Of a stretch of 64,000 nucleotides of DNA, positions 1 through 64,000 are shown in pieces. The DNA is from Henriciella sp. GTDB lineage: Bacteria; Pseudomonadota; Alphaproteobacteria; Caulobacterales; Hyphomonadaceae. The stretch covers positions 62,001-126,000 of the forward strand of contig JABSPZ010000007.1 in the NCBI GenBank assembly GCA_013213785.1, written 5' to 3'. Both the position numbers and the translations under genes were made by a program. The notes below the pieces were generated by a model. That model saw nothing but the letters and a program-made list of their open reading frames with translations. It searched no databases and was not told the origin of the DNA. How positions within the stretch are numbered: position 1 is the stretch's first letter; every line of letters starts with the position of its first letter.

Positions 1-1211
1 GCAATCTCGTTCCAGTTGGCCTGCGCGACAGGCGCTGCCTTTGGATTGTCGCCAGTAGAGCGGTGCTTGTACTCAAACCGCAGCGGATTGTCTGGGCCAT
101 ACCCAGCCTCTTCCAGAAGCGTGCGTGCCTCAACCAAGCGCTCTTCGCGACTCATAGACTTCCATTCCACCTGCGGACGATCCGTCTCATAGTTCGCAAT
201 CCCGGGAGGCACAAAGCCGTAGGCCGGGATGAAGCCTGGGGTCAGAACATTGTCGACCAAGAACTCACGGTCGAGCGCCATCGCGAGTGCTTTACGAACG
301 CGCACATCGTCAAACGGCGCCTCGCTTGAATTGAAGCTCCAATAGGTCGTGAGAAGGCCTGGCGTCGTGCGGGCCCAACCTGGGAAACGACGGTCGAGCT
401 CGGCTTTGCGACCCCCGTCAAAGTCATTGTTCACGTCCAGATCGCCAGCTTCCATGCGGCGCTCAACAGCGGCGAGGTCTTCCAGCTCGAAATAGCTGAC
501 ACGCTCGAAGCAGAGTGTATCGGCTTCATAGAAGAGCGGGTTTGCATCCGCGACCAGCTGGTTTCCGGTTTGCCAGAACATCAGTTTGTAAGGCCCGTTG
601 ACCTCGATATTCTCTGGCTGAACCCAAGCTTCGCCATACTGTTCCACAATGTGCTGTGGCACTGGGAAAGTCGTGTAGTGAGTGAGCAGGCCCAAGAAGT
701 ATGGGGCCGGCTCTTCCAGCGTAATCTCAAGCGTCCGATCATCAATGGCGCGCACGCCCAGCTCTTCCGGAGCGACGCGGGTCTCGTTCAGGGCCTGCGC
801 GTTTTTGATGATGTACAGGAGCGACGAGTATTGCGAGGCGATTGCTGGATCTTGGATCCGTCGCAGCGCGAACACGAAATCATTTGCGGTCACCGGGACG
901 CCGTCGGACCATGTCGCTTCGATCAGTTTAAACGTCCAAACCAAGCCATCATCGCTGACCGTCCAGCTTTCAGCCATGGCGGGGATCACTTCGCCGTCGG
1001 CGGCGTGCTGCATCAAGCCGTGGAACATGTCGCCAATCACGATGTTTTCCCACGCCGCTGATGACCGGTGCGGATCGAGCGTATCGACTTTCGCAGAGAT
1101 GCCTCTTCGAAGCGTCAGCGTGTCATCGCTGGAACCGCCACCTCCGCTACATGCTGATACGGCGAGTGCGAGTGCCAAGGCAGAGCCCGCGAGTAATTTA
1201 TTCAAACGCAT
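1..1211 (-). CDS. Oligopeptide/dipeptide ABC transporter substrate-binding lipoprotein (partial, C-terminus outside window)
   Basis: Extracellular solute-binding protein family 5 (OppA/DppA type), which captures peptides for an ABC importer. The start is the ATG preceded by AAGGA. The N-terminus has an Arg/Lys start, a hydrophobic stretch and a lipobox ending Val-Ser-Ala-Cys followed by a Ser/Gly-rich linker, so the protein is an anchored lipoprotein. Family signatures follow: a segment reading LTLRRG then DTLDPHRSS, the pattern 'VTANDFVFALRRIQDP' and a later 'VRKALAMALDRE'. About 403 codons are visible with no stop before the window edge; family members run 500-600 residues. No permease or ATPase gene is visible on this side. 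The family call is firm, the exact substrate unknown. Confidence 0.9.
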   Translation of the reverse strand, partial: MRLNKLLAGSALALALAVSACSGGGGSSDDTLTLRRGISAKVDTLDPHRSSAAWENIVIGDMFHGLMQHAADGEVIPAMAESWTVSDDGLVWTFKLIEATWSDGVPVTANDFVFALRRIQDPAIASQYSSLLYIIKNAQALNETRVAPEELGVRAIDDRTLEITLEEPAPYFLGLLTHYTTFPVPQHIVEQYGEAWVQPENIEVNGPYKLMFWQTGNQLVADANPLFYEADTLCFERVSYFELEDLAAVERRMEAGDLDVNNDFDGGRKAELDRRFPGWARTTPGLLTTYWSFNSSEAPFDDVRVRKALAMALDREFLVDNVLTPGFIPAYGFVPPGIANYETDRPQVEWKSMSREERLVEARTLLEEAGYGPDNPLRFEYKHRSTGDNPKAAPVAQANWNEI

Positions 1212-1322
1212 CGATAGGTCCTTTTCGAAAGAGATATCGGGTAATTTTTCAAATTGTTCCAGACATTTTAGGCTTTGCCTAGGTCAGCTGTGTCGCATTT
1301 GACGCGTTCTTGATCCCCTGCC

Positions 1323-2084
1323 CTATTTGCGGCGGAAAAACCCGACAAAGCCAAACAATCCAGCAAGCAAAGATCCAATACCACCAGCAACGACAGTGAT
1401 CGGGCTAATTGACTGCGCGAGCGCTACGGCCTGACCGATCCGCGAGACCTCAACCTCGACAGAGTCGCGGAACGTGCGCAGAGGAAGCGCCTCCTGGTCC
1501 ATCAACGCGAAGAGCTCGATCACAAGCTCTTGGTTCCCTACGGCCATCGGGGTCACTTTCCAGCGCCAGACGTTTTCAGTTAGGGGCGATATGCGCTGTG
1601 TGGCGGGCGTCACGGCTTCGACATCGAACGCCTCGCCAGACACCAAGGCTTGAACCGTATCTGAAATTTGAGCTTCGCCTTCTACGATGTTGCCCGTGCC
1701 AGGCAGCGACTCCAAGGCATCATCATCACCGGTCGCATCCAATGAAAGCGTGACATAAAATGGACGTCCAAATCGCGCCGACTTCGGAGTTTCATGCGCA
1801 ATGGGGACTGTTCGCAAAGATGCCAGAAAATCGTCCGTCGAGGACGAGGCAACGCCGAACATAGTATCTGTATCAGGTTTTTCGGTGATGCTTCGAACCG
1901 CTTCGCGCACCGGTGTCGATCTGGCCAAGGGCGGCTCTTCCTCGATTGAGGCATCAAAACCGATACTGCCAGGCGGCGGCGCGCTCTGCGTGCTCGTTTC
2001 TTGGCTTTGCAAATATTGATGACCGCCATAGGCGAGCGCAGCGCCGCCAATCAGGATCAGCAAGAAGGAGAATAATCTCAGCAT
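1323..2084 (-). CDS. Hypothetical membrane-anchored protein with two terminal transmembrane segments
   Basis: I do not recognise a named family. The 253-residue product starts with a hydrophobic helix (about residues 4-20) that could be a signal anchor. A Ser/Pro/acidic linker follows, then a roughly 110-residue predominantly beta region with the pattern 'RFGRPFYVTLSLDA' and 'VWRWKVTPMAVG'. A second helix near residues 218-248 ends in Phe-Phe-Arg-Arg-Lys, so the beta domain probably sits in the periplasm between two membrane anchors. The Trp-Lys-Val-Thr-Pro segment resembles beta-sandwich domains of surface proteins, but that is only an impression. It lies downstream of prfC on the same strand with a gap of about 130 bases. 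Confidence 0.75.
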   Translation of the reverse strand: MLRLFSFLLILIGGAALAYGGHQYLQSQETSTQSAPPPGSIGFDASIEEEPPLARSTPVREAVRSITEKPDTDTMFGVASSSTDDFLASLRTVPIAHETPKSARFGRPFYVTLSLDATGDDDALESLPGTGNIVEGEAQISDTVQALVSGEAFDVEAVTPATQRISPLTENVWRWKVTPMAVGNQELVIELFALMDQEALPLRTFRDSVEVEVSRIGQAVALAQSISPITVVAGGIGSLLAGLFGFVGFFRRK

Positions 2085-2211
2085 CTCAAACCTCCACCTC
2101 TCTAAGAGGGTTGTAAGCTCACCCTGGCATTAGGGGAAGAGGTAACTGAACCTGCTTTGAACATGAACGCCTCATCCCCGCTGCAAACTGCTTCACCGAG
2201 GCGAGTCGAGG

Positions 2212-3813
<1,602 letters not shown>

Positions 3814-4013
3814 TCTATATTCGCCTCGAAACTAGTCTTCGCGCGATCTAGGCGGTTTTGACGGAGGCTTCAACGTATGTGTCTGCTCTAGAAACACATT
3901 TGCATAAACCTAAGTGGAACTCAGGCGGCATTCGCGTTCGGGAGCAAGCGATTTGAAAGTTTCGGGTCAGCGTTGGGAATACCAAATCGGCAACACCAAT
4001 ATTATTTTCGAGA

Positions 4014-4310
4014 ATGCTTGGGTCTTGGCGCGGGTACTCGCAAGAACGGGTTCGAGTGAATGATGAGGTCATAAAAGATCGACAGGGTTGGTTTTGGCTG
4101 ATCTGGAGCAAGTCTGAGGTCGCGACCTTTAAGATTCTCGATGAGGAATATGCTGTGATCATCGGAGTTCAGTATACCGATGCGGACTATAATATTTACA
4201 GTCGTATCATCACCGAAACCGAGGTCTTTGAGCCACAGGGCTTCATAGAGGCCAAATGGGATACGAAAGCCTATCTCTGGCCGCCGGAGCCAGATCTGTT
4301 CTCAACCTGA
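4014..4310 (+). CDS. Hypothetical small protein
   Basis: Unrecognised 98-residue reading frame, rich in Trp, Tyr and acidic residues, with no signal peptide or membrane segment. The composition (for example 'GWFWLIWSKSEVATF' and 'IIGVQYTDADYNIY') looks like a real folded protein. There is no clear ribosome-binding site at this ATG and the frame stays open for about 57 bases upstream, so the true start may be a non-ATG codon further up, or this may be a decaying gene. The overlapping minus-strand frame has poor composition. It converges with the minus-strand gene that ends just downstream. Confidence 0.45.
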   Translation: MLGSWRGYSQERVRVNDEVIKDRQGWFWLIWSKSEVATFKILDEEYAVIIGVQYTDADYNIYSRIITETEVFEPQGFIEAKWDTKAYLWPPEPDLFST

Positions 4311-4322
4311 CTTTTACGGGTC

Positions 4323-4676
4323 TTAGGCGCGCGCGCGTTCGTCTTGATCGTTTGCAGCGCCGCGTTGATAGGTTTCGAGCACCAATGGAGGAATGTCTCG
4401 CAACCGCGGCTCAACGCCTCCAGATGCGGTTGGTTTCAGCATCAAGCTGTTTGCGCCTGTCTTGGCGATAATCAACGCCGCGATGTCCAAGAATAGGATA
4501 TTATCTTGGTCAGTATCCAGGGACAGAAGGTCTTCGTGGCGGGCCGCCACGAACTCGACAGCGTCGTGCGCACGCAATTGGCGCGGATCTCCGCAGCCGA
4601 TCGTCCGCCAACGCTCGAGCAAGTGCGCCTCCGGCGCGTTCACCTCAATCACCTTGTCATTTAGTAGAAACAACAT
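4323..4676 (-). CDS. Conserved hypothetical protein
   Basis: The 117-residue product starts at the Met of MLFLLNDKVIEV, which sits behind a GGGGACT sequence; a longer frame begins nine codons earlier without better support. The protein is acidic, has no signal peptide or membrane helix, and contains 'APEAHLLERWRTIGCGDPRQL' split over a helix-turn region and 'LLSLDTDQDNILFLDIAALI'. I do not recognise a named family. It lies on the same strand as the DUF1491 gene about 65 bases upstream and may be cotranscribed with it. Confidence 0.65.
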   Translation of the reverse strand: MLFLLNDKVIEVNAPEAHLLERWRTIGCGDPRQLRAHDAVEFVAARHEDLLSLDTDQDNILFLDIAALIIAKTGANSLMLKPTASGGVEPRLRDIPPLVLETYQRGAANDQDERARA

Positions 4677-4742
4677 GGCCAGTCCCCTGAATCTTGGACC
4701 CATGTCGGTGATTTGGAGTTAATTTAGCGTTACCGAATTGAT

Positions 4743-5093
4743 TCAAGACAGCTTTTCGACAGGCTCCGTCAGAAAATTACGGGCCTCGCGGTCCTCGATT
4801 TCAATCACCCAAAGATCCTGATCACGGGTCCGAACCCGCTGAATATAAGCGTCCGCACTTGCTTCGTCGGGACCGACACTCTGGGATTCGAGATCCACAA
4901 AAACCCGAACGCCCTCCATGGAGGTGCGCGGAACGTAAACCCGTGCTTCGCCGCGTAGGTCGGCAACTTTCACAACAATATCGCCGCGTTCCGCATCGCC
5001 GCGTTGCAAAACAAACGCCGATGCCCCCTCAAGCTGCGCCCGCCGCACCAAGGCTTCGACCCAAAGTTTCGTCGGCAATCGTTCTTCAAACAT
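4743..5093 (-). CDS. DUF1491 family protein
   Basis: Small cytosolic protein of the alphaproteobacterial DUF1491 family, function unknown. The signature N-terminus 'RLPTKLWVEALVRRAQLEG' is followed by 'FVLQRGDAERGDIVVKVADL', the family's conserved core, and an acidic C-terminus with 'DQDLWVIEIEDREARNFL'. The start chosen (Met of MFEERLPTK) has AGGAGG at ideal spacing; the longer frame adds eleven unlikely residues. The 116-residue length fits the family. Confidence 0.85.
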   Translation of the reverse strand: MFEERLPTKLWVEALVRRAQLEGASAFVLQRGDAERGDIVVKVADLRGEARVYVPRTSMEGVRVFVDLESQSVGPDEASADAYIQRVRTRDQDLWVIEIEDREARNFLTEPVEKLS

Positions 5094-5173
5094 AGGCCCG
5101 CCTCCTAGTCGGCATCGCTTTTGCATTCGAAAACAGCATTAGCATTTCGTTTACCTTGATCGACCGAGCTCCG

Positions 5174-5368
5174 ATGAACAAGATTATCTTCTGCAACGCC
5201 CTCGCCTTTCTGGCCATTCCCGCATTGTGGACCGCGCCGTTCGCAGCGCCGAACTTGTTAGAAGCACCGTTCCAGCCCGGCAATATTTCTTGGACTCTGT
5301 TCGCCTTTGTGGGAGCAGCGATCATCGGAGCGGTCGCTGCGATCATTTGGGAAATGAAATCCGACTAA
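5174..5368 (+). CDS. Small membrane protein of unknown function
   Basis: A 64-residue product with two hydrophobic segments: residues 4-22 (signal-like, containing FLAIPALW) and about 40-58 (FAFVGAAIIGAVAAIIW), ending Glu-Met-Lys-Ser-Asp. It is probably an inner-membrane hairpin. The start is taken at MNKIIF; six more codons lie upstream but add Asp/Arg before the hydrophobic stretch. The ribosome-binding site is weak. It is divergent from the DUF1491 gene and converges with the histidine kinase gene. No family recognised. Confidence 0.5.
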   Translation: MNKIIFCNALAFLAIPALWTAPFAAPNLLEAPFQPGNISWTLFAFVGAAIIGAVAAIIWEMKSD

Positions 5369-5379
5369 GCCAGACCGGA

Positions 5380-6618
5380 CTATTCGGCCGCCCGTTTTTG
5401 TGAGGCTGAAAGCGCTGGCAGTGTGACAATCACATGCGTTCCTTCACCCGGCATGGTCTCGATCCGAACCTGTCCGCCTTGAAGCTCCGTCAAGCGCTGC
5501 ACCATAGCCAAACCAAGCCCCGTACCAGCGCGTCCCTTCGCGTTTCGTCCTTGCGCGAACGGTTTTGCGATCCGTGCAAGATCGTCAGCATCCATGCCCG
5601 CTCCCGTATCGCGCACGCTTAAGACACAAGTGCCGTTTTTCTCGAACGCATGCAGCGTCACTGTATCATCGCGCGAAGAGTATTTAATCGCGTTCGACAC
5701 TAGGTTGTCCCAAATGCGACGAACGGCGCCTGCATCCGCGACCGCCATGACCTCGCCTTCGGACCTCAGTTTTAGGTTCACGCCTGACAGTTCCGCGATG
5801 CCTTTGGATTGCCGGAAAACACTCTCTCCACTCGCCGCAATATCGAGCGGCGCTATGTCCAATTCATAAGTCCCCGCTTCGGCTTTGGCATATCCGAGAA
5901 TATCTTCAATCAAGCGCATCAGAGTGTCGCCGCTTTCGCGGATGAGAGACGGATAGTCTTTATACGCCTCCGGCAATGGTCCCCGGAGTTCCGCATCCAT
6001 GATGTCGGCAAACCCGATAATTCCATTTAGCGGACTCTTCAGATCGTGACCGAGGCTCGCGAAGAATTGGGTGCGTTCCTGCACCTCGTCATCCGTCCCA
6101 TTTTGGGTTAGAGCCTCCGGTAAGAAGAGCACCAACTCGCCGCTTGTATTTGGCAAACGCAAAACCGAAAATTTTCCCGCCGGCAGTGACGTTGTGGACG
6201 TGGGCGATTCGCTAAGATCAGGCAAAAGATCTTCGAGTATCCGACCTGTCTTGAGGCCAGGGATGATATTTGGGCGTCCAAAATGACCCCGAAGTCGCCC
6301 CTGCGTTGAGACGCTCAGAATAAGAACGGGATCATCTGGCGTCACCAAAGCTGATAAAGAATTCCATCCCTCGCTTTTCTTCATTGGGAGATCGCCCTTC
6401 TCGGACCGACGTCCTGAAAAAAGTGAAATTGTTTGCAGCACGATCAGCGTGGTTAAGATGCCTGCACCGAGCCAAATACCCGTGAGACCACCCGATAACA
6501 TTACAGTTAGCGCGCCGATGCCGCCGATCGCAGACCCGATCACAAGAGGAAAAGAATTAATCGACAAATCTCTTTCTGCCGGTCTATTCTTAACGGTATG
6601 GTCAGTTCTGTTAGGCAT
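5380..6618 (-). CDS. Membrane-bound sensor histidine kinase
   Basis: Two-component sensor kinase of 412 residues. Two adjacent membrane helices (about 22-42 and 44-66) leave essentially no periplasmic sensor, so the input is probably intramembrane or cytosolic. Residues 90-175 form a degenerate PAS-like region. The H-box is 'FFASLGHDLKSPLNGIIGFA' with the phospho-acceptor His191, and the ATPase domain has an N-box (DNLVSNAIKYSS), G1 (DTGAGM) and G2 (GTGLGLAMV). The H-box most resembles the cell-cycle kinases PleC/DivJ/CckA, but the length and missing receiver domain leave the role open. No response regulator gene is adjacent. The ribosome-binding site is weak. Confidence 0.9.
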   Translation of the reverse strand: MPNRTDHTVKNRPAERDLSINSFPLVIGSAIGGIGALTVMLSGGLTGIWLGAGILTTLIVLQTISLFSGRRSEKGDLPMKKSEGWNSLSALVTPDDPVLILSVSTQGRLRGHFGRPNIIPGLKTGRILEDLLPDLSESPTSTTSLPAGKFSVLRLPNTSGELVLFLPEALTQNGTDDEVQERTQFFASLGHDLKSPLNGIIGFADIMDAELRGPLPEAYKDYPSLIRESGDTLMRLIEDILGYAKAEAGTYELDIAPLDIAASGESVFRQSKGIAELSGVNLKLRSEGEVMAVADAGAVRRIWDNLVSNAIKYSSRDDTVTLHAFEKNGTCVLSVRDTGAGMDADDLARIAKPFAQGRNAKGRAGTGLGLAMVQRLTELQGGQVRIETMPGEGTHVIVTLPALSASQKRAAE

Positions 6619-6734
6619 TTTGGCTGCACGGATTCATTAAATTATCGGACAGAATCCAAGTTTCATCAGACGCTGGACTATGCGTAACGCAAAAGTTGGG
6701 CCAGGGTCGGGGTCGTAGAGTGAGGGAGTTATTC

Positions 6735-7745
6735 ATGACCATAAAAACCGCAGTTTCCGCCGTCATCGCGATTGCAGGTCTGACTCTACAAGCCACTGCA
6801 CAACTTGTCACGCCGGCGCCTCACCAAGTCGCCGCGACAGCCCCTCAAACTGACCCGCTCGCACGCGCCGCAGCGCTCTATGCAACATATCAAGGCGAAG
6901 TTACTGACGTTAAATCCAACGGCTTTTCCTCGGCCAGTGATATTGAAGACTCACTCAACAATTTGGGCGGTCACAATCCAGAACAATTGACGCAAGGTTG
7001 GATGGCGTATTCAGCCCTCGTCGCCGCGCAGAACCCAGAATTTCGCGCTGCCGTTCTCGACATTGAAGGCTATTATGGCCGCGACATGCTGATGACAGGC
7101 ATGCAGAATGATGTCCGCTATGCCCGCACGCTCAGCGGCGGCAACTCTGCGGTAAACCAAGCGCTCACCGCCGTCAAAGCGGATAGCAGCCGTCTGATCG
7201 GCGCCGCCGCTTTTGTGAAAGAACAAGCCTACAGCCTGCAAGGCTCTGGCTGGGCGAAAGGCCGCCTTGGCAATTCGAAAGCGAAAGCAACCAACTTGTT
7301 TGCGTCTACGCAAACCGGAATCCCGGCCCGCGGAAGCCTCGTCCAAGCCATGCACGCACCGGAAATTGACACGGTTCTCGCGCAAGCTGGCCGCACCGGT
7401 GCTCCATCCGTCTGGGAAAGCGTTTCCAGCGCCGCGAGCACAATTCGTGTGCCGTCTGCCGTTTCTTCTTTCGGCCAAACCAATCGCATCGCGCGCGGAA
7501 AAGAGCCAATCGCGGATCGGATCACAACGCTCGCCGCGTATCGTATCCTCAACGCGGACCCAAGCGTCGCGAGCTCTATGCGCCAAGCGATGAGTGAGCG
7601 TGAAACGCAGGGCTGCCTCAACATGGCAAACCTGAACCTCCAACAATGCGTCGCGGCCGCACACAAGCATTACGAAGTGCCTTTCTGCATCGGCGAGCAC
7701 GCTCTGTCAGACGTTGGCAAGTGTATTGGAAAAGTGTCTGGATAA
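6735..7745 (+). CDS. Secreted hypothetical protein
   Basis: The 336-residue product has a classical signal peptide (Met-Thr-Ile-Lys, hydrophobic core, cleavage near Ala-Thr-Ala-Gln, about residue 22). The mature part is helical and Ala/Ser-rich, with four Cys clustered in the last 60 residues ('GCLNMANLNLQQCVAAAHKH', then C and C), suggesting disulfides in the periplasm. The start is at MTIKTAV behind GAGGGAG; a longer frame is not needed. No catalytic motif is visible and I do not recognise a named family. A strong hairpin terminator follows. Confidence 0.75.
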   Translation: MTIKTAVSAVIAIAGLTLQATAQLVTPAPHQVAATAPQTDPLARAAALYATYQGEVTDVKSNGFSSASDIEDSLNNLGGHNPEQLTQGWMAYSALVAAQNPEFRAAVLDIEGYYGRDMLMTGMQNDVRYARTLSGGNSAVNQALTAVKADSSRLIGAAAFVKEQAYSLQGSGWAKGRLGNSKAKATNLFASTQTGIPARGSLVQAMHAPEIDTVLAQAGRTGAPSVWESVSSAASTIRVPSAVSSFGQTNRIARGKEPIADRITTLAAYRILNADPSVASSMRQAMSERETQGCLNMANLNLQQCVAAAHKHYEVPFCIGEHALSDVGKCIGKVSG

Positions 7746-7793
7746 GACCGAGCCCTGAGCACGTCTTGTAAAACAGACGATACATCACATAGA

Positions 7794-7826
7794 AACGCCC
7801 ATGGTAATGATGCCATGGGCGTTTTC
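7794..7826 (+). terminator. Rho-independent terminator
   Basis: An 11-base perfect stem (AACGCCCATGG / CCATGGGCGTT) with an 8-base loop followed by a T-rich run, about 50 bases after the secreted-protein stop codon. The complementary strand has only three T after the stem, so it acts mainly on plus-strand transcripts. Confidence 0.85.
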
Positions 7827-7892
7827 TTATACCCTGCTAGCCCTCGCCCGTGGGCGATGTGGACCTAACAAAATCTCTTAAAGATCGACGGC

Positions 7893-9614
7893 CTACCAGC
7901 CACCCCCGCCTCCGCCGCCACCACCGCCGCCGGAGAAACCGCCGCCGCTGCTTCCGGAGCTGGAGCTTTGCGGCATCGCAGTTGAGACACCGGAGCTCAT
8001 GCCAGAGACGATCCCCTTGGTCATTCCGCCCATCGAGCCAAAGGTCCTTGAGCTAACATTCGTCCAGGTCGGATCGTAGGCCTTTGCCTCCTCCGGGATC
8101 AAACGTTCGAAATGCTTGGTCCACGGTTTTTCAACGCCAAGCGCGATCGCGTAAGGCAAGAAAGTTTCATAGCGTTCAACCGTCATCGGTGGAGGCGCAT
8201 CACTGCCAACCTCGACCGAATTGAGCTGAAGCTTTTCGGCTTTGTCCATGTAAAGGCGAAACCCTTCCAAATGCGTGCGAATGTTTTGGCCGCGACGCGT
8301 GGGGGCCGGCATCAGATACATGAAAAGTCCGTTCAACCCGATCAGAGCGACAATGGCGAGCGTATGCCACCCCGTCCAATAAGAGTGCTGCACAATCGCG
8401 AATATGATCGCGAAGAAAGACAGCGCGCCGCCGGCTATCACGTAACCTGGATTCCATTTGAAATATGCGCTGCCATAGCGATCCGAGAGCGACGACTTAA
8501 ACTGGTTATAGGCCGCGGTGAACTTCGCATCATACTTTTCGCCGAGTTTGACTTTGTCTTTGCTGCTGAAAACATCCTCGTAAAGGTTCGCAAGCTCAGG
8601 CGCCAAACCCGAAGTGTCGGCGCCATTGAGCTTTGTCAGTGTCGTCTTCTTCTTGTTCGATTGATCCACATCGATGCGCATCAATCCCTTTGATGCCAAA
8701 TACATTAAGCTCGCGATCAGCCCATCATGGCCGCTCAACGTTCGGTGATAGATTTGATGGGCTGCTGCCGGGGAATAGCCCTCAGGGGGCTCATATTGCG
8801 GAAAGACAGGCCCCTTCGCCGGATCGCGGCCAACACGATCAAAGCTGCGATAATAGAACATGAGCAAGCCGCCGAAAGACAGCAGGAGCGCCGTCAATGA
8901 GCCATTTCGGGCCCACCATAACCATCCTTTGTCGGACAGCGATGGCGGATCAATCACGCCTTTTTCGATACCCAGAGAAATGGTGAGTCCTTCGCGGACG
9001 CCCAGAGGTTGCGTCGTCTCAAAGACATGCGCATCGCCGCGCCACACGTATCTCGCGTCGCGCGCTGACTCTCCGAGCCCGCCCGTATAGACCTTCATCT
9101 CTGTCACGCGCGCGCCGTCAGGCAGAGTGATGCGGGCCGACGCCGATTGGATCGGAAACACCCAATAATTGCCGGTCACATTCCAATACAGCTCATCCTG
9201 ATTTTCAAAGTATTGGATCTGGTTTTTGACCCGGTACCGGATCTCGTAGACATGCTCGCGATAGTCCAAATAGCGATCAGCATCACCGATCCGTAATTGA
9301 ACCGCATAGCCATCCGATTCGCGTTCATAGGGCTCTTTCTGACCGTCCTTTTTGACGCCCAGTATTTTGTATCGGTATGGGAGATTTCCGCCCGTTTCAT
9401 CATCACGGTAAAAAGCGGGAAGATCGCGCAAGATGCCGCGGCGGATTTCGCGCCCTTCAACATTCACAGCGATCGTTTCTGTCACGAAGATATCGCCGTT
9501 TCGCTTCACATCGATAGCAACATCAAACCGCCGGATCTCTTCTTGCGCCTGCGATGATGCTGAAAAAACAGCAAGCAGCGCGATCGCGGTGAATATGGTT
9601 CGAAGCAGCGTCAC
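7893..9614 (-). CDS. DUF2207 domain membrane protein with Gly-rich tail
   Basis: Predicted inner-membrane protein of 573 residues. A signal peptide (cleavage about residue 23) precedes a large extracytoplasmic beta domain with the DUF2207 pattern: 'RFDVAIDVKRNGDIFVTETI', 'IRRGILRDLPAFY', 'ELYWNVTGNYWVFPI'. A membrane helix lies near residues 237-254, followed by a cytosolic winged-helix-like segment (GLIASLMYLASKGLMRI) and two further helices near 375-420. The C-terminus is a Ser/Gly run ending in about eleven Gly then Trp, typical of this family. The gene overlaps lemA by four bases (ATGA). DUF2207 and LemA proteins are often encoded together; the function is unknown. Confidence 0.9.
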   Translation of the reverse strand: MTLLRTIFTAIALLAVFSASSQAQEEIRRFDVAIDVKRNGDIFVTETIAVNVEGREIRRGILRDLPAFYRDDETGGNLPYRYKILGVKKDGQKEPYERESDGYAVQLRIGDADRYLDYREHVYEIRYRVKNQIQYFENQDELYWNVTGNYWVFPIQSASARITLPDGARVTEMKVYTGGLGESARDARYVWRGDAHVFETTQPLGVREGLTISLGIEKGVIDPPSLSDKGWLWWARNGSLTALLLSFGGLLMFYYRSFDRVGRDPAKGPVFPQYEPPEGYSPAAAHQIYHRTLSGHDGLIASLMYLASKGLMRIDVDQSNKKKTTLTKLNGADTSGLAPELANLYEDVFSSKDKVKLGEKYDAKFTAAYNQFKSSLSDRYGSAYFKWNPGYVIAGGALSFFAIIFAIVQHSYWTGWHTLAIVALIGLNGLFMYLMPAPTRRGQNIRTHLEGFRLYMDKAEKLQLNSVEVGSDAPPPMTVERYETFLPYAIALGVEKPWTKHFERLIPEEAKAYDPTWTNVSSRTFGSMGGMTKGIVSGMSSGVSTAMPQSSSSGSSGGGFSGGGGGGGGGGGW

Positions 9615-10207
9615 GCGTCTGATCCTAGGTCCAGTGTCGGAACGGCGCGATCCGCCATGGTGATTTCGAAAAACTGGCGCCGAGCGAATCCAAACGGGCC
9701 TGCAATCAAGTTCCCAGGGAAGCTCTCAATCGCAACGTTCAGCTCTCGCACCGCTCCATTATAAAAGCGCCGTGCCATTTCGATCTTGTTTTCGGTCTCT
9801 GACAGCTCGTCTTGCAACTCTTTGAAATTGTCGCTGGCTTTCAAGTCAGGATAGTCTTCCGCGAGCGCCATAAGCCGCCCGACAGGCGCGCCGAGTGCAC
9901 TTTCTTTGCTGCCGCGTTCCGCTGGATTATCCCCGGCTTGAAGCGCCGCATTGCGCCGCATGATCACATCCTCGAAGAGCTGACGCTCATGGCTGGCATA
10001 GGCCTGAACCGTTGTGACCAGTTGCGGGATGAGATCCGCGCGCCGCTTCAATTGGACATCAATGTCCGCCCAGCCATTGTTCGCCATGTTTCGCTTGGAG
10101 ACCAATTGGTTGAACAGAATGATGACCGTCACCACGAGTGCGGACGCAGCGCCAATCCCTAGATAAATCGCAGTCAAAACAGGTCCCTTTATATTGTCTT
10201 CGAACAT
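9611..10207 (-). CDS. lemA: LemA family protein
   Basis: A 198-residue protein with one N-terminal membrane helix (about 13-32) and the LemA core: 'NGWADIDVQLKRRADLIPQL', then VTTVQAYASHE, and the later 'YPDLKASDNFKELQDELSET' and 'RRFYNGAVRELNVAIESFPG'. The fold is an antiparallel helical bundle exposed to one side of the inner membrane. It is first in a two-gene operon with the DUF2207 protein, overlapping it by four bases. The molecular role of the pair is not established. Confidence 0.93.
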   Translation of the reverse strand: MFEDNIKGPVLTAIYLGIGAASALVVTVIILFNQLVSKRNMANNGWADIDVQLKRRADLIPQLVTTVQAYASHERQLFEDVIMRRNAALQAGDNPAERGSKESALGAPVGRLMALAEDYPDLKASDNFKELQDELSETENKIEMARRFYNGAVRELNVAIESFPGNLIAGPFGFARRQFFEITMADRAVPTLDLGSDA

Positions 10208-10249
10208 TCAAGGTTAACCTTAAATCAAGTTCACGCGCGGATGAAGCGA

Positions 10250-10278
10250 AACCCCGAAAAATGATCTTTTCCGGGGTT
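10250..10278 (-). terminator. Probable terminator downstream of argD
   Basis: Read on the minus strand, AACCCCGGAAAA pairs with TTTTTCGGGGTT around a short loop and is followed by a weak T-rich stretch. It lies about 30 bases past the argD stop and before lemA, so it probably separates the two units. Confidence 0.5.
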
Positions 10279-10310
10279 CAGCTTGTCTTCACTCGACTTG
10301 GTAGTTTGGT

Positions 10311-11504
10311 TTAGCTGGCGACTTCCCAGCTGCCGAGCGCCGTATCCATGATCGAAACGGCTTCACGGACATCACTGTCTTCAATGACCAGTGGCGGCGC
10401 GAGGCGCAGAACATTGTTTCCGGCCACGCCGACCAAGAGACCATGATCGCGGCAGGCATTCTGTACGGGTTTTGGAAGCGCCTTCAGTCGCAGACCCGTT
10501 AGGAGCCCTTTGCCGGTCACGCCGTCAACTTTGTCCGGATGGCTATCTGCGAGAGATTTCAAACCCTGCGCGACAGTTCCAGACACGCGCCGAACGTTCT
10601 CCAAGAAGGCCTCATCGGAAATGATATCCCAAACGACATTGCCCACAGCCATGGCCAGCGGGTTGCCGCCATAAGTAGAGCCGTGGCTGCCGGGCTGCAT
10701 AACCGATCCGGTGGCTTCGGACGTCAGGCAGGCGCCGAACGGGAACCCGCCGCCAACACCTTTCGCAACGCACATGATGTCAGGCTCTGCATCTGTCGCC
10801 CACTCATGCGCGAACAGTTTGCCGGTCCGGCCCATGCCGCACTGAACCTCATCATAGATCAACAAAGCGTCCCGCTCATCACAGAGTTTCCGAATGTCCG
10901 CCAAACAGCTTTCTGGTATCGCGCGAACACCGCCTTCGCCTTGAACAGGCTCAACCATGACCGCGGCGGTTTTGTTCGTCACGGCGGCGTCTAGCGCCTC
11001 ATGGTCGCCGAACTCAACTTGCGTAAACCCGGGCAGCTCTGGCCCAAACCCTTCGAGATATTTCGGATTACCACCTGCATTGATTGCGCCGAGTGAACGC
11101 CCGTGAAACGCGCCGCTAAAGGTGACAATCTCGTAGCGGTCCGCGTCGTCATTCGCCCAGTGATACTTTCGGGCGGTCTTAATCGCGCACTCAATCGCTT
11201 CAGTCCCCGAATTGGTGAAGAAGACCCGGTCCGCGAACGGCAAGCGCTCACACATTTTGCGCGCGAGCTCTTCACCGGCTGGAACGCGGAACATGTTTGA
11301 GGTGTGCCAAAGCTTCTCAGCCTGCGTTTTCAGAGCCTCAACCATCGCCGGATGCGAATGCCCGAGGGCGCTCACCGCAATGCCAGCAACGAAGTCTAGA
11401 TAGGATTTACCTTCTTCCGTGATCAGACGGACGCCTTCGCCGCGCTCAAACGCTTCTTCCGGAGGACGGTAAACCGGCATGATGTGCTGACGTGGATCGG
11501 ACAT
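10311..11504 (-). CDS. argD: Acetylornithine / succinyldiaminopimelate aminotransferase
   Basis: PLP-dependent class III aminotransferase that makes N-acetylornithine for arginine synthesis and usually also acts in the lysine branch. The 397-residue length is typical. N-terminal 'MPVYRPPEEAFERGEGVRL' and 'FVAGIAVSALGHSHP' are ArgD hallmarks. Other family segments are FFTNSGTEAIECAIKTARKYH (cofactor phosphate contact), LIYDEVQCGMGRTG (Asp for the PLP nitrogen) and the Schiff-base Lys in CVAKGVGGGFP. Strong ribosome-binding site (CAGGAG). The usual alphaproteobacterial partner argF is not next to it. Confidence 0.96.
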   Translation of the reverse strand: MSDPRQHIMPVYRPPEEAFERGEGVRLITEEGKSYLDFVAGIAVSALGHSHPAMVEALKTQAEKLWHTSNMFRVPAGEELARKMCERLPFADRVFFTNSGTEAIECAIKTARKYHWANDDADRYEIVTFSGAFHGRSLGAINAGGNPKYLEGFGPELPGFTQVEFGDHEALDAAVTNKTAAVMVEPVQGEGGVRAIPESCLADIRKLCDERDALLIYDEVQCGMGRTGKLFAHEWATDAEPDIMCVAKGVGGGFPFGACLTSEATGSVMQPGSHGSTYGGNPLAMAVGNVVWDIISDEAFLENVRRVSGTVAQGLKSLADSHPDKVDGVTGKGLLTGLRLKALPKPVQNACRDHGLLVGVAGNNVLRLAPPLVIEDSDVREAVSIMDTALGSWEVAS

Positions 11505-11743
11505 TTTTTGCTCCTGTCTGATTCAAAAAGTGGCGTTTTCGCCTTTAACGACGCTCTGCCAGCCTATTCTTGAAAGTCAACTCAGGAGGTGAATACGGCA
11601 ATATTTCACCGCAGAGGTTACACTTGTCACACAATCGTTCTAAAACCGTATGTATTCTGTGGTGAGATTTTCCTTACGGTTTTTTCAGGAAGAAAACGTC
11701 GATTTAGGATTGACGAAAAACGATAAACTGTTATTGTTTTTCA

Positions 11744-11849
11744 ATAATAAATGATCTGGCGGCTTCCCAAACCTCTCTCCCCCTGAGCGTCGCCCGGTTG
11801 ATAACTCTCACTCCATTCATCTTGGCGACTCCCTTTGGGGGTCGTTTTT
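11744..11849 (+). ncRNA. Candidate small RNA
   Basis: A plus-strand terminator lies where both flanking protein genes are on the minus strand. Upstream there is TTGACG at 11710-11715 and, 16 bases on, TATTGT as a possible -10. From there the predicted transcript is about 105 bases. It carries a single-stranded C-rich segment (AACCTCTCTCCCCCTGAG near 11770-11787) and ends in the terminator. C-rich unpaired segments able to bind ribosome-binding sites are typical of alphaproteobacterial trans-acting RNAs. The exact 5' end is a guess and I cannot assign a known RNA family. Confidence 0.45.
11826..11849 (+). terminator. Rho-independent terminator with no plus-strand protein gene upstream
   Basis: CGACTCCC pairs with GGGGGTCG around TTT (one wobble pair) and five T follow. 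It cannot serve hisG or argD, which are both read on the other strand. Confidence 0.75.
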
Positions 11850-11980
11850 CTTTGTGGAAAGCATCTGTGGAAAGCGGAAAAGAAAAAAGGCGCGACCAGC
11901 TCGGTCACGCCTTGAGAAGTGATTGCAGCGTTTCCTCCCAGAAACTTGCCTGTTGTGTATTGCCAACTTGTCGCAGCTCG

Positions 11981-12925
11981 TCAAGCGGTTCGTGACAGGT
12001 TCTTAACAAAATTCCCAAAGACAGCGTTGTCAGAGCTAAAAGCCTGGTTAATGGTTGCAATTGTTACAGTTTTTGCACCTACTTTAGCGAGTGCCCGAGC
12101 CGCCGAGCTCGCGTTTTGCGACACACAGAGTGCAATATGTTCGCTCATGGGGGTGAGATCAAAGTTCTGAATGACCGATTCTGGTATCGCCGAATCCGAT
12201 TCGATTCGAACCTGCTTGCGCGCTGCTGCTGTCGCCTCGACACTGTCTGAAAAGATTTCAAACGTCTTCAAAGCCTCAGGCGACCAATCTGCACGGAGGG
12301 ATCCTACCAAAGAGGCCTCACTTTTCAGGATTACCCCATCATCCAGGACCTTTAGATCATTGGCCTTCAATGTGGACCCCGTCGAAGTGATATCGACAAT
12401 CACTTCAGCTGTGCCCGCAGCAGGCGCCGCTTCTGTGGCGCCTGGGCTCACGATGAGACGATACTCTCCGACGGCCTTCTCAGCAAAAAACTGCCGGGTC
12501 AGCTTTAGATATTTCGTCGCCACCCGCATTCGGCGGCCGTGGCGTTGACGGAACAGAGCCCCGGCCGCCTCTAAGTCCGCCATGGTTTCAACATCCAACC
12601 AAGAGGCTGGCACCGCAACGATCACATCAGCGCCGCCAAAGCCAAGCCGTCGCATGACGTGCACTTCTCGATCAAACGCGTTGGAGAGATCGTGCAACAA
12701 ATCCTCGCCAGTAATCCCGACGTGAAGGTTCCCGGCGATCAGTTCTTCGGAAATCTCGCGCGCTGAGAGCAGCATAATGTCTGCATCTGGGAGGCCTTTG
12801 AGCTCTGCGCTGTAACCGCGCCCGCCGCCCTTTTGGCGCAGTTTAAAACCGCTCGCGCTGAGCCAGTCTTCGGACTTCTCTTTTAAGCGCCCCTTGGACG
12901 GGATCGCGATGGACAGACGGGTCAT
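11981..12925 (-). CDS. hisG: ATP phosphoribosyltransferase catalytic subunit
   Basis: First step of histidine synthesis: joins ATP and PRPP to give phosphoribosyl-ATP. N-terminal 'LSIAIPSKGRLKEKSEDWL' and the PRPP loop region 'AEVIVDITSTGSTLKANDLK' are HisG signatures; 'ADIMLLSAREISEELIAGNL' and HVGITGEDLL complete the domain. At 314 residues it is the alphaproteobacterial variant with a moderate C-terminal extension, which works with HisZ. It overlaps hisZ by four bases (ATGA) as the last gene of a hisS-hisZ-hisG operon. Confidence 0.95.
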   Translation of the reverse strand: MTRLSIAIPSKGRLKEKSEDWLSASGFKLRQKGGGRGYSAELKGLPDADIMLLSAREISEELIAGNLHVGITGEDLLHDLSNAFDREVHVMRRLGFGGADVIVAVPASWLDVETMADLEAAGALFRQRHGRRMRVATKYLKLTRQFFAEKAVGEYRLIVSPGATEAAPAAGTAEVIVDITSTGSTLKANDLKVLDDGVILKSEASLVGSLRADWSPEALKTFEIFSDSVEATAAARKQVRIESDSAIPESVIQNFDLTPMSEHIALCVSQNASSAARALAKVGAKTVTIATINQAFSSDNAVFGNFVKNLSRTA

Positions 12926-14046
12926 GATCCACCTCCCAATAGATTTTCCAGGCGGTGCGGAATGATAATCCCGCCGAGCGCCGTGGCCTCAACGTCGCCC
13001 TGGGACAAATCCGACAAAAGCGAGTCATAGCGCCCACCGGCCACGAAAGGACGCTGCATCTCCGTTTCATCCGTACTGGCCGCAATCTCGAAGACGAAAC
13101 CATCATAATAGGTAAAGCGTCGCCCGAAGCGGGTCGCAAAGTGCGCCGTCTGCGTGAATGCCGAGTTTAGCGCCAACAAACGCTGCGTGCGCTCACTGAA
13201 TCGGTCGAGCGTGCTCTCAACGCCTGAAAGCCCACCGTCTTTCGCAATGCTTTGCAGCGCCGCTGGTGCTTCAGCATAAGCAATATCCAAGGTCAAAACT
13301 CGCTCAAGAAGGTCAGACTGCTCTGTCGAAATTTCAAATGCCGCGCTAATCGTCGAGCGCGCATGTAGACGCTCTACAATCTCATCAGCAGAACGATTGC
13401 CCACCGGACGGACACCGGTGATGGCAAAAATGTCATCAACAAAGGCCGCAATCTCAGTTCGACTCATACCGGAAACGCGGGCGGGTAAGCCGCTCTGGTT
13501 TCGTTTCTGGCCTGACAAATAGGCGCGCACCCCGCCTTCTTGGCGAAAGGCGCGTTTCAATCCAGCAGACACGTCCTCCGGAAACCCGAGCGCTTCTACG
13601 AAGGCAGGAAAGATGGACAAATCGCCAAAACACGTATGCCCAGCATCAACCCCGCAGGTCTCGCTGGCTTCGACCAAGGTTTGAAACAGCCAAACATCGC
13701 TGTCCACACCGCTCGGCGCGCCGAAACGTTCTAGGCCAACCTGCTCATATTCAATCGGATCGGCGTCATTCGCGGGCAAACGAAAGACTGGGCCACGATA
13801 GCGGCGGCAGGATTCGCCGAGATCAGCACCGCTTCGCAGGACGCACTCTGCTTGCGCCACTGGCAGGGTGAGGTCTGGCCGAAGCGCCCATTCCGTAGAC
13901 TGGCCGTCAACAAACGTACAGATCCGGCTGCGCACGGCTTCACCCGAAAGCTCCAGCGGTACGGAGGCTTCGATCAGAAGCGCAGGCTCGACAAAATCGC
14001 CACCTTGCGCCGCGAGGGCGGTCATCGCGGTTTCGGCGGTCTTCAT
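12922..14046 (-). CDS. hisZ: ATP phosphoribosyltransferase regulatory subunit
   Basis: HisRS-like paralogue without tRNA-charging activity that forms the regulatory part of the HisG enzyme complex. The 374-residue sequence keeps the class II synthetase fold: 'WALRPDLTLPVAQAECVLRS' matches motif 2 surroundings, and 'RFTYYDGFVFEIAAS' with 'VAGGRYDSLLSDL' corresponds to the histidine-binding and motif 3 regions. The anticodon-binding domain is absent, as expected for HisZ. It overlaps hisS upstream and hisG downstream by four bases each. Confidence 0.93.
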   Translation of the reverse strand: MKTAETAMTALAAQGGDFVEPALLIEASVPLELSGEAVRSRICTFVDGQSTEWALRPDLTLPVAQAECVLRSGADLGESCRRYRGPVFRLPANDADPIEYEQVGLERFGAPSGVDSDVWLFQTLVEASETCGVDAGHTCFGDLSIFPAFVEALGFPEDVSAGLKRAFRQEGGVRAYLSGQKRNQSGLPARVSGMSRTEIAAFVDDIFAITGVRPVGNRSADEIVERLHARSTISAAFEISTEQSDLLERVLTLDIAYAEAPAALQSIAKDGGLSGVESTLDRFSERTQRLLALNSAFTQTAHFATRFGRRFTYYDGFVFEIAASTDETEMQRPFVAGGRYDSLLSDLSQGDVEATALGGIIIPHRLENLLGGGS

Positions 14047-15518
14047 CCCTCTGCCTCCACGATTTCTCGAACACGCGCAATCATGTCACCGCGCGGGGCC
14101 TCGAGTTGGCCCGGACGCGCTTCGCGATATTCCTGATTGCTCTCAATCGCTGCGGCTTGGCGCGCACCCTCTTTCAGGTCTTTGATTGTGACCACACCTT
14201 TTTCGAGTTCATCAGTGCCCACCATAATCACAGCAGGGGCGCGGCGACGGTCGGCATATTTCATCTGCGGTCGCATGCCAGAGCTGCCCATATAAGCCTC
14301 AGCTCGAATCCCCGCTTGGCGAAGCTCTGTCGCAAGCTGCAGGGCGATAGCGGGATTATCGCGATCCATGTTCAATACAACAACAGGTCCGTTGAGTTCA
14401 TCGATCTCGCCGCTGATTGAAAATGCGGCCGCGAGGCGACTGATCCCGACCGAGAATCCTGTTGCGGGAATTTTTTCGCCCGTGAAGCGAGCGACCAAAT
14501 CGTCATAGCGGCCGCCGCCCCCGACAGAGCCAATTCGGACAGTGTTTCCATCCTCGTCTTTGGTCTCTTTGAGAAGCTCAGCTTCGAACACAGGCCCTGT
14601 ATAATATTCCAGGCCGCGAACGATGGACGGATCAAACTTCACGTCCGCTTCAGGTGTTCCGAGCGCCGCTAGGGCGATGCTGATGGCTTCCAGTTCTGCA
14701 AGCCCTGACTTCGCATCGTCGCCAGTACCGACTGCCTGGCCAAGCGCTTCGATGGTCTCACCCCGTGTGGCGCGTCCTGCTTCTGCAAAGGCCAGAACGC
14801 GTTTGACGCTTGCGGCATCGAGGCCCGCCCCTTTGGTAAAGTCACCGCTTTCATCCATTCGGCCCGCGCCGAGCAGATCCGCCACGCCGCTCGTGCCAAA
14901 CTTATCTAGCTTGTCGAGCGCTCGCAGGATCGTAAGACGAACCGTTTCCTCGGTCGCTCCGACGCCTTCTAAAACGGCATTGAGCAAGCGACGCGTATTG
15001 ACCCGAATGGCGAACTCGCCGTCTTCTGCACCCGCTGCACGCATGGCTTCAGCCGCCATCGCAATCATTTCAGCATCGGCGTGGGCCCCGGCTGCGCCGA
15101 CAGTGTCGGCATCACATTGTAAGAATTCACGGAACCGTCCTGGTCCAGGCTTTTCATTTCGCCAGACGGGTCCTGCCGCGTAGCGCCGATACGGTTTAGC
15201 CAGCGTTTGCCAATTCTCCGCAGCGAACCGCGCGAGCGGCGCGGTAAGGTCATAGCGCAGGCTCATCCACTGCTCATCATCGTCCCGAAGCGCGAAGACG
15301 CCAGCATTCGGGCGATCTTGGTCCGGTAGGAACTTGCCAAGCGCATCAGCGAATTCGAAAGCGCCTGTGTCCAGGCCCTCAAATCCCCATTTGCGATATA
15401 CGGAGGTCACCCGCTCGATCATCGTCTGCTCGGCGTGGATCAGGCCTTCGCGCTTATCCGGGAACCCGCGCGGTTTTCGAGCCAGATCAATCGGTTTTGG
15501 CGGCTTTTGTTTGCCCAT
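14043..15518 (-). CDS. hisS: Histidyl-tRNA synthetase
   Basis: Class II aminoacyl-tRNA synthetase. Motif 2 appears as 'KPYRRYAAGPVWRNEKPGPG' continuing RFREFLQCDADTVG, the HisA loop as RGLEYYTGPVFEAEL and motif 3 as SVGGGGRYDDLVARF. A C-terminal anticodon-binding domain follows (VVVLNMDRDNPAIALQLATELR). The start is set at MGKQKPPKP, which has AAAGGCG at good spacing; a longer frame adds eleven residues. The 491-residue length fits alphaproteobacterial HisRS. It heads the hisS-hisZ-hisG operon, linking charging and synthesis of histidine. Confidence 0.95.
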   Translation of the reverse strand: MGKQKPPKPIDLARKPRGFPDKREGLIHAEQTMIERVTSVYRKWGFEGLDTGAFEFADALGKFLPDQDRPNAGVFALRDDDEQWMSLRYDLTAPLARFAAENWQTLAKPYRRYAAGPVWRNEKPGPGRFREFLQCDADTVGAAGAHADAEMIAMAAEAMRAAGAEDGEFAIRVNTRRLLNAVLEGVGATEETVRLTILRALDKLDKFGTSGVADLLGAGRMDESGDFTKGAGLDAASVKRVLAFAEAGRATRGETIEALGQAVGTGDDAKSGLAELEAISIALAALGTPEADVKFDPSIVRGLEYYTGPVFEAELLKETKDEDGNTVRIGSVGGGGRYDDLVARFTGEKIPATGFSVGISRLAAAFSISGEIDELNGPVVVLNMDRDNPAIALQLATELRQAGIRAEAYMGSSGMRPQMKYADRRRAPAVIMVGTDELEKGVVTIKDLKEGARQAAAIESNQEYREARPGQLEAPRGDMIARVREIVEAEG

Positions 15519-15919
15519 TTTATCGCCTTTGCGTTCGGTCGCGCTCCGCATAGACGAAGCCGTGGTCAGTGTGAAGGTTGCGAAGCAAGAGGCTGTCCTC
15601 TCAATCGATCAACCGATATGGAGATCGGTGAACGCTCAGGATGTTGGCTCAAGATAGCTGAATGAGAAAACAATGAGGCGCACCGAGATCATTCGCGCCT
15701 CTGCGGACGCGTCAGGTCTTTGGATGAAGATGATGCATATGTGTTTTCATGCGGCGGCCATTACTGAACCTAGACAGAGTGGTCAAGCCTACAGGCGCGC
15801 ATTCACCTTGGCATTCATGACCTCGACTTGAGATTGAATTGGTGAAAATTCATCGATCTATTCAACTCAATCTTATCGACACTCGGGTAGACCATGAGGG
15901 TTAGAGCTGAGCTGGACGA
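15519..15919. other. Intergenic region between divergent hisS and the diguanylate cyclase gene
   Basis: Promoter region for both flanking genes. It contains a perfect 7-base inverted repeat GAGGCGC / GCGCCTC at 15675-15681 and 15695-15701 without a T run, which could be an operator or an mRNA hairpin. No convincing reading frame. Confidence 0.5.
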
Positions 15920-17158
15920 TTGAAAAAACTTCTTGCCTATATCGGCGCTCTCTTTCCGAAGACCCAGTGGGTTCCGGATGATGGCAGCCTGATCTTGTCG
16001 ACGGAGGATATCCACCGCCGCCGGATGATCTATGTTTCGCTGTTCGCCTTCGCAATGACGGCTGGATATACGACGCTACAAGTTAGTCAGTTCACCTTTA
16101 CCGATAGCGCGATCTTCAATCTAGTGACGGGGTCGGTTGGCTGTATTCTATCGCTTGTAGCCATCAAAGTGAGCCTGTGGCGCAAGCGCCCAGTACCTTA
16201 CATTCGCGTCTTGCTGATGAGTTTCTCGGCGCTTCTATGGTCCGAAATCTATTTTGCGGGTGGGGTCACCGGCTATCACATTGGTATTTTACCGCTTCTG
16301 CCAGTTGTTGCAGCGATCCTGCTGACGGCGCGCGACACGATCATGTTCACGGTTCTGAACGTCGTTGTGGTTGCGGCTTTGGCCATCCTTGCCCTTGAAG
16401 GGCACTACATTCCAGCCTTCGACATCTCTGCGAACGCCAACGTTCTTATGACCTCAATGATCATCGGTATTTCGATTATTGGCTGCGGCGGCGCAGCGGT
16501 GATGCTGGTTCAGCAAAGTGAGAAAGTGAACCGTCAATTGCTGGAGCTGGTTGAGTACCAATCCCACCTCGCAGCGCATGACCACCTCACTGGGCTTGGC
16601 AATCGCATTAGTCTTCAGAAGCGGTTCGAAAGCAGCGAACACAATGAAGCCTTCGACATTCTCTTGATCGACTTGGATGGATTTAAAGCAGTCAACGACA
16701 CCCATGGCCACAATGCTGGTGACTTCCTGATCAAGGCTATGGCGGACCGGTTGCGCGAAGTGACGGACAATCAGGATTTGCTCGTTCGACTAGGAGGAGA
16801 CGAGTTCGTTATTCTGCTCGAAGATGTCGATGGCACGCTCGGCAGCGTTCGCAAATACGCTGAATATCTGATCGATATTGTCAGCCGTCCCTATCGATGG
16901 AACCAGGCCGTCTTGCGGGTCTCCGCCTCGATCGGACATGCACGTTATCCGCATCACGGCGCCAATCCGAGCAAAGTGCTCAGTCTCGCCGATAAGGCGC
17001 TTTATGCCGCCAAAGACGCTGGTAAGGCGCAGTGCATCACATATGGGTCGGAGACCTATTTGAACCTCGGCCGGATCGAGACACCCCGGCCACAAAGTTC
17101 TGACTCAAAACGCAAAGTTGCCGCATTCACCGCAAATCTGCGCCAAAAATCTGGATAA
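15920..17158 (+). CDS. Membrane-bound diguanylate cyclase (GGDEF)
   Basis: Makes cyclic di-GMP from two GTP. Residues 35-210 hold about six membrane helices without a recognised sensor name. A short linker leads to a complete GGDEF domain: 'HDHLTGLGNRISLQKRF', 'ILLIDLDGFKAVNDTHGHNA', then the active-site loop RLGGDEFVILL and 'VSASIGHARYPHHG'. The inhibitory I-site position (RxxD five residues before the loop) reads DNQD, so product inhibition is probably lost. The start is a TTG behind a weak GGAC; the first ATG is about 35 codons later, just before the first membrane helix. The 412-residue length is normal. Confidence 0.9.
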   Translation: MKKLLAYIGALFPKTQWVPDDGSLILSTEDIHRRRMIYVSLFAFAMTAGYTTLQVSQFTFTDSAIFNLVTGSVGCILSLVAIKVSLWRKRPVPYIRVLLMSFSALLWSEIYFAGGVTGYHIGILPLLPVVAAILLTARDTIMFTVLNVVVVAALAILALEGHYIPAFDISANANVLMTSMIIGISIIGCGGAAVMLVQQSEKVNRQLLELVEYQSHLAAHDHLTGLGNRISLQKRFESSEHNEAFDILLIDLDGFKAVNDTHGHNAGDFLIKAMADRLREVTDNQDLLVRLGGDEFVILLEDVDGTLGSVRKYAEYLIDIVSRPYRWNQAVLRVSASIGHARYPHHGANPSKVLSLADKALYAAKDAGKAQCITYGSETYLNLGRIETPRPQSSDSKRKVAAFTANLRQKSG

Positions 17159-17269
17159 GAGTGTATATTCCACAAAGCCGGGGCTTCCGGCGGCACTCGA
17201 ACCATGGTTCAACAGCCTCAAAGTCAGAGCCCAGGCGAATATCTGGGTTTGGAAGCAAAGGGCTGAACT

Positions 17270-17965
17270 ATGACAACGCTTGCACTCGTAGATGATGATG
17301 AGAACATCGTCGCCTCTTTAAAGATCTTCTTTGAAGCTGAAGGGTATCAAGTCCGCACCTATCATGATGGTTTGACCGCGCTCGGCGCTCTCACTGACAG
17401 CCCGCCTGATCTCGCGATCCTCGATGTCAAAATGCCCAAAATGGATGGGATGGAGCTGCTGAAGCGTCTACGTCAAACATCGGAGCTGCCTGTCATCTTC
17501 CTGACTTCCAAGGACGAAGAAATCGACGAAGTGATCGGCTTCAATATTGGCGCCGACGATTTTGTCCGCAAACCTTGCTCCAACCGACTTCTTTCAGAGC
17601 GGGTGAAAGCGGTTCTGCGCCGATCTCGCTCGGCGGATGCCGCACCAGAAGAAGGCGATGTAAAACCCATCGTTCGTGGACGCCTCACGCTCGACCCGAA
17701 CCGTCACTCTTGTTCTTGGGACGGCCATCCGGTTCGCCTCACCGTGACAGAGTTCTTGATCCTGCAAGCGCTGGCCCAGCGCCCAGGCTATGTGAAGTCA
17801 CGCGATAACCTGATGGATGCGGCCTATGATGACCAGATCTATGTCGATGACCGGACCATCGACAGCCACATCAAACGGCTGCGTAAGAAATTCCGTGAAA
17901 GCGACAAGGAATTTGATGCGATCGAAACGCTGTATGGCGTTGGTTATCGCTACAATGAAAGCTAG
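17270..17965 (+). CDS. chvI: ChvI-type response regulator
   Basis: OmpR-family DNA-binding response regulator of the ChvG-ChvI envelope/acid-stress system. The receiver has DDDE at residues 8-11, phospho-acceptor Asp52 ([13 protein letters not shown]), Thr (FLTSKDEE) and Lys in RKPCSNRLL. The winged helix has the ChvI-specific C-terminus '[20 protein letters not shown]' followed by KRLRKKFRE. 231 residues. The usual partner kinase gene chvG is not next to it; a lipoprotein gene follows after about 20 bases. ChvI normally has Phe-Ser-Gln where this one has Cys-Ser-Asn after the conserved Lys-Pro. Confidence 0.88.
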
Positions 17966-17988
17966 CTTTCAAATCAAAGGGTGGGACA

Positions 17989-18465
17989 ATGAAAACAAGA
18001 ATTAGTTTGGTGGCGCTGAGCCTTGCGGTCGCAGCTTGTGGCGGCGCGCCAGAAGCGGCCGATCCATATGCAGATCTAGCAGAAGACTCGATACTGGTGC
18101 GCTTTGAAGCGAACCCAGAGCTCGAAGAAGGCACGTGCAATCCAAATGTGCACTACGCCATGCGCACGACGGAGGAGAGTATTCGCCTCAACGTCAATTA
18201 TGAAGTTGTCGACCAAAGTCTGAGCGGCTCTGGTTTCGCTATTTTTAATGCCGATCAATCCGGCGTCGCGACGGGGTCGAGCGAACTCAATATATTCGAC
18301 CCTTATCCCCTAGCCTGTTCGGAACTATCCATCCGCGTCAGCGACCTGACATGTATATATATGGCGATCAAGATGACGGCGAACTCTGTCCGAACCCGGT
18401 CTTTGAAGGCACCGAGATGTTCGCCAGTTTTCGCGGACTTCCGAACTATTAGTTTGCGAGCTTAA
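17989..18465 (+). CDS. Lipoprotein with an apparent frameshift at a TA repeat
   Basis: Signal peptide with lipobox Val-Ala-Ala-Cys (Cys17) followed by a Gly/Ala/Glu linker, so the product is an exported lipoprotein, probably cotranscribed with chvI. The frame as given ends in a Thr/Arg/Lys-rich tail that does not fit the acidic protein before it. Removing one TA unit from the GTATATATATGG tract at 18354-18362 instead yields 'YGDQDDGELCPNPVFEGTEM' and FASFRGLPNY, stopping at 18452. That tail matches the preceding composition and supplies a Cys partner. Either the locus is phase-variable, the gene is broken, or the assembly has an error here. No named family. Confidence 0.7.
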   Translation: MKTRISLVALSLAVAACGGAPEAADPYADLAEDSILVRFEANPELEEGTCNPNVHYAMRTTEESIRLNVNYEVVDQSLSGSGFAIFNADQSGVATGSSELNIFDPYPLACSELSIRVSDLTCIYMAIKMTANSVRTRSLKAPRCSPVFADFRTISLRA

Positions 18466-18727
18466 GCCAAGCGCGTGCAGCAGACAGGGCAGACTTGATG
18501 TCTTCCTTGCAAAGCATATCAGCCATTTCCTGACGGCAAATCTTTGCGTCGTCGCAGCCCTTAAGCACGGCCAAGTTAAACCACTTGTGTGCAGCGATCA
18601 GGTCCTGCTCGCAATCAACGCCTTCTGAGTAAGCAAGGCCAACACGGTATAGCTCTTCACCTGTCGCGGTTTCAGAATTCAAACCGGTCTCTGGTGCAAT
18701 ATCAATCGCCAAATCTGAATAAGGCAT
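18449..18727 (-). CDS. Small Sel1-like repeat protein
   Basis: A 92-residue cytosolic protein. The middle carries a Sel1-type helical repeat: 'GEELYRVGLAYSEGVDCEQD' followed by LIAAHKWFNLAVLKG, with the Gly/Tyr/Ala positions of the TPR-like consensus. The C-terminus has 'EMADMLCKEDIKSALSAARA'. Such short proteins probably bind another protein; no partner can be named. The 3' end meets that of the upstream lipoprotein gene in convergent orientation. Confidence 0.75.
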   Translation of the reverse strand: MPYSDLAIDIAPETGLNSETATGEELYRVGLAYSEGVDCEQDLIAAHKWFNLAVLKGCDDAKICRQEMADMLCKEDIKSALSAARAWLKLAN

Positions 18728-19118
18728 CTTCTTTTCCTCTCGTCGTTTGAGAGGTGCCCGGCTCTAGTTTTCTAAAGTCCGGGACACCCACCATCACAAT
18801 CACCAAAACCTCGGCGACGAGGTGAAGATTGCCGGACAGGCTTTGCATTAAGGTTAACCGCTAGAGCTCTGAAATGGCAGTGTATTAATAGACGGCACTT
18901 TGCTGTTAACGGACTCGGCAAATATCGAGACACTCCGAGCATGATTGCCCCCCAAACTTCCTTCTAAGCTCATGAACGGCGGAAGAAATCTGTCGCTAAA
19001 TTCTTGTTTAGAGCCTGGGCGGGGCACGCGAACAAAGAAGGTCTTGGTCGACTCCTAAATGAGAGGACGCAAGATCGTTCGCACTCTTCCTGGCTTGTCA
19101 AAGTCACAGGAGGTGAAA
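18728..19118. other. Intergenic region between divergent genes
   Basis: A 391-base gap carrying upstream sequence for the Sel1-like gene and for the small secreted-protein gene. TTAAGGTTAACC near 18849-18860 is a palindrome-like half-site pair, but its spacing is wrong for a CtrA box. I see no RNA gene or extra coding frame. Confidence 0.4.
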
Positions 19119-19451
19119 ATGCAAACCAAAGTAAATGCTATCCTTGCCGCTCTGGCGCTAGCATCCGTTTCAACACTTCACGCCGCCGCAGAGGATGATC
19201 CAATGCGGGTCGAAATTAAGTATGACCGCACAGCGCCCATCTCGAAAAGCTACAGTCGAGCTTTGTCGGTCGCCCGCAAGGCGTGTCAGGTCAATGGCCG
19301 ACTCGTTGAGATGAAGCGCTACCTAGAAAAGACCTGTGTTGCGCCGATTGTGGCACAATTTGTTCTCCAGACAGAAAACCAGGAGCTGATTGCTTATTAT
19401 GAAAGGCGGATGGGCGAGCCCCTTGTTTTCGTCCCGTTTGTTGCCGACTAA
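19119..19451 (+). CDS. Small secreted UrcA-like protein
   Basis: A 110-residue product with a signal peptide (cleavage near Ala-Ala-Ala, about residue 24). The mature part begins with a short beta strand (MRVEIKYDRTAP) and then a helical segment with two Cys (ARKACQVNGR ... LEKTCVAPIVAQFV). This order resembles the UrcA family of small periplasmic proteins common in Caulobacterales and sphingomonads, whose function is unknown. The match is by pattern only. The start is chosen for its strong AGGAGG; twenty upstream codons of the open frame are discarded. Confidence 0.65.
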   Translation: MQTKVNAILAALALASVSTLHAAAEDDPMRVEIKYDRTAPISKSYSRALSVARKACQVNGRLVEMKRYLEKTCVAPIVAQFVLQTENQELIAYYERRMGEPLVFVPFVAD

Positions 19452-21016
19452 CCCGGCACAACGGCCGCGATAAGGCGTGGTCCTGGCGCAGCGATTGCCT
19501 CCGCCAGGGCCTCGTCAAACGCCTCAGCCGTCGTCGCTTCCACAGCTGGGACACCCATACTGGTCGAAAGCTGGACCCAATTGATATCCGGTCCGCCAAT
19601 CGACAACATGTTCTTCGCCGTAGGGCCCGGATTCCCAGCGCCTGTTCGATACAGCTCAATGTTCAAGATGCGGTACGAGTGATTGACGAACACGATCGTC
19701 GTGACGTCCGAGCCTTCGCGCGCCATGCTCCACAGGGCTTGGTTTGTATACATGCCGGCGCCGTCACCAGAGAGGCAGATTACTTTTCGGTCCGGCGCAG
19801 CGATGGCGGCACCCAAAGCGAGCGGCATGCCCTGCCCGATTGCTCCACCTGTCAGCATCATCCAATCATGCGGCTGCGCATTTTGGGTCGGCAAGTAAGA
19901 GAGCAACCCGTTTGACACGCCATCGTCTGAAACCAGAGCGTTCTCCGGCAGGTGACGCGCGAGGCTTTGCCCCACACTCTGCGCGGTGAGATCGCCCGTG
20001 GGGGCATCTGGTTGTTTCAAAACCTCGACGGGCGCGGAGTCCGTGGCGCCCATCGCGTCGGCGAGCGCAGTCAGTGTTCCAGCGCTATCAGTGCTGGCAT
20101 CGCCAAGGTCGAGCAGCTGACACCCTTCTGGGACAAGAAGGCTCGGTTTGCCAGGATAAGAAAAGAAGGCAACGGGCGCATTTGTTCCGGCGAGGATCAT
20201 GAGGTCAGTGCCCGACAGATCATCCATGGCGCCTTCAGCAAAATACTGCATTCGCTCCGGCGCGAACACACCCGCGCCGCGGCGCATTTTGCCATAGAAT
20301 GTATCCGTCATGACGCGGACACCCGCCGCTTTTAAACGCGCTGCCGCTTTCAAGCCGTCTTCTGTGAGCGCCGTACCATTCATAATGATAACGGGTTTCG
20401 ACGCATCAGCGATCGCGGCCGCTGCCGCGTTGATGCGGTCTTCGGAAACCTCTCGAAGCGACGGCGTCGATAGAGACTCGCCGAGTTTACCGCCTTCAAG
20501 CCAAGCGCTATCGGCCGGCAGCAATAGAGAAACCGGTCCAGGCTTTGGGCCAAAACTCGCAGCATAAGCTTCCGCCGCCAAAGCCCCTGTTTGGTCCGCT
20601 TTATTCGCGGACTTGATCCATCGGGAATTTGGCCCTGCGAGGCCCACAATGTCTGATGTCAAAGGTGCATCATATTTAAGGTGCGGAACTGCATGGTCGC
20701 CGATGACATTGATCATCGGCGTATTCGCCCGGCCCGCATTGTGAATGTTTGCGCCCGCATTGAGGTAGCCAGCGCCCAAGTGCAGCAGCGTCATCGCCGG
20801 CGTTCCAGCAACACGCGCATAGCCATCCGCCGCGCCGGTCGCGACGCCTTCAAACAAACATAAGACCGAACGAATACGAGGTTCCCCATCCAGCGCGGTG
20901 ACGAGGTGCATTTCGGATGTGCCGGGATTGGCGAAGCAGGCTGTGACGCCATGGTCTGCAAGGGTTCCGACCAAAGCCTGTGCTCCAGTCATCTCATTTG
21001 CATCTTGCTCGCTCAT
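19448..21016 (-). CDS. TPP-dependent enzyme, acetolactate synthase large-subunit-like
   Basis: Thiamine-diphosphate enzyme of 522 residues in three domains. The N-terminal Pyr domain has the activating Glu in LFEGVATGAADGYARVAG. The central domain contains 'ASKPVIIMNGTALTEDGLKA'. The C-terminal PP domain has the cofactor motif GDGAGMYTNQALWSMARE and, later, an Asn/Tyr loop (VFVNHSYRILNIEL). The absence of a small-subunit gene, the sequence 'CFANPGTSEMHLVTALD' and the short length point to the acetolactate synthase-like/benzoylformate-decarboxylase-like group rather than true IlvB. The substrate is not predictable. It follows the acyl-CoA synthetase gene on the same strand after 245 bases. Confidence 0.85.
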   Translation of the reverse strand: MSEQDANEMTGAQALVGTLADHGVTACFANPGTSEMHLVTALDGEPRIRSVLCLFEGVATGAADGYARVAGTPAMTLLHLGAGYLNAGANIHNAGRANTPMINVIGDHAVPHLKYDAPLTSDIVGLAGPNSRWIKSANKADQTGALAAEAYAASFGPKPGPVSLLLPADSAWLEGGKLGESLSTPSLREVSEDRINAAAAAIADASKPVIIMNGTALTEDGLKAAARLKAAGVRVMTDTFYGKMRRGAGVFAPERMQYFAEGAMDDLSGTDLMILAGTNAPVAFFSYPGKPSLLVPEGCQLLDLGDASTDSAGTLTALADAMGATDSAPVEVLKQPDAPTGDLTAQSVGQSLARHLPENALVSDDGVSNGLLSYLPTQNAQPHDWMMLTGGAIGQGMPLALGAAIAAPDRKVICLSGDGAGMYTNQALWSMAREGSDVTTIVFVNHSYRILNIELYRTGAGNPGPTAKNMLSIGGPDINWVQLSTSMGVPAVEATTAEAFDEALAEAIAAPGPRLIAAVVPG

Positions 21017-21093
21017 ATCCTGCCCTCACTGGTTACGTGTTTTGCAACGTCTCTAGCGCGAAGAATAAGAAAGAACAGACCCAACTTTCCCAA

Positions 21094-21120
21094 GACGGGA
21101 CGACACAGGGTCGTCCCGTC
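21094..21120. repeat. Perfect 10-base inverted repeat
   Basis: GACGGGACGA and TCGTCCCGTC flank a 7-base loop between two same-strand genes. No T run follows on either strand, so it is an atypical terminator, an operator of the TPP-enzyme gene, or a processing hairpin. Confidence 0.7.
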
Positions 21121-21261
21121 AGGGTCCGTAGACAAGCCACAAAGGGGATATGGCTGCGAGGGAACAAATGTCCGCGCCTCGCCGGAACCATATCCGCCCT
21201 CGAATTCAGAAATTCAAGTCACGAATATACACGACAACTGCAATAAATCTGTATTCGAATG

Positions 21262-23124
21262 TTACAGTATAATGACATCGCCCTCGATGCGAGCATCATA
21301 GAGCCGTGACACATCTTCTGATCGCAAGGTTTGGGCCTTGTTTTGATTGATGTATCCCTTCTCAGTGATCTCACCCGCGTCGGCTTGGGGTAGTGTCGGC
21401 TGCAGCAGGATCCGCGCGATCCGGTTAGCTGCATTTGGGTGCTGCTGATTGTGCGTTGTGAGGCCTGCGCGCACCGAATCGATCACTTTCGGGTGCTTCG
21501 CTAGCTGATCGAGCGGCAAGTTTTCCCCAACCAAGCGCTGGCAATAGCCTTCGTTCAAAAAACCAAGCAAGCAGACCTCGTCTTTGTTGAGCCCGCATAC
21601 AACGGCATCAGAGAGCGCGCCATCAACCGCCTGTACGGCTTGCACACGCAGCTTGCCCGCTGAGACCCAGGTGCCATTGGCGAGCTTAAACTCTTCCGCC
21701 GTCCGCCCATCGAAGGCGAGGCCTTTGTTTGGATTATCCGGATCGGCGAACCGGACCGCATCGCCTAAGCGATAGAAACCCTCTTCATCGAAGGCGGCTT
21801 TGGTCTTCTCTTCATTACGGTAATAGCCCGGGGTGACATTCACGCCTTTGACGCGAAGCTCCATTTTCTCACCCGCGGGAACCAGTTTGAACGTATTGCC
21901 CGGCAAAGGCAGACCGATCAGCCCCATCGTATCATTTGGCCAATGGACATTGCTAGCTGTAGGTGCTGTCTCTGTCGCGCCATAGCCAGCCGAAAGGGAA
22001 ATCCGTTTGCCCGTCACGCGGACCGCAACATTCTGAATGCGCTCGTAAATATCCTGCCCCATCGCGGCGCCGCCATAGGCCATGGAGCAGATCCGCTTGA
22101 AGAAGGTCTCGGCCAGCTCATCGTCGCGTTCAAACTCTGTCGCGAGCGCGGCCCAAGCCGCCGGCACTGTGGTGTGCTGCGTCGTCGACACTTCTTTCAT
22201 GTTGCGGATCATTTCCGGCAAACGCGCGGGCGTTGGGGCGCCCCAATCCAAATAGAGTGTTCCGCCCCAGTCGGTCATATTGTGTAGGATTGCATTGGCA
22301 CCGTACGTATGGCTCCAGGGTAGGAAGTTGCACATCACTTGGCTACCGCCTGAGACTTCCGCGAGGCGGTCTTCGTCCCAAACCGAGCGGATCATTTTCG
22401 CATTCGCGGCAATCATACCATGTGTGTTGATCACGGCTTTTGGTTCACCGGTTGAGCCTGAGGTCAGCATAAATTTTGCGGTCGTTTCCGGTGTCAGTCG
22501 GTCATAGGCCTCGGCGACTGAGTTTCCGCCGGGCACAGCGAACTCGCCCAAATCCTGAGATTGGTATCCGCTCGGCGCATTGCGCGAATACAGAACCAGG
22601 CGTTCTCCCACCTGCATACCGTCCAGACCGCGCTGATACTCAGTGCCATCTTCAACATAGATGAATTTCGGCTCAACCAGCTCGTCGACATAATTAAGCC
22701 GCGCAAAGTCTTGGCTCAGCAAGGCGTAAGCGGGTGTGACTGGGACCACCGGGCACCCGGCGAGCATAGCGCCGTACATGACCAGCGCATGATCAATCGT
22801 ATTACGCGACAAGATCATAACCGGTGCGTCGGCTCCGGCATTCAAAAAGCCCTGCGCGATCGCCTGCACTTTCGTCCAAGCCTCGGCATAGCTGATTTCT
22901 TGCCACCCGGGTTTCGACGGGTCTACTGGATCACGCTGAGCCAACCATGTCCGGTCGGGCGCCTGCTCTGCCCAGTATTTTAGCGGCCACAACATATGTG
23001 GCGGATGCTCTTTCAAGGGGTGACCGTTATCGAGGAGGATTGAACCATCATCCCGCTGATCGACCGTCATCGCTTGCGGCAAGTAAGGCACCTCGCGAAA
23101 AGGAATATGACTGGTTTCACTCAT
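21262..23124 (-). CDS. AMP-forming acyl-CoA synthetase, feruloyl-CoA synthase-like
   Basis: ANL-superfamily enzyme of 620 residues that activates a carboxylic acid to its CoA thioester. The P-loop reads FMLTSGSTGEPKAVINTH, the A5 region is SAGYGATETAPTA and the A8 region contains FYRLGDAVRFADPDNPNKG then AFDGRTAEEFKLANGTWVS. The long form with an N-terminal 'REVPYLPQAMTVDQRDDGSI' segment and EEFKL in place of the usual Asp-Lys-Ile matches feruloyl-CoA synthase relatives, so aromatic acids are plausible substrates. The canonical C-terminal catalytic Lys is replaced by a divergent end (LPQADAGEITEKGYINQNKA). Its start lies three bases after the K+ channel stop, so the two are cotranscribed. Confidence 0.87.
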   Translation of the reverse strand: MSETSHIPFREVPYLPQAMTVDQRDDGSILLDNGHPLKEHPPHMLWPLKYWAEQAPDRTWLAQRDPVDPSKPGWQEISYAEAWTKVQAIAQGFLNAGADAPVMILSRNTIDHALVMYGAMLAGCPVVPVTPAYALLSQDFARLNYVDELVEPKFIYVEDGTEYQRGLDGMQVGERLVLYSRNAPSGYQSQDLGEFAVPGGNSVAEAYDRLTPETTAKFMLTSGSTGEPKAVINTHGMIAANAKMIRSVWDEDRLAEVSGGSQVMCNFLPWSHTYGANAILHNMTDWGGTLYLDWGAPTPARLPEMIRNMKEVSTTQHTTVPAAWAALATEFERDDELAETFFKRICSMAYGGAAMGQDIYERIQNVAVRVTGKRISLSAGYGATETAPTASNVHWPNDTMGLIGLPLPGNTFKLVPAGEKMELRVKGVNVTPGYYRNEEKTKAAFDEEGFYRLGDAVRFADPDNPNKGLAFDGRTAEEFKLANGTWVSAGKLRVQAVQAVDGALSDAVVCGLNKDEVCLLGFLNEGYCQRLVGENLPLDQLAKHPKVIDSVRAGLTTHNQQHPNAANRIARILLQPTLPQADAGEITEKGYINQNKAQTLRSEDVSRLYDARIEGDVIIL

Positions 23125-23127
23125 GGC

Positions 23128-23910
23128 TTAGCCCGCACCTTTGGTTTCAATTTGGATGCGTGTCCCGCAATGCTTGCAGTGGATCGCATCAGGATCGTGT
23201 CGCGTCAGTCCGCATGCCTCACACGTATAGTCAACCTTGCCGCCGGGGAGTGTGATTGCCCGTAACAGCCGCAAGAATAAAGTCAGTCCGAGGACCATGA
23301 TGACGACGGCGAGCATGCGCCCCCATGGTCCCTCCATCAGAATGTCGCCATATCCAGTTGTCGTCAGACTGGTGACTGTAAAATAGAGGGCGTCGACATA
23401 GTTCTGGATGCCAGGATTGCTGTCCTTCTGAAGCACATAAACGAGGCCCGCCATTAAGAAGACGAAGACGACCAGGTTCGTCACTCGGTCAAAGATCGCT
23501 TCATGCTGCTTCAAATAGGAAGACACGCTTTTCAAACGTTTCAGCAGCGTAAACGCACGAATGATCCGAACCGCGCGCAACAGTCTGAGGAAGGCAAGGT
23601 TCTGCGTGAACAGCGGCGCGAGCATCGAGATCACAACAATAATGTCTGCCCAATTGTAAAAGCGTCGCCAGAAGAGTGTCTTTGGTTGCGCTATATAAAA
23701 GCGGGCCGCGAGGTCCAGCGCGATCACACCGCCGATGACATAATCTGCGATTGGATGCGAAACCCCTTCTCCCCGAAACGGCGCCCACAAGAAGTAAGCA
23801 ATCGTGACAATGTCAAAGGTCAGGAGTGCCAGCCGAAAATAATACGGCCCCGCCCCGTGCCCCTCATACAGCCAGAACAATTGCCGGTTTAACCCTTTGC
23901 GCTCGCTCAA
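23128..23910 (-). CDS. Voltage-gated-type K+ channel with C-terminal zinc ribbon
   Basis: Six-helix potassium channel. The selectivity filter is TTTGYGD in the pore loop, and an S4-like helix carries regularly spaced Arg (FLRLLRAVRIIRAFTLLKRL). A pair of CxxC motifs follows S6 (CEACGL ... CKHCGT), forming a small zinc ribbon in the cytosol instead of a cyclic-nucleotide or RCK domain. The start is a TTG with GGGAG nine bases upstream, giving 260 residues; a TTG at 24033 would add 41 residues but has no ribosome-binding site, and no ATG is suitable. The gene is first in a unit with an acyl-CoA synthetase. Confidence 0.85.
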   Translation of the reverse strand: MSERKGLNRQLFWLYEGHGAGPYYFRLALLTFDIVTIAYFLWAPFRGEGVSHPIADYVIGGVIALDLAARFYIAQPKTLFWRRFYNWADIIVVISMLAPLFTQNLAFLRLLRAVRIIRAFTLLKRLKSVSSYLKQHEAIFDRVTNLVVFVFLMAGLVYVLQKDSNPGIQNYVDALYFTVTSLTTTGYGDILMEGPWGRMLAVVIMVLGLTLFLRLLRAITLPGGKVDYTCEACGLTRHDPDAIHCKHCGTRIQIETKGAG

Positions 23911-24149
23911 CGCTCTGTTCTCCCAACCAAAAAGTCTGTGCGAACTATGACGGAGCTCGCAGACCGTGTCACCCGCACCGCGCAGGCCCGACAAAATCGA
24001 AGGCAAGGGCAAGCGCTGAAATCGTGATGTCAATTCGATGTGAGCGAAGGTGATGTCGGGTTGATCAGACGTTAAGTGCCGGGTCCCCGCGAGCCGTATA
24101 GATCCATCGCCAAGCAGAACACAAAACGGTTTTCAGAAGGACCTCGCCC

Positions 24150-24884
24150 ATGTCTCGCCTCGCTCTAAGCGTACTTACCGCCGCCTCTCTAATGGGGCTC
24201 TCCACTTATGCAGACCAAGAGCCTGGCTTCTATGTCTCTGGTTTTGTCGGCGCTGGATTTCCAAGCGACGCCAGTTTGCGCGGGACACAAGATCCTGTCG
24301 CTGGCGCCCCCGGCACAGCAGGGGCCCCTGCGAGCATCAATGCTGACTTTGACAGCGACACCACGCTCGGCATCGCGCTCGGATACAAAACACCTTGGGA
24401 GTTCTTTGGACTGTTCAACACGCGCCTAGAGCTTGAATACTCAACCCTAGACGTCGATGTCAGTGATGGCAGCTTCAACAGTGGCTCACAGCCTTTCTCC
24501 GGCGATGCGAGCATCGATTTCTTCCTCGTCAACAATTATAGCGACATCATCTGGGACGATGACCAAACGGTCGTGCCTTACGTCGGTGGCGGCATCGGCA
24601 TCGCGAATGTTGATGCAAACATCCTCTATGCCGGTGGCGGCGCGACAGAGCCAAACTTCGCAGCAACAGGCTATGATACAGGCCTGGCCAGCACATTTGC
24701 AGGCGGCCTGACTTGGCTGACGGGCACGCAATGGGAAGTGTATGGCGAAGCGCGTTACTACCAGATCCGCGATCTCGAATTCGAACGCCGCTTTATCGGC
24801 GGCGGCGCCGATCTGTTCAATGCGCGCGTCGACGATGATTTTGATGGCACCAGTTTCACCATCGGCGCTCGTTATAAGTTCTAA
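24150..24884 (+). CDS. Outer-membrane beta-barrel protein
   Basis: The 244-residue product has a signal peptide (about residues 1-21) and alternating-pattern strands with periodic aromatic residues: GFYVSGFVGAGFP, TLGIALGYKTPW, LELEYSTLDV, VVPYVGGGIGIANV, 'TQWEVYGEARYYQIRDLEFE' and a terminal Phe in FTIGARYKF. This fits an eight-stranded OmpA-like/Omp25-type barrel. An AAGGA site precedes the ATG. The 3' UTR carries two hairpins and repeated CCTCCCC motifs and may give rise to a separate RNA. Confidence 0.85.
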   Translation: MSRLALSVLTAASLMGLSTYADQEPGFYVSGFVGAGFPSDASLRGTQDPVAGAPGTAGAPASINADFDSDTTLGIALGYKTPWEFFGLFNTRLELEYSTLDVDVSDGSFNSGSQPFSGDASIDFFLVNNYSDIIWDDDQTVVPYVGGGIGIANVDANILYAGGGATEPNFAATGYDTGLASTFAGGLTWLTGTQWEVYGEARYYQIRDLEFERRFIGGGADLFNARVDDDFDGTSFTIGARYKF

Positions 24885-24977
24885 GACATTCCTCCCCTTT
24901 CTAAGAGATACCTCCCCTCTCTCAATCTCTTAGAGTCAGCCCGGCAACGTCCTCTCTCCGTTGCCGGGCTTTTTTTG
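24885..24977 (+). ncRNA. Candidate 3'-UTR-derived small RNA with CCUCCCC motifs
   Basis: Immediately after the barrel gene's stop the sequence has CCTCCCC at 24892-24898, then a 9-base inverted repeat CTAAGAGAT / ATCTCTTAG (24901-24909 and 24925-24933) whose loop displays a second CCTCCCC. The long GC terminator follows. An exposed CCUCC is complementary to ribosome-binding sites and is the hallmark of several alphaproteobacterial small RNAs. Whether the tail is processed off the mRNA or has its own promoter is not visible. Confidence 0.4.
24938..24976 (+). terminator. Strong Rho-independent terminator
   Basis: AGCCCGGCAACG pairs perfectly with CGTTGCCGGGCT across a 9-base pyrimidine loop, followed by a run of seven T. 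It ends the outer-membrane protein transcript. Confidence 0.95.
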
Positions 24978-25018
24978 TCAGGATGACATCTGGCGCGGGG
25001 CACCCTAAATGCCGAACT

Positions 25019-25912
25019 ATGGCTTCTCCCTTTACCTACCTGCCCCATCGCGCGGTCTTGTCCTTAGCAGGACCAGACTCGATCACTCTGCTCGAGCGCC
25101 TCGTCACCAATGCGACTGACAATTGGACGCCTGGCGAGACGCGTTATGGCGCTCTGCTCACCCCCCAAGGCAAAGTGATCGCAGATTTTCTCGCAATCCG
25201 AACCAGCGAGGGTGTGCTTCTGGATGTCGCTGAAGCGCATGTGGATGACCTTGCCAAACGCCTCAAACTGTTCCGCCTCCGCAGCAAGGTTGAGATCGAA
25301 CGCCTGGACGAGGTGTTTGTGGTCGCGGGCACCGAAGATGCGCCGGAGGGCGTGCGTCCAATCTCAGGGGCGCAGCACGTCTACCTCGACAGCCGATATC
25401 CCGGCGGACGATTGCGCGGGCTGGCAACCAAAGAGAGCTGGGCCGCTTGGTATGGCTATCATCCCGCGGAATGGTCACGCCCCATAGATGTCTACCATCG
25501 CGATCGGATTCAAAACGGTGTGCCAGAACAGGGGTTTGATTTTGGCAACGCTGACGCATTTCCGGCCGACATCAATATGGATATGCTTGGCGGCGTTGCG
25601 CTGAACAAAGGCTGCTTTGTTGGCCAAGAAGTGGTGAGCCGTATGCATCGACGCGGGACAATCAGAAAGCGCACGCTGACCGTGCAATTGCCTGCAAACC
25701 TGGAAGCCTCCGTTGGCGCGGACATCGTTGCGCCATCTCCGATCGGAAACGTCACCAGCGCCGAAGGGTCCCTGGGACTAGCTCGCATTCGCTTCGATCG
25801 ATGGGCGAAGGCAGACGCGAGCGGCGCAGCCGTGACCATAGATGAAACCCCTGTCATAATTACAAAACCGGATTGGCTTCAGGCCGAACTGGCCGCTATG
25901 GACGAAGCATGA
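25019..25912 (+). CDS. ygfZ: YgfZ/GcvT folate-binding Fe-S maintenance protein
   Basis: Tetrahydrofolate-binding protein involved in maintenance of certain Fe-S enzymes. The diagnostic motif is KGCFVGQEVVSRMHRRG near residue 195-211, with the essential Cys. Upstream are 'LLERLVTNATDNWTPGETRY' and ALLTPQGKVIADFLAIR, typical of the family. The start is at MASPFTYL, and twelve upstream codons are excluded as they lie in the terminator-proximal leader. The 297-residue length fits. It overlaps tag by four bases (ATGA), and a small lipoprotein gene overlaps tag in turn. Confidence 0.93.
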   Translation: MASPFTYLPHRAVLSLAGPDSITLLERLVTNATDNWTPGETRYGALLTPQGKVIADFLAIRTSEGVLLDVAEAHVDDLAKRLKLFRLRSKVEIERLDEVFVVAGTEDAPEGVRPISGAQHVYLDSRYPGGRLRGLATKESWAAWYGYHPAEWSRPIDVYHRDRIQNGVPEQGFDFGNADAFPADINMDMLGGVALNKGCFVGQEVVSRMHRRGTIRKRTLTVQLPANLEASVGADIVAPSPIGNVTSAEGSLGLARIRFDRWAKADASGAAVTIDETPVIITKPDWLQAELAAMDEA

Positions 25913-26493
25913 CTGAACACACGCCTTGTGCCTGGGCTCCAATAGATGACCCACTCTACCGTGACTATCACGACACGGAATGGGGCGTGCCGGAATATGA
26001 TAGCCGGGCTTTATGGGAGAAGCTGCAGCTCGATGGCATGCAAGCTGGCCTCGCTTGGATCACCATCCTGCGCAAGCGCGAGACGATGCGCGAAGAGTTC
26101 GACAATTTCGACCCGGAGAAGATTGCGCGATGGGATCAAAAACGGATCGATAAAGCGCTGACCAATCCAGGCATTATCCGCAGCCCTAAGAAAATAGAGA
26201 GCTGCATTGGCAACGCCCAGGCCTTCTTGGATGCTGCTGACAAAGGCGAAGACTTCTCCGATTTTTGTTGGAACTTCGTCGACGGCAAACCGATCGTCCA
26301 CCAGTTGGAAAATTATAGAGACGGACCAACAAAGACAGAGATTTCAGAGGCTTGCTCGAAAGCCTTGAAGCAGCGCGGCCATAAGTTTGTTGGCCCAACA
26401 ATCGTCTACGCTTGGATGCAAGCGTGCGGTCTGTACAACGATCACGAAGTCGGATGCGTCCGGCACAAAGAAGTCCAGGAGTATTATCGATGA
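25909..26493 (+). CDS. tag: DNA-3-methyladenine glycosylase I
   Basis: Base-excision repair enzyme that removes 3-methyladenine from DNA. N-terminal Cys with WAPIDDPLYRDYHDTEWGVP and the C-terminal 'GLYNDHEVGCVRH' supply the Cys-His-His-Cys zinc snap of Tag. The catalytic-pocket region reads MQAGLAWITILRKRE, with Glu in the conserved place, and 'FVGPTIVYAWMQACG' forms the late helix. 194 residues, normal for the family. The ATG overlaps the ygfZ stop, and the stop overlaps the start of the next gene. Confidence 0.95.
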   Translation: MTEHTPCAWAPIDDPLYRDYHDTEWGVPEYDSRALWEKLQLDGMQAGLAWITILRKRETMREEFDNFDPEKIARWDQKRIDKALTNPGIIRSPKKIESCIGNAQAFLDAADKGEDFSDFCWNFVDGKPIVHQLENYRDGPTKTEISEACSKALKQRGHKFVGPTIVYAWMQACGLYNDHEVGCVRHKEVQEYYR

Positions 26494-26747
26494 AAACTGC
26501 ACTTGCCCTATCGCTTATGCTCGTCGCAACGGCTTGTGTGTCCAACACTGAGTTCGATCGGGATCGCGCCTATGCCAAATGCGAATCCATTTCGGTGAAA
26601 TCCACGCGTGATCGCTGCATCGCCGATGCGATCAGCCAGGCTGAACGTGAGCGGGCACGAGACAATGAACGCCTCGCGCAAAGCCATGAAGACGCTGAAC
26701 GCCGCGAGCTTGGCCGGGAAATCGCTGGCGCCGAGATCGATCAATAA
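26490..26747 (+). CDS. Small lipoprotein
   Basis: An 85-residue product with lipobox Val-Ala-Thr-Ala-Cys (Cys16) after a short hydrophobic signal. The mature part is a highly charged helix rich in Arg, Glu and Asp ('AERERARDNERLAQSHEDAE'), probably a coiled coil in the periplasm, with two further Cys near residues 31 and 44. The ATG overlaps the tag stop (ATGA), so it is translated in the same operon. No named family. Confidence 0.8.
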   Translation: MKTALALSLMLVATACVSNTEFDRDRAYAKCESISVKSTRDRCIADAISQAERERARDNERLAQSHEDAERRELGREIAGAEIDQ

Positions 26748-26875
26748 AGCGCCGGTTAAAGACCGCCACGTCTGCTGATCTCCGAATTCCGGAATGCCGT
26801 GCTCTGACCCCGGCACGTTCATAGTTTGAACACAGTCCGAAGCAAATAAGTGATCAATCGCTCACGGAGATCACG

Positions 26876-28072
26876 ATGCTGAAACCTTTGCAATTCGCCC
26901 TCGGGGGCTTCGCGCTTGCCGCTTGCACCCCCGCCTCTGCCCCGACTGCCCCCGATAATCTCTGGCAGGAAACCCTAGCTCAGCATGGACTTGCGGCGGC
27001 TGAAGCAAAGTTGGCTGAACTGCCCGAAAGCGCTGAACACAGTTTCCTCCTCGGAGGCCTACAATTCTTGCGGGCGAGCGAGGCGATCATGCAGGTTCGC
27101 TATCAAAACTCGTCCACCTCCCTCGCCCTTCTGCCGGGGATGCGCAATTCACTCCCCGCAAATCCTGACGCTGAGTTCGATCCGGCTTTTATCGAAATCG
27201 CCATGACTCAGGCGCTCGATCATCTCGCGCGCGCTGAGGCTTCGCTCGAGCGGGCCACCGGGCGAGATATGGCCGTCGAGTTTCCGCTGGACGCGATCTG
27301 GTTCGACATCAACGCAAATGGAACGCGGGACGAGTGGGAGTCCGGACTTGCCGTGATGGCGGACTTGAACGCCTCGCCTGATGCAGATTTTGATGGCCTC
27401 ATTCGTTTCGACACCGCGGATGCGCATTGGCTGAAAGCCTATGTCCATGTGATGTCCGGCATGGCCGAGATGACATTGGCGACGGACCCAACACCCGCGA
27501 TCCGGACGGTTTATGACAGCCGGCGTGAGATGGACGCGCTCGGCCCTGTCGAAGGTATGTTTCTCGACAATGAGACCATCGACACGATCGCAGCGGTCTT
27601 GCTGACCCTCCGCGGAACGCCCGACCAAGCCCGCACACGGGTCGCTCACGCGCATTTCAAAGCCATGATCGCAGAGAACAAAGCATTCTGGACCGCGGTG
27701 ATGAACGAGACGGACAATGATCGAGAATGGTTGCCAAATCCGCAGCAAAGCTCGGCCTTTGGCGTGGAGGTGGATGCTGAGATGGCCGCGGGATGGCAAG
27801 CCGTACTTGCTGAAATCGAGGACGTGCTCAACGGCGACGCATTGGTGCCTTACTGGCGGATCCAGAACGGGTTTGAAGCGGAAACGGGCGTCGGCGTAAA
27901 CGTTGCGAAGTTTCTCCAAGACCCAGGCGACATGGACATCATCCTCTGGCTACACGGCGCGGGCGCTGCGCCTTATTTGGAACGCGGAAAACTCGCGCAA
28001 CTTGAGGCTTGGGATCGCTTTGCCAGAATGACAGGCGGCGATGGCCTTATGTTCGCGGCCTGGTTTAATTAA
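26876..28072 (+). CDS. Lipoprotein with an EF-hand-like calcium loop
   Basis: The 398-residue lipoprotein has lipobox Leu-Ala-Ala-Cys (Cys17). The mature domain is mostly helical. Residues about 143-154 read DINANGTRDEWE, a near-perfect EF-hand loop (Asp, Asn, Asn, Gly, Asp, Glu at the ligand positions), and a second acidic stretch 'LNASPDADFDGLIRFDTADA' follows. Calcium binding in the periplasm is therefore likely. The rest (YDSRREMDALGPVEGMFLDN) has no catalytic signature that I know. Similar unnamed proteins occur in other Proteobacteria. Stand-alone gene. Confidence 0.75.
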   Translation: MLKPLQFALGGFALAACTPASAPTAPDNLWQETLAQHGLAAAEAKLAELPESAEHSFLLGGLQFLRASEAIMQVRYQNSSTSLALLPGMRNSLPANPDAEFDPAFIEIAMTQALDHLARAEASLERATGRDMAVEFPLDAIWFDINANGTRDEWESGLAVMADLNASPDADFDGLIRFDTADAHWLKAYVHVMSGMAEMTLATDPTPAIRTVYDSRREMDALGPVEGMFLDNETIDTIAAVLLTLRGTPDQARTRVAHAHFKAMIAENKAFWTAVMNETDNDREWLPNPQQSSAFGVEVDAEMAAGWQAVLAEIEDVLNGDALVPYWRIQNGFEAETGVGVNVAKFLQDPGDMDIILWLHGAGAAPYLERGKLAQLEAWDRFARMTGGDGLMFAAWFN

Positions 28073-28172
28073 GATTGACCGCTGGTGACGCCTCGACGCG
28101 CGCGCGCCGTCGGCCTAAACTCTGCCTCAGAAGAGAGTAGAGTCGCCGACGCGACGCACGAGGCAATTAAGA

Positions 28173-29294
28173 ATGACGACCCCTGTAATTTCGGCCACCG
28201 GTTTGTGGACGCCATCGGAATCTGTGTCGAACGAAGAATTGGTCGCCAGCTTCAACGCTTGGGCTGATAAATGGAACGCAGAACATGCGAGCGAAATTGA
28301 AGCCGGAACGGTTGAGCCCAAGACCCACTCGAATGTTGAATTCATCGAAAAAGCGTCGGGCATTAAATCGCGCTTCGTGGTCAACAAATCAGGGATCGTC
28401 GATCCAGATGTGATGCGCCCGGATATTCCTGAGCGCCCGAATGATCAGATCTCCGTCCTCGCCGAAATCGCGGTGAACGCGGCGAACATGGCCCTCGAAC
28501 GCGCAGGCCGAGACCCCAAAGACGTCGATGCTGTTCTCTGCGCCGCATCGAATATGCAGCGCGGGTATCCGGCGATGGCGGTCGAGATCCAAGATGCGCT
28601 CGGCATTGATGGGTTTGGCTTTGATATGAATGTCGCCTGCTCATCCGCCACGTTCGGTATTCAGACGGGGGCGGACTTTGTGCGCTCTGGCAGTGCGAAA
28701 TCAGTTCTGATGGTCAATCCTGAGATTTGCTCAGGTCACCTGAACTTCACTGACCGAGACAGTCACTTCATCTTCGGAGATGTCGCGACAGCGGTGCTCA
28801 TTGAAGCCGAAGACATCGCCCCGGCGCAGCATTGGAAAATTCTCGGCACCAGTTTGAAAACGCAATTTTCCAACAATATCCGTAACAATTTTGGATTCCT
28901 GAATCGCTGCGCCCCTGACGGCGTAGGCGCAACAGACAAATTGTTCGTTCAAGAAGGCCGCAAAGTCTTCAAAGAAGTTGTGCCAATGGTTGCCAAAATG
29001 ATCACGGCAGAGCTTGAACGTCTAGAGCTCGAGGCCCCGAACTTGCGGCGCATGTGGTTGCACCAAGCGAATGCGAACATGAACCGCCTAATCGCCTCAA
29101 AAGTCCTGGGCCGCGAAGCAACGCCGGATGAAAGCCCAACCGTGCTCGACACCTATGCGAATACGAGTTCCGCAGGATCCATCATCGCCTTCCACAAGAA
29201 CAGCGATGATATGACAGCCGGCGACAAAGGGCTGATCTGCTCGTTCGGGGCTGGCTACTCAGCCGGGACCGTATTTGTCGAAAAAGCGGCTTAG
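28173..29294 (+). CDS. Beta-ketoacyl-ACP synthase III-like condensing enzyme
   Basis: FabH-superfamily enzyme of 373 residues, longer than housekeeping FabH (about 320). The catalytic triad is visible: Cys156 (DMNVACSSATFG), His297 (LHQANANMN) and Asn330 (TYANTSSAGS). N-terminal 'FNAWADKWNAEHASEIEAGT' and the segment 'FSNNIRNNFGFLNR' match the Pseudomonas FabH2 (PA3286) group, which condenses medium-chain acyl-CoA with malonyl-ACP and so shunts beta-oxidation products into fatty acid synthesis. That role is inferred from similarity. The stop codon overlaps the stop of the convergent membrane-protein gene. Confidence 0.88.
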   Translation: MTTPVISATGLWTPSESVSNEELVASFNAWADKWNAEHASEIEAGTVEPKTHSNVEFIEKASGIKSRFVVNKSGIVDPDVMRPDIPERPNDQISVLAEIAVNAANMALERAGRDPKDVDAVLCAASNMQRGYPAMAVEIQDALGIDGFGFDMNVACSSATFGIQTGADFVRSGSAKSVLMVNPEICSGHLNFTDRDSHFIFGDVATAVLIEAEDIAPAQHWKILGTSLKTQFSNNIRNNFGFLNRCAPDGVGATDKLFVQEGRKVFKEVVPMVAKMITAELERLELEAPNLRRMWLHQANANMNRLIASKVLGREATPDESPTVLDTYANTSSAGSIIAFHKNSDDMTAGDKGLICSFGAGYSAGTVFVEKAA

Positions 29295-30448
29295 ACGACC
29301 AGCTCCTCCTCAACGTCCAGCACCGCATCTAAGGTTTCTGCTGTTTTGGGCTGTCGTCCATAAAGCAGAAGGAGTGAGACAAATGCGATGCTGGTCGCCT
29401 GGGAGGAAAACAGTTCCAGCATGAGCGCGAAGGCCCAAGCCGGGAGACTTTGTGTTGGCTGCGCGCCCGCGACACTGGTTTGTTGACGCAGGTCTGCACG
29501 TGCCGTCGCAATCTTAGCTTCTAAGTCGGCCCGGCGTTTGGCGAGCCCAAGTTCATTTTGCGCATCGCGGTAGGGTTTTTGGTGCGTGCGGCCAGCCGCT
29601 TCCACGCCTGCGAGATAAGCTTCCAGCCCTTCAATGGAACGTGTTTCAGGGGGGATGCCCTGCAATTGGCGCGTCCAATCTGAGATTTCAGCTTCCGTCA
29701 GCGCGCGCACATCTACAGCGCTTTGCCAGGCAGCTGTTTGTTCGCCAGCATTGTTCATCATGAACAGGCTGGTTCCCGCGATCGACGTCGCAGCCCCGGC
29801 CAGCGCGAATAGGAGCGCCCGCACAGCCTCGCCGCGCCGCCCACCTGAAATATGCCACCAGAAGAAAGTAAAGCCGCCAAAAGAACAGACAGACGCAATC
29901 ACCCCGCTCCACCCCCAGATTTTCGCTTGGGTTGGATCACTCACGCCGAGACTAAAAGCCTGAAAGTTCGCAAACCCCGATAGACCGGCCGCCGCGAGCC
30001 CCGCCCCGAGAAAGATGAGCGCGAGCAACGTCATAATGATCCGCTCCCCCAACCGTCCATCCAGTTGTTTAGGAGCTTCAGCCGGTGCGGTCGGCGCTTC
30101 GGAGATCAGTTCGGCTTGAATCGGTTCAGGCGCGGCGGGCACAACTGACAAGACCGGCTCGGCCTTTGGCAATCGCGGTTCAATCGGAATGATCTCAGCT
30201 TCAGAAAAAGGTTCATTGTTCCACTCCGCAGCATCCGATTTTTCCCGCAGATAGGCGAGCAACGGGCCTTCCGTTCCACACGCATTACAATGAACGCGTC
30301 CACGCGCCAGAGATAGCTTTAGCCCGCCCGTCGCACCGCACCCCGGACAATCCTCGTGGGCGATGCCACGATCATCAAAAGCTTCTTCCAGCCCTGCGCT
30401 GCGGAGCGCCTGATCTAAGACTTCCGATGTGGTGACAATGGCGCTCAT
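29291..30448 (-). CDS. Membrane protein with N-terminal zinc ribbon
   Basis: A 385-residue protein of unknown role. Residues 33-62 form a primase-like/CHC2-like zinc ribbon (CPGCGATGG ... VHCNACGTEGPLLAYL). A Pro/Ala/Glu linker leads to four membrane helices (about 138-158, 173-197, 210-230 and 338-362). Between the last two lies a roughly 100-residue soluble segment with coiled-coil character (AQNELGLAKRRADLEAKIAT). The combination of a nucleic-acid-type zinc ribbon with a polytopic membrane domain is unusual. It is divergent from the Fur-like regulator, whose upstream region contains an inverted repeat. Confidence 0.7.
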   Translation of the reverse strand: MSAIVTTSEVLDQALRSAGLEEAFDDRGIAHEDCPGCGATGGLKLSLARGRVHCNACGTEGPLLAYLREKSDAAEWNNEPFSEAEIIPIEPRLPKAEPVLSVVPAAPEPIQAELISEAPTAPAEAPKQLDGRLGERIIMTLLALIFLGAGLAAAGLSGFANFQAFSLGVSDPTQAKIWGWSGVIASVCSFGGFTFFWWHISGGRRGEAVRALLFALAGAATSIAGTSLFMMNNAGEQTAAWQSAVDVRALTEAEISDWTRQLQGIPPETRSIEGLEAYLAGVEAAGRTHQKPYRDAQNELGLAKRRADLEAKIATARADLRQQTSVAGAQPTQSLPAWAFALMLELFSSQATSIAFVSLLLLYGRQPKTAETLDAVLDVEEELVV

Positions 30449-30520
30449 CTTAGACCCTTAACAGCACTTGATCCCTATTTGTTCCTATTATGTTTCTTTT
30501 TCACCCTCGTCAAGCGCAAC

Positions 30521-30557
30521 GTTTGCGTCAACGGAAAGGAATTAACTCGACGCAAAC
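30521..30557. promoter_or_regulatory. Inverted repeat between divergent genes, possible operator
   Basis: GTTTGCGTC and GACGCAAAC form a perfect 9-base inverted repeat separated by 19 bases, about two helical turns apart centre to centre. It lies in the short divergent region upstream of the Fur-like gene. It does not resemble known Fur or Zur boxes. Confidence 0.45.
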
Positions 30558-30582
30558 GCGTATCGGTCATATACGTCATACT

Positions 30583-31167
30583 ATGACACGTATCAGATCC
30601 CGTACCCCCGCAACTGGAAAACGCCGCCTGCACCGTCGCCGTTGGCGCAGTCCAGACAGCGTGAAGCCGAGTCGCGACGAGCTGCTGCAGGCCGCAGCAG
30701 ACGAGGCGCAACTCAACGGGAAGAGCCTGACGGCGATCCGCAAGCACGTTCTGAACGTTCTGCTCGATGCACAGCGCCCGCTGACCGCCTATGAAGTGCT
30801 CGCCTCTTTAGACGGCGTTGGGTCGGTTTCGCCCCCGACCGCTTATCGTGCGCTCGATTTCTTGGTTGCGCTCGGATTCGTTACGCGTGTGGAAAGCTTG
30901 AACTCTTATCTCGCTCTCGAAAGAGGGCCGAGTGATATCCCGCTCGCCCTCTTTGTTTGCGAAACGTGCGGACAAGCACGAGAGATCCCCGCCACCGACG
31001 CGATTGTCAGCCTGATTTCAGAGGCCGACAATCTTGGGTTCGGTGTCAGTCATGCCTCGCTTGAAGTGCGCGGCGATTGTCGCGGGAAATTCGGCTGCAA
31101 GACGTGGAGCGAGAGTATCGTTCCAGCTGACGAGCTAGGTGCGGTCGACCAGCACAGCCACGAATAG
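30583..31167 (+). CDS. Fur-superfamily regulator with incomplete metal sites
   Basis: The 194-residue product has a Fur-type winged helix: 'LTAIRKHVLNVLLDAQRPLT', then AYEVLASLDGVGSVSPPTAYRALDFLVALGFVTRVESLN. It is clearly a paralogue of the Zur protein encoded near 54 kb. The dimerisation domain keeps one CxxC (FVCETCG), but the second Cys pair is spaced Cys-x5-Cys. The Cys/His stretch used for the regulatory metal in Zur is replaced by a His-free segment (LALERGPSDIPLAL). The N-terminus is a basic extension rich in Arg. The ATG at 30583 is preferred; the frame is open further upstream. Metal-independent or altered regulation is plausible. Confidence 0.8.
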   Translation: MTRIRSRTPATGKRRLHRRRWRSPDSVKPSRDELLQAAADEAQLNGKSLTAIRKHVLNVLLDAQRPLTAYEVLASLDGVGSVSPPTAYRALDFLVALGFVTRVESLNSYLALERGPSDIPLALFVCETCGQAREIPATDAIVSLISEADNLGFGVSHASLEVRGDCRGKFGCKTWSESIVPADELGAVDQHSHE

Positions 31168-31686
31168 GGCTGGCTCATCGCCAATAACGGCCCATGCGTG
31201 ATTGGTGGCGCGTTGGACAACGACATCACCAGGCCCAATCTCGGCTTCTTCGTGATCCAGGATCATCTTGACGCGGCCTTTGATCAGAATGATCGCATCC
31301 AGCGTATGCGTCGTGTGCATGGCCGGATGCTTTGACGTGTCATGCTGATGATCGCCGGCACCCATCGCAATGAAAGCCTGGCGCGTTAGCTCAGCAATCA
31401 TTTCAGGTTCAGCCCCTTCTGGTGAAGGACCAACAGCGAACCAGCGAATTTTAACTTTGCCCTTGTCCGGCGACAGGATCGGCGTTCCAACCGCTTTATC
31501 CTCGCACGCCGACGCATCGACTGGCCCCGTCGCCTCATCATGCCAAATCTCGAACAGTCCGCCAATATCACCGGACCGAAACTCAGCAGCGGGGGCGCCG
31601 TCGAGCATGATGTGAGATTTTCCGTCCGCATCATTCGCCGTTACGATCCGGCGAAGCCCAGAGAGCATATCTTCCATTTTAGTCAT
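31135..31686 (-). CDS. Cupin domain protein
   Basis: A 183-residue protein with a C-terminal cupin barrel: 'MHTTHTLDAIILIKGRVKMI' then 'EEAEIGPGDVVVQRATNHAW' carry the two cupin motifs, with His-x3-His and a later Asn-His in place of the full metal set. The N-terminal half (RRIVTANDADGKSHIMLDGAP) resembles uncharacterised cupins found near aromatic or short-chain dehydrogenase genes. The start is set at MTKMEDML, which has GGGAG upstream. The 3' end overlaps the Fur-like gene convergently by 33 bases. Confidence 0.85.
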   Translation of the reverse strand: MTKMEDMLSGLRRIVTANDADGKSHIMLDGAPAAEFRSGDIGGLFEIWHDEATGPVDASACEDKAVGTPILSPDKGKVKIRWFAVGPSPEGAEPEMIAELTRQAFIAMGAGDHQHDTSKHPAMHTTHTLDAIILIKGRVKMILDHEEAEIGPGDVVVQRATNHAWAVIGDEPALFVAVLVDRT

Positions 31687-31842
31687 CTTATTTCTCCCGA
31701 AGAACCACGTTTGACGCAGATTTTGATCGAGTAAGGCATATTTCTCAGTCTCCGGCGAGCCCCCTTGACGACGACCCACCTGGTTTTCTAAACCGCTCCC
31801 ACAACGGAGACTTTATGTTTAACCAGTCTGAGTCCTAATAAC

Positions 31843-31942
31843 GGCCCGCGCCGCGAACATTCGCGGAGTACGGGCCCGAAACAGATTTAAGCTCTGATCC
31901 CAATCCGAGGGTCAGTCTGTTTCAATGCGCCTACGCGGCGCA
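31843..31942 (+). ncRNA. Structured leader of three consecutive hairpins upstream of yjhX-like gene
   Basis: Three stem-loops follow one another. First, GGCCCG/CGGGCC enclosing the perfect CCGCGAA-CA-TTCGCGG. Second, GAAACAGA/TCTGTTTC (31878-31885, 31916-31923) enclosing CTGATCCC/GGGTCAG. Third, TGCGCC/GGCGCA (31926-31931, 31937-31942). The coding start follows 19 bases later and has no recognisable ribosome-binding site. This could be a cis-regulatory leader or an independent RNA on either strand. I could not match it to any riboswitch or housekeeping RNA I know. Confidence 0.5.
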
Positions 31943-31961
31943 CCAATGGACTTTCAATACA

Positions 31962-32219
31962 ATGGACATTTCACGCGCTGAACAGCGCATCCTTCATTTG
32001 CTCGCGCAAGGCGGGCGGATAGAAATCGAACGCGGCGAAAACCGCAAAATCGAACGTGTTATCTGCATCAACCGCGAAGGCTGGCGCGCCCCAGGACTCG
32101 ATATGGTTTTGTTTCGTAAATTGAAGCGCAGGCGCGCCATCGCCTCGAAACAAGGGCAGCCTTATCGGATTACGCGGCGAGGCTTAGAACTCGTGCGGTC
32201 AGAGTTCGACAACCGATAA
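31962..32219 (+). CDS. yjhX: YjhX-family (UPF0386) putative toxin
   Basis: The 85-residue protein matches the YjhX family across its length: N-terminal SRAEQRILHLLAQGGRI, central 'CINREGWRAPGLDMVLFRKL' and C-terminal 'GQPYRITRRGLELVRSEFDN'. The fold is a small winged helix. In E. coli YjhX is paired with the acetyltransferase-like antitoxin YjhQ; no such gene lies on either side here, so a toxin role is uncertain. Translation start: ATG with no Shine-Dalgarno sequence, behind a heavily structured leader, which suggests tight translational control. Confidence 0.85.
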   Translation: MDISRAEQRILHLLAQGGRIEIERGENRKIERVICINREGWRAPGLDMVLFRKLKRRRAIASKQGQPYRITRRGLELVRSEFDNR

Positions 32220-32392
32220 TTGAGACCAATTGGCGGGAGACCACTTAAAAACGTGACTCTCCCGTCACATTGTCGCGATTTACGCCCACTGCTGAAAATA
32301 AAGGCTTTCCTGGTCTGAGAACGAGTCTTAACTCGTTGGTAAGGCGACACAGTCGCATAATAGCTCACAAAAGTTCCCTGGAGGCCTTCAGA

Positions 32393-33283
32393 ATGATCCC
32401 TCGCTCCGTCGCGATCCCAAAAAACTGGAAGACATTTAGCTTTTCGAGCCTCTTCTCTGCCTTCTTGTATCCTGCCTTGGGGGTTGCCCTGCTGATCACG
32501 ATGGTCGTGTTGGGACTGGCCTTATCCGGTCTGACATTGCGCTGGTATTATTTGCCGCTCGGGATTGGCGTCGTGTTGTTCTCGATCTTCATCTGTAATG
32601 CTGGCATCGGCCCGTTGCACCGGATCATCCAACATAAAGCAGGCGATCTGCGCGCACCCGCTCAAATTCTTACAATGATCAATTTGATGATCGCGATGCA
32701 AGGCACTGTCCGTGACTGGGTCAACTATCACAGCCAGCACCACCGGTTTTCTGATCGCCCAGGCGATCCGCATAACCCATTTGAGTCCAAGCGCTGGGCC
32801 TGGGTCGGCTGGATCATCTGGCGCGACGCAAAAGACATGATGCGCCCAATGCCACTATGGCTAAAAAAGCAGCCAATCGTCGTATGGATGGACAATGCTT
32901 ACAATTCGATCTCTCTGGTCCTGCACCTGTTTATTCCAGCGGTGATTTATCTGATCGTTTGGGCAGCTGGCGGATCCCTCGTCCTAACCGCGATCATTCA
33001 CGCGTGCTTCGTGATCGGCCGCGCGATACAGTTCCACGCGACTGTGTACGGCATCAATGTGCTCGGCCATCTGCCGACGCCGAAATGGGCCGACCACGTA
33101 ATTGGGCTACTGACCGGCGGCGAAGCGTTTCATGACCATCACCATGAAGAGCCACAAAGCGCCCTACACCGCCCTCGCAAGGGACTGTGGAACCGGATTG
33201 TCGACTATAATGGCACCATTCTGCTCGTTTATGAGAAGCTGGGCTGGGTCAAGAACCTGAAGATCGCCCCTCAGTTTGCATAG
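32393..33283 (+). CDS. Membrane fatty acid desaturase
   Basis: Integral-membrane di-iron desaturase of 296 residues, probably introducing a delta-9-type double bond into acyl chains. All three His boxes are present: HRIIQH (76-81), HSQHH (113-117) and HDHHH (247-251). Hydrophobic segments lie at 25-48, 53-72 and 173-210. The start is at MIPRSVAIP behind GGAGG; the open frame extends 41 codons upstream but lacks a site. A regulator is not adjacent. Confidence 0.9.
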   Translation: MIPRSVAIPKNWKTFSFSSLFSAFLYPALGVALLITMVVLGLALSGLTLRWYYLPLGIGVVLFSIFICNAGIGPLHRIIQHKAGDLRAPAQILTMINLMIAMQGTVRDWVNYHSQHHRFSDRPGDPHNPFESKRWAWVGWIIWRDAKDMMRPMPLWLKKQPIVVWMDNAYNSISLVLHLFIPAVIYLIVWAAGGSLVLTAIIHACFVIGRAIQFHATVYGINVLGHLPTPKWADHVIGLLTGGEAFHDHHHEEPQSALHRPRKGLWNRIVDYNGTILLVYEKLGWVKNLKIAPQFA

Positions 33284-33374
33284 GCTCAGCGTTCGGCCTC
33301 TCGCGAAGAGAGACTAGCGGCATTCTAAAAATTCAGGCTTGTTGACGGAAACGCTTTCTAAGAAGAGGTTCCGC

Positions 33375-34415
33375 ATGCCCGATATCGCCAATGATCCGCG
33401 TCTCGATCCACGCTTAAAGGCAATGCTCGCCATGTTGCCATCGGTGACCGAGGAACAAGACGTCGCCTCTCGCGAAGCGCAATTGGCGGAAGCCAACACG
33501 CCCGAAGCAAAGGCCGCCGCGGAGCAAGTTCGCATGCTGCTCGAAATGATGGACAATGAAGATATTTCACCATCTGCCGGGCTGGAAGTCTCGGAGCGAG
33601 AGTTCACCTCACAGCCAGATGGCAACACGATCAAGATCCGTTTCGTGCGTCCAGAAGGCAATGAGAAGGTCCCTTGCGTCTATTACATCCATGGCGGCGG
33701 GATGATGACTTTCTCATGCTTCTACGGAAATTATCGGGCCTGGTCGAAAATTATCGCGGCGAATGGTGTCGCGGTGGCCATGGTCGATTTTCGCAATGCG
33801 CTCACCCCGTCATCTGCGCCAGAGGTTGCTCCGTTTCCAGCCGGTCTAAACGATTGTGTCTCTGGGGTGCGTTGGTTGCACGCCAATTCGGATGAGCTCG
33901 ACATTGATGCCGAGCGGATCATCATCGCAGGCGAAAGCGGCGGCGGTAATCTCACCATCGCAACGGGTTTGAAACTCAAACAGGACGGTGACCTAGGCAT
34001 CGTGAGCGGACTGTATCCGCTCTGTCCTTACATCGCTGGTCAGTGGCCGCAGGACCACCTGCCATCCTCTATCGAAAATAATGGCATCCTAATTGGCCTG
34101 CACTCAAACCGCGGGGCGATGGCTTATGGGATGGAGGCCTTGGAGGCTAAAAACCCGCTCGCTTGGCCGCTCTTCGCCAAAGAAGACGATGTCCGCGGCT
34201 TTCCGAAGACGATGATCAGCGTGAATGAGTGTGATCCGTTGCGCGATGAAGGCCTTGAGTTTTACCGTCTGCTTATGCGGGCGGGTGTTTCAGCGCGGTG
34301 CCGAGAAGTACGCGGCACGTGTCACGCGGCCGAATTGTTGATGAACGCCGTCCCCGACATTAGCGGTGACACTGCAGCAGATATTGCACGTTTCGCAAAA
34401 CTCGGCCGCGAATAG
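33375..34415 (+). CDS. Alpha/beta hydrolase, hormone-sensitive-lipase-like esterase
   Basis: A 346-residue esterase of the HSL family. The oxyanion motif HGGGMM, nucleophile motif GESGGGN, Asp in ECDPLRDEG and His in GTCHAAE complete the catalytic machinery. The N-terminal cap (DPRLDPRLKAMLAMLPSV) is the lid segment usual for this group. The start is at MPDIAND, with AAGAGG upstream; twelve earlier codons are discarded. It follows the desaturase gene on the same strand with a 91-base gap. The substrate is not predictable. Confidence 0.9.
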   Translation: MPDIANDPRLDPRLKAMLAMLPSVTEEQDVASREAQLAEANTPEAKAAAEQVRMLLEMMDNEDISPSAGLEVSEREFTSQPDGNTIKIRFVRPEGNEKVPCVYYIHGGGMMTFSCFYGNYRAWSKIIAANGVAVAMVDFRNALTPSSAPEVAPFPAGLNDCVSGVRWLHANSDELDIDAERIIIAGESGGGNLTIATGLKLKQDGDLGIVSGLYPLCPYIAGQWPQDHLPSSIENNGILIGLHSNRGAMAYGMEALEAKNPLAWPLFAKEDDVRGFPKTMISVNECDPLRDEGLEFYRLLMRAGVSARCREVRGTCHAAELLMNAVPDISGDTAADIARFAKLGRE

Positions 34416-34574
34416 TTTAGAAAGTCTTGCACGCGTTTCCGGGCGATTTCGTCCAAAAATCAAAACCTCTCGTTGAGAATTGGAGCGTTCCCCGGGCGAA
34501 TGATCCAATTCGAAACAGAATTACCAACGAGGCCCTAATCATAGTGTTTGGGTTGCGTCTAATTTTCTCGAAAA

Positions 34575-34603
34575 TTGACAGATCCGCCTGAAACCGACCT
34601 TAA
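34575..34603 (+). promoter_or_regulatory. Possible promoter upstream of sciP
   Basis: A consensus -35 (TTGACA at 34575-34580) is followed after 17 bases by CCTTAA, a poor -10 that overlaps a TTAA half-site such as CtrA binds. The TTAA is not paired at the required spacing, so CtrA control is only suggested. Confidence 0.35.
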
Positions 34604-34672
34604 GCCGGCTCCTGTATACACCACCCTATCGCCACAGAACGTGGCATCGAAACCAGAATTGGATGGTGGAAC

Positions 34673-34939
34673 ATGACGCAGAACACGCAATCTTTGAGCG
34701 TGCGCGGCCCAGATGGTCGCCCGCTCACTCTTTCAGACCTCCCAAAGCCAGGCATCACGCGCTGGGTGACACGCCGCAAAGCAGAAGTTGTTGCAGCTGT
34801 TACGGGCGGTCTTTTGTCTGAAGAAGACGCCCTTCGTCGCTATGACCTTAGCGAAGAAGAGTTTTCTGGCTGGCGCGCGCTTTACTCTAAGCACGGTCGC
34901 AAAGGCCTGCGCACAACGCGCGTTCAGCAATACCGCTAA
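34673..34939 (+). CDS. sciP: SciP, inhibitor of CtrA-dependent transcription (DUF1153)
   Basis: Small helix-turn-helix protein that in Caulobacter binds CtrA and blocks transcription of CtrA targets, including flagellar genes, in G1 cells. The 88-residue sequence has the family core: GPDGRPLTLSDLPKPGITRW, VTRRKAEVVAAVTGGLLSEE, then 'RYDLSEEEFSGWRALYSKHG' and a basic end. In Caulobacter sciP sits beside the fliF operon; here it precedes a reduced fliF-fliG-fliH-fliN set by about 100 bases. A CAAGGGG/CCCCTTG hairpin follows the gene. Confidence 0.95.
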   Translation: MTQNTQSLSVRGPDGRPLTLSDLPKPGITRWVTRRKAEVVAAVTGGLLSEEDALRRYDLSEEEFSGWRALYSKHGRKGLRTTRVQQYR

Positions 34940-34948
34940 ACCGCTCCA

Positions 34949-34967
34949 CAAGGGGATTATCCCCTTG
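34949..34967 (+). terminator. Weak terminator-like hairpin after sciP
   Basis: CAAGGGG and CCCCTTG form a 7-base stem with a 5-base loop. Only TT follows, so termination is likely partial and may allow readthrough into the mini-fliF gene. Confidence 0.45.
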
Positions 34968-34983
34968 TTAAAGCGCCGTTTAC
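34968..34983 (+). promoter_or_regulatory. CtrA-box-like site upstream of mini-fliF
   Basis: TTAA, 7 bases (AGCGCCG), then TTTAC: one mismatch to the CtrA consensus TTAA-N7-TTAA(C). It is 60-75 bases upstream of the mini-FliF start, the position expected for control of a fliF operon by CtrA and SciP. Confidence 0.4.
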
Positions 34984-35042
34984 GACGCCGCCCGTAAAAG
35001 ACTACGGATCAGCCCGCATCTGCGTCGGGCGAGGGTATCGTG

Positions 35043-35684
35043 ATGCGCGCAAAAGACAGAACGCCGACAACGCGTCTTTTGGCCCTCGCTGCTTTTGTTC
35101 TAGCAGCGGGGCTTTTGTCATTGCGCGCTTTCGACCTGTTCGGCATGCCGGAAACGGAACCTGTCGGCGGCGCCGTAGAGCGCGAGCTCACTTACTTGCT
35201 TGAACCCCTCACCGGAGAGGACCGCATTCGTGTGTCCGTGACGGGGCACAGCCCGAAATCAGTCCTCGTGATGATGGATGGCGAGGTTGCCAGCGACCTC
35301 CGGGCGGTACGAACACAAATCGAAAACATTCTGGTCGCTTCAATCGGCTTCAACTTAGAGACCGACACGCTCACGCTGTCGCAGTTTCCATTTGCACGCG
35401 GGGTTGGCGCGAGCCTGACCCCATTTGAGATCGCTGAGCTCACCGGGCTTGGTCTATTGACCCTGATTTTACTGGGCGCGGCCTTCGCGCCGGCCTCAAC
35501 ATCGGCGCCTGCGCCGACCACCCCGACCCGCGAGCGCCCTGCCGAAGCGGCGCGCCAGCCCCGTCCATCACCGCAGCTGCTTGAACCCAATCAAGATCTT
35601 GAGGCGGCCTCCACCCTTGCTGAAGCCCAACCGATTCAGACGGCCAATCTGGTTCGCGATTGGATGTCTTACAGGGAGGATTAG
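35043..35684 (+). CDS. Reduced FliF (MS-ring) protein with RBM3-like domain only
   Basis: The 213-residue protein resembles the C-terminal third of flagellar MS-ring protein FliF (normally about 550). It has TM1 at about 11-28, then a single short periplasmic domain: 'ELTYLLEPLTGEDRIRVSVT' corresponds to the first half of FliF RBM3, and 'SVLVMMDGEVASD' with 'TQIENILVASIGFNLETDTL' to its second half. The long beta-collar insertion between them is gone, as are RBM1 and RBM2. TM2 is at about 131-149. A Pro/Ala/Glu tail ends in LVRDWMSYRED, the FliG-binding type of C-terminus. The ATG is used, with GAGGG seven bases upstream; a GTG precedes it. It abuts fliG directly. Confidence 0.75.
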   Translation: MRAKDRTPTTRLLALAAFVLAAGLLSLRAFDLFGMPETEPVGGAVERELTYLLEPLTGEDRIRVSVTGHSPKSVLVMMDGEVASDLRAVRTQIENILVASIGFNLETDTLTLSQFPFARGVGASLTPFEIAELTGLGLLTLILLGAAFAPASTSAPAPTTPTRERPAEAARQPRPSPQLLEPNQDLEAASTLAEAQPIQTANLVRDWMSYRED

Positions 35685-36614
35685 ATGAGCCTACCAGCCC
35701 TTTCCCGACCGCTTGATCGTCAGAACGGAATGACCCGCAGCGCCCTGTTAATGCGTGCCTTGGGCGCGAAGGCGGCTTCTGTCTGGTCAGAGCTTTCTCC
35801 TCAAGAAGCAGAGCAGCTCTCAGCCGCCATGCAGGCCCTTCCCGATGATGCGCAAGCTGAACAGAGCGCGCTTCAAGCATACGTCCAATCGATGCGGCAA
35901 TCGCCCTCGAGTCCAGTGACACAGCAGGCAAATGTCTGGGCGAAACTGTCTCGGCAAGATGGCACCTTGATCGCGAGCTTGGTTCAAAGCGAAAGCCCTC
36001 AAGTGATCGCGCTCATCCTCTCGCGCCTTTCTCCGGACGCGGCAGCGAATACGGTTCGCGCGCTCCCGCGGACCCTAGCGACGGATGCCCTTAAACGCCT
36101 CTTAAATCTCGGAGAGATCCACCCAGCCGCCCTGCGCGCGCTCGAAGTGGTTCTCGAGAACAGCCTGACGCAAAGCAAATCTGGCAAACTCGCTGGTGGG
36201 CACGAGCATGTCGCGCGCATCTTTGACAGTTTGGACAGCGGCTCTGAAAGCACGCTCCTCTCCTCGTTGGACAGCGCAGAACCAGGCGCCGGCGAGAAAA
36301 TCCGTGCGCTTATGTTCACATTCGACGATTTGGCCGCACTCGATCCAGGCAGCCTGCAGACGATCCTCGGCAGCGTGGACCGCGCCGTACTGACCGTTGC
36401 CCTGAAAGGTGCATCGCCAACCGTGTCCGACGCGTTCTTCAAGAATGTTACGCAGCGCGCAGGCGACCTGCTCCGCGAAGACATCGCTGCGGTCGGCCCA
36501 GTTCGGCGCAGCGAGATCGATGCAGCCCGCGCCGACGTCTTGCAAGTGGCCCGCGCGCTGGTGAAACGCGGCGACCTGCTGCCGCAAAATCAAGATGATG
36601 AGCTGATCGAATGA
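35685..36614 (+). CDS. fliG: Flagellar motor switch protein FliG (short form)
   Basis: Rotor protein linking MS-ring to C-ring. 309 residues, slightly short. The N-domain 'GMTRSALLMRALGAKAASVW' is divergent. The middle domain has ESPQVIALILSRLSP, where family members have Glu-His-Pro-Gln, so His is Ser. The C-terminal domain is well kept: 'FTFDDLAALDPGSLQTILGS', VDRAVLTVALKGAS (Lys241), then 'FKNVTQRAGDLLREDIAAVG' and PVRRSEIDAAR, with the torque-helix charges Arg258, Arg264, Glu265 and Asp266. Preservation of these charges argues against simple decay. GGAGG precedes the ATG; the end overlaps the FliH-like gene by four bases. Confidence 0.85.
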   Translation: MSLPALSRPLDRQNGMTRSALLMRALGAKAASVWSELSPQEAEQLSAAMQALPDDAQAEQSALQAYVQSMRQSPSSPVTQQANVWAKLSRQDGTLIASLVQSESPQVIALILSRLSPDAAANTVRALPRTLATDALKRLLNLGEIHPAALRALEVVLENSLTQSKSGKLAGGHEHVARIFDSLDSGSESTLLSSLDSAEPGAGEKIRALMFTFDDLAALDPGSLQTILGSVDRAVLTVALKGASPTVSDAFFKNVTQRAGDLLREDIAAVGPVRRSEIDAARADVLQVARALVKRGDLLPQNQDDELIE

Positions 36615-36961
36615 AACGGCGGGTCGAGTCCTTAACCCCCTACCCGTTTGCGAGTGATTTCTCTGCCCCCGAAGGTAAGACGCGCGACACCGTGCAGATG
36701 ACCACCGAAGAACTCGCCTTGCTCCTGGCTGATGCACAAGCCAGCGGCGCCTCTATTGCCCGGAACGACACGCTTGCGGAACAAGCCGACAAGCTCTCAC
36801 AGGCCTCCGCGGATCTGAAACAAGTCCTTTCCAGTATTGTGGACTTGGCCGCGCATTTGGAAACAGCTGCGATTGATGAAAGCGACCGCGCTGATGCGCT
36901 CGACCGCGTGCGCCGCCTGGCCGCAGTTGTGATTGAAGGCCAAGCTGACTTATTTTCGTGA
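36611..36961 (+). CDS. FliH/FlbE-like protein, N-terminal part only
   Basis: A 116-residue protein. The N-terminus SLTPYPFASDFSAPEG resembles the start of alphaproteobacterial FliH/FlbE, which binds the C-ring, and 'QMTTEELALLLADAQASGAS' continues into a predicted coiled coil. FliH normally has about 200 residues or more with a C-terminal domain that binds the export ATPase FliI; that part is missing. The frame ends cleanly in a stop and shows no decay. Its start overlaps the fliG stop (ATGA), so the products are translationally coupled. The assignment rests on gene order as much as on sequence. Confidence 0.65.
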   Translation: MKRRVESLTPYPFASDFSAPEGKTRDTVQMTTEELALLLADAQASGASIARNDTLAEQADKLSQASADLKQVLSSIVDLAAHLETAAIDESDRADALDRVRRLAAVVIEGQADLFS

Positions 36962-37039
36962 CGACGTTGATTTATTCATATCTCGGCAACCATTCACCGC
37001 CAGTCTGACCCTTCTCAACTATAAAAAGATAAGAGCCTC

Positions 37040-37306
37040 ATGACCGTAAATCGCGCCCTCGAAGACTCACTGATGGATGCTCCAGTTAAAGTGGATGTCG
37101 TCCTTGGCGAAGCGCGGATGCCGATGGAAGAACTTATGGGCCTTTCTGAAGGTGAGATTGTCGAACTGGAAAACCAAACCACGGATCTGGTCGATATTTA
37201 TGTTTCAGACCGCCTCATGGCGCGTGGCCGCCTGGTGGTTGCAGACGGCCAACTTGGCGTCACGTTGAGCGAAATCGTCGATAGCCGCACGCCCAGCTTC
37301 GCCTAA
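37040..37306 (+). CDS. fliN: Flagellar motor switch protein FliN
   Basis: C-ring protein made of one SPOA domain. The 88 residues cover the usual FliN core: 'MDAPVKVDVVLGEARMPMEE', LMGLSEGEIVELENQTTD, then VDIYVSDRLMARGRLVVADG and LGVTLSEIVDS. The length is at the short end of normal. The gene starts 78 bases after the FliH-like gene with a weak ribosome-binding site. In Caulobacter-type loci flbD and flhA would follow; here the next gene is a broken hydrolase on the other strand. Confidence 0.9.
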   Translation: MTVNRALEDSLMDAPVKVDVVLGEARMPMEELMGLSEGEIVELENQTTDLVDIYVSDRLMARGRLVVADGQLGVTLSEIVDSRTPSFA

Positions 37307-37316
37307 GCCAATCGGC

Positions 37317-38672
37317 TCACTCGGCTTTCAACGCCTTGTCGAAAAAGTCCAACGTCGTTTGCCACGTCTTGCTTTGAGCCTTTCCAAGGATCGGACGAGC
37401 CTCGTCCCCTTCATAAAGCAGCACGATTGGGTTTTGCCCGTCGCCAATCAATGCATGTCCTGCATCTGGGAACACCAAGAGTTCGGTCTCTAGCCCAGCC
37501 TCCGCGCGGCGCTCCGCCATGTTCTGCGACATGTGACCCGCAGATCAAAGGTCGTCTTGCTCCCCTCCAGCAACGAGCACTGCGCCTGTAATCGTTTCGA
37601 CCGGTATTCTTGCAGCAGCAACTCTGCCGATATTCTCCCAGCGACCTTCATCCATAGGTGTTCGCAACCGGCCGCGTTCCCCGCGTCCAAACTTAGCGGT
37701 CTCTCGGTACCAGTTATCACTGTACGGGACATAAGCGAGGGGTTCTCCGAGCCATGAATAAGACGAAGTCGTGCCGAGCTTCACCCCATCGCCCCACCCC
37801 TCCCAGACCACATCTGATGGCGCGATCGCGGCGACCGCATCCACCCAATCAAACCGGGTCGCTGACAGCAGTACGAAGGCGGAATTGCGCGAAAAGCCGT
37901 ACAGACCAATCTGGTCTTCATCGACGCCTGGCTGTTCGGAAAGCCAATCATAAACGCCTTGAAGGTCATCAATCGGGATATCCACGTACTGCGTTGGAAG
38001 CTCCTTCACCGAGGGCTCCGAGGGGCCGTAAATGATCTCATAGTTCGCGAAATAGAAGACCGAATATCCCTTCGCGACGAGCTGCGGCATGGTGGTTTCG
38101 CGATTGATGCCCAGCTTGTCAGCGCCACCCACGATAATGATCACAGGATGGTCGCCAGGATTTGGGTTTGGCGCGAAATAAGACCCCGGATGCGAAGGCA
38201 CCTCCATGACGTGATAGTCCTCTGGCGTTTGGGTGACATCAAAGCTGGTTGAGGCCACCGTCTCGCCGTCGACCAGCGCCTCTAAATCTATGCGAGGGGT
38301 CGCTTCCGTTGTGTCATCGCTTTCGGCACGCATGGACCAAAACAATCCGTTTGGGTCCACGCCCAGGTAAGAGCCGTCTATTGCAGCGCTTGTCGACAAA
38401 TCGATGCGACCATTCTCATCTGTTACGAACCGTGCCGAAGAGGCATAGATTTGCGTTGGCGCCCCCGGCGCATAGTGGTTCTTGATCGCCCGACGCGCGC
38501 GTATCTCAACCTCTGACTCTGGCGCCAATCCTGAGAGCACAATCTCGATGGGATCTCCGGCATATCGAATTGTGTGCGTATCGATTTCGAAGTCTTGGGC
38601 TTCGGCGGCGCCACCGAAAGCAATAGATGTCATGAGGCACGCTAAGACGCTGTATGCGGTTGATTTATGCAT
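37317..38672 (-). pseudogene. Secreted BAAT-like alpha/beta hydrolase, interrupted by a TGA codon
   Basis: Exported protein (signal peptide, cleavage near Ala-Glu-Ala-Gln, about residue 25) with an N-terminal beta domain and a C-terminal alpha/beta hydrolase of the acyl-CoA thioesterase/bile acid-CoA acyltransferase type. The nucleophile motif, normally GxSxG, reads GLYGFSRNSAFVLL. The frame stops at TGA (37545-37547) just after GGEQDDL and continues in the same frame with SAGHMSQNMAERR and the final His motif DAGHALI. Family members have Asp-Asp-Leu-Trp here, so TGG has become TGA. The catalytic His lies beyond the stop, so the truncated product should be inactive. Divergent from the LytTR regulator gene. 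Confidence 0.8.
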
Positions 38673-38848
38673 GGGTATAGATCTCCAGATGTGATGGAGC
38701 CCGCTTGGACGAGAAATCTCATCTGACGATAATTTTTCTGCAAATAGACACTCAGCGCCGGTGAATCGACAACACCCTCATAGGTAGCGCTTGAATTGAC
38801 ACGCGCACCATATACGGTTTTCTGAGCATACTCACCTGGGGACCCCGA

Positions 38849-39742
38849 ATGGACACCTCACAAGGAACACATCGCCCTTCTGTCGGCTTACTGGCTGTCC
38901 GCCGCGAACTCGTGGACGGGGTGTTAAAGTATCGCGCGTTTAAATCAGAGACGACGCTTTGGGCTGCGGCCTTTGCCTTGCTGGGGTTTGCTTACTTCAT
39001 GCAGTTCCAATTCGTCCGGGATGAGACCATCCTTCAGTCGACCCGTTCGACGCTTGTGAATGTTGTCCCGATTGTTTTGATCGGCGTCTCCATCAGATTG
39101 TTGGTTCGCCGTTATCTCGTAAACCTGCCTTTGATCGGCCAATTAGGTGCGCACTTTCTTTTAGCGATCGTGTTTACGCATGTTTGGTATGTGCTCATCC
39201 TCGTCAGCGCGAGCTTTCGCTTAGATTGGCTGACCTCAGGCATAACCCTCTCGCCCTTCTATGAGTCCGCCACGCTTTGGCAGCTCTTACAAGGCATCGT
39301 CATCTACGCCGCGATCCAGGGTTTGATTTACGGGCGATGGCTGCAGGAACGGTTGCATGAAACTGAGCTTAAACTCGAAGAAGCTCTGCAACGCGCCCCC
39401 GAGAAAGCAAGCTCTGAGACCGCAGCCGTATTTGTGAAATCAGAGGGAGAATTCAGACAAATCGACCTGGAGGACCTGACCCATATCGAGGCGAATGGGG
39501 ACCAAGTCCTTCTTAACACAAAACTGGGGCAGTTCAGCTGCAACAAGTCTCTAAGTGAATACGCAAACAAACTTGAAGATAGCGGATACATTCGAATCCA
39601 CCGGTCTCACCTGGTTCGCGCGGCCGCCATCATAGGGGCTGAACCAACCGGTGATGGTCGGCTCTCAATTCATTTGGACTCTGGAACAAGCATTATCGCC
39701 AGTCGGTCAGGAACCCGCGCCTTTAAAGACTTTACGAGATGA
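38849..39742 (+). CDS. Membrane-anchored LytTR-domain transcription regulator
   Basis: A 297-residue regulator. Four membrane helices lie between about residues 35 and 175, followed by a short coiled coil (LHETELKLEEALQRA). The LytTR DNA-binding domain is at the C-terminus: 'VFVKSEGEFRQIDLEDLTHI', EANGDQVLLNT, 'SGYIRIHRSHLVRAAAIIGA' and 'SIIASRSGTRAFKDF'. There is no receiver domain. It lies divergently from the secreted hydrolase gene 177 bases away, an arrangement that suggests it controls that gene. GGGGA precedes the ATG. Confidence 0.88.
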   Translation: MDTSQGTHRPSVGLLAVRRELVDGVLKYRAFKSETTLWAAAFALLGFAYFMQFQFVRDETILQSTRSTLVNVVPIVLIGVSIRLLVRRYLVNLPLIGQLGAHFLLAIVFTHVWYVLILVSASFRLDWLTSGITLSPFYESATLWQLLQGIVIYAAIQGLIYGRWLQERLHETELKLEEALQRAPEKASSETAAVFVKSEGEFRQIDLEDLTHIEANGDQVLLNTKLGQFSCNKSLSEYANKLEDSGYIRIHRSHLVRAAAIIGAEPTGDGRLSIHLDSGTSIIASRSGTRAFKDFTR

Positions 39743-39869
39743 TCCGCAGACGATCTGCGCACATTAAACATTACCCACAAATGCGCGGAATCGTAAAAAA
39801 CTAATAAATCAACAGATTCTGTTAACCATTTCAGCGCAACACTCGATTCCATAGAGTGGAGTGTGCTGT

Positions 39870-40874
39870 ATGCGAATGAAGATGTTTGCCGCTGAGTCCC
39901 TAGAGGCAGCTAAGGCATTGATCTTCGCGGAAATGGGCGACGATGCGATCATCTTGTCCGAACGCGAAGTGCCAGGGGGTGTAGAGGTCCGAGCGGCGAC
40001 CGACAAAATGGGTGGCGGCATGGTCCCGAGTGAATCTCGGATCCTGACCCGTTTGGGCGCAAATCCAGCACCACGTCTGGTCGAAAGTCCAATCCGAAAT
40101 CGCGTTCGCGACTCTTTATTATGGCACGGCGCGCCAGAGCGCTTCGCAGAGCGTATTGCAGATGCCGGCCTAAATGGCGGGTTTGAAAGCAAAGAGCCTG
40201 GCTCAGCCCTCGCCGCTGGTCTGGACAGCGCCATCACATGCGATCCGATCCCACCGGTGCCTCACAGAAACATCGTGCTGGTTGGCGCGCCCGGACATGG
40301 GCGTACCGCAACAGCGGCGAAACTGACGCGCCGTGCAGCCGTTGCGAAAGCGGAAGTTCTGCCCGTCGCGGCTGACCTAGACCTGACCGCAGGCGGCGCA
40401 CAGCTCGCAGCCTATCTCGAGAAAGAGCAAGGCCAGATCCGATCAGTAACGACACCAGACGATCTGTTCGCAACACTCAAACAAATCCAGGCTGAAAATA
40501 AGCGCTGCATCATCGACATGCCGGCGATCATTCCGTTTGATCAAGAAGACATGGCAAGCCTGCAGGACTTGCTCGCGGTGATCGATGCTGAACCCGTTCT
40601 GGTCATCAGCGCCGAAGGTCACCCAGAAGATCAAGCCGAGGCTGCGAAAGCCTTTGCACGCTGCGGCGTTCGCCGCGCCATCGTCACAAAACTTGATGTG
40701 ACACGTCGCCGAGGCGGGATCGTTTCAGCGCTCATCGCTGCGAAGATTTCTTTCTCTCACCTGGCCATCACCCCGTTTATCGGCGGCGGCCTGGTTCCTG
40801 CGACCCCATCCAGACTGGCTCAGTTGCTGACAGAAGACGCACCTGCCCATGTCGCCCTTAAAGGAGCCGCATAA
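39870..40874 (+). CDS. flhF: FlhF-like SRP-family GTPase with degenerate active site
   Basis: FlhF is the GTPase that positions polar flagella. The 334-residue protein starts 'MRMKMFAAESLEAAKALIFA' like FlhF and has a central N-domain (RVRDSLLWHGAPERFAERI). In the G domain the P-loop reads GAPGHGRTATAAKL, with Arg145 in place of the invariant Lys. The G3 DTAG motif is replaced by IIDMPAI, and the G2 Arg is lost. G4 TKLDVT is kept. GTP hydrolysis is therefore doubtful while nucleotide binding may remain. The ATG used has GGAG upstream; a GTG three codons earlier is an alternative. The stop shares one base with the flhG start. Confidence 0.83.
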   Translation: MRMKMFAAESLEAAKALIFAEMGDDAIILSEREVPGGVEVRAATDKMGGGMVPSESRILTRLGANPAPRLVESPIRNRVRDSLLWHGAPERFAERIADAGLNGGFESKEPGSALAAGLDSAITCDPIPPVPHRNIVLVGAPGHGRTATAAKLTRRAAVAKAEVLPVAADLDLTAGGAQLAAYLEKEQGQIRSVTTPDDLFATLKQIQAENKRCIIDMPAIIPFDQEDMASLQDLLAVIDAEPVLVISAEGHPEDQAEAAKAFARCGVRRAIVTKLDVTRRRGGIVSALIAAKISFSHLAITPFIGGGLVPATPSRLAQLLTEDAPAHVALKGAA

Positions 40875-41710
40875 TGAGCTTCCTACTTCCCAAATCGCAA
40901 GAGCGCCCGAACCAGCGCCCCCCGCGACGCGTCGAGCCTGCCTCGATTATCGCGGTCGGGTCAGGAAAAGGCGGCGTCGGCAAAACCTTTATGTCGATCA
41001 CGCTCGCAAGTGCGATGGCCCAAGCCGGTCGGCGAACGCTCTTGGTCGATGGCGACCTGGGGCTCGCAAATGTCGACGTTCAGCTGGGCATTGCACCGGA
41101 AACAGACCTCGCAGCGGTTATCGCTGGATGGGTTGAACTTGAAGATGCGGTCACGCCGGTCGATGGCGGATCTGCGAATGGCGGATTTGATGTCCTGCCA
41201 GGTCGCTCTGGTTCAGGCGCTTTGGCGGAGATGTCTTCAGAAGAAGTGGCTCGCCTCGCCGCCGGACTGTCAGCTTTGGCCCTGCAATATGATCAAGTCA
41301 TCCTGGACCTCGGCGCCGGCATCGAAGCCAACTGCATGCGCCTCGCCCGCGCGGCCGACAAAGTTCTGATGGTCATCACCGACGAGCCAACATCGATGAC
41401 AGACGCTTACGCCTTTATCAAAGTGCTGAAAGGTTACGCCCCGAGCGTTGAACAGATGATCGCGATTAATCAGTGCGAAACCAGAGCCGCTGGCCAGAGC
41501 ACTTTCTCTGCCGTGGCGCAAGCTTGCCAAACCTTCTTGGGCTTCAGACCGCAACTGGCAGGAACTGTTATTCGGGATGACGCCGTACGCGAAGCTATTC
41601 GCAGCCAAAAAACGTTAATCTCAACAAATTCGTCCTCTCAACCGATTCAGGACGTTATCGCCATTGCTCACACGCTTCTTGGGCGTACTGGGCAAGAACT
41701 TCATTCTTAA
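40874..41710 (+). CDS. flhG: FlhG (MinD-like ATPase, flagellar number regulator)
   Basis: ParA/MinD-type ATPase that normally limits flagellar number with FlhF. 278 residues. The deviant Walker A is intact (GSGKGGVGKTFMSI, near residues 29-42), Walker A' has VDGDLGLANVDVQLG and Walker B reads QVILDLGAGI. A C-terminal amphipathic helix that would bind membrane is possible but weak. The N-terminus is a Pro/Arg segment rather than the DQAxxLR motif that stimulates FlhF, in keeping with the degenerate FlhF site. AAGGAG precedes the ATG, which overlaps the flhF stop. Confidence 0.88.
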   Translation: MSFLLPKSQERPNQRPPRRVEPASIIAVGSGKGGVGKTFMSITLASAMAQAGRRTLLVDGDLGLANVDVQLGIAPETDLAAVIAGWVELEDAVTPVDGGSANGGFDVLPGRSGSGALAEMSSEEVARLAAGLSALALQYDQVILDLGAGIEANCMRLARAADKVLMVITDEPTSMTDAYAFIKVLKGYAPSVEQMIAINQCETRAAGQSTFSAVAQACQTFLGFRPQLAGTVIRDDAVREAIRSQKTLISTNSSSQPIQDVIAIAHTLLGRTGQELHS

Positions 41711-41746
41711 GAGGTATGAATAAAATTGTCGTTTCGAATGCGATTG

Positions 41747-41822
41747 TTAAATCTTCGGTTACTTTCATTACCTAGATTCACAATGGTTAACGATCACGCT
41801 AGGAATGCGAATAGACTGATTC
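41747..41822 (+). promoter_or_regulatory. ctrA promoter region with two GANTC sites
   Basis: Two GATTC sequences (41775-41779 and 41818-41822) match the CcrM methylation and GcrA target GANTC. TTAA half-sites occur at 41747 and 41787, but not at the 7-base spacing of a full CtrA box. In Caulobacter a GANTC in ctrA P1 ties transcription to replication-dependent hemimethylation; the same logic is plausible here. Confidence 0.5.
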
Positions 41823-41834
41823 GGGGAGCTGAAT

Positions 41835-42536
41835 ATGCGAGTCTTACTAATTGAAGATGATAATGCGGTCGCCCGCAGTATCGAACTGATGCTGAAGGCT
41901 GCTGGCTTTAACATCTACACAACTGACCTTGGTGAAGAAGGTGTCGATCTTGGGAAGGTCTATGAGTATGATATTATCATCCTCGATCTCTCTCTGCCTG
42001 ACATCTCTGGCTATGATGTGTTGAAACAGCTGCGCATGGCGCGCGTGAACACACCAGTCCTAATTCTTTCCGGGAATCCAGACATTGAGGCAAAAGTGAA
42101 AACGCTCGGCTATGGCGCCGACGATTATCTCACCAAGCCATTCAACAAAGACGAGTTGATCGCCCGTATCACGGCCATCGTCCGTCGTTCTAAAGGTCAT
42201 GCCGAGAGCGTTATCCGCACCGGCGAGATCCTGGTGAACCTTGATGCGAAAACCGTCGAAGTCGACGAAGACCGCGTCCACCTCACCGGCAAAGAATACC
42301 AAATGTTTGAGCTTCTCAGCCTGCGTAAAGGCACGACGCTCACGAAGGAAATGTTCCTCAACCACCTGTATGGCGGTATGGACGAGCCTGAGCTTAAAAT
42401 CATCGACGTGTTCATCTGTAAGCTGCGCAAGAAACTGCAGCAGGCAACAGGCGGCGAGCACTATATCGAAACAGTCTGGGGCCGCGGCTATGTGCTTCGC
42501 GATCCTAAACCGAAGAAGGAAGCGGTCGCCGCTTAA
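41835..42536 (+). CDS. ctrA: Cell-cycle master response regulator CtrA
   Basis: OmpR-family regulator controlling division, polar development and flagellar genes in Caulobacter-type bacteria. The 233 residues are near-canonical: [20 protein letters not shown], phospho-acceptor Asp51 in [18 protein letters not shown], '[19 protein letters not shown]' and the DNA-binding '[20 protein letters not shown]', '[20 protein letters not shown]'. The C-terminus ends Ala-Val-Ala-Ala, the degron type recognised by ClpXP. GGGGAG precedes the ATG. A hairpin terminator follows. Confidence 0.98.
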
Positions 42537-42561
42537 CCCTTCTTCACCCCCGAATACCTTC

Positions 42562-42596
42562 AAACCCGATGCCCCGGCATCGGGTTTTGTTTTTGA
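42562..42596 (+). terminator. Rho-independent terminator of ctrA
   Basis: AAACCCGATGCC pairs with GGCATCGGGTTT around a very short loop, followed by TTTTGTTTTT. It starts 26 bases after the ctrA stop codon. Confidence 0.92.
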
Positions 42597-42720
42597 AGCG
42601 TTGAAAACAACGGGCTCGTACGTCCACGACCTCTACCGGCTCGGCGCACTGAAGCACGACGCGCCAGCACCTCAATCCGATGTCTGCCGTCAGGCAGCAA
42701 GACTGTTGGTTGGCAGGGTG

Positions 42721-45555
42721 CTAATTTGGGGTCTGAACGATCTGGACCACATACTTATCGGTCATGACATTATCAGAGCGCGCTATAACGATGATCGTGT
42801 CCCCATTATCCGAGAAAAAAGCTTTATCGATGACCGGCTCAAGATTTGTCGGATCGATAAACAAGGGCTCGACGCCTACCGTTTGTGTCGTTTGGAAGGT
42901 TGTATCTGTCAGCAAAACCAAGGTGTTTGATGACAGGGTCAGCCAGCGCTCGGCCGCGCTTGAGTGATCCGCCCATTCTGGACGAATTCCGTCCGCGAGC
43001 GTATCGACATAAACCATTTCCAAGTTCGGATCATCTGACGACCGAAAGACGTGTCCGCCAGCCACAAGAAGGCGATTGCCTTGTTCATTGATCCATAGGT
43101 TCCCAGACATTGCGTATTCGCCATGATACGGGGAATCGTTGCTGGTGATGTTATCAATATCGCCGACAGTCCAGCGCTCGATATCGCTTGGGCTGAGCCC
43201 ACGATCTGCTGCGTACAAGCGTCCGCCCGCAGGATGCATTCGAACTTGAGAACCGGCCCTCGCACCGAAAGCCGATCTCACTCGATCGGTGTTAAAATCG
43301 AGCGCATACAAAGACACCCATTGATCACGATTTGGGATAACGAAAGCGATCGGGCGATCATCAACGACGATATCCCCCCAATCCGCTGAATACTCTTGCG
43401 TATCCATCAAAACAGCTTGCGGTCCGCTTAGGGCAATCAAACTCGCTAATCCAGAATGCGAGACCGCCGCATAATCGCCATCGGGAGAGACATCAACGCG
43501 CTCACCGATCCGGGGAAGCGTGACAACTTGCTCGGAGAAGTCGTGCAAATCGACGATCCGAAGACTCTCCGTCTCAGAGGACGTGTAGATAATCCGATTT
43601 AGGACTTTGTTGTAAACGATGTCAGACGGAGTGCCGATGAGCCTAAATTGTAAGCCTTCGTTTGGCTCAACCACGCGGACGGAGACTGTCACAGGCGCAG
43701 CAGCGCGTTCACCATCAGATACAACCAGTGAAAAAACATAATCGCCTGCAACCACCGGATTGAAGTCAATCGATGGGCTTTCCGTATCCGTGAGTATGAT
43801 CGAGCTCATGCTTGGTTCGCTATCTAGCGTCCAAGAGAATTGAAGGTCCGCGCCCTCAGGATCTGAACTTGCGCTCGCATCGATTGATATCGTGCCCCCC
43901 ACGCGTCCAGCAACGCTCGCGGGCACAACAACATCTGGCGGGAAATCCAGTAAATCTCGATCCACAAAACCACGTCTGAAGACAGCAAAGTTTTGAGGAT
44001 TTGTCGGATGGTCCTTGGCGAATATTCGGATCGTTTCAGTGGTCGAGTCAGACACGATATGGGTTGGAACCGTTGTCGCGCCCGATCCGGAAATCAGTTC
44101 CGGCATGTCCACAGAGGATAGAAACCGCCCGCTACTCCCATCATAAACGTTCAAAACACTGTCGCCATTGATGCGCTCTACCAAATACCATTGGTCGCTG
44201 GCTGAGCTGTAAGAGGCATGCAGAATCTCGCCTTGCCGCTCCAGCTGCATAAGAAACGTCATGTCCGTGGACTGCGTATCCGTCGAGCGAACAACGACGC
44301 CACTCGCAGCCAGGATCATCTCACCATTCTCTGCGATCCATAGATTACCGCTAAAAGGGTAGTCGCCATGATATGGCGAGTCATACGCTGAAACCAAACC
44401 ACCGCCGGCAACGTCATAGCGCTCGATATCACTCGGAGACACGTCTGTATTAGCCCCATAGATTTTCGTCCCATCTGGGTGCGGCTTTGCAACCGTCCGG
44501 TGTCGGACCAGACCACCTGTGCTCGATGTCTCTACCCCGGTTTCCGGATTGATACTGAGCGCCTGAACCCACTGCCCCGTTTGCGGGAACGTATGAATAA
44601 CGCCATCATTCCCTGCGGTAATATCTCCCGGCTGAATGGACACATCCCAAGGACCAAAGACACGCCCATCACTCATTCGAATGATGGAAACAGAGTCTAG
44701 GTGCGCAGCACCAATCCAAGAGCCGTTGGGCGAAACAGCAAGACTTGTGACGGTTTTGGAAAGACTGAACGTGTCTAAAACAGTGCCGCTCGCATCCACG
44801 GTGCGAACGCTCTGCTCTTCCGAGATCGCCAAAACATCGCCGTCCGCATCTGTTTCCAAATAGGTGAAACCAGACGCGATATCGTTCTGAACAAACTCTG
44901 TCACACCAAATGTCAGCGTTTCTGATATCGTTGCGTATCCATCGGTCACGTCGAGCGAAACGACATACTGTCCTGCGGCATCAAACGAGACTTCGGGCAC
45001 AGAACCATTGAATGAGGCAACAAGGTTCGATGAGCTAGGCGCAGACGTCACCGTCCACGAATAGGTTAGCGTGTGGCCATTTGGATCGCTGGACCCGGTT
45101 GGATTGAGCGTGACCGCTTGCCCGATCGCGAGACTGGTTTCCACCGTGTCGATTGAAACAACTGGCGCATCGTTCTGAAGACTGAGCGTAAGACTGTCGG
45201 AGGACGAGCCACCTCGACCATCTGTAACTGTGAGCTCAACCGAATAATCACCTGGCACGAGTGTTTGCAGAGTCGGCGTTGCCGTATTCGCATTATCGAT
45301 GGTCGCCGAGGCGCCGCTCGGTTGGGACCCGACCGTCCAAGCAAAACTTAGGGCGTCCCCATCGGGATCACTACTGGATGATCCATCGAGCGAAATGCCA
45401 TTAGACGACAGGCTCGCGTTAATATCCGCACCCGCTTGCGCAGTTGGTGGAGCATTGGATGAAGGGGGTGGGGGCGGCGTCGTGCTGCCACCACCCCCGC
45501 CACCACCGCACGAGGCGAGAATAATCGAAGCGAACGCAATGATTTGAGGTTTCAT
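42721..45555 (-). CDS. Large surface lipoprotein with PKD-like domains and an internal duplication
   Basis: A 944-residue lipoprotein: lipobox Leu-Ala-Ser-Cys (Cys16), then a seven-Gly run and a Pro-rich linker. Three PKD/Ig-like domains are visible: residues about 37-125 ('GSSSSDPDGDALSFAWTVGS'), 130-220 ('NPTGSSDPNGHTLTYSWTVT') and 545-635 ('ASASSDPEGADLQFSWTLDS'). Each of the two halves ends in a beta-propeller-like region; the block 'SPSDIER ... DSPYHG-Y--SGNLWI' recurs near residues 372 and 788. The propellers and PKD folds point to a cell-surface binding or adhesion role. No catalytic motif or partner is evident. Transcription starts in an AT-rich region shared with the dioxygenase gene. 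Confidence 0.85.
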   Translation of the reverse strand: MKPQIIAFASIILASCGGGGGGGSTTPPPPPSSNAPPTAQAGADINASLSSNGISLDGSSSSDPDGDALSFAWTVGSQPSGASATIDNANTATPTLQTLVPGDYSVELTVTDGRGGSSSDSLTLSLQNDAPVVSIDTVETSLAIGQAVTLNPTGSSDPNGHTLTYSWTVTSAPSSSNLVASFNGSVPEVSFDAAGQYVVSLDVTDGYATISETLTFGVTEFVQNDIASGFTYLETDADGDVLAISEEQSVRTVDASGTVLDTFSLSKTVTSLAVSPNGSWIGAAHLDSVSIIRMSDGRVFGPWDVSIQPGDITAGNDGVIHTFPQTGQWVQALSINPETGVETSSTGGLVRHRTVAKPHPDGTKIYGANTDVSPSDIERYDVAGGGLVSAYDSPYHGDYPFSGNLWIAENGEMILAASGVVVRSTDTQSTDMTFLMQLERQGEILHASYSSASDQWYLVERINGDSVLNVYDGSSGRFLSSVDMPELISGSGATTVPTHIVSDSTTETIRIFAKDHPTNPQNFAVFRRGFVDRDLLDFPPDVVVPASVAGRVGGTISIDASASSDPEGADLQFSWTLDSEPSMSSIILTDTESPSIDFNPVVAGDYVFSLVVSDGERAAAPVTVSVRVVEPNEGLQFRLIGTPSDIVYNKVLNRIIYTSSETESLRIVDLHDFSEQVVTLPRIGERVDVSPDGDYAAVSHSGLASLIALSGPQAVLMDTQEYSADWGDIVVDDRPIAFVIPNRDQWVSLYALDFNTDRVRSAFGARAGSQVRMHPAGGRLYAADRGLSPSDIERWTVGDIDNITSNDSPYHGEYAMSGNLWINEQGNRLLVAGGHVFRSSDDPNLEMVYVDTLADGIRPEWADHSSAAERWLTLSSNTLVLLTDTTFQTTQTVGVEPLFIDPTNLEPVIDKAFFSDNGDTIIVIARSDNVMTDKYVVQIVQTPN

Positions 45556-45893
45556 CTGAAGGGTGCTCGGCGTGACTCTATGCTAAGCTTTATTCCATAG
45601 AACACTTCTCATTTGAGAATCAATATTACCCGATCCCTTTGGTTGAAATAAAAATCCACAGAATATAAAAATATATAAATTACAATTATTTATGCAGAAC
45701 ATCACCATCGGCTAAGATTATGAGGTAAAAGTCGAAGCGCCCTTGATGTCGATTTCCACACACGACCCTGCTCTCCGCCGTCCCACATTTCCAGCGTCTC
45801 AATTCACGCGGCTCACGTCTCAAAACCTTGGCATCCCTCCGTCTTTTTGTTTCAGTATAAAAAAACACCCGGAACCGGGGACGGGAGGAAAAC
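45556..45893. other. AT-rich divergent intergenic region
   Basis: This 338-base gap separates the PKD lipoprotein and the dioxygenase gene. Bases 45600-45700 are markedly AT-rich, with an imperfect TTCTC...GAGAA dyad, and probably hold both promoters. The remainder contains a short minus-strand frame with an Arg-rich, low-complexity product that I do not accept as a gene. Confidence 0.5.
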
Positions 45894-46742
45894 ATGGCAC
45901 TTACGATTACCCCTAGCGATCAAGCTTGCGGCGCTGAGGTTACAGGCATTGATCTGACCCAAGACTTAGACGCCAGCACCATCGATGAGATCCGCGCCGC
46001 ATGGCTCGAACATCTCGTTCTATCTTTCCCTGATCAAAAGCTCAGCGATGATGATCTAGAACGGTTCACGCTCTATTTCGGGCCATTTGGGCATGATCCC
46101 TATATCGCGCCGATCGAGGGGCGTGACCATGTGATCGCGGTAAAACGTATGGCGAATGAGACCTCGCCGATCTTTGCTGAGACATGGCACTCTGACTGGA
46201 GCTTTCAGGAAACCCCACCTGCGGGAACTTGCCTGTTTGGGATCACGATTCCACCCGAAGGCGGCGACACGCTGTTCGCCAATCAGCAAAAAGCTTGGGA
46301 GGAGATGCCAGACGAGCTCCGCGCGCGGTGCCAGGGAAAGAAAGCGATCCATTCTGCTGCCCTCGGCTACAGCAAAGGCGGTCTCTATGGCGAGGGTGAC
46401 GCCGATGATCGCAGTATGGACATCATCCATTCTGACGAGGCCTTGGCGACGCATACGCATGACCTCATCCGCGAGCACCCAGAGACGGGCCGCGAGGCGA
46501 TCTATAATTCAGCCGCTTATGTGATTGGATATGAAGACATGCCGGACGAAGAGTCTCGCGCTCTGATGATGGACCTCTATCACTGGCAAACCCGGCCCGA
46601 GTTTCAGTACCGCCACAAATGGCAGCCGAATATGCTGATCATGTGGGACAATCGGTCTTTGTTGCACATGGCCACCGGCGGCTATGCGGGCCATGACCGG
46701 CTCCTGCACCGAACGACGATTGGGGAACGGGTAGCGGGTTAG
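45894..46742 (+). CDS. TauD/TfdA-family Fe(II)/2-oxoglutarate dioxygenase
   Basis: The 282-residue oxygenase couples 2-oxoglutarate decarboxylation to oxidation of an organic substrate. The iron facial triad is His-x-Asp in ETWHSDWSF and a distal His near the end (DRLLHRTTI). The 2-oxoglutarate Arg is in the closing segment HRTTIGER. The N-terminus 'CGAEVTGIDLTQDLDASTID' is typical of TauD-like enzymes. Taurine, 2,4-D-like or other sulfonate/aryl substrates cannot be distinguished. GGGAGG precedes the ATG. No transporter genes adjoin. Confidence 0.92.
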   Translation: MALTITPSDQACGAEVTGIDLTQDLDASTIDEIRAAWLEHLVLSFPDQKLSDDDLERFTLYFGPFGHDPYIAPIEGRDHVIAVKRMANETSPIFAETWHSDWSFQETPPAGTCLFGITIPPEGGDTLFANQQKAWEEMPDELRARCQGKKAIHSAALGYSKGGLYGEGDADDRSMDIIHSDEALATHTHDLIREHPETGREAIYNSAAYVIGYEDMPDEESRALMMDLYHWQTRPEFQYRHKWQPNMLIMWDNRSLLHMATGGYAGHDRLLHRTTIGERVAG

Positions 46743-46748
46743 CCCCAC

Positions 46749-47225
46749 ATGATGCTCAGGTTCTTCAGTCTTTCGATTTGTTTCTTCATAACGACCACAG
46801 ATATGCTTCACGCTCAGGACGAGGGAACAAAACTCGAAGTGCTCAAGACGTGGCAACCGACAGTAGAAGCCTGCAGCTCTTCGACTGCCGAAACCGTATC
46901 ATTGGATGACCTGCTACAGACGCCAGATGTCTATCAAGGTAAATGTGTGCGAACGGAAGGTTTTTTCGTCGCAGGAGCATTATTCATAAAAGAACGCGAT
47001 ATTCGACGAGAATTTCCTGCTCAGAATGAGGCCAGCGCTGATCGTCGACTGGGAGTGTACTCTGGACAAGAGCAGTCAGCTAAACTGAGGCGCGCTAGCG
47101 GGAAAAAGGTCGATGTGATTGGGCTTGTATCGCACTGTGCTTCGCTGCGGACTGAAGATACTGTAATGGTCATGGGTTACTGCCACTACACTGACGGTCC
47201 CGTCATAGGTCTAGCATTGGATTAA
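46749..47225 (+). CDS. Secreted hypothetical protein
   Basis: A 158-residue product with a signal peptide (about residues 1-22, cleavage near Leu-His-Ala-Gln). The mature region includes 'LDDLLQTPDVYQGKCVRTEG', an OB-fold-like beta pattern, and four Cys in total, suggesting disulfide bonds. It begins six bases after the dioxygenase stop and could be cotranscribed, although the ribosome-binding site is weak. No named family. Confidence 0.65.
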   Translation: MMLRFFSLSICFFITTTDMLHAQDEGTKLEVLKTWQPTVEACSSSTAETVSLDDLLQTPDVYQGKCVRTEGFFVAGALFIKERDIRREFPAQNEASADRRLGVYSGQEQSAKLRRASGKKVDVIGLVSHCASLRTEDTVMVMGYCHYTDGPVIGLALD

Positions 47226-47286
47226 GGAGGCCTCATTGCCTATCAATATCTGCCTTAACTCTGAAATCCTAGCGAGAGCGTAGCGC

Positions 47287-47430
47287 CTAGTCTTCGTCCT
47301 CGACCATGTCGGCCCAGAAGACGTCCGCGCTGGTGCGGATCGCTTCGATCAAAATAAAGAAGACTGCTACGGAGAGCACCCACCATGCTGTGCTGGATTG
47401 CCCAGCCCAATTCACCATCGTTTCAATCAT
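47287..47430 (-). CDS. Small single-pass membrane protein
   Basis: A 47-residue product starting MIETMVNWAGQSS, with one membrane helix (about 14-33, TAWWVLSVAVFFILIEAIR) and an acidic C-terminal tail ending Glu-Asp-Glu-Asp. The start is chosen because GAGG lies six bases upstream of this ATG; an open frame extends 16 codons further. No family recognised. It is divergent from the HD hydrolase gene. Confidence 0.5.
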   Translation of the reverse strand: MIETMVNWAGQSSTAWWVLSVAVFFILIEAIRTSADVFWADMVEDED

Positions 47431-47581
47431 CACCATGCCTCGGTCTTGCGCCGTCGATGAGATGAATATGACGTCCACCTCTTAACGAGAGCTGAGTCAA
47501 ATTCGGCACAGGTGAGGCAATTCGTAATCAAAATGGCCCTATTTCTTTACGCCTGACCCATTTTGCGCAATCAGGAGGCGA

Positions 47582-48202
47582 ATGATTACCAGAACGTCTT
47601 CTCGCAAACCTCCGGCGCGTGTTTGGCAACGAATGTTGTCAGGACGCCGTCTCGATTTGTTGGACCCCTCGCCCATGGATGTCGAAGTCGAAGACATCGC
47701 CCACGGCCTTGCCCGCGTCGCCCGGTGGAACGGACAGACCAAAGGCGCACATGCGTTTTCGGTCGCCCAGCATAGTGTCATCGTTGAAGCGCTTTGCGTG
47801 CAGATCGAGCCGCGCCTGGACCCAAAGTCACGCTTACTTGCCCTCCTGCATGATGCCCCGGAATATGTGATTGGGGATATGATCTCGCCATTCAAAGCCG
47901 TGCTGGGTGATGGCTACAAGGATATTGAGGCACGCCTGTCTTATGCGATCCATGCCCGCTTTGGCCTGCCCGCAGAAACGCCCGCCAGCCTGAAACGCCT
48001 GATCAAGAAGGCGGACAATATTTGTGCCTGGTTTGAAGCGACGCAGCTGGCAGGATTTTCGGTTGCGGAATCTGATCGCTTTTTCGGCCACCCGCCCCGC
48101 GGCATCGAGTTGCAACTCAACCCTCAACCGACCGAACAAGCGCAAGCCGAATTTATCGGGCGCACTGTTGCGCTCCTGGCGGACATTGAGGCGCCTGCAT
48201 GA
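47582..48202 (+). CDS. HD-domain phosphohydrolase (YfbR-like)
   Basis: A 206-residue HD-superfamily hydrolase. Metal-binding residues are visible: His in FSVAQHSVIV, the HD pair in 'LLALLHDAPEYVIGDMISPF', and a later Asp in KKADNICAWFEA. The order resembles YfbR-type 5'-deoxynucleotidases, so nucleotide dephosphorylation is likely but not proven. AGGAGG precedes the ATG. The stop overlaps the start of the NrtR-like regulator by four bases, tying the enzyme to NAD or nucleotide metabolism. Confidence 0.87.
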   Translation: MITRTSSRKPPARVWQRMLSGRRLDLLDPSPMDVEVEDIAHGLARVARWNGQTKGAHAFSVAQHSVIVEALCVQIEPRLDPKSRLLALLHDAPEYVIGDMISPFKAVLGDGYKDIEARLSYAIHARFGLPAETPASLKRLIKKADNICAWFEATQLAGFSVAESDRFFGHPPRGIELQLNPQPTEQAQAEFIGRTVALLADIEAPA

Positions 48203-49134
48203 GCCTGCTGATTGGCTTGTCGGTTGTGATCGTCGCCTATGATGGCGAGAAGCCGCGCGTGCTGACCTCGCGTCGGGAAGGCGGCCTGCTGGCGTTGCCC
48301 TTCGGCGCCTTTGATCCGAGCGAGCACCGCACGTTCGAACTCGCTCTGCGCGGCTGGGTGAAGGAACAAACGGGTTTCCAGCTCGGCTATGTTGAGCAGC
48401 TCTATACGTTTGGCGATCGTGACCGCGAAAGCCCGGAAGCAACCCTGCTGGATGCACCGCAGGATGCGCGCGTGGTCAGTGTCGGATACCTCGCTCTGAC
48501 CCCGGAAGCGGAACGTTTACCCGAAGCCTTTGAAGCGCGATGGCGCGGATGGTATCGTCACTTCCCCTGGGAGGATCGCCGCGCCGGTCGCCCGGGCATC
48601 ATCGACGAGGTGATCTCGCCCAAATTGTCGACCTGGGCTGCGGGAAACCCAGATCGGCTTTCACGAGCAGAGAGCGCGTTTGGTCTATCTGGAAATGACT
48701 GGCCGGATGAAGCCGTCCTGGAGCGCTATGAACTCCTCTATGAAGCAGGTTTGGTGGCTGAATGCGCGCGCGATCAGGGACTGCCTCTGCCAGAGGTTCA
48801 GCTCGGCGATCCTATGGCATCTGATCACCGCCGCATCTTGGCGACGGCGATGGGACGCCTCCGTTCCAAGATCAAATATCGGCCGGTTGCGTTCGAGCTT
48901 ATGCCGGAACGATTTACACTGACCGCCCTGCAAAGCACCGTCGAAGCCATCCTCGGCCAAAAGCTGCACAAACAAAACTTCCGCCGCGCTCTGGACCGCA
49001 CGGGCTTTGTTGAGGGCACTGGCGAAATGGAAAGCAGCACGGGTGGACGGCCCGCTGAACTGTTCCGTTTCAAACGCGAAGCCTTGCGCAAGACCGGCGC
49101 CCGCGGCCTCACCGCCCCGCTTTTGAAAGGCTGA
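48199..49134 (+). CDS. NrtR-like Nudix-fold transcription regulator
   Basis: A 311-residue protein with an N-terminal Nudix fold (VVIVAYDGEKPRVLTSRREG) lacking the catalytic Glu-rich Nudix box: 'LALRGWVKEQTGFQLGYVEQ' replaces GxxxxxExxxxREUxEExGU. The C-terminal winged helix reads 'FTLTALQSTVEAILGQKLHK', QNFRRALDRTGFVEGTGE and GGRPAELFRFKRE, which is characteristic of NrtR repressors controlling NAD synthesis in response to ADP-ribose. It is the second gene of a pair with the HD hydrolase (ATGA overlap). Its 3' end overlaps the convergent rhomboid gene by 26 bases. Confidence 0.87.
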   Translation: MSLLIGLSVVIVAYDGEKPRVLTSRREGGLLALPFGAFDPSEHRTFELALRGWVKEQTGFQLGYVEQLYTFGDRDRESPEATLLDAPQDARVVSVGYLALTPEAERLPEAFEARWRGWYRHFPWEDRRAGRPGIIDEVISPKLSTWAAGNPDRLSRAESAFGLSGNDWPDEAVLERYELLYEAGLVAECARDQGLPLPEVQLGDPMASDHRRILATAMGRLRSKIKYRPVAFELMPERFTLTALQSTVEAILGQKLHKQNFRRALDRTGFVEGTGEMESSTGGRPAELFRFKREALRKTGARGLTAPLLKG

Positions 49135-49771
49135 GAAACACCGGAAAACTGAAGCCCGCAACAAGACCGCCCAAGTGTGCGGCCCAGGCGATGCTCATGA
49201 TGCCAATGTCGCCGCCGAGAAAGGCGAGAACGATATTGATCAGGATCCAAGGCACGCTCATCGACCACGCGCCTTTATAGCCATCGCGGATATAGCCGAC
49301 CGCTGGTAGCAATCCCGAAATCGCGGACGATGCACCAATTGCGATGCCGTCTTGCGCTTCGATTGCGTACCATAGCATTTGCGCGAGGCCGCCGCCAATG
49401 GCGCAGACTGCGAAGAAGGCCAAAAATAAGAGCGACGCATAGAGGGACTTGCCGAGCGCTTGCGCAATGATCGGTCCGATCGCGATCAACATCGCCATGT
49501 TCAGAAGCAAGTGGAATGATCCGCCGTGCAGAAACGTGTGCAAGACATAAGGCGCGAAATCGCCCCAGGGCCGAAACACGTTTTCGAAGCCTGGCCCACC
49601 CGCAATCGCGCCCACAGAAAACATCCAGTCTTCTAGCTCAGGCGACACGTTAAACTGAATCAAAGAGACCGCCACGATCGCGCCCGTGAGCACGAGAATA
49701 ACCGTTGGAAATCCCTTGCGAAAAATCGGTGGTTTCTCAGGGAGGTCTGTCGGATCATTATAGACTTGCAT
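49109..49771 (-). CDS. Rhomboid-family intramembrane serine protease
   Basis: The 220-residue membrane protein has six helices. The catalytic Ser lies in GASSAISGLLPA (GxSx motif in helix 4) and the His in AWAAHLGGLVAGF (helix 6). The first loop contains the rhomboid segment 'YVLHTFLHGGSFHLLLNMAM' with conserved His and Asn. It cleaves membrane helices of unknown substrates. N-terminal cytosolic segment of about 20 residues. Confidence 0.93.
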   Translation of the reverse strand: MQVYNDPTDLPEKPPIFRKGFPTVILVLTGAIVAVSLIQFNVSPELEDWMFSVGAIAGGPGFENVFRPWGDFAPYVLHTFLHGGSFHLLLNMAMLIAIGPIIAQALGKSLYASLLFLAFFAVCAIGGGLAQMLWYAIEAQDGIAIGASSAISGLLPAVGYIRDGYKGAWSMSVPWILINIVLAFLGGDIGIMSIAWAAHLGGLVAGFSFPVFLSLSKAGR

Positions 49772-49866
49772 GCCTTACATATGGCGACGAACGCAGCCCG
49801 CACCAGTCCCTATTTGCCGCCACGTGATGGCTTGACCTAGCGGGGCGCGCGGCCACGATCACGCGC

Positions 49867-51036
49867 ATGACTTTGACATTCGATACCCTTCGCCCGCCTT
49901 GTCCTCATATGGACGATACCCATGCCGAATGGCGCCGCTCCGTCCGCGGCTTCGTCGATAAAGAGATCATGCCCTTCGTCGATGAATGGGAAGACGCCGG
50001 ACGAATCCCTCGCGAGCTCTTTAAAAAAGCGAAGCAAGCAGGACTGCTCGGCATCGGATATCCAACTGAATATGGCGGCGAAGGCACCGAGTTCGATCGT
50101 TTCCATGGCATTGTGACGTCAGAAGAGCTCGCTCGGATTGGCGCGGGCGGTATCTCGTCTGCTTTGATGATCCACGGCATCGGCTTGCCGCCCATCATGG
50201 CACTCGGCAGCGAGGAAATGAAAACCGAGATCGGGCGCAAAGTCCTGTCCGGCGAAAAACAGATCAGTCTCGGGATCACAGAACCATCAGCTGGTTCAGA
50301 CGTCGCCCAGCTAAAAACCAAAGCTGTTAAAGACGGCAATGGCTGGCGCGTGAACGGCTCCAAAACTTACATCACCGGAGGCATGACCTCGAAATGGCTG
50401 ACCACAGCTGTGCGAACGGGCGGTGAAGGTATGGGCGGAATTTCGCTCCTGCTAATTGATCTTGAAAGCGACGGCGTCAGCCGCACAGAACTGCCAAAGC
50501 AAGGCTGGTGGGCGTCTGATACGGCGACCATCCATTTCGATGATGTTTTTGTACCGGCCGAAAATTTGATCGGCGAACAGGACAAAGGCTTCTACGGCAT
50601 CATGGCGAACTTTAATGGCGAGCGTCTCGGCATGGCGGCGCAGGCCGCAGCATCTGCACGGGTCTGCGCTGAAGAAGCTGCCGCTTGGGCGCAGGAACGT
50701 AAAACGTTCGGCAAACGCCTCGCCGACCACCAGGTGATCCGCCACAAATTGGCAAGCATGGCGCAGCGCATTTGGGCCACGACCACGATGCTCGATACGT
50801 ATGCTTGGCATGTTCAAAACGGAAATACGCCGGTCGCTGAACTCGCCATGCTGAAAGTCCAAGCGACAGAGACTTTGGAATTCTGTGCGCGAGAAGCCAT
50901 GCAGATCCTTGGCGGCGCGGGCTTCATTCGCGGTCACCGCGTTGAGCGCATCTATCGCGAAGTCCGCGTCATGGCGATTGGTGGCGGCTCGGAAGAGATC
51001 ATGCGCGACCTCGCCGCAAGACAACTTTCAGTCTAA
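49867..51036 (+). CDS. Acyl-CoA dehydrogenase
   Basis: FAD-dependent dehydrogenase of 389 residues acting on an acyl-CoA. Segments of the family: 'EYGGEGTEFDRFHGIVTSEE', ISLGITEPSAGSDVAQLKTKA (FAD contact), 'GSKTYITGGMTSKWLTTAVR', 'ERKTFGKRLADHQVIRHKLA' and 'QILGGAGFIRGHRVERIYRE' followed by GGGSEEIMRDLAAR. The Glu base cannot be fixed by eye because its position varies among subfamilies. It is followed at 22 bases by two SDR genes, so the three probably form a lipid or hydroxy-acid catabolic unit. Confidence 0.93.
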   Translation: MTLTFDTLRPPCPHMDDTHAEWRRSVRGFVDKEIMPFVDEWEDAGRIPRELFKKAKQAGLLGIGYPTEYGGEGTEFDRFHGIVTSEELARIGAGGISSALMIHGIGLPPIMALGSEEMKTEIGRKVLSGEKQISLGITEPSAGSDVAQLKTKAVKDGNGWRVNGSKTYITGGMTSKWLTTAVRTGGEGMGGISLLLIDLESDGVSRTELPKQGWWASDTATIHFDDVFVPAENLIGEQDKGFYGIMANFNGERLGMAAQAAASARVCAEEAAAWAQERKTFGKRLADHQVIRHKLASMAQRIWATTTMLDTYAWHVQNGNTPVAELAMLKVQATETLEFCAREAMQILGGAGFIRGHRVERIYREVRVMAIGGGSEEIMRDLAARQLSV

Positions 51037-51058
51037 GCTCCAAGGTGGGAGGAACGGT

Positions 51059-51880
51059 ATGGATAGTTTCAAAGATAAGACCGTCATCATTACAGGCGGC
51101 GCAACCGGCATCGGCTTTGGCCTCGCGAAACGCTTTGGCAGCGAAGGTGCGAAGATAGTTATCGGCGAACCTCGCCAAGACAAGCTCGACGAGGCGATCG
51201 CGGAACTTAAAAGGCTCGGCATCGACGCCGCCGCCATGGTCATGGATGTGACCGATCCGAAAAGCATGGAAGCCTTTGCGGACTTCGCCTGGGAGACCTA
51301 TGGCGGAGGCCACGTTCTGATCAACAATGCGGGCATTGCGACAGGACGCGCACCGATGGTCGACGTTCCACTGGAAGACTTGCACAGATTGATGAACGTC
51401 AACTTCTTCGGCGTTTGGCATGGCGCAGCGATCTTCGGCAAGCGAATGATTGTGCAAGGAGTGCCTGCGGCGATCTATAATCTCGCGTCGGAGAATGCAT
51501 TCTTCAACGCCGTCCAAAACAGCGCGCCTTACATCGCCTCTAAGCACGCCGTGCGAGGCCTAACCGAGGCGATGCGCGATGAATTCCCAGACCATATTCA
51601 AGTTGGCATGATCGTTCCTGGCTTCGTGGCCTCTGACATGACAAAGGGCGTCCAACAATTTGCCATGGATGCGGATACATTCGCCGAGAAAGTCGTCGAG
51701 CAAATCCGCGCGGGCGAGTTTTATGTGGTCACCCATTCCTACAACATGGTGCGGATTAAACCGATCCATGATGAGATCCATGACGCTTATGCTCGCAACG
51801 CTCCGCGCTATGACGGCGATGAAGAGTATGACGTGCCGACCTTGCTCGCGAGGTTGAGCGCTGGGAGGGATGACGCATGA
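51059..51880 (+). CDS. Short-chain dehydrogenase/reductase
   Basis: A 273-residue SDR with NAD(P) motif TGGATGIGFGLA (residues 12-23), NNAG (LINNAGIA), catalytic Ser in NLASENAF and YxxxK in YIASKHA. The Tyr/Lys pair and the cofactor loop show a complete active site. The start follows GGGAGGAACGGT; earlier frame extension is ignored. The stop overlaps the next SDR gene (ATGA). A paralogue follows immediately, so this may act on adjacent substrates or as part of a tandem duplication. Confidence 0.92.
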   Translation: MDSFKDKTVIITGGATGIGFGLAKRFGSEGAKIVIGEPRQDKLDEAIAELKRLGIDAAAMVMDVTDPKSMEAFADFAWETYGGGHVLINNAGIATGRAPMVDVPLEDLHRLMNVNFFGVWHGAAIFGKRMIVQGVPAAIYNLASENAFFNAVQNSAPYIASKHAVRGLTEAMRDEFPDHIQVGMIVPGFVASDMTKGVQQFAMDADTFAEKVVEQIRAGEFYVVTHSYNMVRIKPIHDEIHDAYARNAPRYDGDEEYDVPTLLARLSAGRDDA

Positions 51881-52710
51881 ACTGGCTTAACGAAAACAAC
51901 ACCGCAGTGGTCACCGGCGCTGCTGGCGGTATCGGACTAGAGTCTGCTAAGCGGTTTGCAGCTGCGGGAATGAATGTCGTGCTAGTCGATGTGAAAGAAG
52001 AGCAGCTCGCCTAGGCCGCGTCTGATCTGTCCGGCAGTTCAGGGAAGGTCATCACCAAAGTGTGTGACGTCTCAGATCCGCAGGCCATGACGGCGCTCGC
52101 TGAGGAGGTCACCGCAGATCTCGGAAACGTGCACTGCCTGATGAACAATGCGGGCATTGGGCGGATGGGCACAAAGCCGTGGGAAAGCCTCGAGGCGTTT
52201 AATGGGCTTGTCTCGATCAACTTGATGGGCGTGATCCACGGATGCCACGCCTTCATGCCGGGCATGCTGGTGCACGGTGAACCCGCCGCCGTGATTAACA
52301 CCGGGTCAAAGCAAGGGATCACGCGCCCACCTGGCAACTATGCCTACAATCTCTCCAAAGCGGGTGTGCTGGCCTATACAGAAAGCGTGGCGCATGCGCT
52401 CCGCCAAGAAGAGAAGTGTGCGCTGACCGCGCACCTGCTCGTTCCAGCGTTCGTATACACGCCGATGGTGGAAGCGTTCATTCCGCAAAAACCACCCTTC
52501 GCCGCGACCGCAAAAGAGACCGTCGATTTCATGATGACCTCTTTGAAAAACGGCGATTTCTATATCCTCTGCCCAGACAATGAAACGCCGCGCCCCTTGG
52601 ACGAAAAGCGCATTCAATGGACGGCGGATGACATCATCAAAAACCGCCCCGCCCTGTCCCGGTGGCATCCCGACTATGCGGAAGCCTTCAAGGCTTTCAT
52701 CGAAGACTAA
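51877..52710 (+). pseudogene. Second short-chain dehydrogenase/reductase, interrupted by a TAG codon
   Basis: An SDR reading from MNWLNENNTAVVTGAAGGIGLE with the cofactor motif TGAAGGIG. Codon 46 is TAG (52012-52014), between ...KEEQLA and AASDLSGSSG in an otherwise continuous frame. The rest keeps NNAGIG and YxxxK (YNLSK) and a normal C-terminus ending FIED, so a CAG or GAG codon probably mutated. The part after the stop can restart at a Met near 52060 but would lack the nucleotide-binding motif. The start overlaps the first SDR stop. It may be a recent pseudogene or an assembly error. Confidence 0.82.
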
Positions 52711-52743
52711 AAAAATGCCCCGAACTGCCGCAAGTTCGGGGCA
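52709..52743 (-). terminator. Rho-independent terminator of ompW
   Basis: On the minus strand TGCCCCGAACT pairs with AGTTCGGGGCA around a 6-base loop and is followed by a run of T. It ends the OmpW transcript and may also weaken readthrough of the plus strand. Confidence 0.88.
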
Positions 52744-52774
52744 AATCGGGTTGGCATTGTAAGGAGGCAACAGG

Positions 52775-53449
52775 CTAAAATTTATAGCCAAAACCAACAC
52801 CAACCACGGTCGGGTTGATGTCGACATCTGCGTCGACGGTCGCACCCAAAGCGGTCGTGAAATCGACAGTCACATCTGTATTGATCCAGACTTTCTTGAT
52901 GTCTGCATTGAGCAGCCAGCCGCCTGGCTCACCATCCAGGTCATAATCGACGCCAACTTGTAGTGCGCCGCCAAAGCTCGGATCATAATCGATACCATCG
53001 GCAACCGACCCTTGATCCTCATCAAAGAAGAACGTCGCGTTCACACCGGCGCCAAAGTAGGGCTTGACCTGAGTGCCAGTGTCGAAGTGATATTGCAGGG
53101 TCAGGGTCGGCGGCAACAACCAGACATCGCCTAGATCAACCGTCGCATTGTCCAAGGCACCTGGAACGGTGACCCCCACGGCCTTCACGTCATGCGGGGT
53201 GACGGCGAGGATCAGCTCCGCGGCAATATTCTTCGTGAAAAAGTAGGTAATATCGAGCTCGGGAACGTATTGGTCGCCAATCTCAACATTGCCCGCAAGC
53301 GCTGCGGTCCCCACCGATAGGTCCGCGCTTGCATCGGGCAAAACACCGAGCACGCGGCCGCGAACCATCCAAGGATTGTCGTCTGCATGCGCGATAGTCC
53401 CGATCAAAGCGGAGCTCACCATAAGAGCGGAACAGGTAAAGGGTTTCAT
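52775..53449 (-). CDS. ompW: OmpW-family outer-membrane protein
   Basis: Eight-stranded outer-membrane barrel of 224 residues. Signal peptide about residues 1-22 (cleavage near His-Ala-Asp). OmpW markers: 'PWMVRGRVLGVLPDASADLS' at the mature start, 'VPELDITYFFTKNIAAELIL', AVTPHDVKAVG, LLPPTLTLQYHF, 'VKPYFGAGVNATFFFDEDQG' and the end Gly-Tyr-Lys-Phe. The start is set at MKPFTCSA, which has GAGG upstream; the frame extends 36 codons earlier without support. Divergent from zur. Confidence 0.93.
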   Translation of the reverse strand: MKPFTCSALMVSSALIGTIAHADDNPWMVRGRVLGVLPDASADLSVGTAALAGNVEIGDQYVPELDITYFFTKNIAAELILAVTPHDVKAVGVTVPGALDNATVDLGDVWLLPPTLTLQYHFDTGTQVKPYFGAGVNATFFFDEDQGSVADGIDYDPSFGGALQVGVDYDLDGEPGGWLLNADIKKVWINTDVTVDFTTALGATVDADVDINPTVVGVGFGYKF

Positions 53450-53598
53450 AGCTAGGCCTCTTTCTACTAGTTGCCTGCGGAGCTTATTTCCCTGTTTTAA
53501 AACAAAAAATATACAGTTTTGCCGCGCGGAAACATGCCACGCGGCATAGGCGCTCAAGTCCGTAGTCTTCCTGAGTGACGTCGCTTGGAGGATTTGCG

Positions 53599-53667
53599 AT
53601 GGCTCAAAGTTTGCACGATAAATACGCGTGTCACCTCTTTCCTTTTTTGCTCAATCGCCCAAAATAG
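53599..53667 (+). CDS. Possible leader ORF upstream of zur (22 codons)
   Basis: ATG with GGAGG at ideal spacing opens a 22-codon frame encoding MAQSLHDKYACHLFPFLLNR followed by Pro-Lys and TAG. The stop is five bases before the zur ATG, whose own ribosome-binding site is weak. This layout suggests translational coupling, where ribosomes ending the leader restart at zur. A chance frame cannot be excluded. Confidence 0.4.
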   Translation: MAQSLHDKYACHLFPFLLNRPK

Positions 53668-53672
53668 CATCC

Positions 53673-54152
53673 ATGGCTCATACCCACGCACACATTCACG
53701 CCAATACGCCATGCAGCCCGCAAGACGCTGAAGCCTTTTTGGCGGAAGCCGAAAAGATGGTGAGTGCGAAAGGGCAAAAGCTCACACCGATCCGTCGAAA
53801 GGTTCTGCACTTATTGTTGGACGCCGAAGAGCCCGCCAAAGCCTATGACTTACTCGCCAATCTAGATGGCGAAGGCGCTGCAAAGCCGCCAACAATTTAT
53901 CGCGCCTTGGATTTCCTGCAGGGGATGGGTCTCGTCCACAAAATCGAGAGCTTAAACGCTTTCGTGGCTTGCGGACATATTCAGCGCGAGCATTCCGCGG
54001 TATTTTTGATTTGTGATTCTTGCGGCAGCGCTGAAGAACTGCATGCCATCGAAACCAGCGCGGCGCTGTCGAAAGAAACCAGCACGGCAGGATTTGCGAT
54101 CCAGAATGCGGTGATTGAAGCCCGCGGCATCTGTCGGAAGTGCGCCGCATGA
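53673..54152 (+). CDS. zur: Zinc uptake regulator Zur (Fur family)
   Basis: A 159-residue regulator. The N-terminus is His-rich (MAHTHAHIHANTPC), the DNA-binding part reads 'LTPIRRKVLHLLLDAEEPAK', AYDLLANLDGEGAAKPPTIYRALDF. The metal region has Cys and His (FVACGHIQREHSAVF), then CDSCG, and the end GICRKC supplies the second CxxC of the structural zinc site. Zur is preferred over Fur because of the Cys-His-His pattern. The stop overlaps the thioesterase-like gene by four bases. Confidence 0.88.
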   Translation: MAHTHAHIHANTPCSPQDAEAFLAEAEKMVSAKGQKLTPIRRKVLHLLLDAEEPAKAYDLLANLDGEGAAKPPTIYRALDFLQGMGLVHKIESLNAFVACGHIQREHSAVFLICDSCGSAEELHAIETSAALSKETSTAGFAIQNAVIEARGICRKCAA

Positions 54153-55072
54153 TCCCTTTATGGAAAGGGATCGCCAACACTTGGGATTGCGACGAGATGG
54201 GGCACATGAATGTGCGCGTCTATGTCGAGAAGGCCATGGAAGGCTTGGGCAATTTCGCGGGCGCTATTCAGATGCCGCATGCCTATCGTCCGAATGCGCC
54301 ATCAACACTGCTCCCGGCGGAACATCATATTCGCTACATCGCGGAGGCGCATGCCGGAAAACCGCTGACCATGACGGGCTGCGTGCTCGAATGGGATGAA
54401 ACCAGCGCTCTGATCTACCAAGACATGCGTCACGGAGATGGACGCCCTGCCGCCGCCTTTCGAACACGTGTCCTGCACGTCGACACCAAAACCGGAAAGC
54501 CTTTTCCCTGGAGCACGCGATCCCGCGTGCAATTGGAAGCGTTGATCGACACACCGCCAGACGACACCAAACCACGTGGGATCGATTCGAGCGTCACCCC
54601 CATCCCCAGCAGTATGGCGACCATGGACCAGGTGATCGCAGCGGGCGCGCCAGAGATTGGACGCGGCATGGTCTTGCCACGAGAGTGCGACACGTTCGGT
54701 CGTTTCTGGGCGCCGTGGTTTATGGGGCGAATTTCTGATTCCGTGCCAACGCTGCTGCACGATTGGCGCTCAAAAGTTGCCGCTTCAAATGGTGATGTGC
54801 GGATGGGCGGAGCGGTGCTGGAGTACCGGCTGATCTATCGCAAATGGCCGCGCGCGGGAGATCGCTACGTCATCCATACGAGCTTGGCAGACGTCGCTGA
54901 GAAGACGCACTCGCTCTCTCATTGGGTGCTAAATCCAGATACGGGCGAAGCCTACATCACAAGCCAGGCCGTGGCCGTGACGTTTGATTTGGATAAGCGC
55001 AAAGTCATCCCGACACCGCCGGAACAAATCGCGGAGCTTGAGAAGCTCGCGCCGCGAGGATTGGTCTTATAA
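54149..55072 (+). CDS. Thioesterase-like (hotdog) protein
   Basis: A 307-residue protein with two hotdog-fold modules. The N-terminal module begins 'WKGIANTWDCDEMGHMNVRV', the Asp-xx-Gly-His-Met-Asn signature of 4-hydroxybenzoyl-CoA-type thioesterases. The C-terminal module has 'EYRLIYRKWPRAGDRYVIHT'. Hydrolysis of an acyl-CoA or acyl-ACP is expected, substrate unknown. The ATG overlaps the zur stop, so the two are translationally coupled. Confidence 0.85.
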   Translation: MIPLWKGIANTWDCDEMGHMNVRVYVEKAMEGLGNFAGAIQMPHAYRPNAPSTLLPAEHHIRYIAEAHAGKPLTMTGCVLEWDETSALIYQDMRHGDGRPAAAFRTRVLHVDTKTGKPFPWSTRSRVQLEALIDTPPDDTKPRGIDSSVTPIPSSMATMDQVIAAGAPEIGRGMVLPRECDTFGRFWAPWFMGRISDSVPTLLHDWRSKVAASNGDVRMGGAVLEYRLIYRKWPRAGDRYVIHTSLADVAEKTHSLSHWVLNPDTGEAYITSQAVAVTFDLDKRKVIPTPPEQIAELEKLAPRGLVL

Positions 55073-55079
55073 AAATGAC

Positions 55080-55340
55080 CTAGTCGTCGAACGCGCGGTC
55101 GCGCTTTAAATCGAAAGCCATGGTTTGACGCGAATACGTGGCTGAAACACGATGGACGGAACAGTCCAACATGGCTTCAGATGCGTCTTCATGATCCATT
55201 CGATCTTCGCTGCAAGACACCAGCTCGGTCTCTTCCAACGCTAATTTTTCGAAGTATGAATCAGATACCGCCCCCGCGGCACCGATCAAAATCAAGCTCG
55301 CGAACCCGCAAGCCAGAATTCCGGCTAGTCGATCCTGCAT
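55080..55340 (-). CDS. Small exported or membrane-anchored hypothetical protein
   Basis: An 86-residue product with an N-terminal hydrophobic helix (about residues 5-25, AGILACGFASLILIGAAGAV) that may be a signal peptide or anchor. The remainder is acidic with two Cys (VSCSEDRMDHEDASEAMLDC), probably a disulfide in the periplasm. A GGGAGAG site precedes the ATG. No named family. Confidence 0.65.
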   Translation of the reverse strand: MQDRLAGILACGFASLILIGAAGAVSDSYFEKLALEETELVSCSEDRMDHEDASEAMLDCSVHRVSATYSRQTMAFDLKRDRAFDD

Positions 55341-55391
55341 AGTTTCTCTCCCAACGGCAGGAGAGCAAAGAATTAACTTTCTGTCAAAATT

Positions 55392-56354
55392 CTAGCGACT
55401 GCGGAGAGAGCGCTTCATCGGTCCCACATCACCATCGCCAATCCCTTCGATAAGGCTAGAGATGTAGGAGGACAGTTCATCGCGAACATCATAGGGCGCT
55501 TCCATCGGCAAGAAGTGGGTCGTGTTCACCCGCTCTTTCAGGATCAGGTGCGGGCATTTCTTTGCGAGGCGAGCGGCAACTTCATCGGTGAGAACGGAGT
55601 CGCTATCAGGCCGCAAAATCGTAATCGGAATTCTGTGCTTTTTCACCTTAGCCAAAGCGCCCCACGGCCGGTTACGCTGGGCCATGAAGGTCGCGGCTTC
55701 CCATTTCGGATCGCAGAGTAATTGCCAGACTTGCTTGTCGCTATCTGGATCATTGCCGTCCGTGCGATCGAACGCATCGAGGATATAGTCCGCCAGGAAT
55801 GGATCACGCCACGTCGCGAAGGCGCCCCGGCCTTTATACTTATATTGGATATGCTCGCGCGAATCGAACTTGTTTCGGCGCCGGCGGGCCTGTTTCGCCA
55901 TATGGTGGCCACCGCGACGGAATCCGAAAGGCATAAGGTGCATCGCCATATAGTAGCGCGGTGGCAGAATGACCGGATCAACAAGCACCAAACCCGCCAC
56001 CTTTTCCGGGCGCGCGCCAGCCACCATCAGCGCGACCGTCGCGCCCATTGAGTGTCCACCGAGCACGACCGGATTGATCGGGGACTCGCGGTCTAAGAAG
56101 GCAATAATATCGTCGCGGTACCGTTTCCAAGAGCGCAAGGAACGAGGTTTCGCAGGCAAAGAAGAACGCCCATGACCTCGTAAATCCACAGCCTGAATTT
56201 TGGTCCGCAATCCGAGCGGTGCCAAGATCGACTGGTACGTCATTGCGTTAAACCCAGTGGCGTGAAGCCAAAGGGCTGCTAGCTTTTTCGCAGGATCTCC
56301 AAACTCCAAAGCCGCTAAATCGCCTTCGGAAGTCTCGAACGTGAAACGACGCAT
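55392..56354 (-). CDS. Alpha/beta hydrolase
   Basis: A 320-residue hydrolase of the AB-hydrolase 1 type. Oxyanion segment WLHATGFNAMTYQ, nucleophile motif GGHSMGATVAL, acid Asp in ITILRPDSDSVL and His in VNTTHFLPMEAP form the expected triad. The lid (RRGGHHMAKQARRRRNKFDS) is unusually basic. No operon partner; substrate not predictable. Confidence 0.9.
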   Translation of the reverse strand: MRRFTFETSEGDLAALEFGDPAKKLAALWLHATGFNAMTYQSILAPLGLRTKIQAVDLRGHGRSSLPAKPRSLRSWKRYRDDIIAFLDRESPINPVVLGGHSMGATVALMVAGARPEKVAGLVLVDPVILPPRYYMAMHLMPFGFRRGGHHMAKQARRRRNKFDSREHIQYKYKGRGAFATWRDPFLADYILDAFDRTDGNDPDSDKQVWQLLCDPKWEAATFMAQRNRPWGALAKVKKHRIPITILRPDSDSVLTDEVAARLAKKCPHLILKERVNTTHFLPMEAPYDVRDELSSYISSLIEGIGDGDVGPMKRSLRSR

Positions 56355-56368
56355 TGTTTGCCTAAACT

Positions 56369-57109
56369 CTACCCAAATACTTTCCGCAACAGTTCGGTTG
56401 TTCGAGCAACCGGATTCTCGCGAATCTTCTCTTCTTCAACTGCGAGATAGTTGAAGAGACCATCAAGGCCAAATTGGACCGCATATGTGGTTAAATCAGA
56501 TTTGTAATCCGTTGCCGCAATCGCGAGCAGCGGCTGATTAGCGGTCACGCTGTCGAGCGCCTGATACGCCCCGGATGATTCCAGCGCTGATTGAACATAT
56601 GGCGTAAAGGTTTGGCGGAGGCTCGCTTCGGTTCGGCCCCGCAGGAAATCCGTCGCCGCCGTATCGCCGCCGCGTAAGATGCCGAGCGCGTCTTCGATCG
56701 TGATTGATTGAACCGCATCGATGACAATCTGCTTACCCGCAGGCACGGCATCTTCCGCCGCGCGGTTCATGCGGAGTTGCAATTCATCAAGCGGCCCAGA
56801 GAGGCCAACATTGGAGAGTTGTTTCTGAACATCGCCGAGCCGTCCCGGAAGCGGGATGCGAATTTGCGGGTCCTGCCAGTAGCCGTTTTCGACACCAATC
56901 TGTGCGGCCACCCGATTCGTTCCGATCTCGAGGGCTTGCCGAAGGCCTGCATCGATTTCGGCAAGCGTCAGCTCGCCGCTTGGGCTTTGTGCGCCCTCGA
57001 TCCCACCTAGAACATCCCCTAAAACTTGACCGAAGTCGCCGCCCGAGCCGGACTCACACCCAGCCGGTATTAAGGTTAATGCTAAAGCGCCTAGTGCCAG
57101 TGACCGCAT
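56369..57109 (-). CDS. DUF4197 lipoprotein
   Basis: A 246-residue lipoprotein with lipobox ending Ile-Pro-Ala-Gly-Cys. The mature domain is the DUF4197 family: LTLAEIDAGLRQALEIGTNR, 'PLPGRLGDVQKQLSNVGLSG', 'ELQLRMNRAAEDAVPAGKQI' and 'ILRGGDTAATDFLRGRTEAS', then FTPYVQSALE. It is periplasmic and its function is unknown. Start at MRSLALGA behind GGAGGG. The frame extends upstream but lacks a site. Confidence 0.92.
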   Translation of the reverse strand: MRSLALGALALTLIPAGCESGSGGDFGQVLGDVLGGIEGAQSPSGELTLAEIDAGLRQALEIGTNRVAAQIGVENGYWQDPQIRIPLPGRLGDVQKQLSNVGLSGPLDELQLRMNRAAEDAVPAGKQIVIDAVQSITIEDALGILRGGDTAATDFLRGRTEASLRQTFTPYVQSALESSGAYQALDSVTANQPLLAIAATDYKSDLTTYAVQFGLDGLFNYLAVEEEKIRENPVARTTELLRKVFG

Positions 57110-57246
57110 TGCTATATCCCTCCACACAACATCCTCATGAACCAAGTTTTGATCATGAAATCAAACGTTTATCTGCTTATCGCTGCGACAACCTAGCGAT
57201 AGTAGCCTGCTTGATGTAGTTTAGCGAGGGAATTGGAGACGTACAT

Positions 57247-58098
57247 ATGCTGAAGAAAACGCACGAATGCTTCACGGTATCTGTGGAAGACAAGATCGCG
57301 CACATCGTTCTGAACCGTCCGCAAGCCATGAATGCTATGAACAAGGCGTTCTGGAATGAACTGCCGGAGATCGTAAACGAGATTAATGCGAGCGCCGCGG
57401 CGCGCGTCATCGTCATCTCATCCGAAGGCAAACACTTCTCTGCAGGCATGGACCTTTCAGTCTTCGGCCAAGACGGCGCCGTCACTCAGGGCAAGGTTGA
57501 CCGCCACGTTGCTGCCGAAGCTTTCCGCTCCAATATCAAGCAGATCCAGTCTTCATTTAACGCGCTTGAAGATGCCCGCATGCCTGTTCTGATCGCCTGC
57601 CAAGGCGGCGTGATTGGCGGCGCGATCGATATGATTTCTGCTGGCGATATTCGCTGGTGCACCAAGGACGCGTTTTTCTGCATCCAGGAAACCAATATCG
57701 CGATGACCGCAGATGTTGGAACCTTCCCACGTCTTCAACGCTACATCCCAGAAGGTTGGGTGAAGCAAATGGCCTATACGGGTGAGCGCCTTGGCGCAGA
57801 GAAAGCGCGTGAGATTGGCCTGGTCAACGACGTGTTCGACACACAAGAAGAAATGCTGGCGCATGTGATGGGCGTTGCGAAAGAGATTGCCTCAAAGAAC
57901 CCATTGGCCGTAACCGGCTGTAAGGTTCTCATCAATTATGGCCGTGACCATTCGACGGCGGATACGCTCGATTATATCGGCGTCTGGAATTCCGGCATGA
58001 TCCCGCCATCACATATGCAGGAAGCGTTCGCGGCGAAGTCTGAGAAGCGCGACGCGGAATTCCCGGATCTTCTACCGCTTCGATCTACACCGATGTAG
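57247..58098 (+). CDS. Crotonase-family protein, dienoyl-CoA isomerase-like
   Basis: A 283-residue enoyl-CoA hydratase/isomerase. Oxyanion hole residues: HFSAGMDLSVF and 'ACQGGVIGGAIDMISAGDIR'. The segment FCIQETNIAMTADVGTF carries Glu and, eight residues on, Asp, the pair used by delta3,5-delta2,4-dienoyl-CoA isomerase (ECH1); the third acidic position of that enzyme is Asn here. Hydration of enoyl-CoA is therefore less likely than isomerisation, but experimental proof is absent. Stand-alone gene. Confidence 0.87.
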   Translation: MLKKTHECFTVSVEDKIAHIVLNRPQAMNAMNKAFWNELPEIVNEINASAAARVIVISSEGKHFSAGMDLSVFGQDGAVTQGKVDRHVAAEAFRSNIKQIQSSFNALEDARMPVLIACQGGVIGGAIDMISAGDIRWCTKDAFFCIQETNIAMTADVGTFPRLQRYIPEGWVKQMAYTGERLGAEKAREIGLVNDVFDTQEEMLAHVMGVAKEIASKNPLAVTGCKVLINYGRDHSTADTLDYIGVWNSGMIPPSHMQEAFAAKSEKRDAEFPDLLPLRSTPM

Positions 58099-58109
58099 CA
58101 GGTTCGGAT

Positions 58110-58445
58110 CTATCTAATTCGATAAACGACCGTCGCTTTTAGCAAGTGGCGGTCGTTTTGTTTTGCGATGCCGCTTGCAAAGATCAGCGTGCGCGTTTTG
58201 CGATCGATACGGCTTTCGAATGCGACCTCTGTGCCGGTCGCAGCGTCGGCAGATACATCAAACGTCACAGACACAGAATGAAGTTCGCCCTCCTCGACGA
58301 GGCTGTTTGCATGGCGCTCGACCACCGCTTGCAGCAAAACACCGACTTGGATCACAGTCCAATCATCTGCCGTTGCAAACGCGCATGAGTCCGATGCGAA
58401 CTGTAAGGCGGAAAGCGGAATCGTAAGATCGTTCAAAATCGACAT
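58110..58445 (-). CDS. Short hotdog-like hypothetical protein
   Basis: A 111-residue protein with a beta-rich pattern 'WTVIQVGVLLQAVVERHANS' and 'SVSVTFDVSADAATGTEVAF', then ESRIDRKTRTLIFASGI and 'KQNDRHLLKATVVYRI'. The last strands resemble the end of a hotdog thioesterase, and the gene adjoins a crotonase gene convergently, but no catalytic residue is clear. I call it unknown, possibly hotdog-like. Confidence 0.6.
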   Translation of the reverse strand: MSILNDLTIPLSALQFASDSCAFATADDWTVIQVGVLLQAVVERHANSLVEEGELHSVSVTFDVSADAATGTEVAFESRIDRKTRTLIFASGIAKQNDRHLLKATVVYRIR

Positions 58446-58466
58446 GGCGCTGCTCTAGTTCGGTCG

Positions 58467-58510
58467 AGGAAAAAAGAAAAGGCTCACGGCGCGAGAACGC
58501 CGTAAGCCCT
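58467..58510 (-). terminator. Rho-independent terminator
   Basis: On the minus strand GGCTTACGGCG pairs with CGCCGTGAGCC (one mismatch) and is followed by TTTTCTTTTTT. It ends the transcript of the upstream hypothetical gene. Confidence 0.9.
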
Positions 58511-58541
58511 AATTTAGAACCTGATTGTTTCGGTGCTGAGT

Positions 58542-58967
58542 TTAAGCGGCAACCGCAGTGGCTTTTGCGCCCGTCAGCATGTCCGCAACGACGAGGTCAC
58601 CAAGATGTCCAAAGGCTTCCATGCCATAGGTGATCTGCATGTAGTTGCTGATCGATGGGAGCAATTGCGAGATTTCTTTGTGCCCGAGACCGGCTTTGTG
58701 GAGGCTTGTGAACATGCCTTCGCCAACATGACGGCGACCGCCTGGTGTTTGTTCGATCAAGCGCGCAATGACGGATGTCGCGGCGCCATGGTCCGCGCCA
58801 GTGGTTGCTGAAAGCGTCCGCGCGCCTGGCATCTTGCGAAAAATGGCTTCGGCCAGCGGTGAGCCTTGGCGCTCCGCGGTGTTCAGAACAATGCCCAGTG
58901 CTTCGCGTGCTTTGACTTGCGTCATGCCTGTATTGTCAGCGCAAGTTTTGATGAGGTTTTTAAGCAT
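58542..58967 (-). CDS. Conserved hypothetical protein
   Basis: A 141-residue cytosolic helical protein rich in Gly and Ala, with 'VLNTAERQGSPLAEAIFRKM', GADHGAATSVIARLIEQT and 'ISQLLPSISNYMQITYGMEA'. The terminal part has no catalytic pattern. The start is at MLKNLIKTCADN behind AAGGA; the open frame extends 28 codons further upstream without support. I do not recognise a named family, although the sequence has the repeating hydrophobic pattern of short DUF937-like proteins. Confidence 0.65.
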   Translation of the reverse strand: MLKNLIKTCADNTGMTQVKAREALGIVLNTAERQGSPLAEAIFRKMPGARTLSATTGADHGAATSVIARLIEQTPGGRRHVGEGMFTSLHKAGLGHKEISQLLPSISNYMQITYGMEAFGHLGDLVVADMLTGAKATAVAA

Positions 58968-59128
58968 TGGGCAGGTCCTTATGTTTTGATCTCTAGGATC
59001 AAGCCTACCCACCACGCCTTGCCTGAAGGTTACTATCCGGCACTGATTCATTCACTTTCGAAGGAAAGTGGTTAAGCGCCGTTAGGGCCGGGTAAACAGA
59101 AACGGCCGTTTTGTTTACCTTTGGCCGA

Positions 59129-60934
59129 TTACATGCGTTCTGGCGCGGTAATGCCAAGAATTCCGAGCCCAGCCTCCAATTGATGAAGAACCACTTCGCA
59201 AAGCGCTAATCGAGAAGATCGAACGTCTGCAGGCACATCGTCTTTTAGAATTGGGCAGGCCGCATAGAACGCACTGAAAGACTGTGCGAGCTGATACACA
59301 TGCTCACAAATATAGTGTGGCATGCGTTTCTCCCGCGCGAGACGCAAAGCGAGCGCAAAGCCATCCAAGGCCAGAACCAGCTTTCGTTCCTCCGGCGCAT
59401 CGATTTGAATATCGCCTGCTTGGAACCCCTGCTCCGCCGCCCGGCGAAGGATCGCCTTTAGGCGAACAGCCGCATAAAGCAGATAAGGGCCAGTCTTGCC
59501 CTCAAAGCTCGTGAAACGTTCCAGGTCGAAGACGTAATTGGTTGTGCGCTGGTTCTGCAGGTCAGCAAAACGCAGCGCTGCGCGCGCCACAAGCGTTCCA
59601 ATCTCGGCTTTTTCTTCTGGCCCGATATCACCAGAGAGTCCGGTCTCACCGATCCGCTTCGTGGCTTCTTCGAGGGCCATGCCGTTTAGGTCCGCCAAGC
59701 GGAGCGTGCCACCTTCGCGGGTCTTGAAAGGCTTCCCATCTTTGCCATTCACCGTGCCAAAGCCGAGATGCTCAAGCTGATCGCGGCCCATATAACCGAC
59801 TTTGTCTGCAGCGCGGTAGACTTGCTCAAAGTGCAATGCTTGGCGCTGGTCTACGACATATAAGATCCGATCCGGCTCAATCGAATCAACGCGATCTTTG
59901 ATCGTTGCGAGATCTGTCGCGTGATAGCCCGTCGCGCCGCGCGAATTGACCAACATGAAAGGCGGCATCGGATTTTTCAGACGCGGCTTGCCGTCTTTCC
60001 CAACAGCTTCGACATTCTCATCCGGGCGCGCAATCTCGATAATCCAAGCGCCATCATCTTCCGTGGCAAGCTCGCGCTCTTTTAGGTCAGCAACCATAGG
60101 ATCGATGAGCGGGTCTACATCGCTTTCGCCTTTCCAAAGGTCGAACGACACATCGAGGAAGCCATAGTCAACTTTCAGCGCGGCGACCGACACATCGATA
60201 AAGTGCTTGAGCATCGCGCGATATCCAGCCCGGCCAGCCTGCATTTCAGCAACCGCATCCTGCGCGCGTTTGGCGTAGGCTTCATCTTCCTTCGAGCGCC
60301 CTGACGCCATGGGGTAGAGCCGCGAGAGGTCATCCATCGTCACGGGCGGCATGTCGGGGAACGGGCCGGTTTGGCTCTCATCGAAATAGATAAGGTCTGG
60401 CTGCTCATCCATTACGGCGATGATCAGCAGGCCCATTTGCAAGCCCCAATCACCCAGGTGAACATCACCCGTCACATCATCGCCGAGGAACCGGAAAAGA
60501 CGGACCAGCGTATCGCCGATGACCGCAGAGCGAATGTGCCCAACATGCATAGGCTTGGCGACGTTCGGGCCGCCAAAGTCAAACACGACTTTTTCTGGCT
60601 GTTCCACGGCCCCGCCGCCAGCTTTTTCATCGCGCCCAATAAACGCCGCTTGGTCTGCAAGCGCGGAGGCACTCACGGTAATATTCAAAAAGCCTGGGCC
60701 AGCGACATCAACGCGGTCGACCAGCGCGTGCTCCGCGACACGCGGCGCGATCTTGGCCGCCAGGTCACGCGGGTTCATACCGGCTTGCTTCGCCGCGCCC
60801 ATGCACCCATTGCATTGGAAATCAGCAAGTTCAGGGCGATCAGACTGTTTCACCGCGCCCCAGCGCGCTTCTAAGCCCTCAGCTTCAAATGCGGCGCTGC
60901 ACGCGCCCGCCAGTTGCGTCGCGAGATCTGTCAT
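59129..60934 (-). CDS. argS: Arginyl-tRNA synthetase
   Basis: Class I synthetase of 601 residues. The HIGH signature is in 'GGPNVAKPMHVGHIRSAVIG', an N-terminal Add-1-like domain precedes it, and a DALR anticodon-binding domain closes the protein ('PYLLYAAVRLKAILRRAAEQ', later 'LARSFSAFYAACPIL'-like text reading AQSFSAFYAACPILKD). The KMSKS loop is degenerate, as in many ArgRS. Stand-alone essential gene; a lipoprotein gene lies directly upstream on the same strand. Confidence 0.96.
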   Translation of the reverse strand: MTDLATQLAGACSAAFEAEGLEARWGAVKQSDRPELADFQCNGCMGAAKQAGMNPRDLAAKIAPRVAEHALVDRVDVAGPGFLNITVSASALADQAAFIGRDEKAGGGAVEQPEKVVFDFGGPNVAKPMHVGHIRSAVIGDTLVRLFRFLGDDVTGDVHLGDWGLQMGLLIIAVMDEQPDLIYFDESQTGPFPDMPPVTMDDLSRLYPMASGRSKEDEAYAKRAQDAVAEMQAGRAGYRAMLKHFIDVSVAALKVDYGFLDVSFDLWKGESDVDPLIDPMVADLKERELATEDDGAWIIEIARPDENVEAVGKDGKPRLKNPMPPFMLVNSRGATGYHATDLATIKDRVDSIEPDRILYVVDQRQALHFEQVYRAADKVGYMGRDQLEHLGFGTVNGKDGKPFKTREGGTLRLADLNGMALEEATKRIGETGLSGDIGPEEKAEIGTLVARAALRFADLQNQRTTNYVFDLERFTSFEGKTGPYLLYAAVRLKAILRRAAEQGFQAGDIQIDAPEERKLVLALDGFALALRLAREKRMPHYICEHVYQLAQSFSAFYAACPILKDDVPADVRSSRLALCEVVLHQLEAGLGILGITAPERM

Positions 60935-60951
60935 TGTGTGTAACCCCGCGA

Positions 60952-61512
60952 CTATTGCCCAGCATTCAGGCGGAAACGTCGCCCTTCGCGATTGTACTGA
61001 AGTTGAGTGTCGGTCAGGTCAAAGCCGACGATGATTTCAAAGTTGGCGGCTGACACAGAGTCGTCGGCACGCGGAATGATGATCCGCTGAAGAATTTCGG
61101 TTTCTCCGACCACAGGTCCGTCTGAGAAATCTGCAGACACGGTGAAGTGCTCTTTCTGGAGGACTTTCCCGCTGCGACGTGTCACGGCAACCCAGTAGCC
61201 ATAGTCGTGACGATCACCGATTGCGGCTGGTCCCTTCCCAAACGCAAAATCAATCTCAACCTCGGCGCGCACCGGGTCCGTTCCCGCATAACGACAGAAC
61301 AATCGAACATCGACGATTTCGCCAGTGAATTCGACGTTTGAAAACAATTGCTCGTCATTCTTGAAGTCTACGACGCGCGATGCGTTATAAATGCTTCCAG
61401 CAGGCGGGCATGTCCCAGAGTTTTGGCGCGTATCAAGCGCGCTACCAATTCCAGAACTCGATCGGCAGGCGCCAATCGCCAAAGCGAGGATCGAAAGGGC
61501 GATGATTCGCAT
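60952..61512 (-). CDS. Hypothetical lipoprotein
   Basis: A 186-residue lipoprotein with lipobox Ala-Ile-Gly-Ala-Cys (Cys16). The mature domain is beta-rich ('RVVDFKNDEQLFSNVEFTGE', 'LFCRYAGTDPVRAEVEIDFA', 'WVAVTRRSGKVLQKEHFTVS') with one further Cys pair. It resembles no family that I can name, though a beta-sandwich is likely. Start at MRIIALSIL; the frame extends 15 codons earlier without a site. It ends 17 bases before the argS start and may be cotranscribed. Confidence 0.75.
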   Translation of the reverse strand: MRIIALSILALAIGACRSSSGIGSALDTRQNSGTCPPAGSIYNASRVVDFKNDEQLFSNVEFTGEIVDVRLFCRYAGTDPVRAEVEIDFAFGKGPAAIGDRHDYGYWVAVTRRSGKVLQKEHFTVSADFSDGPVVGETEILQRIIIPRADDSVSAANFEIIVGFDLTDTQLQYNREGRRFRLNAGQ

Positions 61513-61638
61513 ATGTGATGCCTTGTCACTCTTGGCCTCGCCACCGAGGCTATCCATTTACTGCTGAGAGTGTTACCGGGCGAAGAGACGGCGCGCAACG
61601 CCCTATCTGCGTCGTAATTGTGAGGACAGTGTAAGGTT

Positions 61639-62580
61639 ATGAAGCCGCTGACAATTCTCCTCGCCGCGCCGCGCGGCTTTTGTGCTGGTGTCGACCGGGC
61701 CATCCAAATTGTTGAAGAGGCGCTGACCAAGTGGGGCGCCCCTGTCTATGTGCGGCACGAAATCGTCCACAATCAACACGTTGTCTCGCGTCTTGAAGAC
61801 CTCGGGGCGGTGTTTGTCGAAGAACTAGATGAATGCCCTGACGATCGTCCCGTTGTGTTCTCAGCACATGGTGTCCCGAAATCCGTTCCCGCCGCAGCGG
61901 CAGCGCGCGAGATGGTCTATGTCGACGCCACGTGCCCCCTCGTATCGAAAGTACATGTTGAGGCAGCGCGTCACAGCAAGGATGGCAAAGAGATCGTCTT
62001 GATCGGCCATGAAGGCCATCCAGAGGTGATCGGAACAATGGGCCAGCTCCCTGACGGGGCCATCACGTTGATTGAAACGGTCGAGGATGTCGCGGCTTAT
62101 ACGCCGCGCAACCCAGACAATGTCGCCTTCGTGACGCAAACAACGCTGAGCGTCGACGACACAGCCGAAATTGTGGCCGCGCTACAGAAACGGTTCCCAT
62201 CCATCAGTGTCCCGCACAAAGAAGACATTTGTTACGCCACCACGAATCGCCAGGAAGCGGTGAAGGTGATGGCGGAGTGCGCAGACCTCTTCCTGGTAAT
62301 TGGCGCTGAGACATCTTCCAATTCTAAGCGCCTGGTTGATGTCGCGCTTCGTGCAGGCTGCCCTCAGGCGCATTTGGTCGCCAGTGCAGAGAACATTGAT
62401 TGGACCTGGTTTGAAGGGGTTGAAACGCTCGGCCTCACTGCCGGTGCAAGCGCGCCAGAAGACTTGGTGCAGGGCCTGATCGCCGCTTGCCGGGCCCGGT
62501 TTGAGATCACTGTTGAGGAAATTACGACCGCAACCGAGAGTGTCGTCTTCAAACTCCCGCGTGTGCTCGAGCGTACATAA
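61639..62580 (+). CDS. ispH: 4-hydroxy-3-methylbut-2-enyl diphosphate reductase
   Basis: Last enzyme of the non-mevalonate isoprenoid pathway, holding a [4Fe-4S] cluster. The three cluster Cys lie in '[20 protein letters not shown]' (Cys15), [13 protein letters not shown] and later in AGCPQAHLV-region text. The substrate His and Glu residues appear in [21 protein letters not shown] and [14 protein letters not shown]. The 313-residue length fits. GTAAGGTT precedes the ATG. Stand-alone gene. Confidence 0.96.
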
Positions 62581-62686
62581 GGCCCGCTATTCTTATAAAC
62601 CGCGACAGAGCGGCGATTGCGACTCTTCCGGGCGGGCGCTATAGCCCTGCGCAAATCTCCAGAATCATCTCGATCGGACCCCGACT

Positions 62687-63988
62687 ATGATCCCACGCTA
62701 TGCTCGCCCCGCCATGACCACCATTTGGGAGCCTGAAAGCAAGTACGGCATCTGGCTTGAAATCGAGACGCTCGCTGCCGAAGCGATGGAAGAGCTCGGT
62801 CAAATCCCAGCTGGCACCAGCGCTGTGGTCCGAGAAAAAGGCGCGTTCGAAGTCGCCCGCATCGACGAAATCGAGGCTGAGGTGAAGCATGACGTGATCG
62901 CCTTCCTGACGAATGTGGCGGAACATGTCGGTGAGCCCGCCCGCTTCCTGCATAAAGGCATGACCAGCTCTGATGTGCTCGACACCTGCCTGAATGTTCA
63001 ACTGGTCCGCGCGACAGACTTGATGATGGAAGGCTTGGACCGCGTCCTCGCTGCTTTGGAAAAGCGGGCCTTTGAGCACAAGCTAACCCCAACCATCGGG
63101 CGCAGCCACGGCATCCACGCTGAGCCAACCACGTTTGGCATCAAGCTCGCCACCTTCCATGCTGAGTTTCAGCGCGCCAAGCGTCGTCTTGAAACCGCCC
63201 GCGAAGAAATCGCGACATGCGCAATCTCTGGCGCGGTTGGCACCTTCGCCAATATTGATCCACGCATCGAAGAGTATGTCGCGAAGAAGTTGGACCTGAC
63301 ACCTGAGCCGGTCTCAACCCAAGTCATTCCGCGCGACCGGCACGCCGCTTATTTCGCAGCGCTCGGTGTCATCGCGTCTTCGATCGAACGCCTCGCGGTT
63401 GAGATCCGTCATCTCCAGCGCACCGAGCTGTATGAAGCCGAAGAGTTCTTCTCCAAGGGCCAAAAAGGTTCGTCGGCCATGCCGCACAAGCGCAATCCAG
63501 TGCTGACCGAAAACCTGACAGGTTTGGCCCGTCTCGTCCGGATGGCTGTGGTCCCTGCAATGGAGAATGTGGCGCTCTGGCATGAACGTGACATTTCGCA
63601 TTCCTCTGTTGAGCGCGGGATTGGCCCAGACACCACTATCCATCTCGACTTCGCATTGCACCGCCTCGCGGGCGTCATCGAGAACTTGCTTGTCTATCCA
63701 GAGAATATGCAAGCTGTGATGGACAAAATGGGTGGTCTACACAATTCACAGCGCGTGCTCCTCGCGCTCGTCGAAGCCGGCAACAGCCGCGAGGATAGCT
63801 ATCGCATGGTTCAGCGTAACGCGATGAAAACCTGGGCGGGCGAAGGCGCGTTTCTGGATCATCTAAAAGCCGACGCCGACGTCACCGCGAAGCTTTCAAA
63901 CGAAAAGCTCGAGAGCCTATTCGATGACGCCTACCACTTCCAACGTGTCGACTACATTTTCGACCGCGTGTTCGGAACCAGTTCATAA
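62687..63988 (+). CDS. purB: Adenylosuccinate lyase
   Basis: Acts twice in purine synthesis, releasing fumarate from SAICAR and adenylosuccinate. 433 residues, fumarase/aspartase superfamily. Signatures: MIPRYARPAMTTIWEPESKY at the start, 'MTSSDVLDTCLNVQLVRATD', GRSHGIHAEPTTFGIKLA (catalytic His) and the flexible loop GSSAMPHKRNPVLTENLTG. The stop lies 12 bases before the window end. Stand-alone housekeeping gene 106 bases after ispH. Confidence 0.97.
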   Translation: MIPRYARPAMTTIWEPESKYGIWLEIETLAAEAMEELGQIPAGTSAVVREKGAFEVARIDEIEAEVKHDVIAFLTNVAEHVGEPARFLHKGMTSSDVLDTCLNVQLVRATDLMMEGLDRVLAALEKRAFEHKLTPTIGRSHGIHAEPTTFGIKLATFHAEFQRAKRRLETAREEIATCAISGAVGTFANIDPRIEEYVAKKLDLTPEPVSTQVIPRDRHAAYFAALGVIASSIERLAVEIRHLQRTELYEAEEFFSKGQKGSSAMPHKRNPVLTENLTGLARLVRMAVVPAMENVALWHERDISHSSVERGIGPDTTIHLDFALHRLAGVIENLLVYPENMQAVMDKMGGLHNSQRVLLALVEAGNSREDSYRMVQRNAMKTWAGEGAFLDHLKADADVTAKLSNEKLESLFDDAYHFQRVDYIFDRVFGTSS

Positions 63989-64000
63989 CGCGAGTGTGAT

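Follow-up and report, generated by a model that had tools for sequence, protein, structure and literature searches.

What would a bacterium gain from a flagellar rotor locus in which FliF has been cut to its membrane-proximal part and FliH to its N-terminus? This question is raised by the window analysed here, a stretch of 64,000 nucleotides from a Henriciella genome, in which positions 34673 to 41710 carry genes for sciP, mini-FliF, FliG, the FliH N-terminus, FliN, flhF and flhG, followed by ctrA. All of them lie on the forward strand. The gene sciP (34673–34939) encodes the CtrA inhibitor (DUF1153; NCBIfam NF051866, 125 bits, over cut-off). It is followed by a mini-FliF of 214 aa (35040–35684), FliG2 of 309 aa (35685–36614), a FliH N-terminal remnant of 116 aa (36611–36961) and FliN2 of 88 aa (37040–37306; Pfam PF01052, FliMN_C, 77 bits, 1.4e-21). 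Further downstream are flhF for a polar SRP-like GTPase (39861–40874; over the cut-off of Pfam SRP54, with 70 bits against NCBIfam FlhF, below the cut-off of 174), flhG for a MinD-like ATPase placed after flhF (40874–41710; over the cut-off of Pfam AAA_31, with the MinD-type NCBIfam models below cut-off), and ctrA (41835–42536; NCBIfam NF045991, 414 bits, over cut-off).

The open reading frames and their order had been proposed in a preliminary description of this DNA, and both were found as proposed. Among the 30 best-matching mini-FliF loci (own locus included), sciP was located beside mini-FliF in all 30 and FliG and FliN came next in 29, the sole other locus running off its contig; this recurrence indicated that the gene order is not due to chance. 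In the ring loci that were read, sciP was present in 32/32 and FliN2 in 31/32, the remaining stretch being cut inside FliN2. A putative CtrA-like box, TTAAAGCGCCGTTTA, was recognised by sequence in the gap between sciP and mini-fliF (34968–34982), overlapped by a second match with one mismatch at 34957–34971. The pattern TTAA-N7-TTAA with at most one mismatch occurred before mini-fliF in all 32 loci (sciP/mini-fliF gap plus 30 bases), and by chance in 0–4 of 100 single-base shuffles per locus.

The two shortened proteins were assigned by profile comparison. Family searches returned no match of mini-FliF to the FliF families (Pfam YscJ_FliF and YscJ_FliF_C; NCBIfam fliF) and none of the FliH-like frame to the FliH family of Pfam and NCBIfam, and PHROGs gave no matches for either. 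The mini-FliF profile matched Salmonella FliF in PDB with an E value of 2.7e-6 (RBM3 start, RBM3 end and C-tail), and hhalign aligned it with 12 canonical FliF proteins of the order from the RBM3 end to TM2 (E 4e-11). The AlphaFold model (mean pLDDT 77.5) predicted the elements H9-34, H45-58, E63-68, E74-79, H87-102, E110-115, H128-149, H183-196 and H198-209. In a Foldseek search with this model no match reached E 0.001; ribosome chains took ranks 1 and 2, and 6scn FliF came at rank 4 (rmsd 2.8, TM-score 0.40 by target length, E 7e-3). Mini-FliF thus has two TM helices that flank the RBM3 fold, followed by a FliG-binding C-tail, the end of which carries an I/V-R/E-x-W pattern like that of canonical FliF; RBM1, RBM2 and the beta-collar are absent, and its 214 aa compare with 540–604 aa in the 12 canonical regions. 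The FliH-like profile aligned with 10 canonical FliH proteins over the N-terminal 86 columns only (hhalign, E 6e-9), with no alignment past column 87. It retains the N-terminal FxFxSDF-like motif and a coiled region and lacks the C-terminal, FliI-binding half (116 aa versus 201–224 aa in the 10 canonical proteins). Two of 12 canonical FliH sequences had been dropped because a wrong ORF had been picked. The alignments A1, A2 and A3 (the last being the FliH-like one) comprised 24/29, 25/29 and 22/27 of the sequences at hand. Weak A2 matches in G243, G244, G253, G258 and G260 (E 4.6e-4 to 9.2e-4) were excluded, their frames of 560–624 aa being full-length FliF; the match in G132 (420-aa frame, E 7e-4) was likewise excluded from the mini-FliF count, and low-scoring second A2 matches in genomes already counted were ignored.

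FliG2 has N, M and C domains, which scored 37, 65 and 115 bits in Pfam, and it matched PDB FliG with an E value of 2.6e-54. FliM normally connects FliG to FliN. No match with sister-genus FliM was found in 962 kb of the own genome (at most 29% of 3.36 Mb), and 6 of the 32 FliG2 sequences have lost the E-x-P-Q motif that binds FliM. The torque ridge (K264, R281, D288, D289, R297) had been said to retain its charges, which holds for most of it: across the 32 loci, K264 is present in 30, R281 in 31, an acidic residue at 289 in 31 and R/K297 in 30, site 288 being loose (acidic in only 18). Between MotA and FliG, R90 pairs with D288-D289 and E98 with R281 (PMC12505986, excerpt).

Sister genera carry, at the same place, the full-length operon sciP-fliF-fliG-fliH-fliN-flhA, and therefore the reduction happened in situ, which supports the earlier suggestion that a Caulobacter-type fliF operon was selectively reduced. 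Compared with the Caulobacter-type motor (FliF MS-ring, FliG/FliM/FliN C-ring, MotAB), the locus has the same rotor genes by place, sciP-fliF-fliG-fliH-fliN, the motB neighbourhood is common and the motA neighbourhood partly so, and most torque and channel residues are kept. It differs in its trimmed FliF and FliH, in that flgE, flhA and the gap that flbD occupies in Caulobacter are gone from it, and in its persistence where FlhA and FliP are absent.

The absence of export genes proposed for this genome proved incorrect. An apparently complete second flagellum was found at C3:176711-208505, about 80 kb from the reduced locus, with its own full-length fliF, fliG, fliH, fliN, flhA, flhB, fliP and motAB; the export gate (FlhA, FliP) occurs in the own genome only in this separate cluster. 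The preliminary description had named a complete fliF-fliG-fliH-fliN set elsewhere as evidence against its idea. Such a set exists, yet the idea survives, since nine relatives in which FlhA and FliP are absent still have the reduced locus. In a plasmid tblastn search for a possible donor, the best match of the main FlhA, at 54.5%, was in Paroceanicella.

Within the family, mini-FliF was detected in 73 of 105 genomes, its carriers belonging to five genera. FlhA was absent in 13 of the 105 and FliP also in 12 of these 13; nine of these 12 harbour the reduced rotor, and all nine have MotA2. The term non-flagellate is used here where FlhA and FliP were not found: the nine carriers are 80–100% complete, so that a missed bin is possible for each, and six of them are metagenome-assembled genomes. 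Two genomes, G200 and G203, are without rotor, MotA2 and MotB2, and G214 has no rotor but retains MotA2 and MotB2 together with the partner gene. In the FliG tree, FliG2 formed one group (support 100/100) on a long stem of 1.6 changes per column, and the non-flagellate rows fell in four separate places, with G213 in addition (placement unsure).

The stator genes were followed in the same 105 genomes. MotA2, counted at >=49% identity to the copy of G145, was present in 75; in the cross-table, counted by hand, 72 genomes have both rotor and MotA2, one the rotor only (G221), three MotA2 only (G209, G214, G232) and 29 neither. The divergent MotA2 is thus kept in 72 of the 73 rotor carriers. It scored 285 bits against TIGR03818 (flagellar MotA1 family), below the cut-off of 303.8, and its eight PDB matches were all MotA and PomA. 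E98 is present in 15/15 sequences and R/K90 in 13/15; site 90 is Gly in the own genome, and in G214 it is Gln. MotB2, likewise divergent and with a plug region, occurs in seven of nine non-flagellate carriers and in all three flagellate carriers tested (10/12); the channel segment YADFLTAL was found in 12/12 loci, two of them from rotor-less genomes, and the OmpA-like domain, judged by eye, also in 12/12. The features of a stator, namely a MotA family protein with R90/E98 and a MotB with channel aspartate, plug region and PG-binding domain, are therefore present, with the exceptions at site 90 and with the PG-binding domain read by eye. MotA2 did not join canonical MotA in the MotA tree, from which the rows of G248, G021 and G026 had been removed on account of overlong automatic start sites. 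MotB2 has neighbours in common with motB in 4/4 sister-genus loci read, and MotA2 with sister-genus motA in 3/7 loci, none being common in 4/7; this conservation of gene neighbourhood suggests that MotA2 and MotB2 are the ancestral stators.

Henriciella and Hyphomonas thus appear to have kept rotor and stator genes after losing the secretion machine and the filament of this system. We lean towards the explanation that the locus and MotA2/MotB2 constitute the core of a flagellar motor that lacks export gate, rod, hook and filament. In such a core, the ancestral Caulobacter-type rotor would have been trimmed to a mini-FliF membrane ring protein, a FliG2 torque ring, FliN2 and the FliH stub, and the ancestral stator, encoded elsewhere on the chromosome, would be part of the same motor. 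Mini-FliF may form a ring in the inner membrane, MotA2/MotB2 would drive FliG2 with protons, FlhF/FlhG would put the motor core at a pole, and CtrA/SciP would time it. Since relatives without detected flagellar export genes still carry rotor and stator, the retained parts probably serve a job other than swimming. In Caulobacter, the mechanical branch of surface sensing depends on the inner-membrane rotor, on MotAB and on proton flow, and flgH and other late assembly mutants still sense in this way (PMC7885107, excerpt). By analogy, the most likely use, and the weakest step of the scheme, might be to sense load or surfaces and to pass the signal on to c-di-GMP and adhesion; in the Caulobacter sensing by rotor, stator and DgcB, however, the motor is part of a real flagellum (same excerpt).

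More tentatively, a working rotary motor derived from the flagellum might turn the minimal FliF ring inside the inner membrane and serve non-swimming bacteria on its own, mechanically or energetically, either sensing load or driving an envelope process; a new partner protein, encoded beside motA2, would have been recruited to it. This partner had no matches in PHROGs or PDB and, in Pfam, matched four families with E values no better than 0.011 and with no more than 3 of 15 members per family; its model had no Foldseek match at E <= 0.001. Ion-driven inner-membrane units without a filament are also represented by the AglRS gliding proteins, ExbBD, TolQR and Zorya (PMC12505986, excerpt), from which MotA2 differs by matching the flagellar MotA1 family and, in PDB, MotA and PomA. 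The reduced flagellar basal bodies of Buchnera are likewise a maintained remnant without filament, in mirror image: there the rod, basal body and export genes are kept and motA and motB lost (PMC8109811, excerpt), whereas in the Henriciella/Hyphomonas system rotor and stator are kept and that system's export genes are gone. Of the ion-driven units, AglRS, ExbBD, TolQR and Zorya are not known to have a FliG or FliF partner.

A published survey of motility loss reported a high correlation between rotor genes and the filament gene (PMC12199754, excerpt). If the motor-core explanation is true, a lineage that retains rotor and stator in the absence of the export gate would separate the motor from the flagellum in nature, and would make it testable whether a motor signals or works without a filament, which is still argued over for Caulobacter surface sensing (PMC7885107, excerpt). 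A likely test organism is Hyphomonas neptunium, described as a newly established model organism for which mutants and synchronised cultures have been used (PMC7200025, excerpt). Our title and abstract search of the open-licence literature found no description of the locus, or of a flagellar rotor and stator kept without export genes. The "hat-like" structure that tomography has revealed at the membrane of H. neptunium (PMC9380563, excerpt) was considered as the identity of the system and was not linked to it, because the excerpt reports that FliF was excluded in H. pylori and that the structure occurs in many flagellates.

Alternatively, mini-FliF, FliG2 and FliN2 could form a non-rotating ring, a passive polar platform for FlhF, FlhG and cell-cycle or c-di-GMP proteins; MotA2/MotB2 would then be kept for another reason. 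The genes flhF, flhG and ctrA adjoin the ring in the non-flagellate G026, G207 and G211, flhF and a shorter flhG lie beside it in the non-flagellate G213, and flhF has dN/dS of 0.06–0.08 in two non-flagellate pairs, all consistent with such a platform, as are the loose FliM motif and FliG site 288 and the stator without ring in G214. We nevertheless regard it as unlikely: the retention of stator genes elsewhere in 72 of the 73 ring genomes points to a powered rotor rather than a passive scaffold, FliG preserves its torque sites although there is no filament to turn, and in G041, G238, G248, G247, G021 and G195 no flhF was found in the part of the ring's surroundings that was read.

That the reduced locus serves the second flagellum as an accessory or as a checkpoint of its assembly would fit the 64 of 73 mini-FliF genomes with FlhA, but is improbable given the nine carriers that keep the rotor genes without FlhA and FliP and a second flagellum that, in the own genome, has its own FliF, FliG, FliH, FliN, MotA and MotB. 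It is also quite doubtful that MotA2/MotB2 power something unrelated, such as an envelope process, and co-occur, only through common descent, with a ring that does something else or little. The rotor and MotA2/MotB2 genes are indeed on different contigs of the own genome, both occur in the same genera only, so that most of the association would be expected from common descent by itself, and G214 has the stator without the ring; by position, however, both seem derived from one ancestral motor, G200 and G203 are without both, and the FliG torque sites are kept.

The ring genes are under purifying selection in close pairs, with dN/dS of 0.007–0.18 in seven close flagellate pairs and of 0.12–0.27 (G041/G238) and 0.05–0.19 (G201/G202) in the non-flagellate pairs, which bears out the earlier view that random decay is unlikely. 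Pseudogene decay as a general state was ruled out by these values together with 30 of the 32 loci read having no sign of damage, though damaged copies exist: G213 has a short mini-FliF and lost torque residues, G249 has a split FliG2, and G217, where mini-FliF matched in two pieces, is probably damaged. A decaying, functionless relic of a replaced flagellum would accord with these copies, with the ring's absence in G200, G203 and G214, with the long FliG2 stem and with the higher dN/dS of more distant pairs (mini-FliF 0.37–0.48; FliG2 0.49 in G247/G248, where dS is only 0.96), but is most improbable, as it is already contradicted by the selection on the ring genes and their spread over five genera.

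All open reading frames named in the preliminary description were present where it had placed them, and clear family matches were obtained for SciP, FliG, FliN and CtrA; the score of FlhF lay below the NCBIfam cut-off, and FlhG matched MinD-type NCBIfam models below cut-off only. The family searches returned no FliF family match for the 214-aa FliF (mini-FliF). A profile of 25 relatives matched Salmonella FliF at the RBM3 start, the RBM3 end and the C-terminal tail, and hhalign aligned mini-FliF with 12 canonical FliF proteins of the order from the RBM3 end to TM2 (E 4e-11). The AlphaFold model (mean pLDDT 77.5, pTM 0.50) showed a TM helix, a helix-strand-strand-helix-strand unit, a second TM helix and two C-terminal helices. 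Foldseek placed FliF chains and EscJ/PrgK domains in the top ten, but the fold match is supportive only, because two ribosome chains ranked higher and no match reached E 0.001. The tail pattern at the C-terminal end of mini-FliF resembles that of canonical FliF, and the 116-aa ORF aligned to FliH over the first 86 columns.

For comparison, we examined 12 canonical regions, drawn from four sister genera and from four further families of the order. The results revealed the order (flgE)-sciP-fliF(540-604 aa)-fliG-fliH-fliN-gap-flhA, in which fliH was mostly assigned by position; neither sciP nor flgE was detected in region L154, and flhF and/or flhG were detected downstream in nine of the 12. The regions read alongside from genera g1 and g2, taken as Henriciella and Hyphomonas, carried sciP-mini-FliF-FliG2-FliH stub-FliN2 in 10/10 cases, with flhF-flhG-ctrA downstream of FliN2 in 8/10. 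The suggestion that the fliF operon was reduced in place was thus borne out, as all ten hold the short version where the canonical regions hold the full set. In a tree of 59 FliG sequences, the 32 FliG2 proteins clustered together (100/100) at the end of a long stem, with the seven FliG proteins of the second-flagellum type in a cluster of their own (100/99). The tree did not resolve how FliG2 joins the canonical proteins, so orthology within the order is argued from position.

The premise that export genes are absent proved wrong for the Henriciella genome itself (G000), in which flhA, flhB, fliP, fliR and fliI lie in a second flagellum cluster at G000:C3:176711-208505, on the contig that also contains the window (G000:C3:62001-126000). 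The cluster runs flhB, fliR, flhA, flgC, flgB, fliI, flagellin genes, fliK and flgD, then flgH, flgA, flgG, flgF, motA, fliM-like, motB and flgE, and finally flgK, flgL, flgI, fliG, fliP, fliN, fliH, fliF and fliL. Most of these names were assigned by eye, and FlhA, FliF, FliG, MotA, MotB, FliP, FlhB, FlgE and FlgG were named by profile or homology search; on this gene content the second flagellum is apparently complete. Its fliG (G000:C3:202401-203477, L009:2402-3478, minus strand) is very divergent and has no K264, R297 or EHPQ motif, and the product of its fliM-like gene (G000:C3:195515-196405) had no NCBIfam FliM model match at E 0.01. In sister genus g5, G155 and G240 likewise carry two FlhA genes apiece (868-869 and 746-750 bits), a canonical export gate and a second type, so other members of the family have double systems as well.

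Named close relatives retrieved via FliG2 were mostly Henriciella and Hyphomonas (Caulobacterales, Hyphomonadaceae). Mini-FliF was found in 36 of 200 genomes drawn from the order (17 g1, own genome included, 18 g2 and 1 g7), leaving out a 37th match within a 420-aa frame. The profile marked 73 of 105 family genomes (26 g1, 41 g2, 1 g7, 2 g42 and 3 g44), a count that leaves out five matches in full-length FliF frames. FlhA was not found in 13 of the 105, and FliP was also not found in 12 of these; the thirteenth, G209, has FliP and is probably just incomplete. The rotor was kept in nine of the 12 genomes, namely G207 (100% complete), G026 and G041 (99%), G211 (95%), G238 (93%), G213 (90%), G201 (88%), G202 (86%) and G248 (80%), of which six correspond to metagenome-assembled genomes, and it was not found in G200, G203 and G214. 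On the FliG tree, these rotor-only genomes fell as G026/G207/G211, G041/G238, G201/G202 and G248 near flagellate G247 and G249, with G213 of unsure placement. This scatter indicates that flagellum and rotor parted several times, by flagellum loss or flagellum gain.

Full-length ring genes were found in eight of the nine rotor-only genomes. Damaged copies occurred in the ninth, G213 (L184; a 126-aa mini-FliF, torque residues lost), and, among flagellate carriers, in G249 (L189; FliG2 split) and probably in G217 (G217:C1:96389-97032; mini-FliF matched as two pieces). For the four ring genes, dN/dS calculated with our own NG86 script was 0.007-0.18 across seven closely related pairs of flagellate genomes (dS 0.12-1.9), 0.12-0.27 in the non-flagellate pair G041/G238 and 0.05-0.19 in the non-flagellate pair G201/G202. 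Constraint is judged weaker or relaxed in some lineages, since mini-FliF reached 0.37-0.48 in more distant pairs and FliG2 reached 0.49 in G247/G248 (dS 0.96).

Torque sites were located with a Thermotoga FliG fragment as ruler and are given in E. coli numbering. Among the 32 FliG2 proteins, K264 and R/K at 297 were each kept in 30, and R281 and an acid at 289 each in 31; the copies that deviate are those of G213 and the split G249. Site 288 was acidic in 18, and the E-x-P-Q motif (FliM site) was kept in 26. K264 and R297 were found in 0/7 FliG proteins of the second-flagellum type, one of which has Arg at 264. MotA2, the divergent second stator protein, had E98 in 15/15 sequences and R/K90 in 13/15, the own-genome copy being an exception with Gly.

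A query with main MotA over 16 genomes showed that the second MotA (37-43% identity) is the sole MotA in 9/9 rotor-only genomes. With MotA2 as query, a copy of at least 49% identity was found in 75 of 105 family genomes; in the canonical-flagellum genera (g3-g6, g43) the matches listed reached only 38-43%, and three g3 genomes gave no match. By hand count over the 105 genomes, 72 had both rotor and MotA2, one the rotor only, three MotA2 only and 29 neither, a co-occurrence of which much is explained by relatedness and which is not an independent test. A MotB plug profile run on 20 genomes detected two copies in G000, G145, G021 and G209 and none in G213, G248, G200 and G203. G214 and seven of the nine rotor-only genomes had a single, divergent copy, and the four sister-genus genomes had one copy apiece, with a canonical score. 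MotB2 was short, measuring 229-249 aa in 10/12 cases, the other two having over-long automatic starts, and YADFLTAL and an OmpA-like domain, judged by eye, were kept in 12/12.

Around MotB2 in G000 lies a long run of neighbours (dehydrogenase, transporter, tRNA-protein transferase and TRAP genes) that recurs around motB in G155 and G105 and, in part, in G095 and G185. The MotA2 locus has two upstream genes in common with each motA locus of G155, G240 and G105 and no neighbour in common with those of G185, G095, G253 and G246. From this gene order we take MotA2/MotB2 to be positional orthologues of the ancestral stators, a reading that has its best support in MotB2. In sequence, canonical MotA is closer to main MotA (55% identity) than to MotA2 (40-47%), and the MotA tree gave three separate groups and nothing more. 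After motA2 lies a gene for a protein of about 175 aa (L215:8411-8950 on G000:C2), present in 15/15 motA2 loci and 0/7 canonical motA loci. Searches of Pfam, NCBIfam, PHROG and PDB gave no significant match for it, and its confident model (pLDDT 84.9) matched no solved fold at E <= 0.001. This candidate partner is possibly a new part of the reduced motor.

Judged by the genes, the parts kept are the ones for making and carrying torque, and the parts lost those for secretion and building. In the simplest account, the motor core would work by proton flow via MotA2/MotB2 acting against FliG2 on a mini-FliF base. With modest confidence, we favour a load or surface sensor as its use, because mechanical holdfast stimulation in Caulobacter requires MotB, its channel aspartate, DgcB and assembly of the inner-membrane rotor, and still works in flgH mutants (PMC7885107, PMC11580411). 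The authors of PMC7885107 present arguments against a sensor without a tether in Caulobacter, a point against such a use here. Buchnera offers a mirror image (PMC8109811): its export and basal body genes remain, and motA/motB are lost. A 2025 survey reports a high correlation of rotor proteins with FliC (PMC12199754). A word search of the main text of the 2020 H. neptunium CtrA study found no FliF, FliG, MotA or FlhF (PMC7200025), and the mainly open-access literature searched held no recognisable description of this system.

Between sciP and mini-fliF, a box resembling TTAA-N7-TTAA with at most one mismatch was found in 32/32 loci, a count inflated by shared ancestry, versus 0-4 of 100 single-base shuffles. 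TTAA-N7-TTAA is the CtrA consensus, and the box is a CtrA-like, putative site. In the window it is the 15-mer TTAAAGCGCCGTTTA (34968-34982), identical in at least 17 of 20 g1 loci. An inverted repeat, AAGGGGATTATCCCCTT (window 34950-34966), directly precedes it. In non-flagellate G026, G207 and G211, flhF-flhG-ctrA adjoin the ring, and in G213 flhF does so together with a shorter flhG. The stretches read on either side of the ring in G041, G238 and G248 showed no flhF. Between fliN2 and flhF in the window lies an esterase-like gene apparently in two frames (37545-38672 and 37317-37532, minus strand), a split that appears to be a frameshift or sequencing error.
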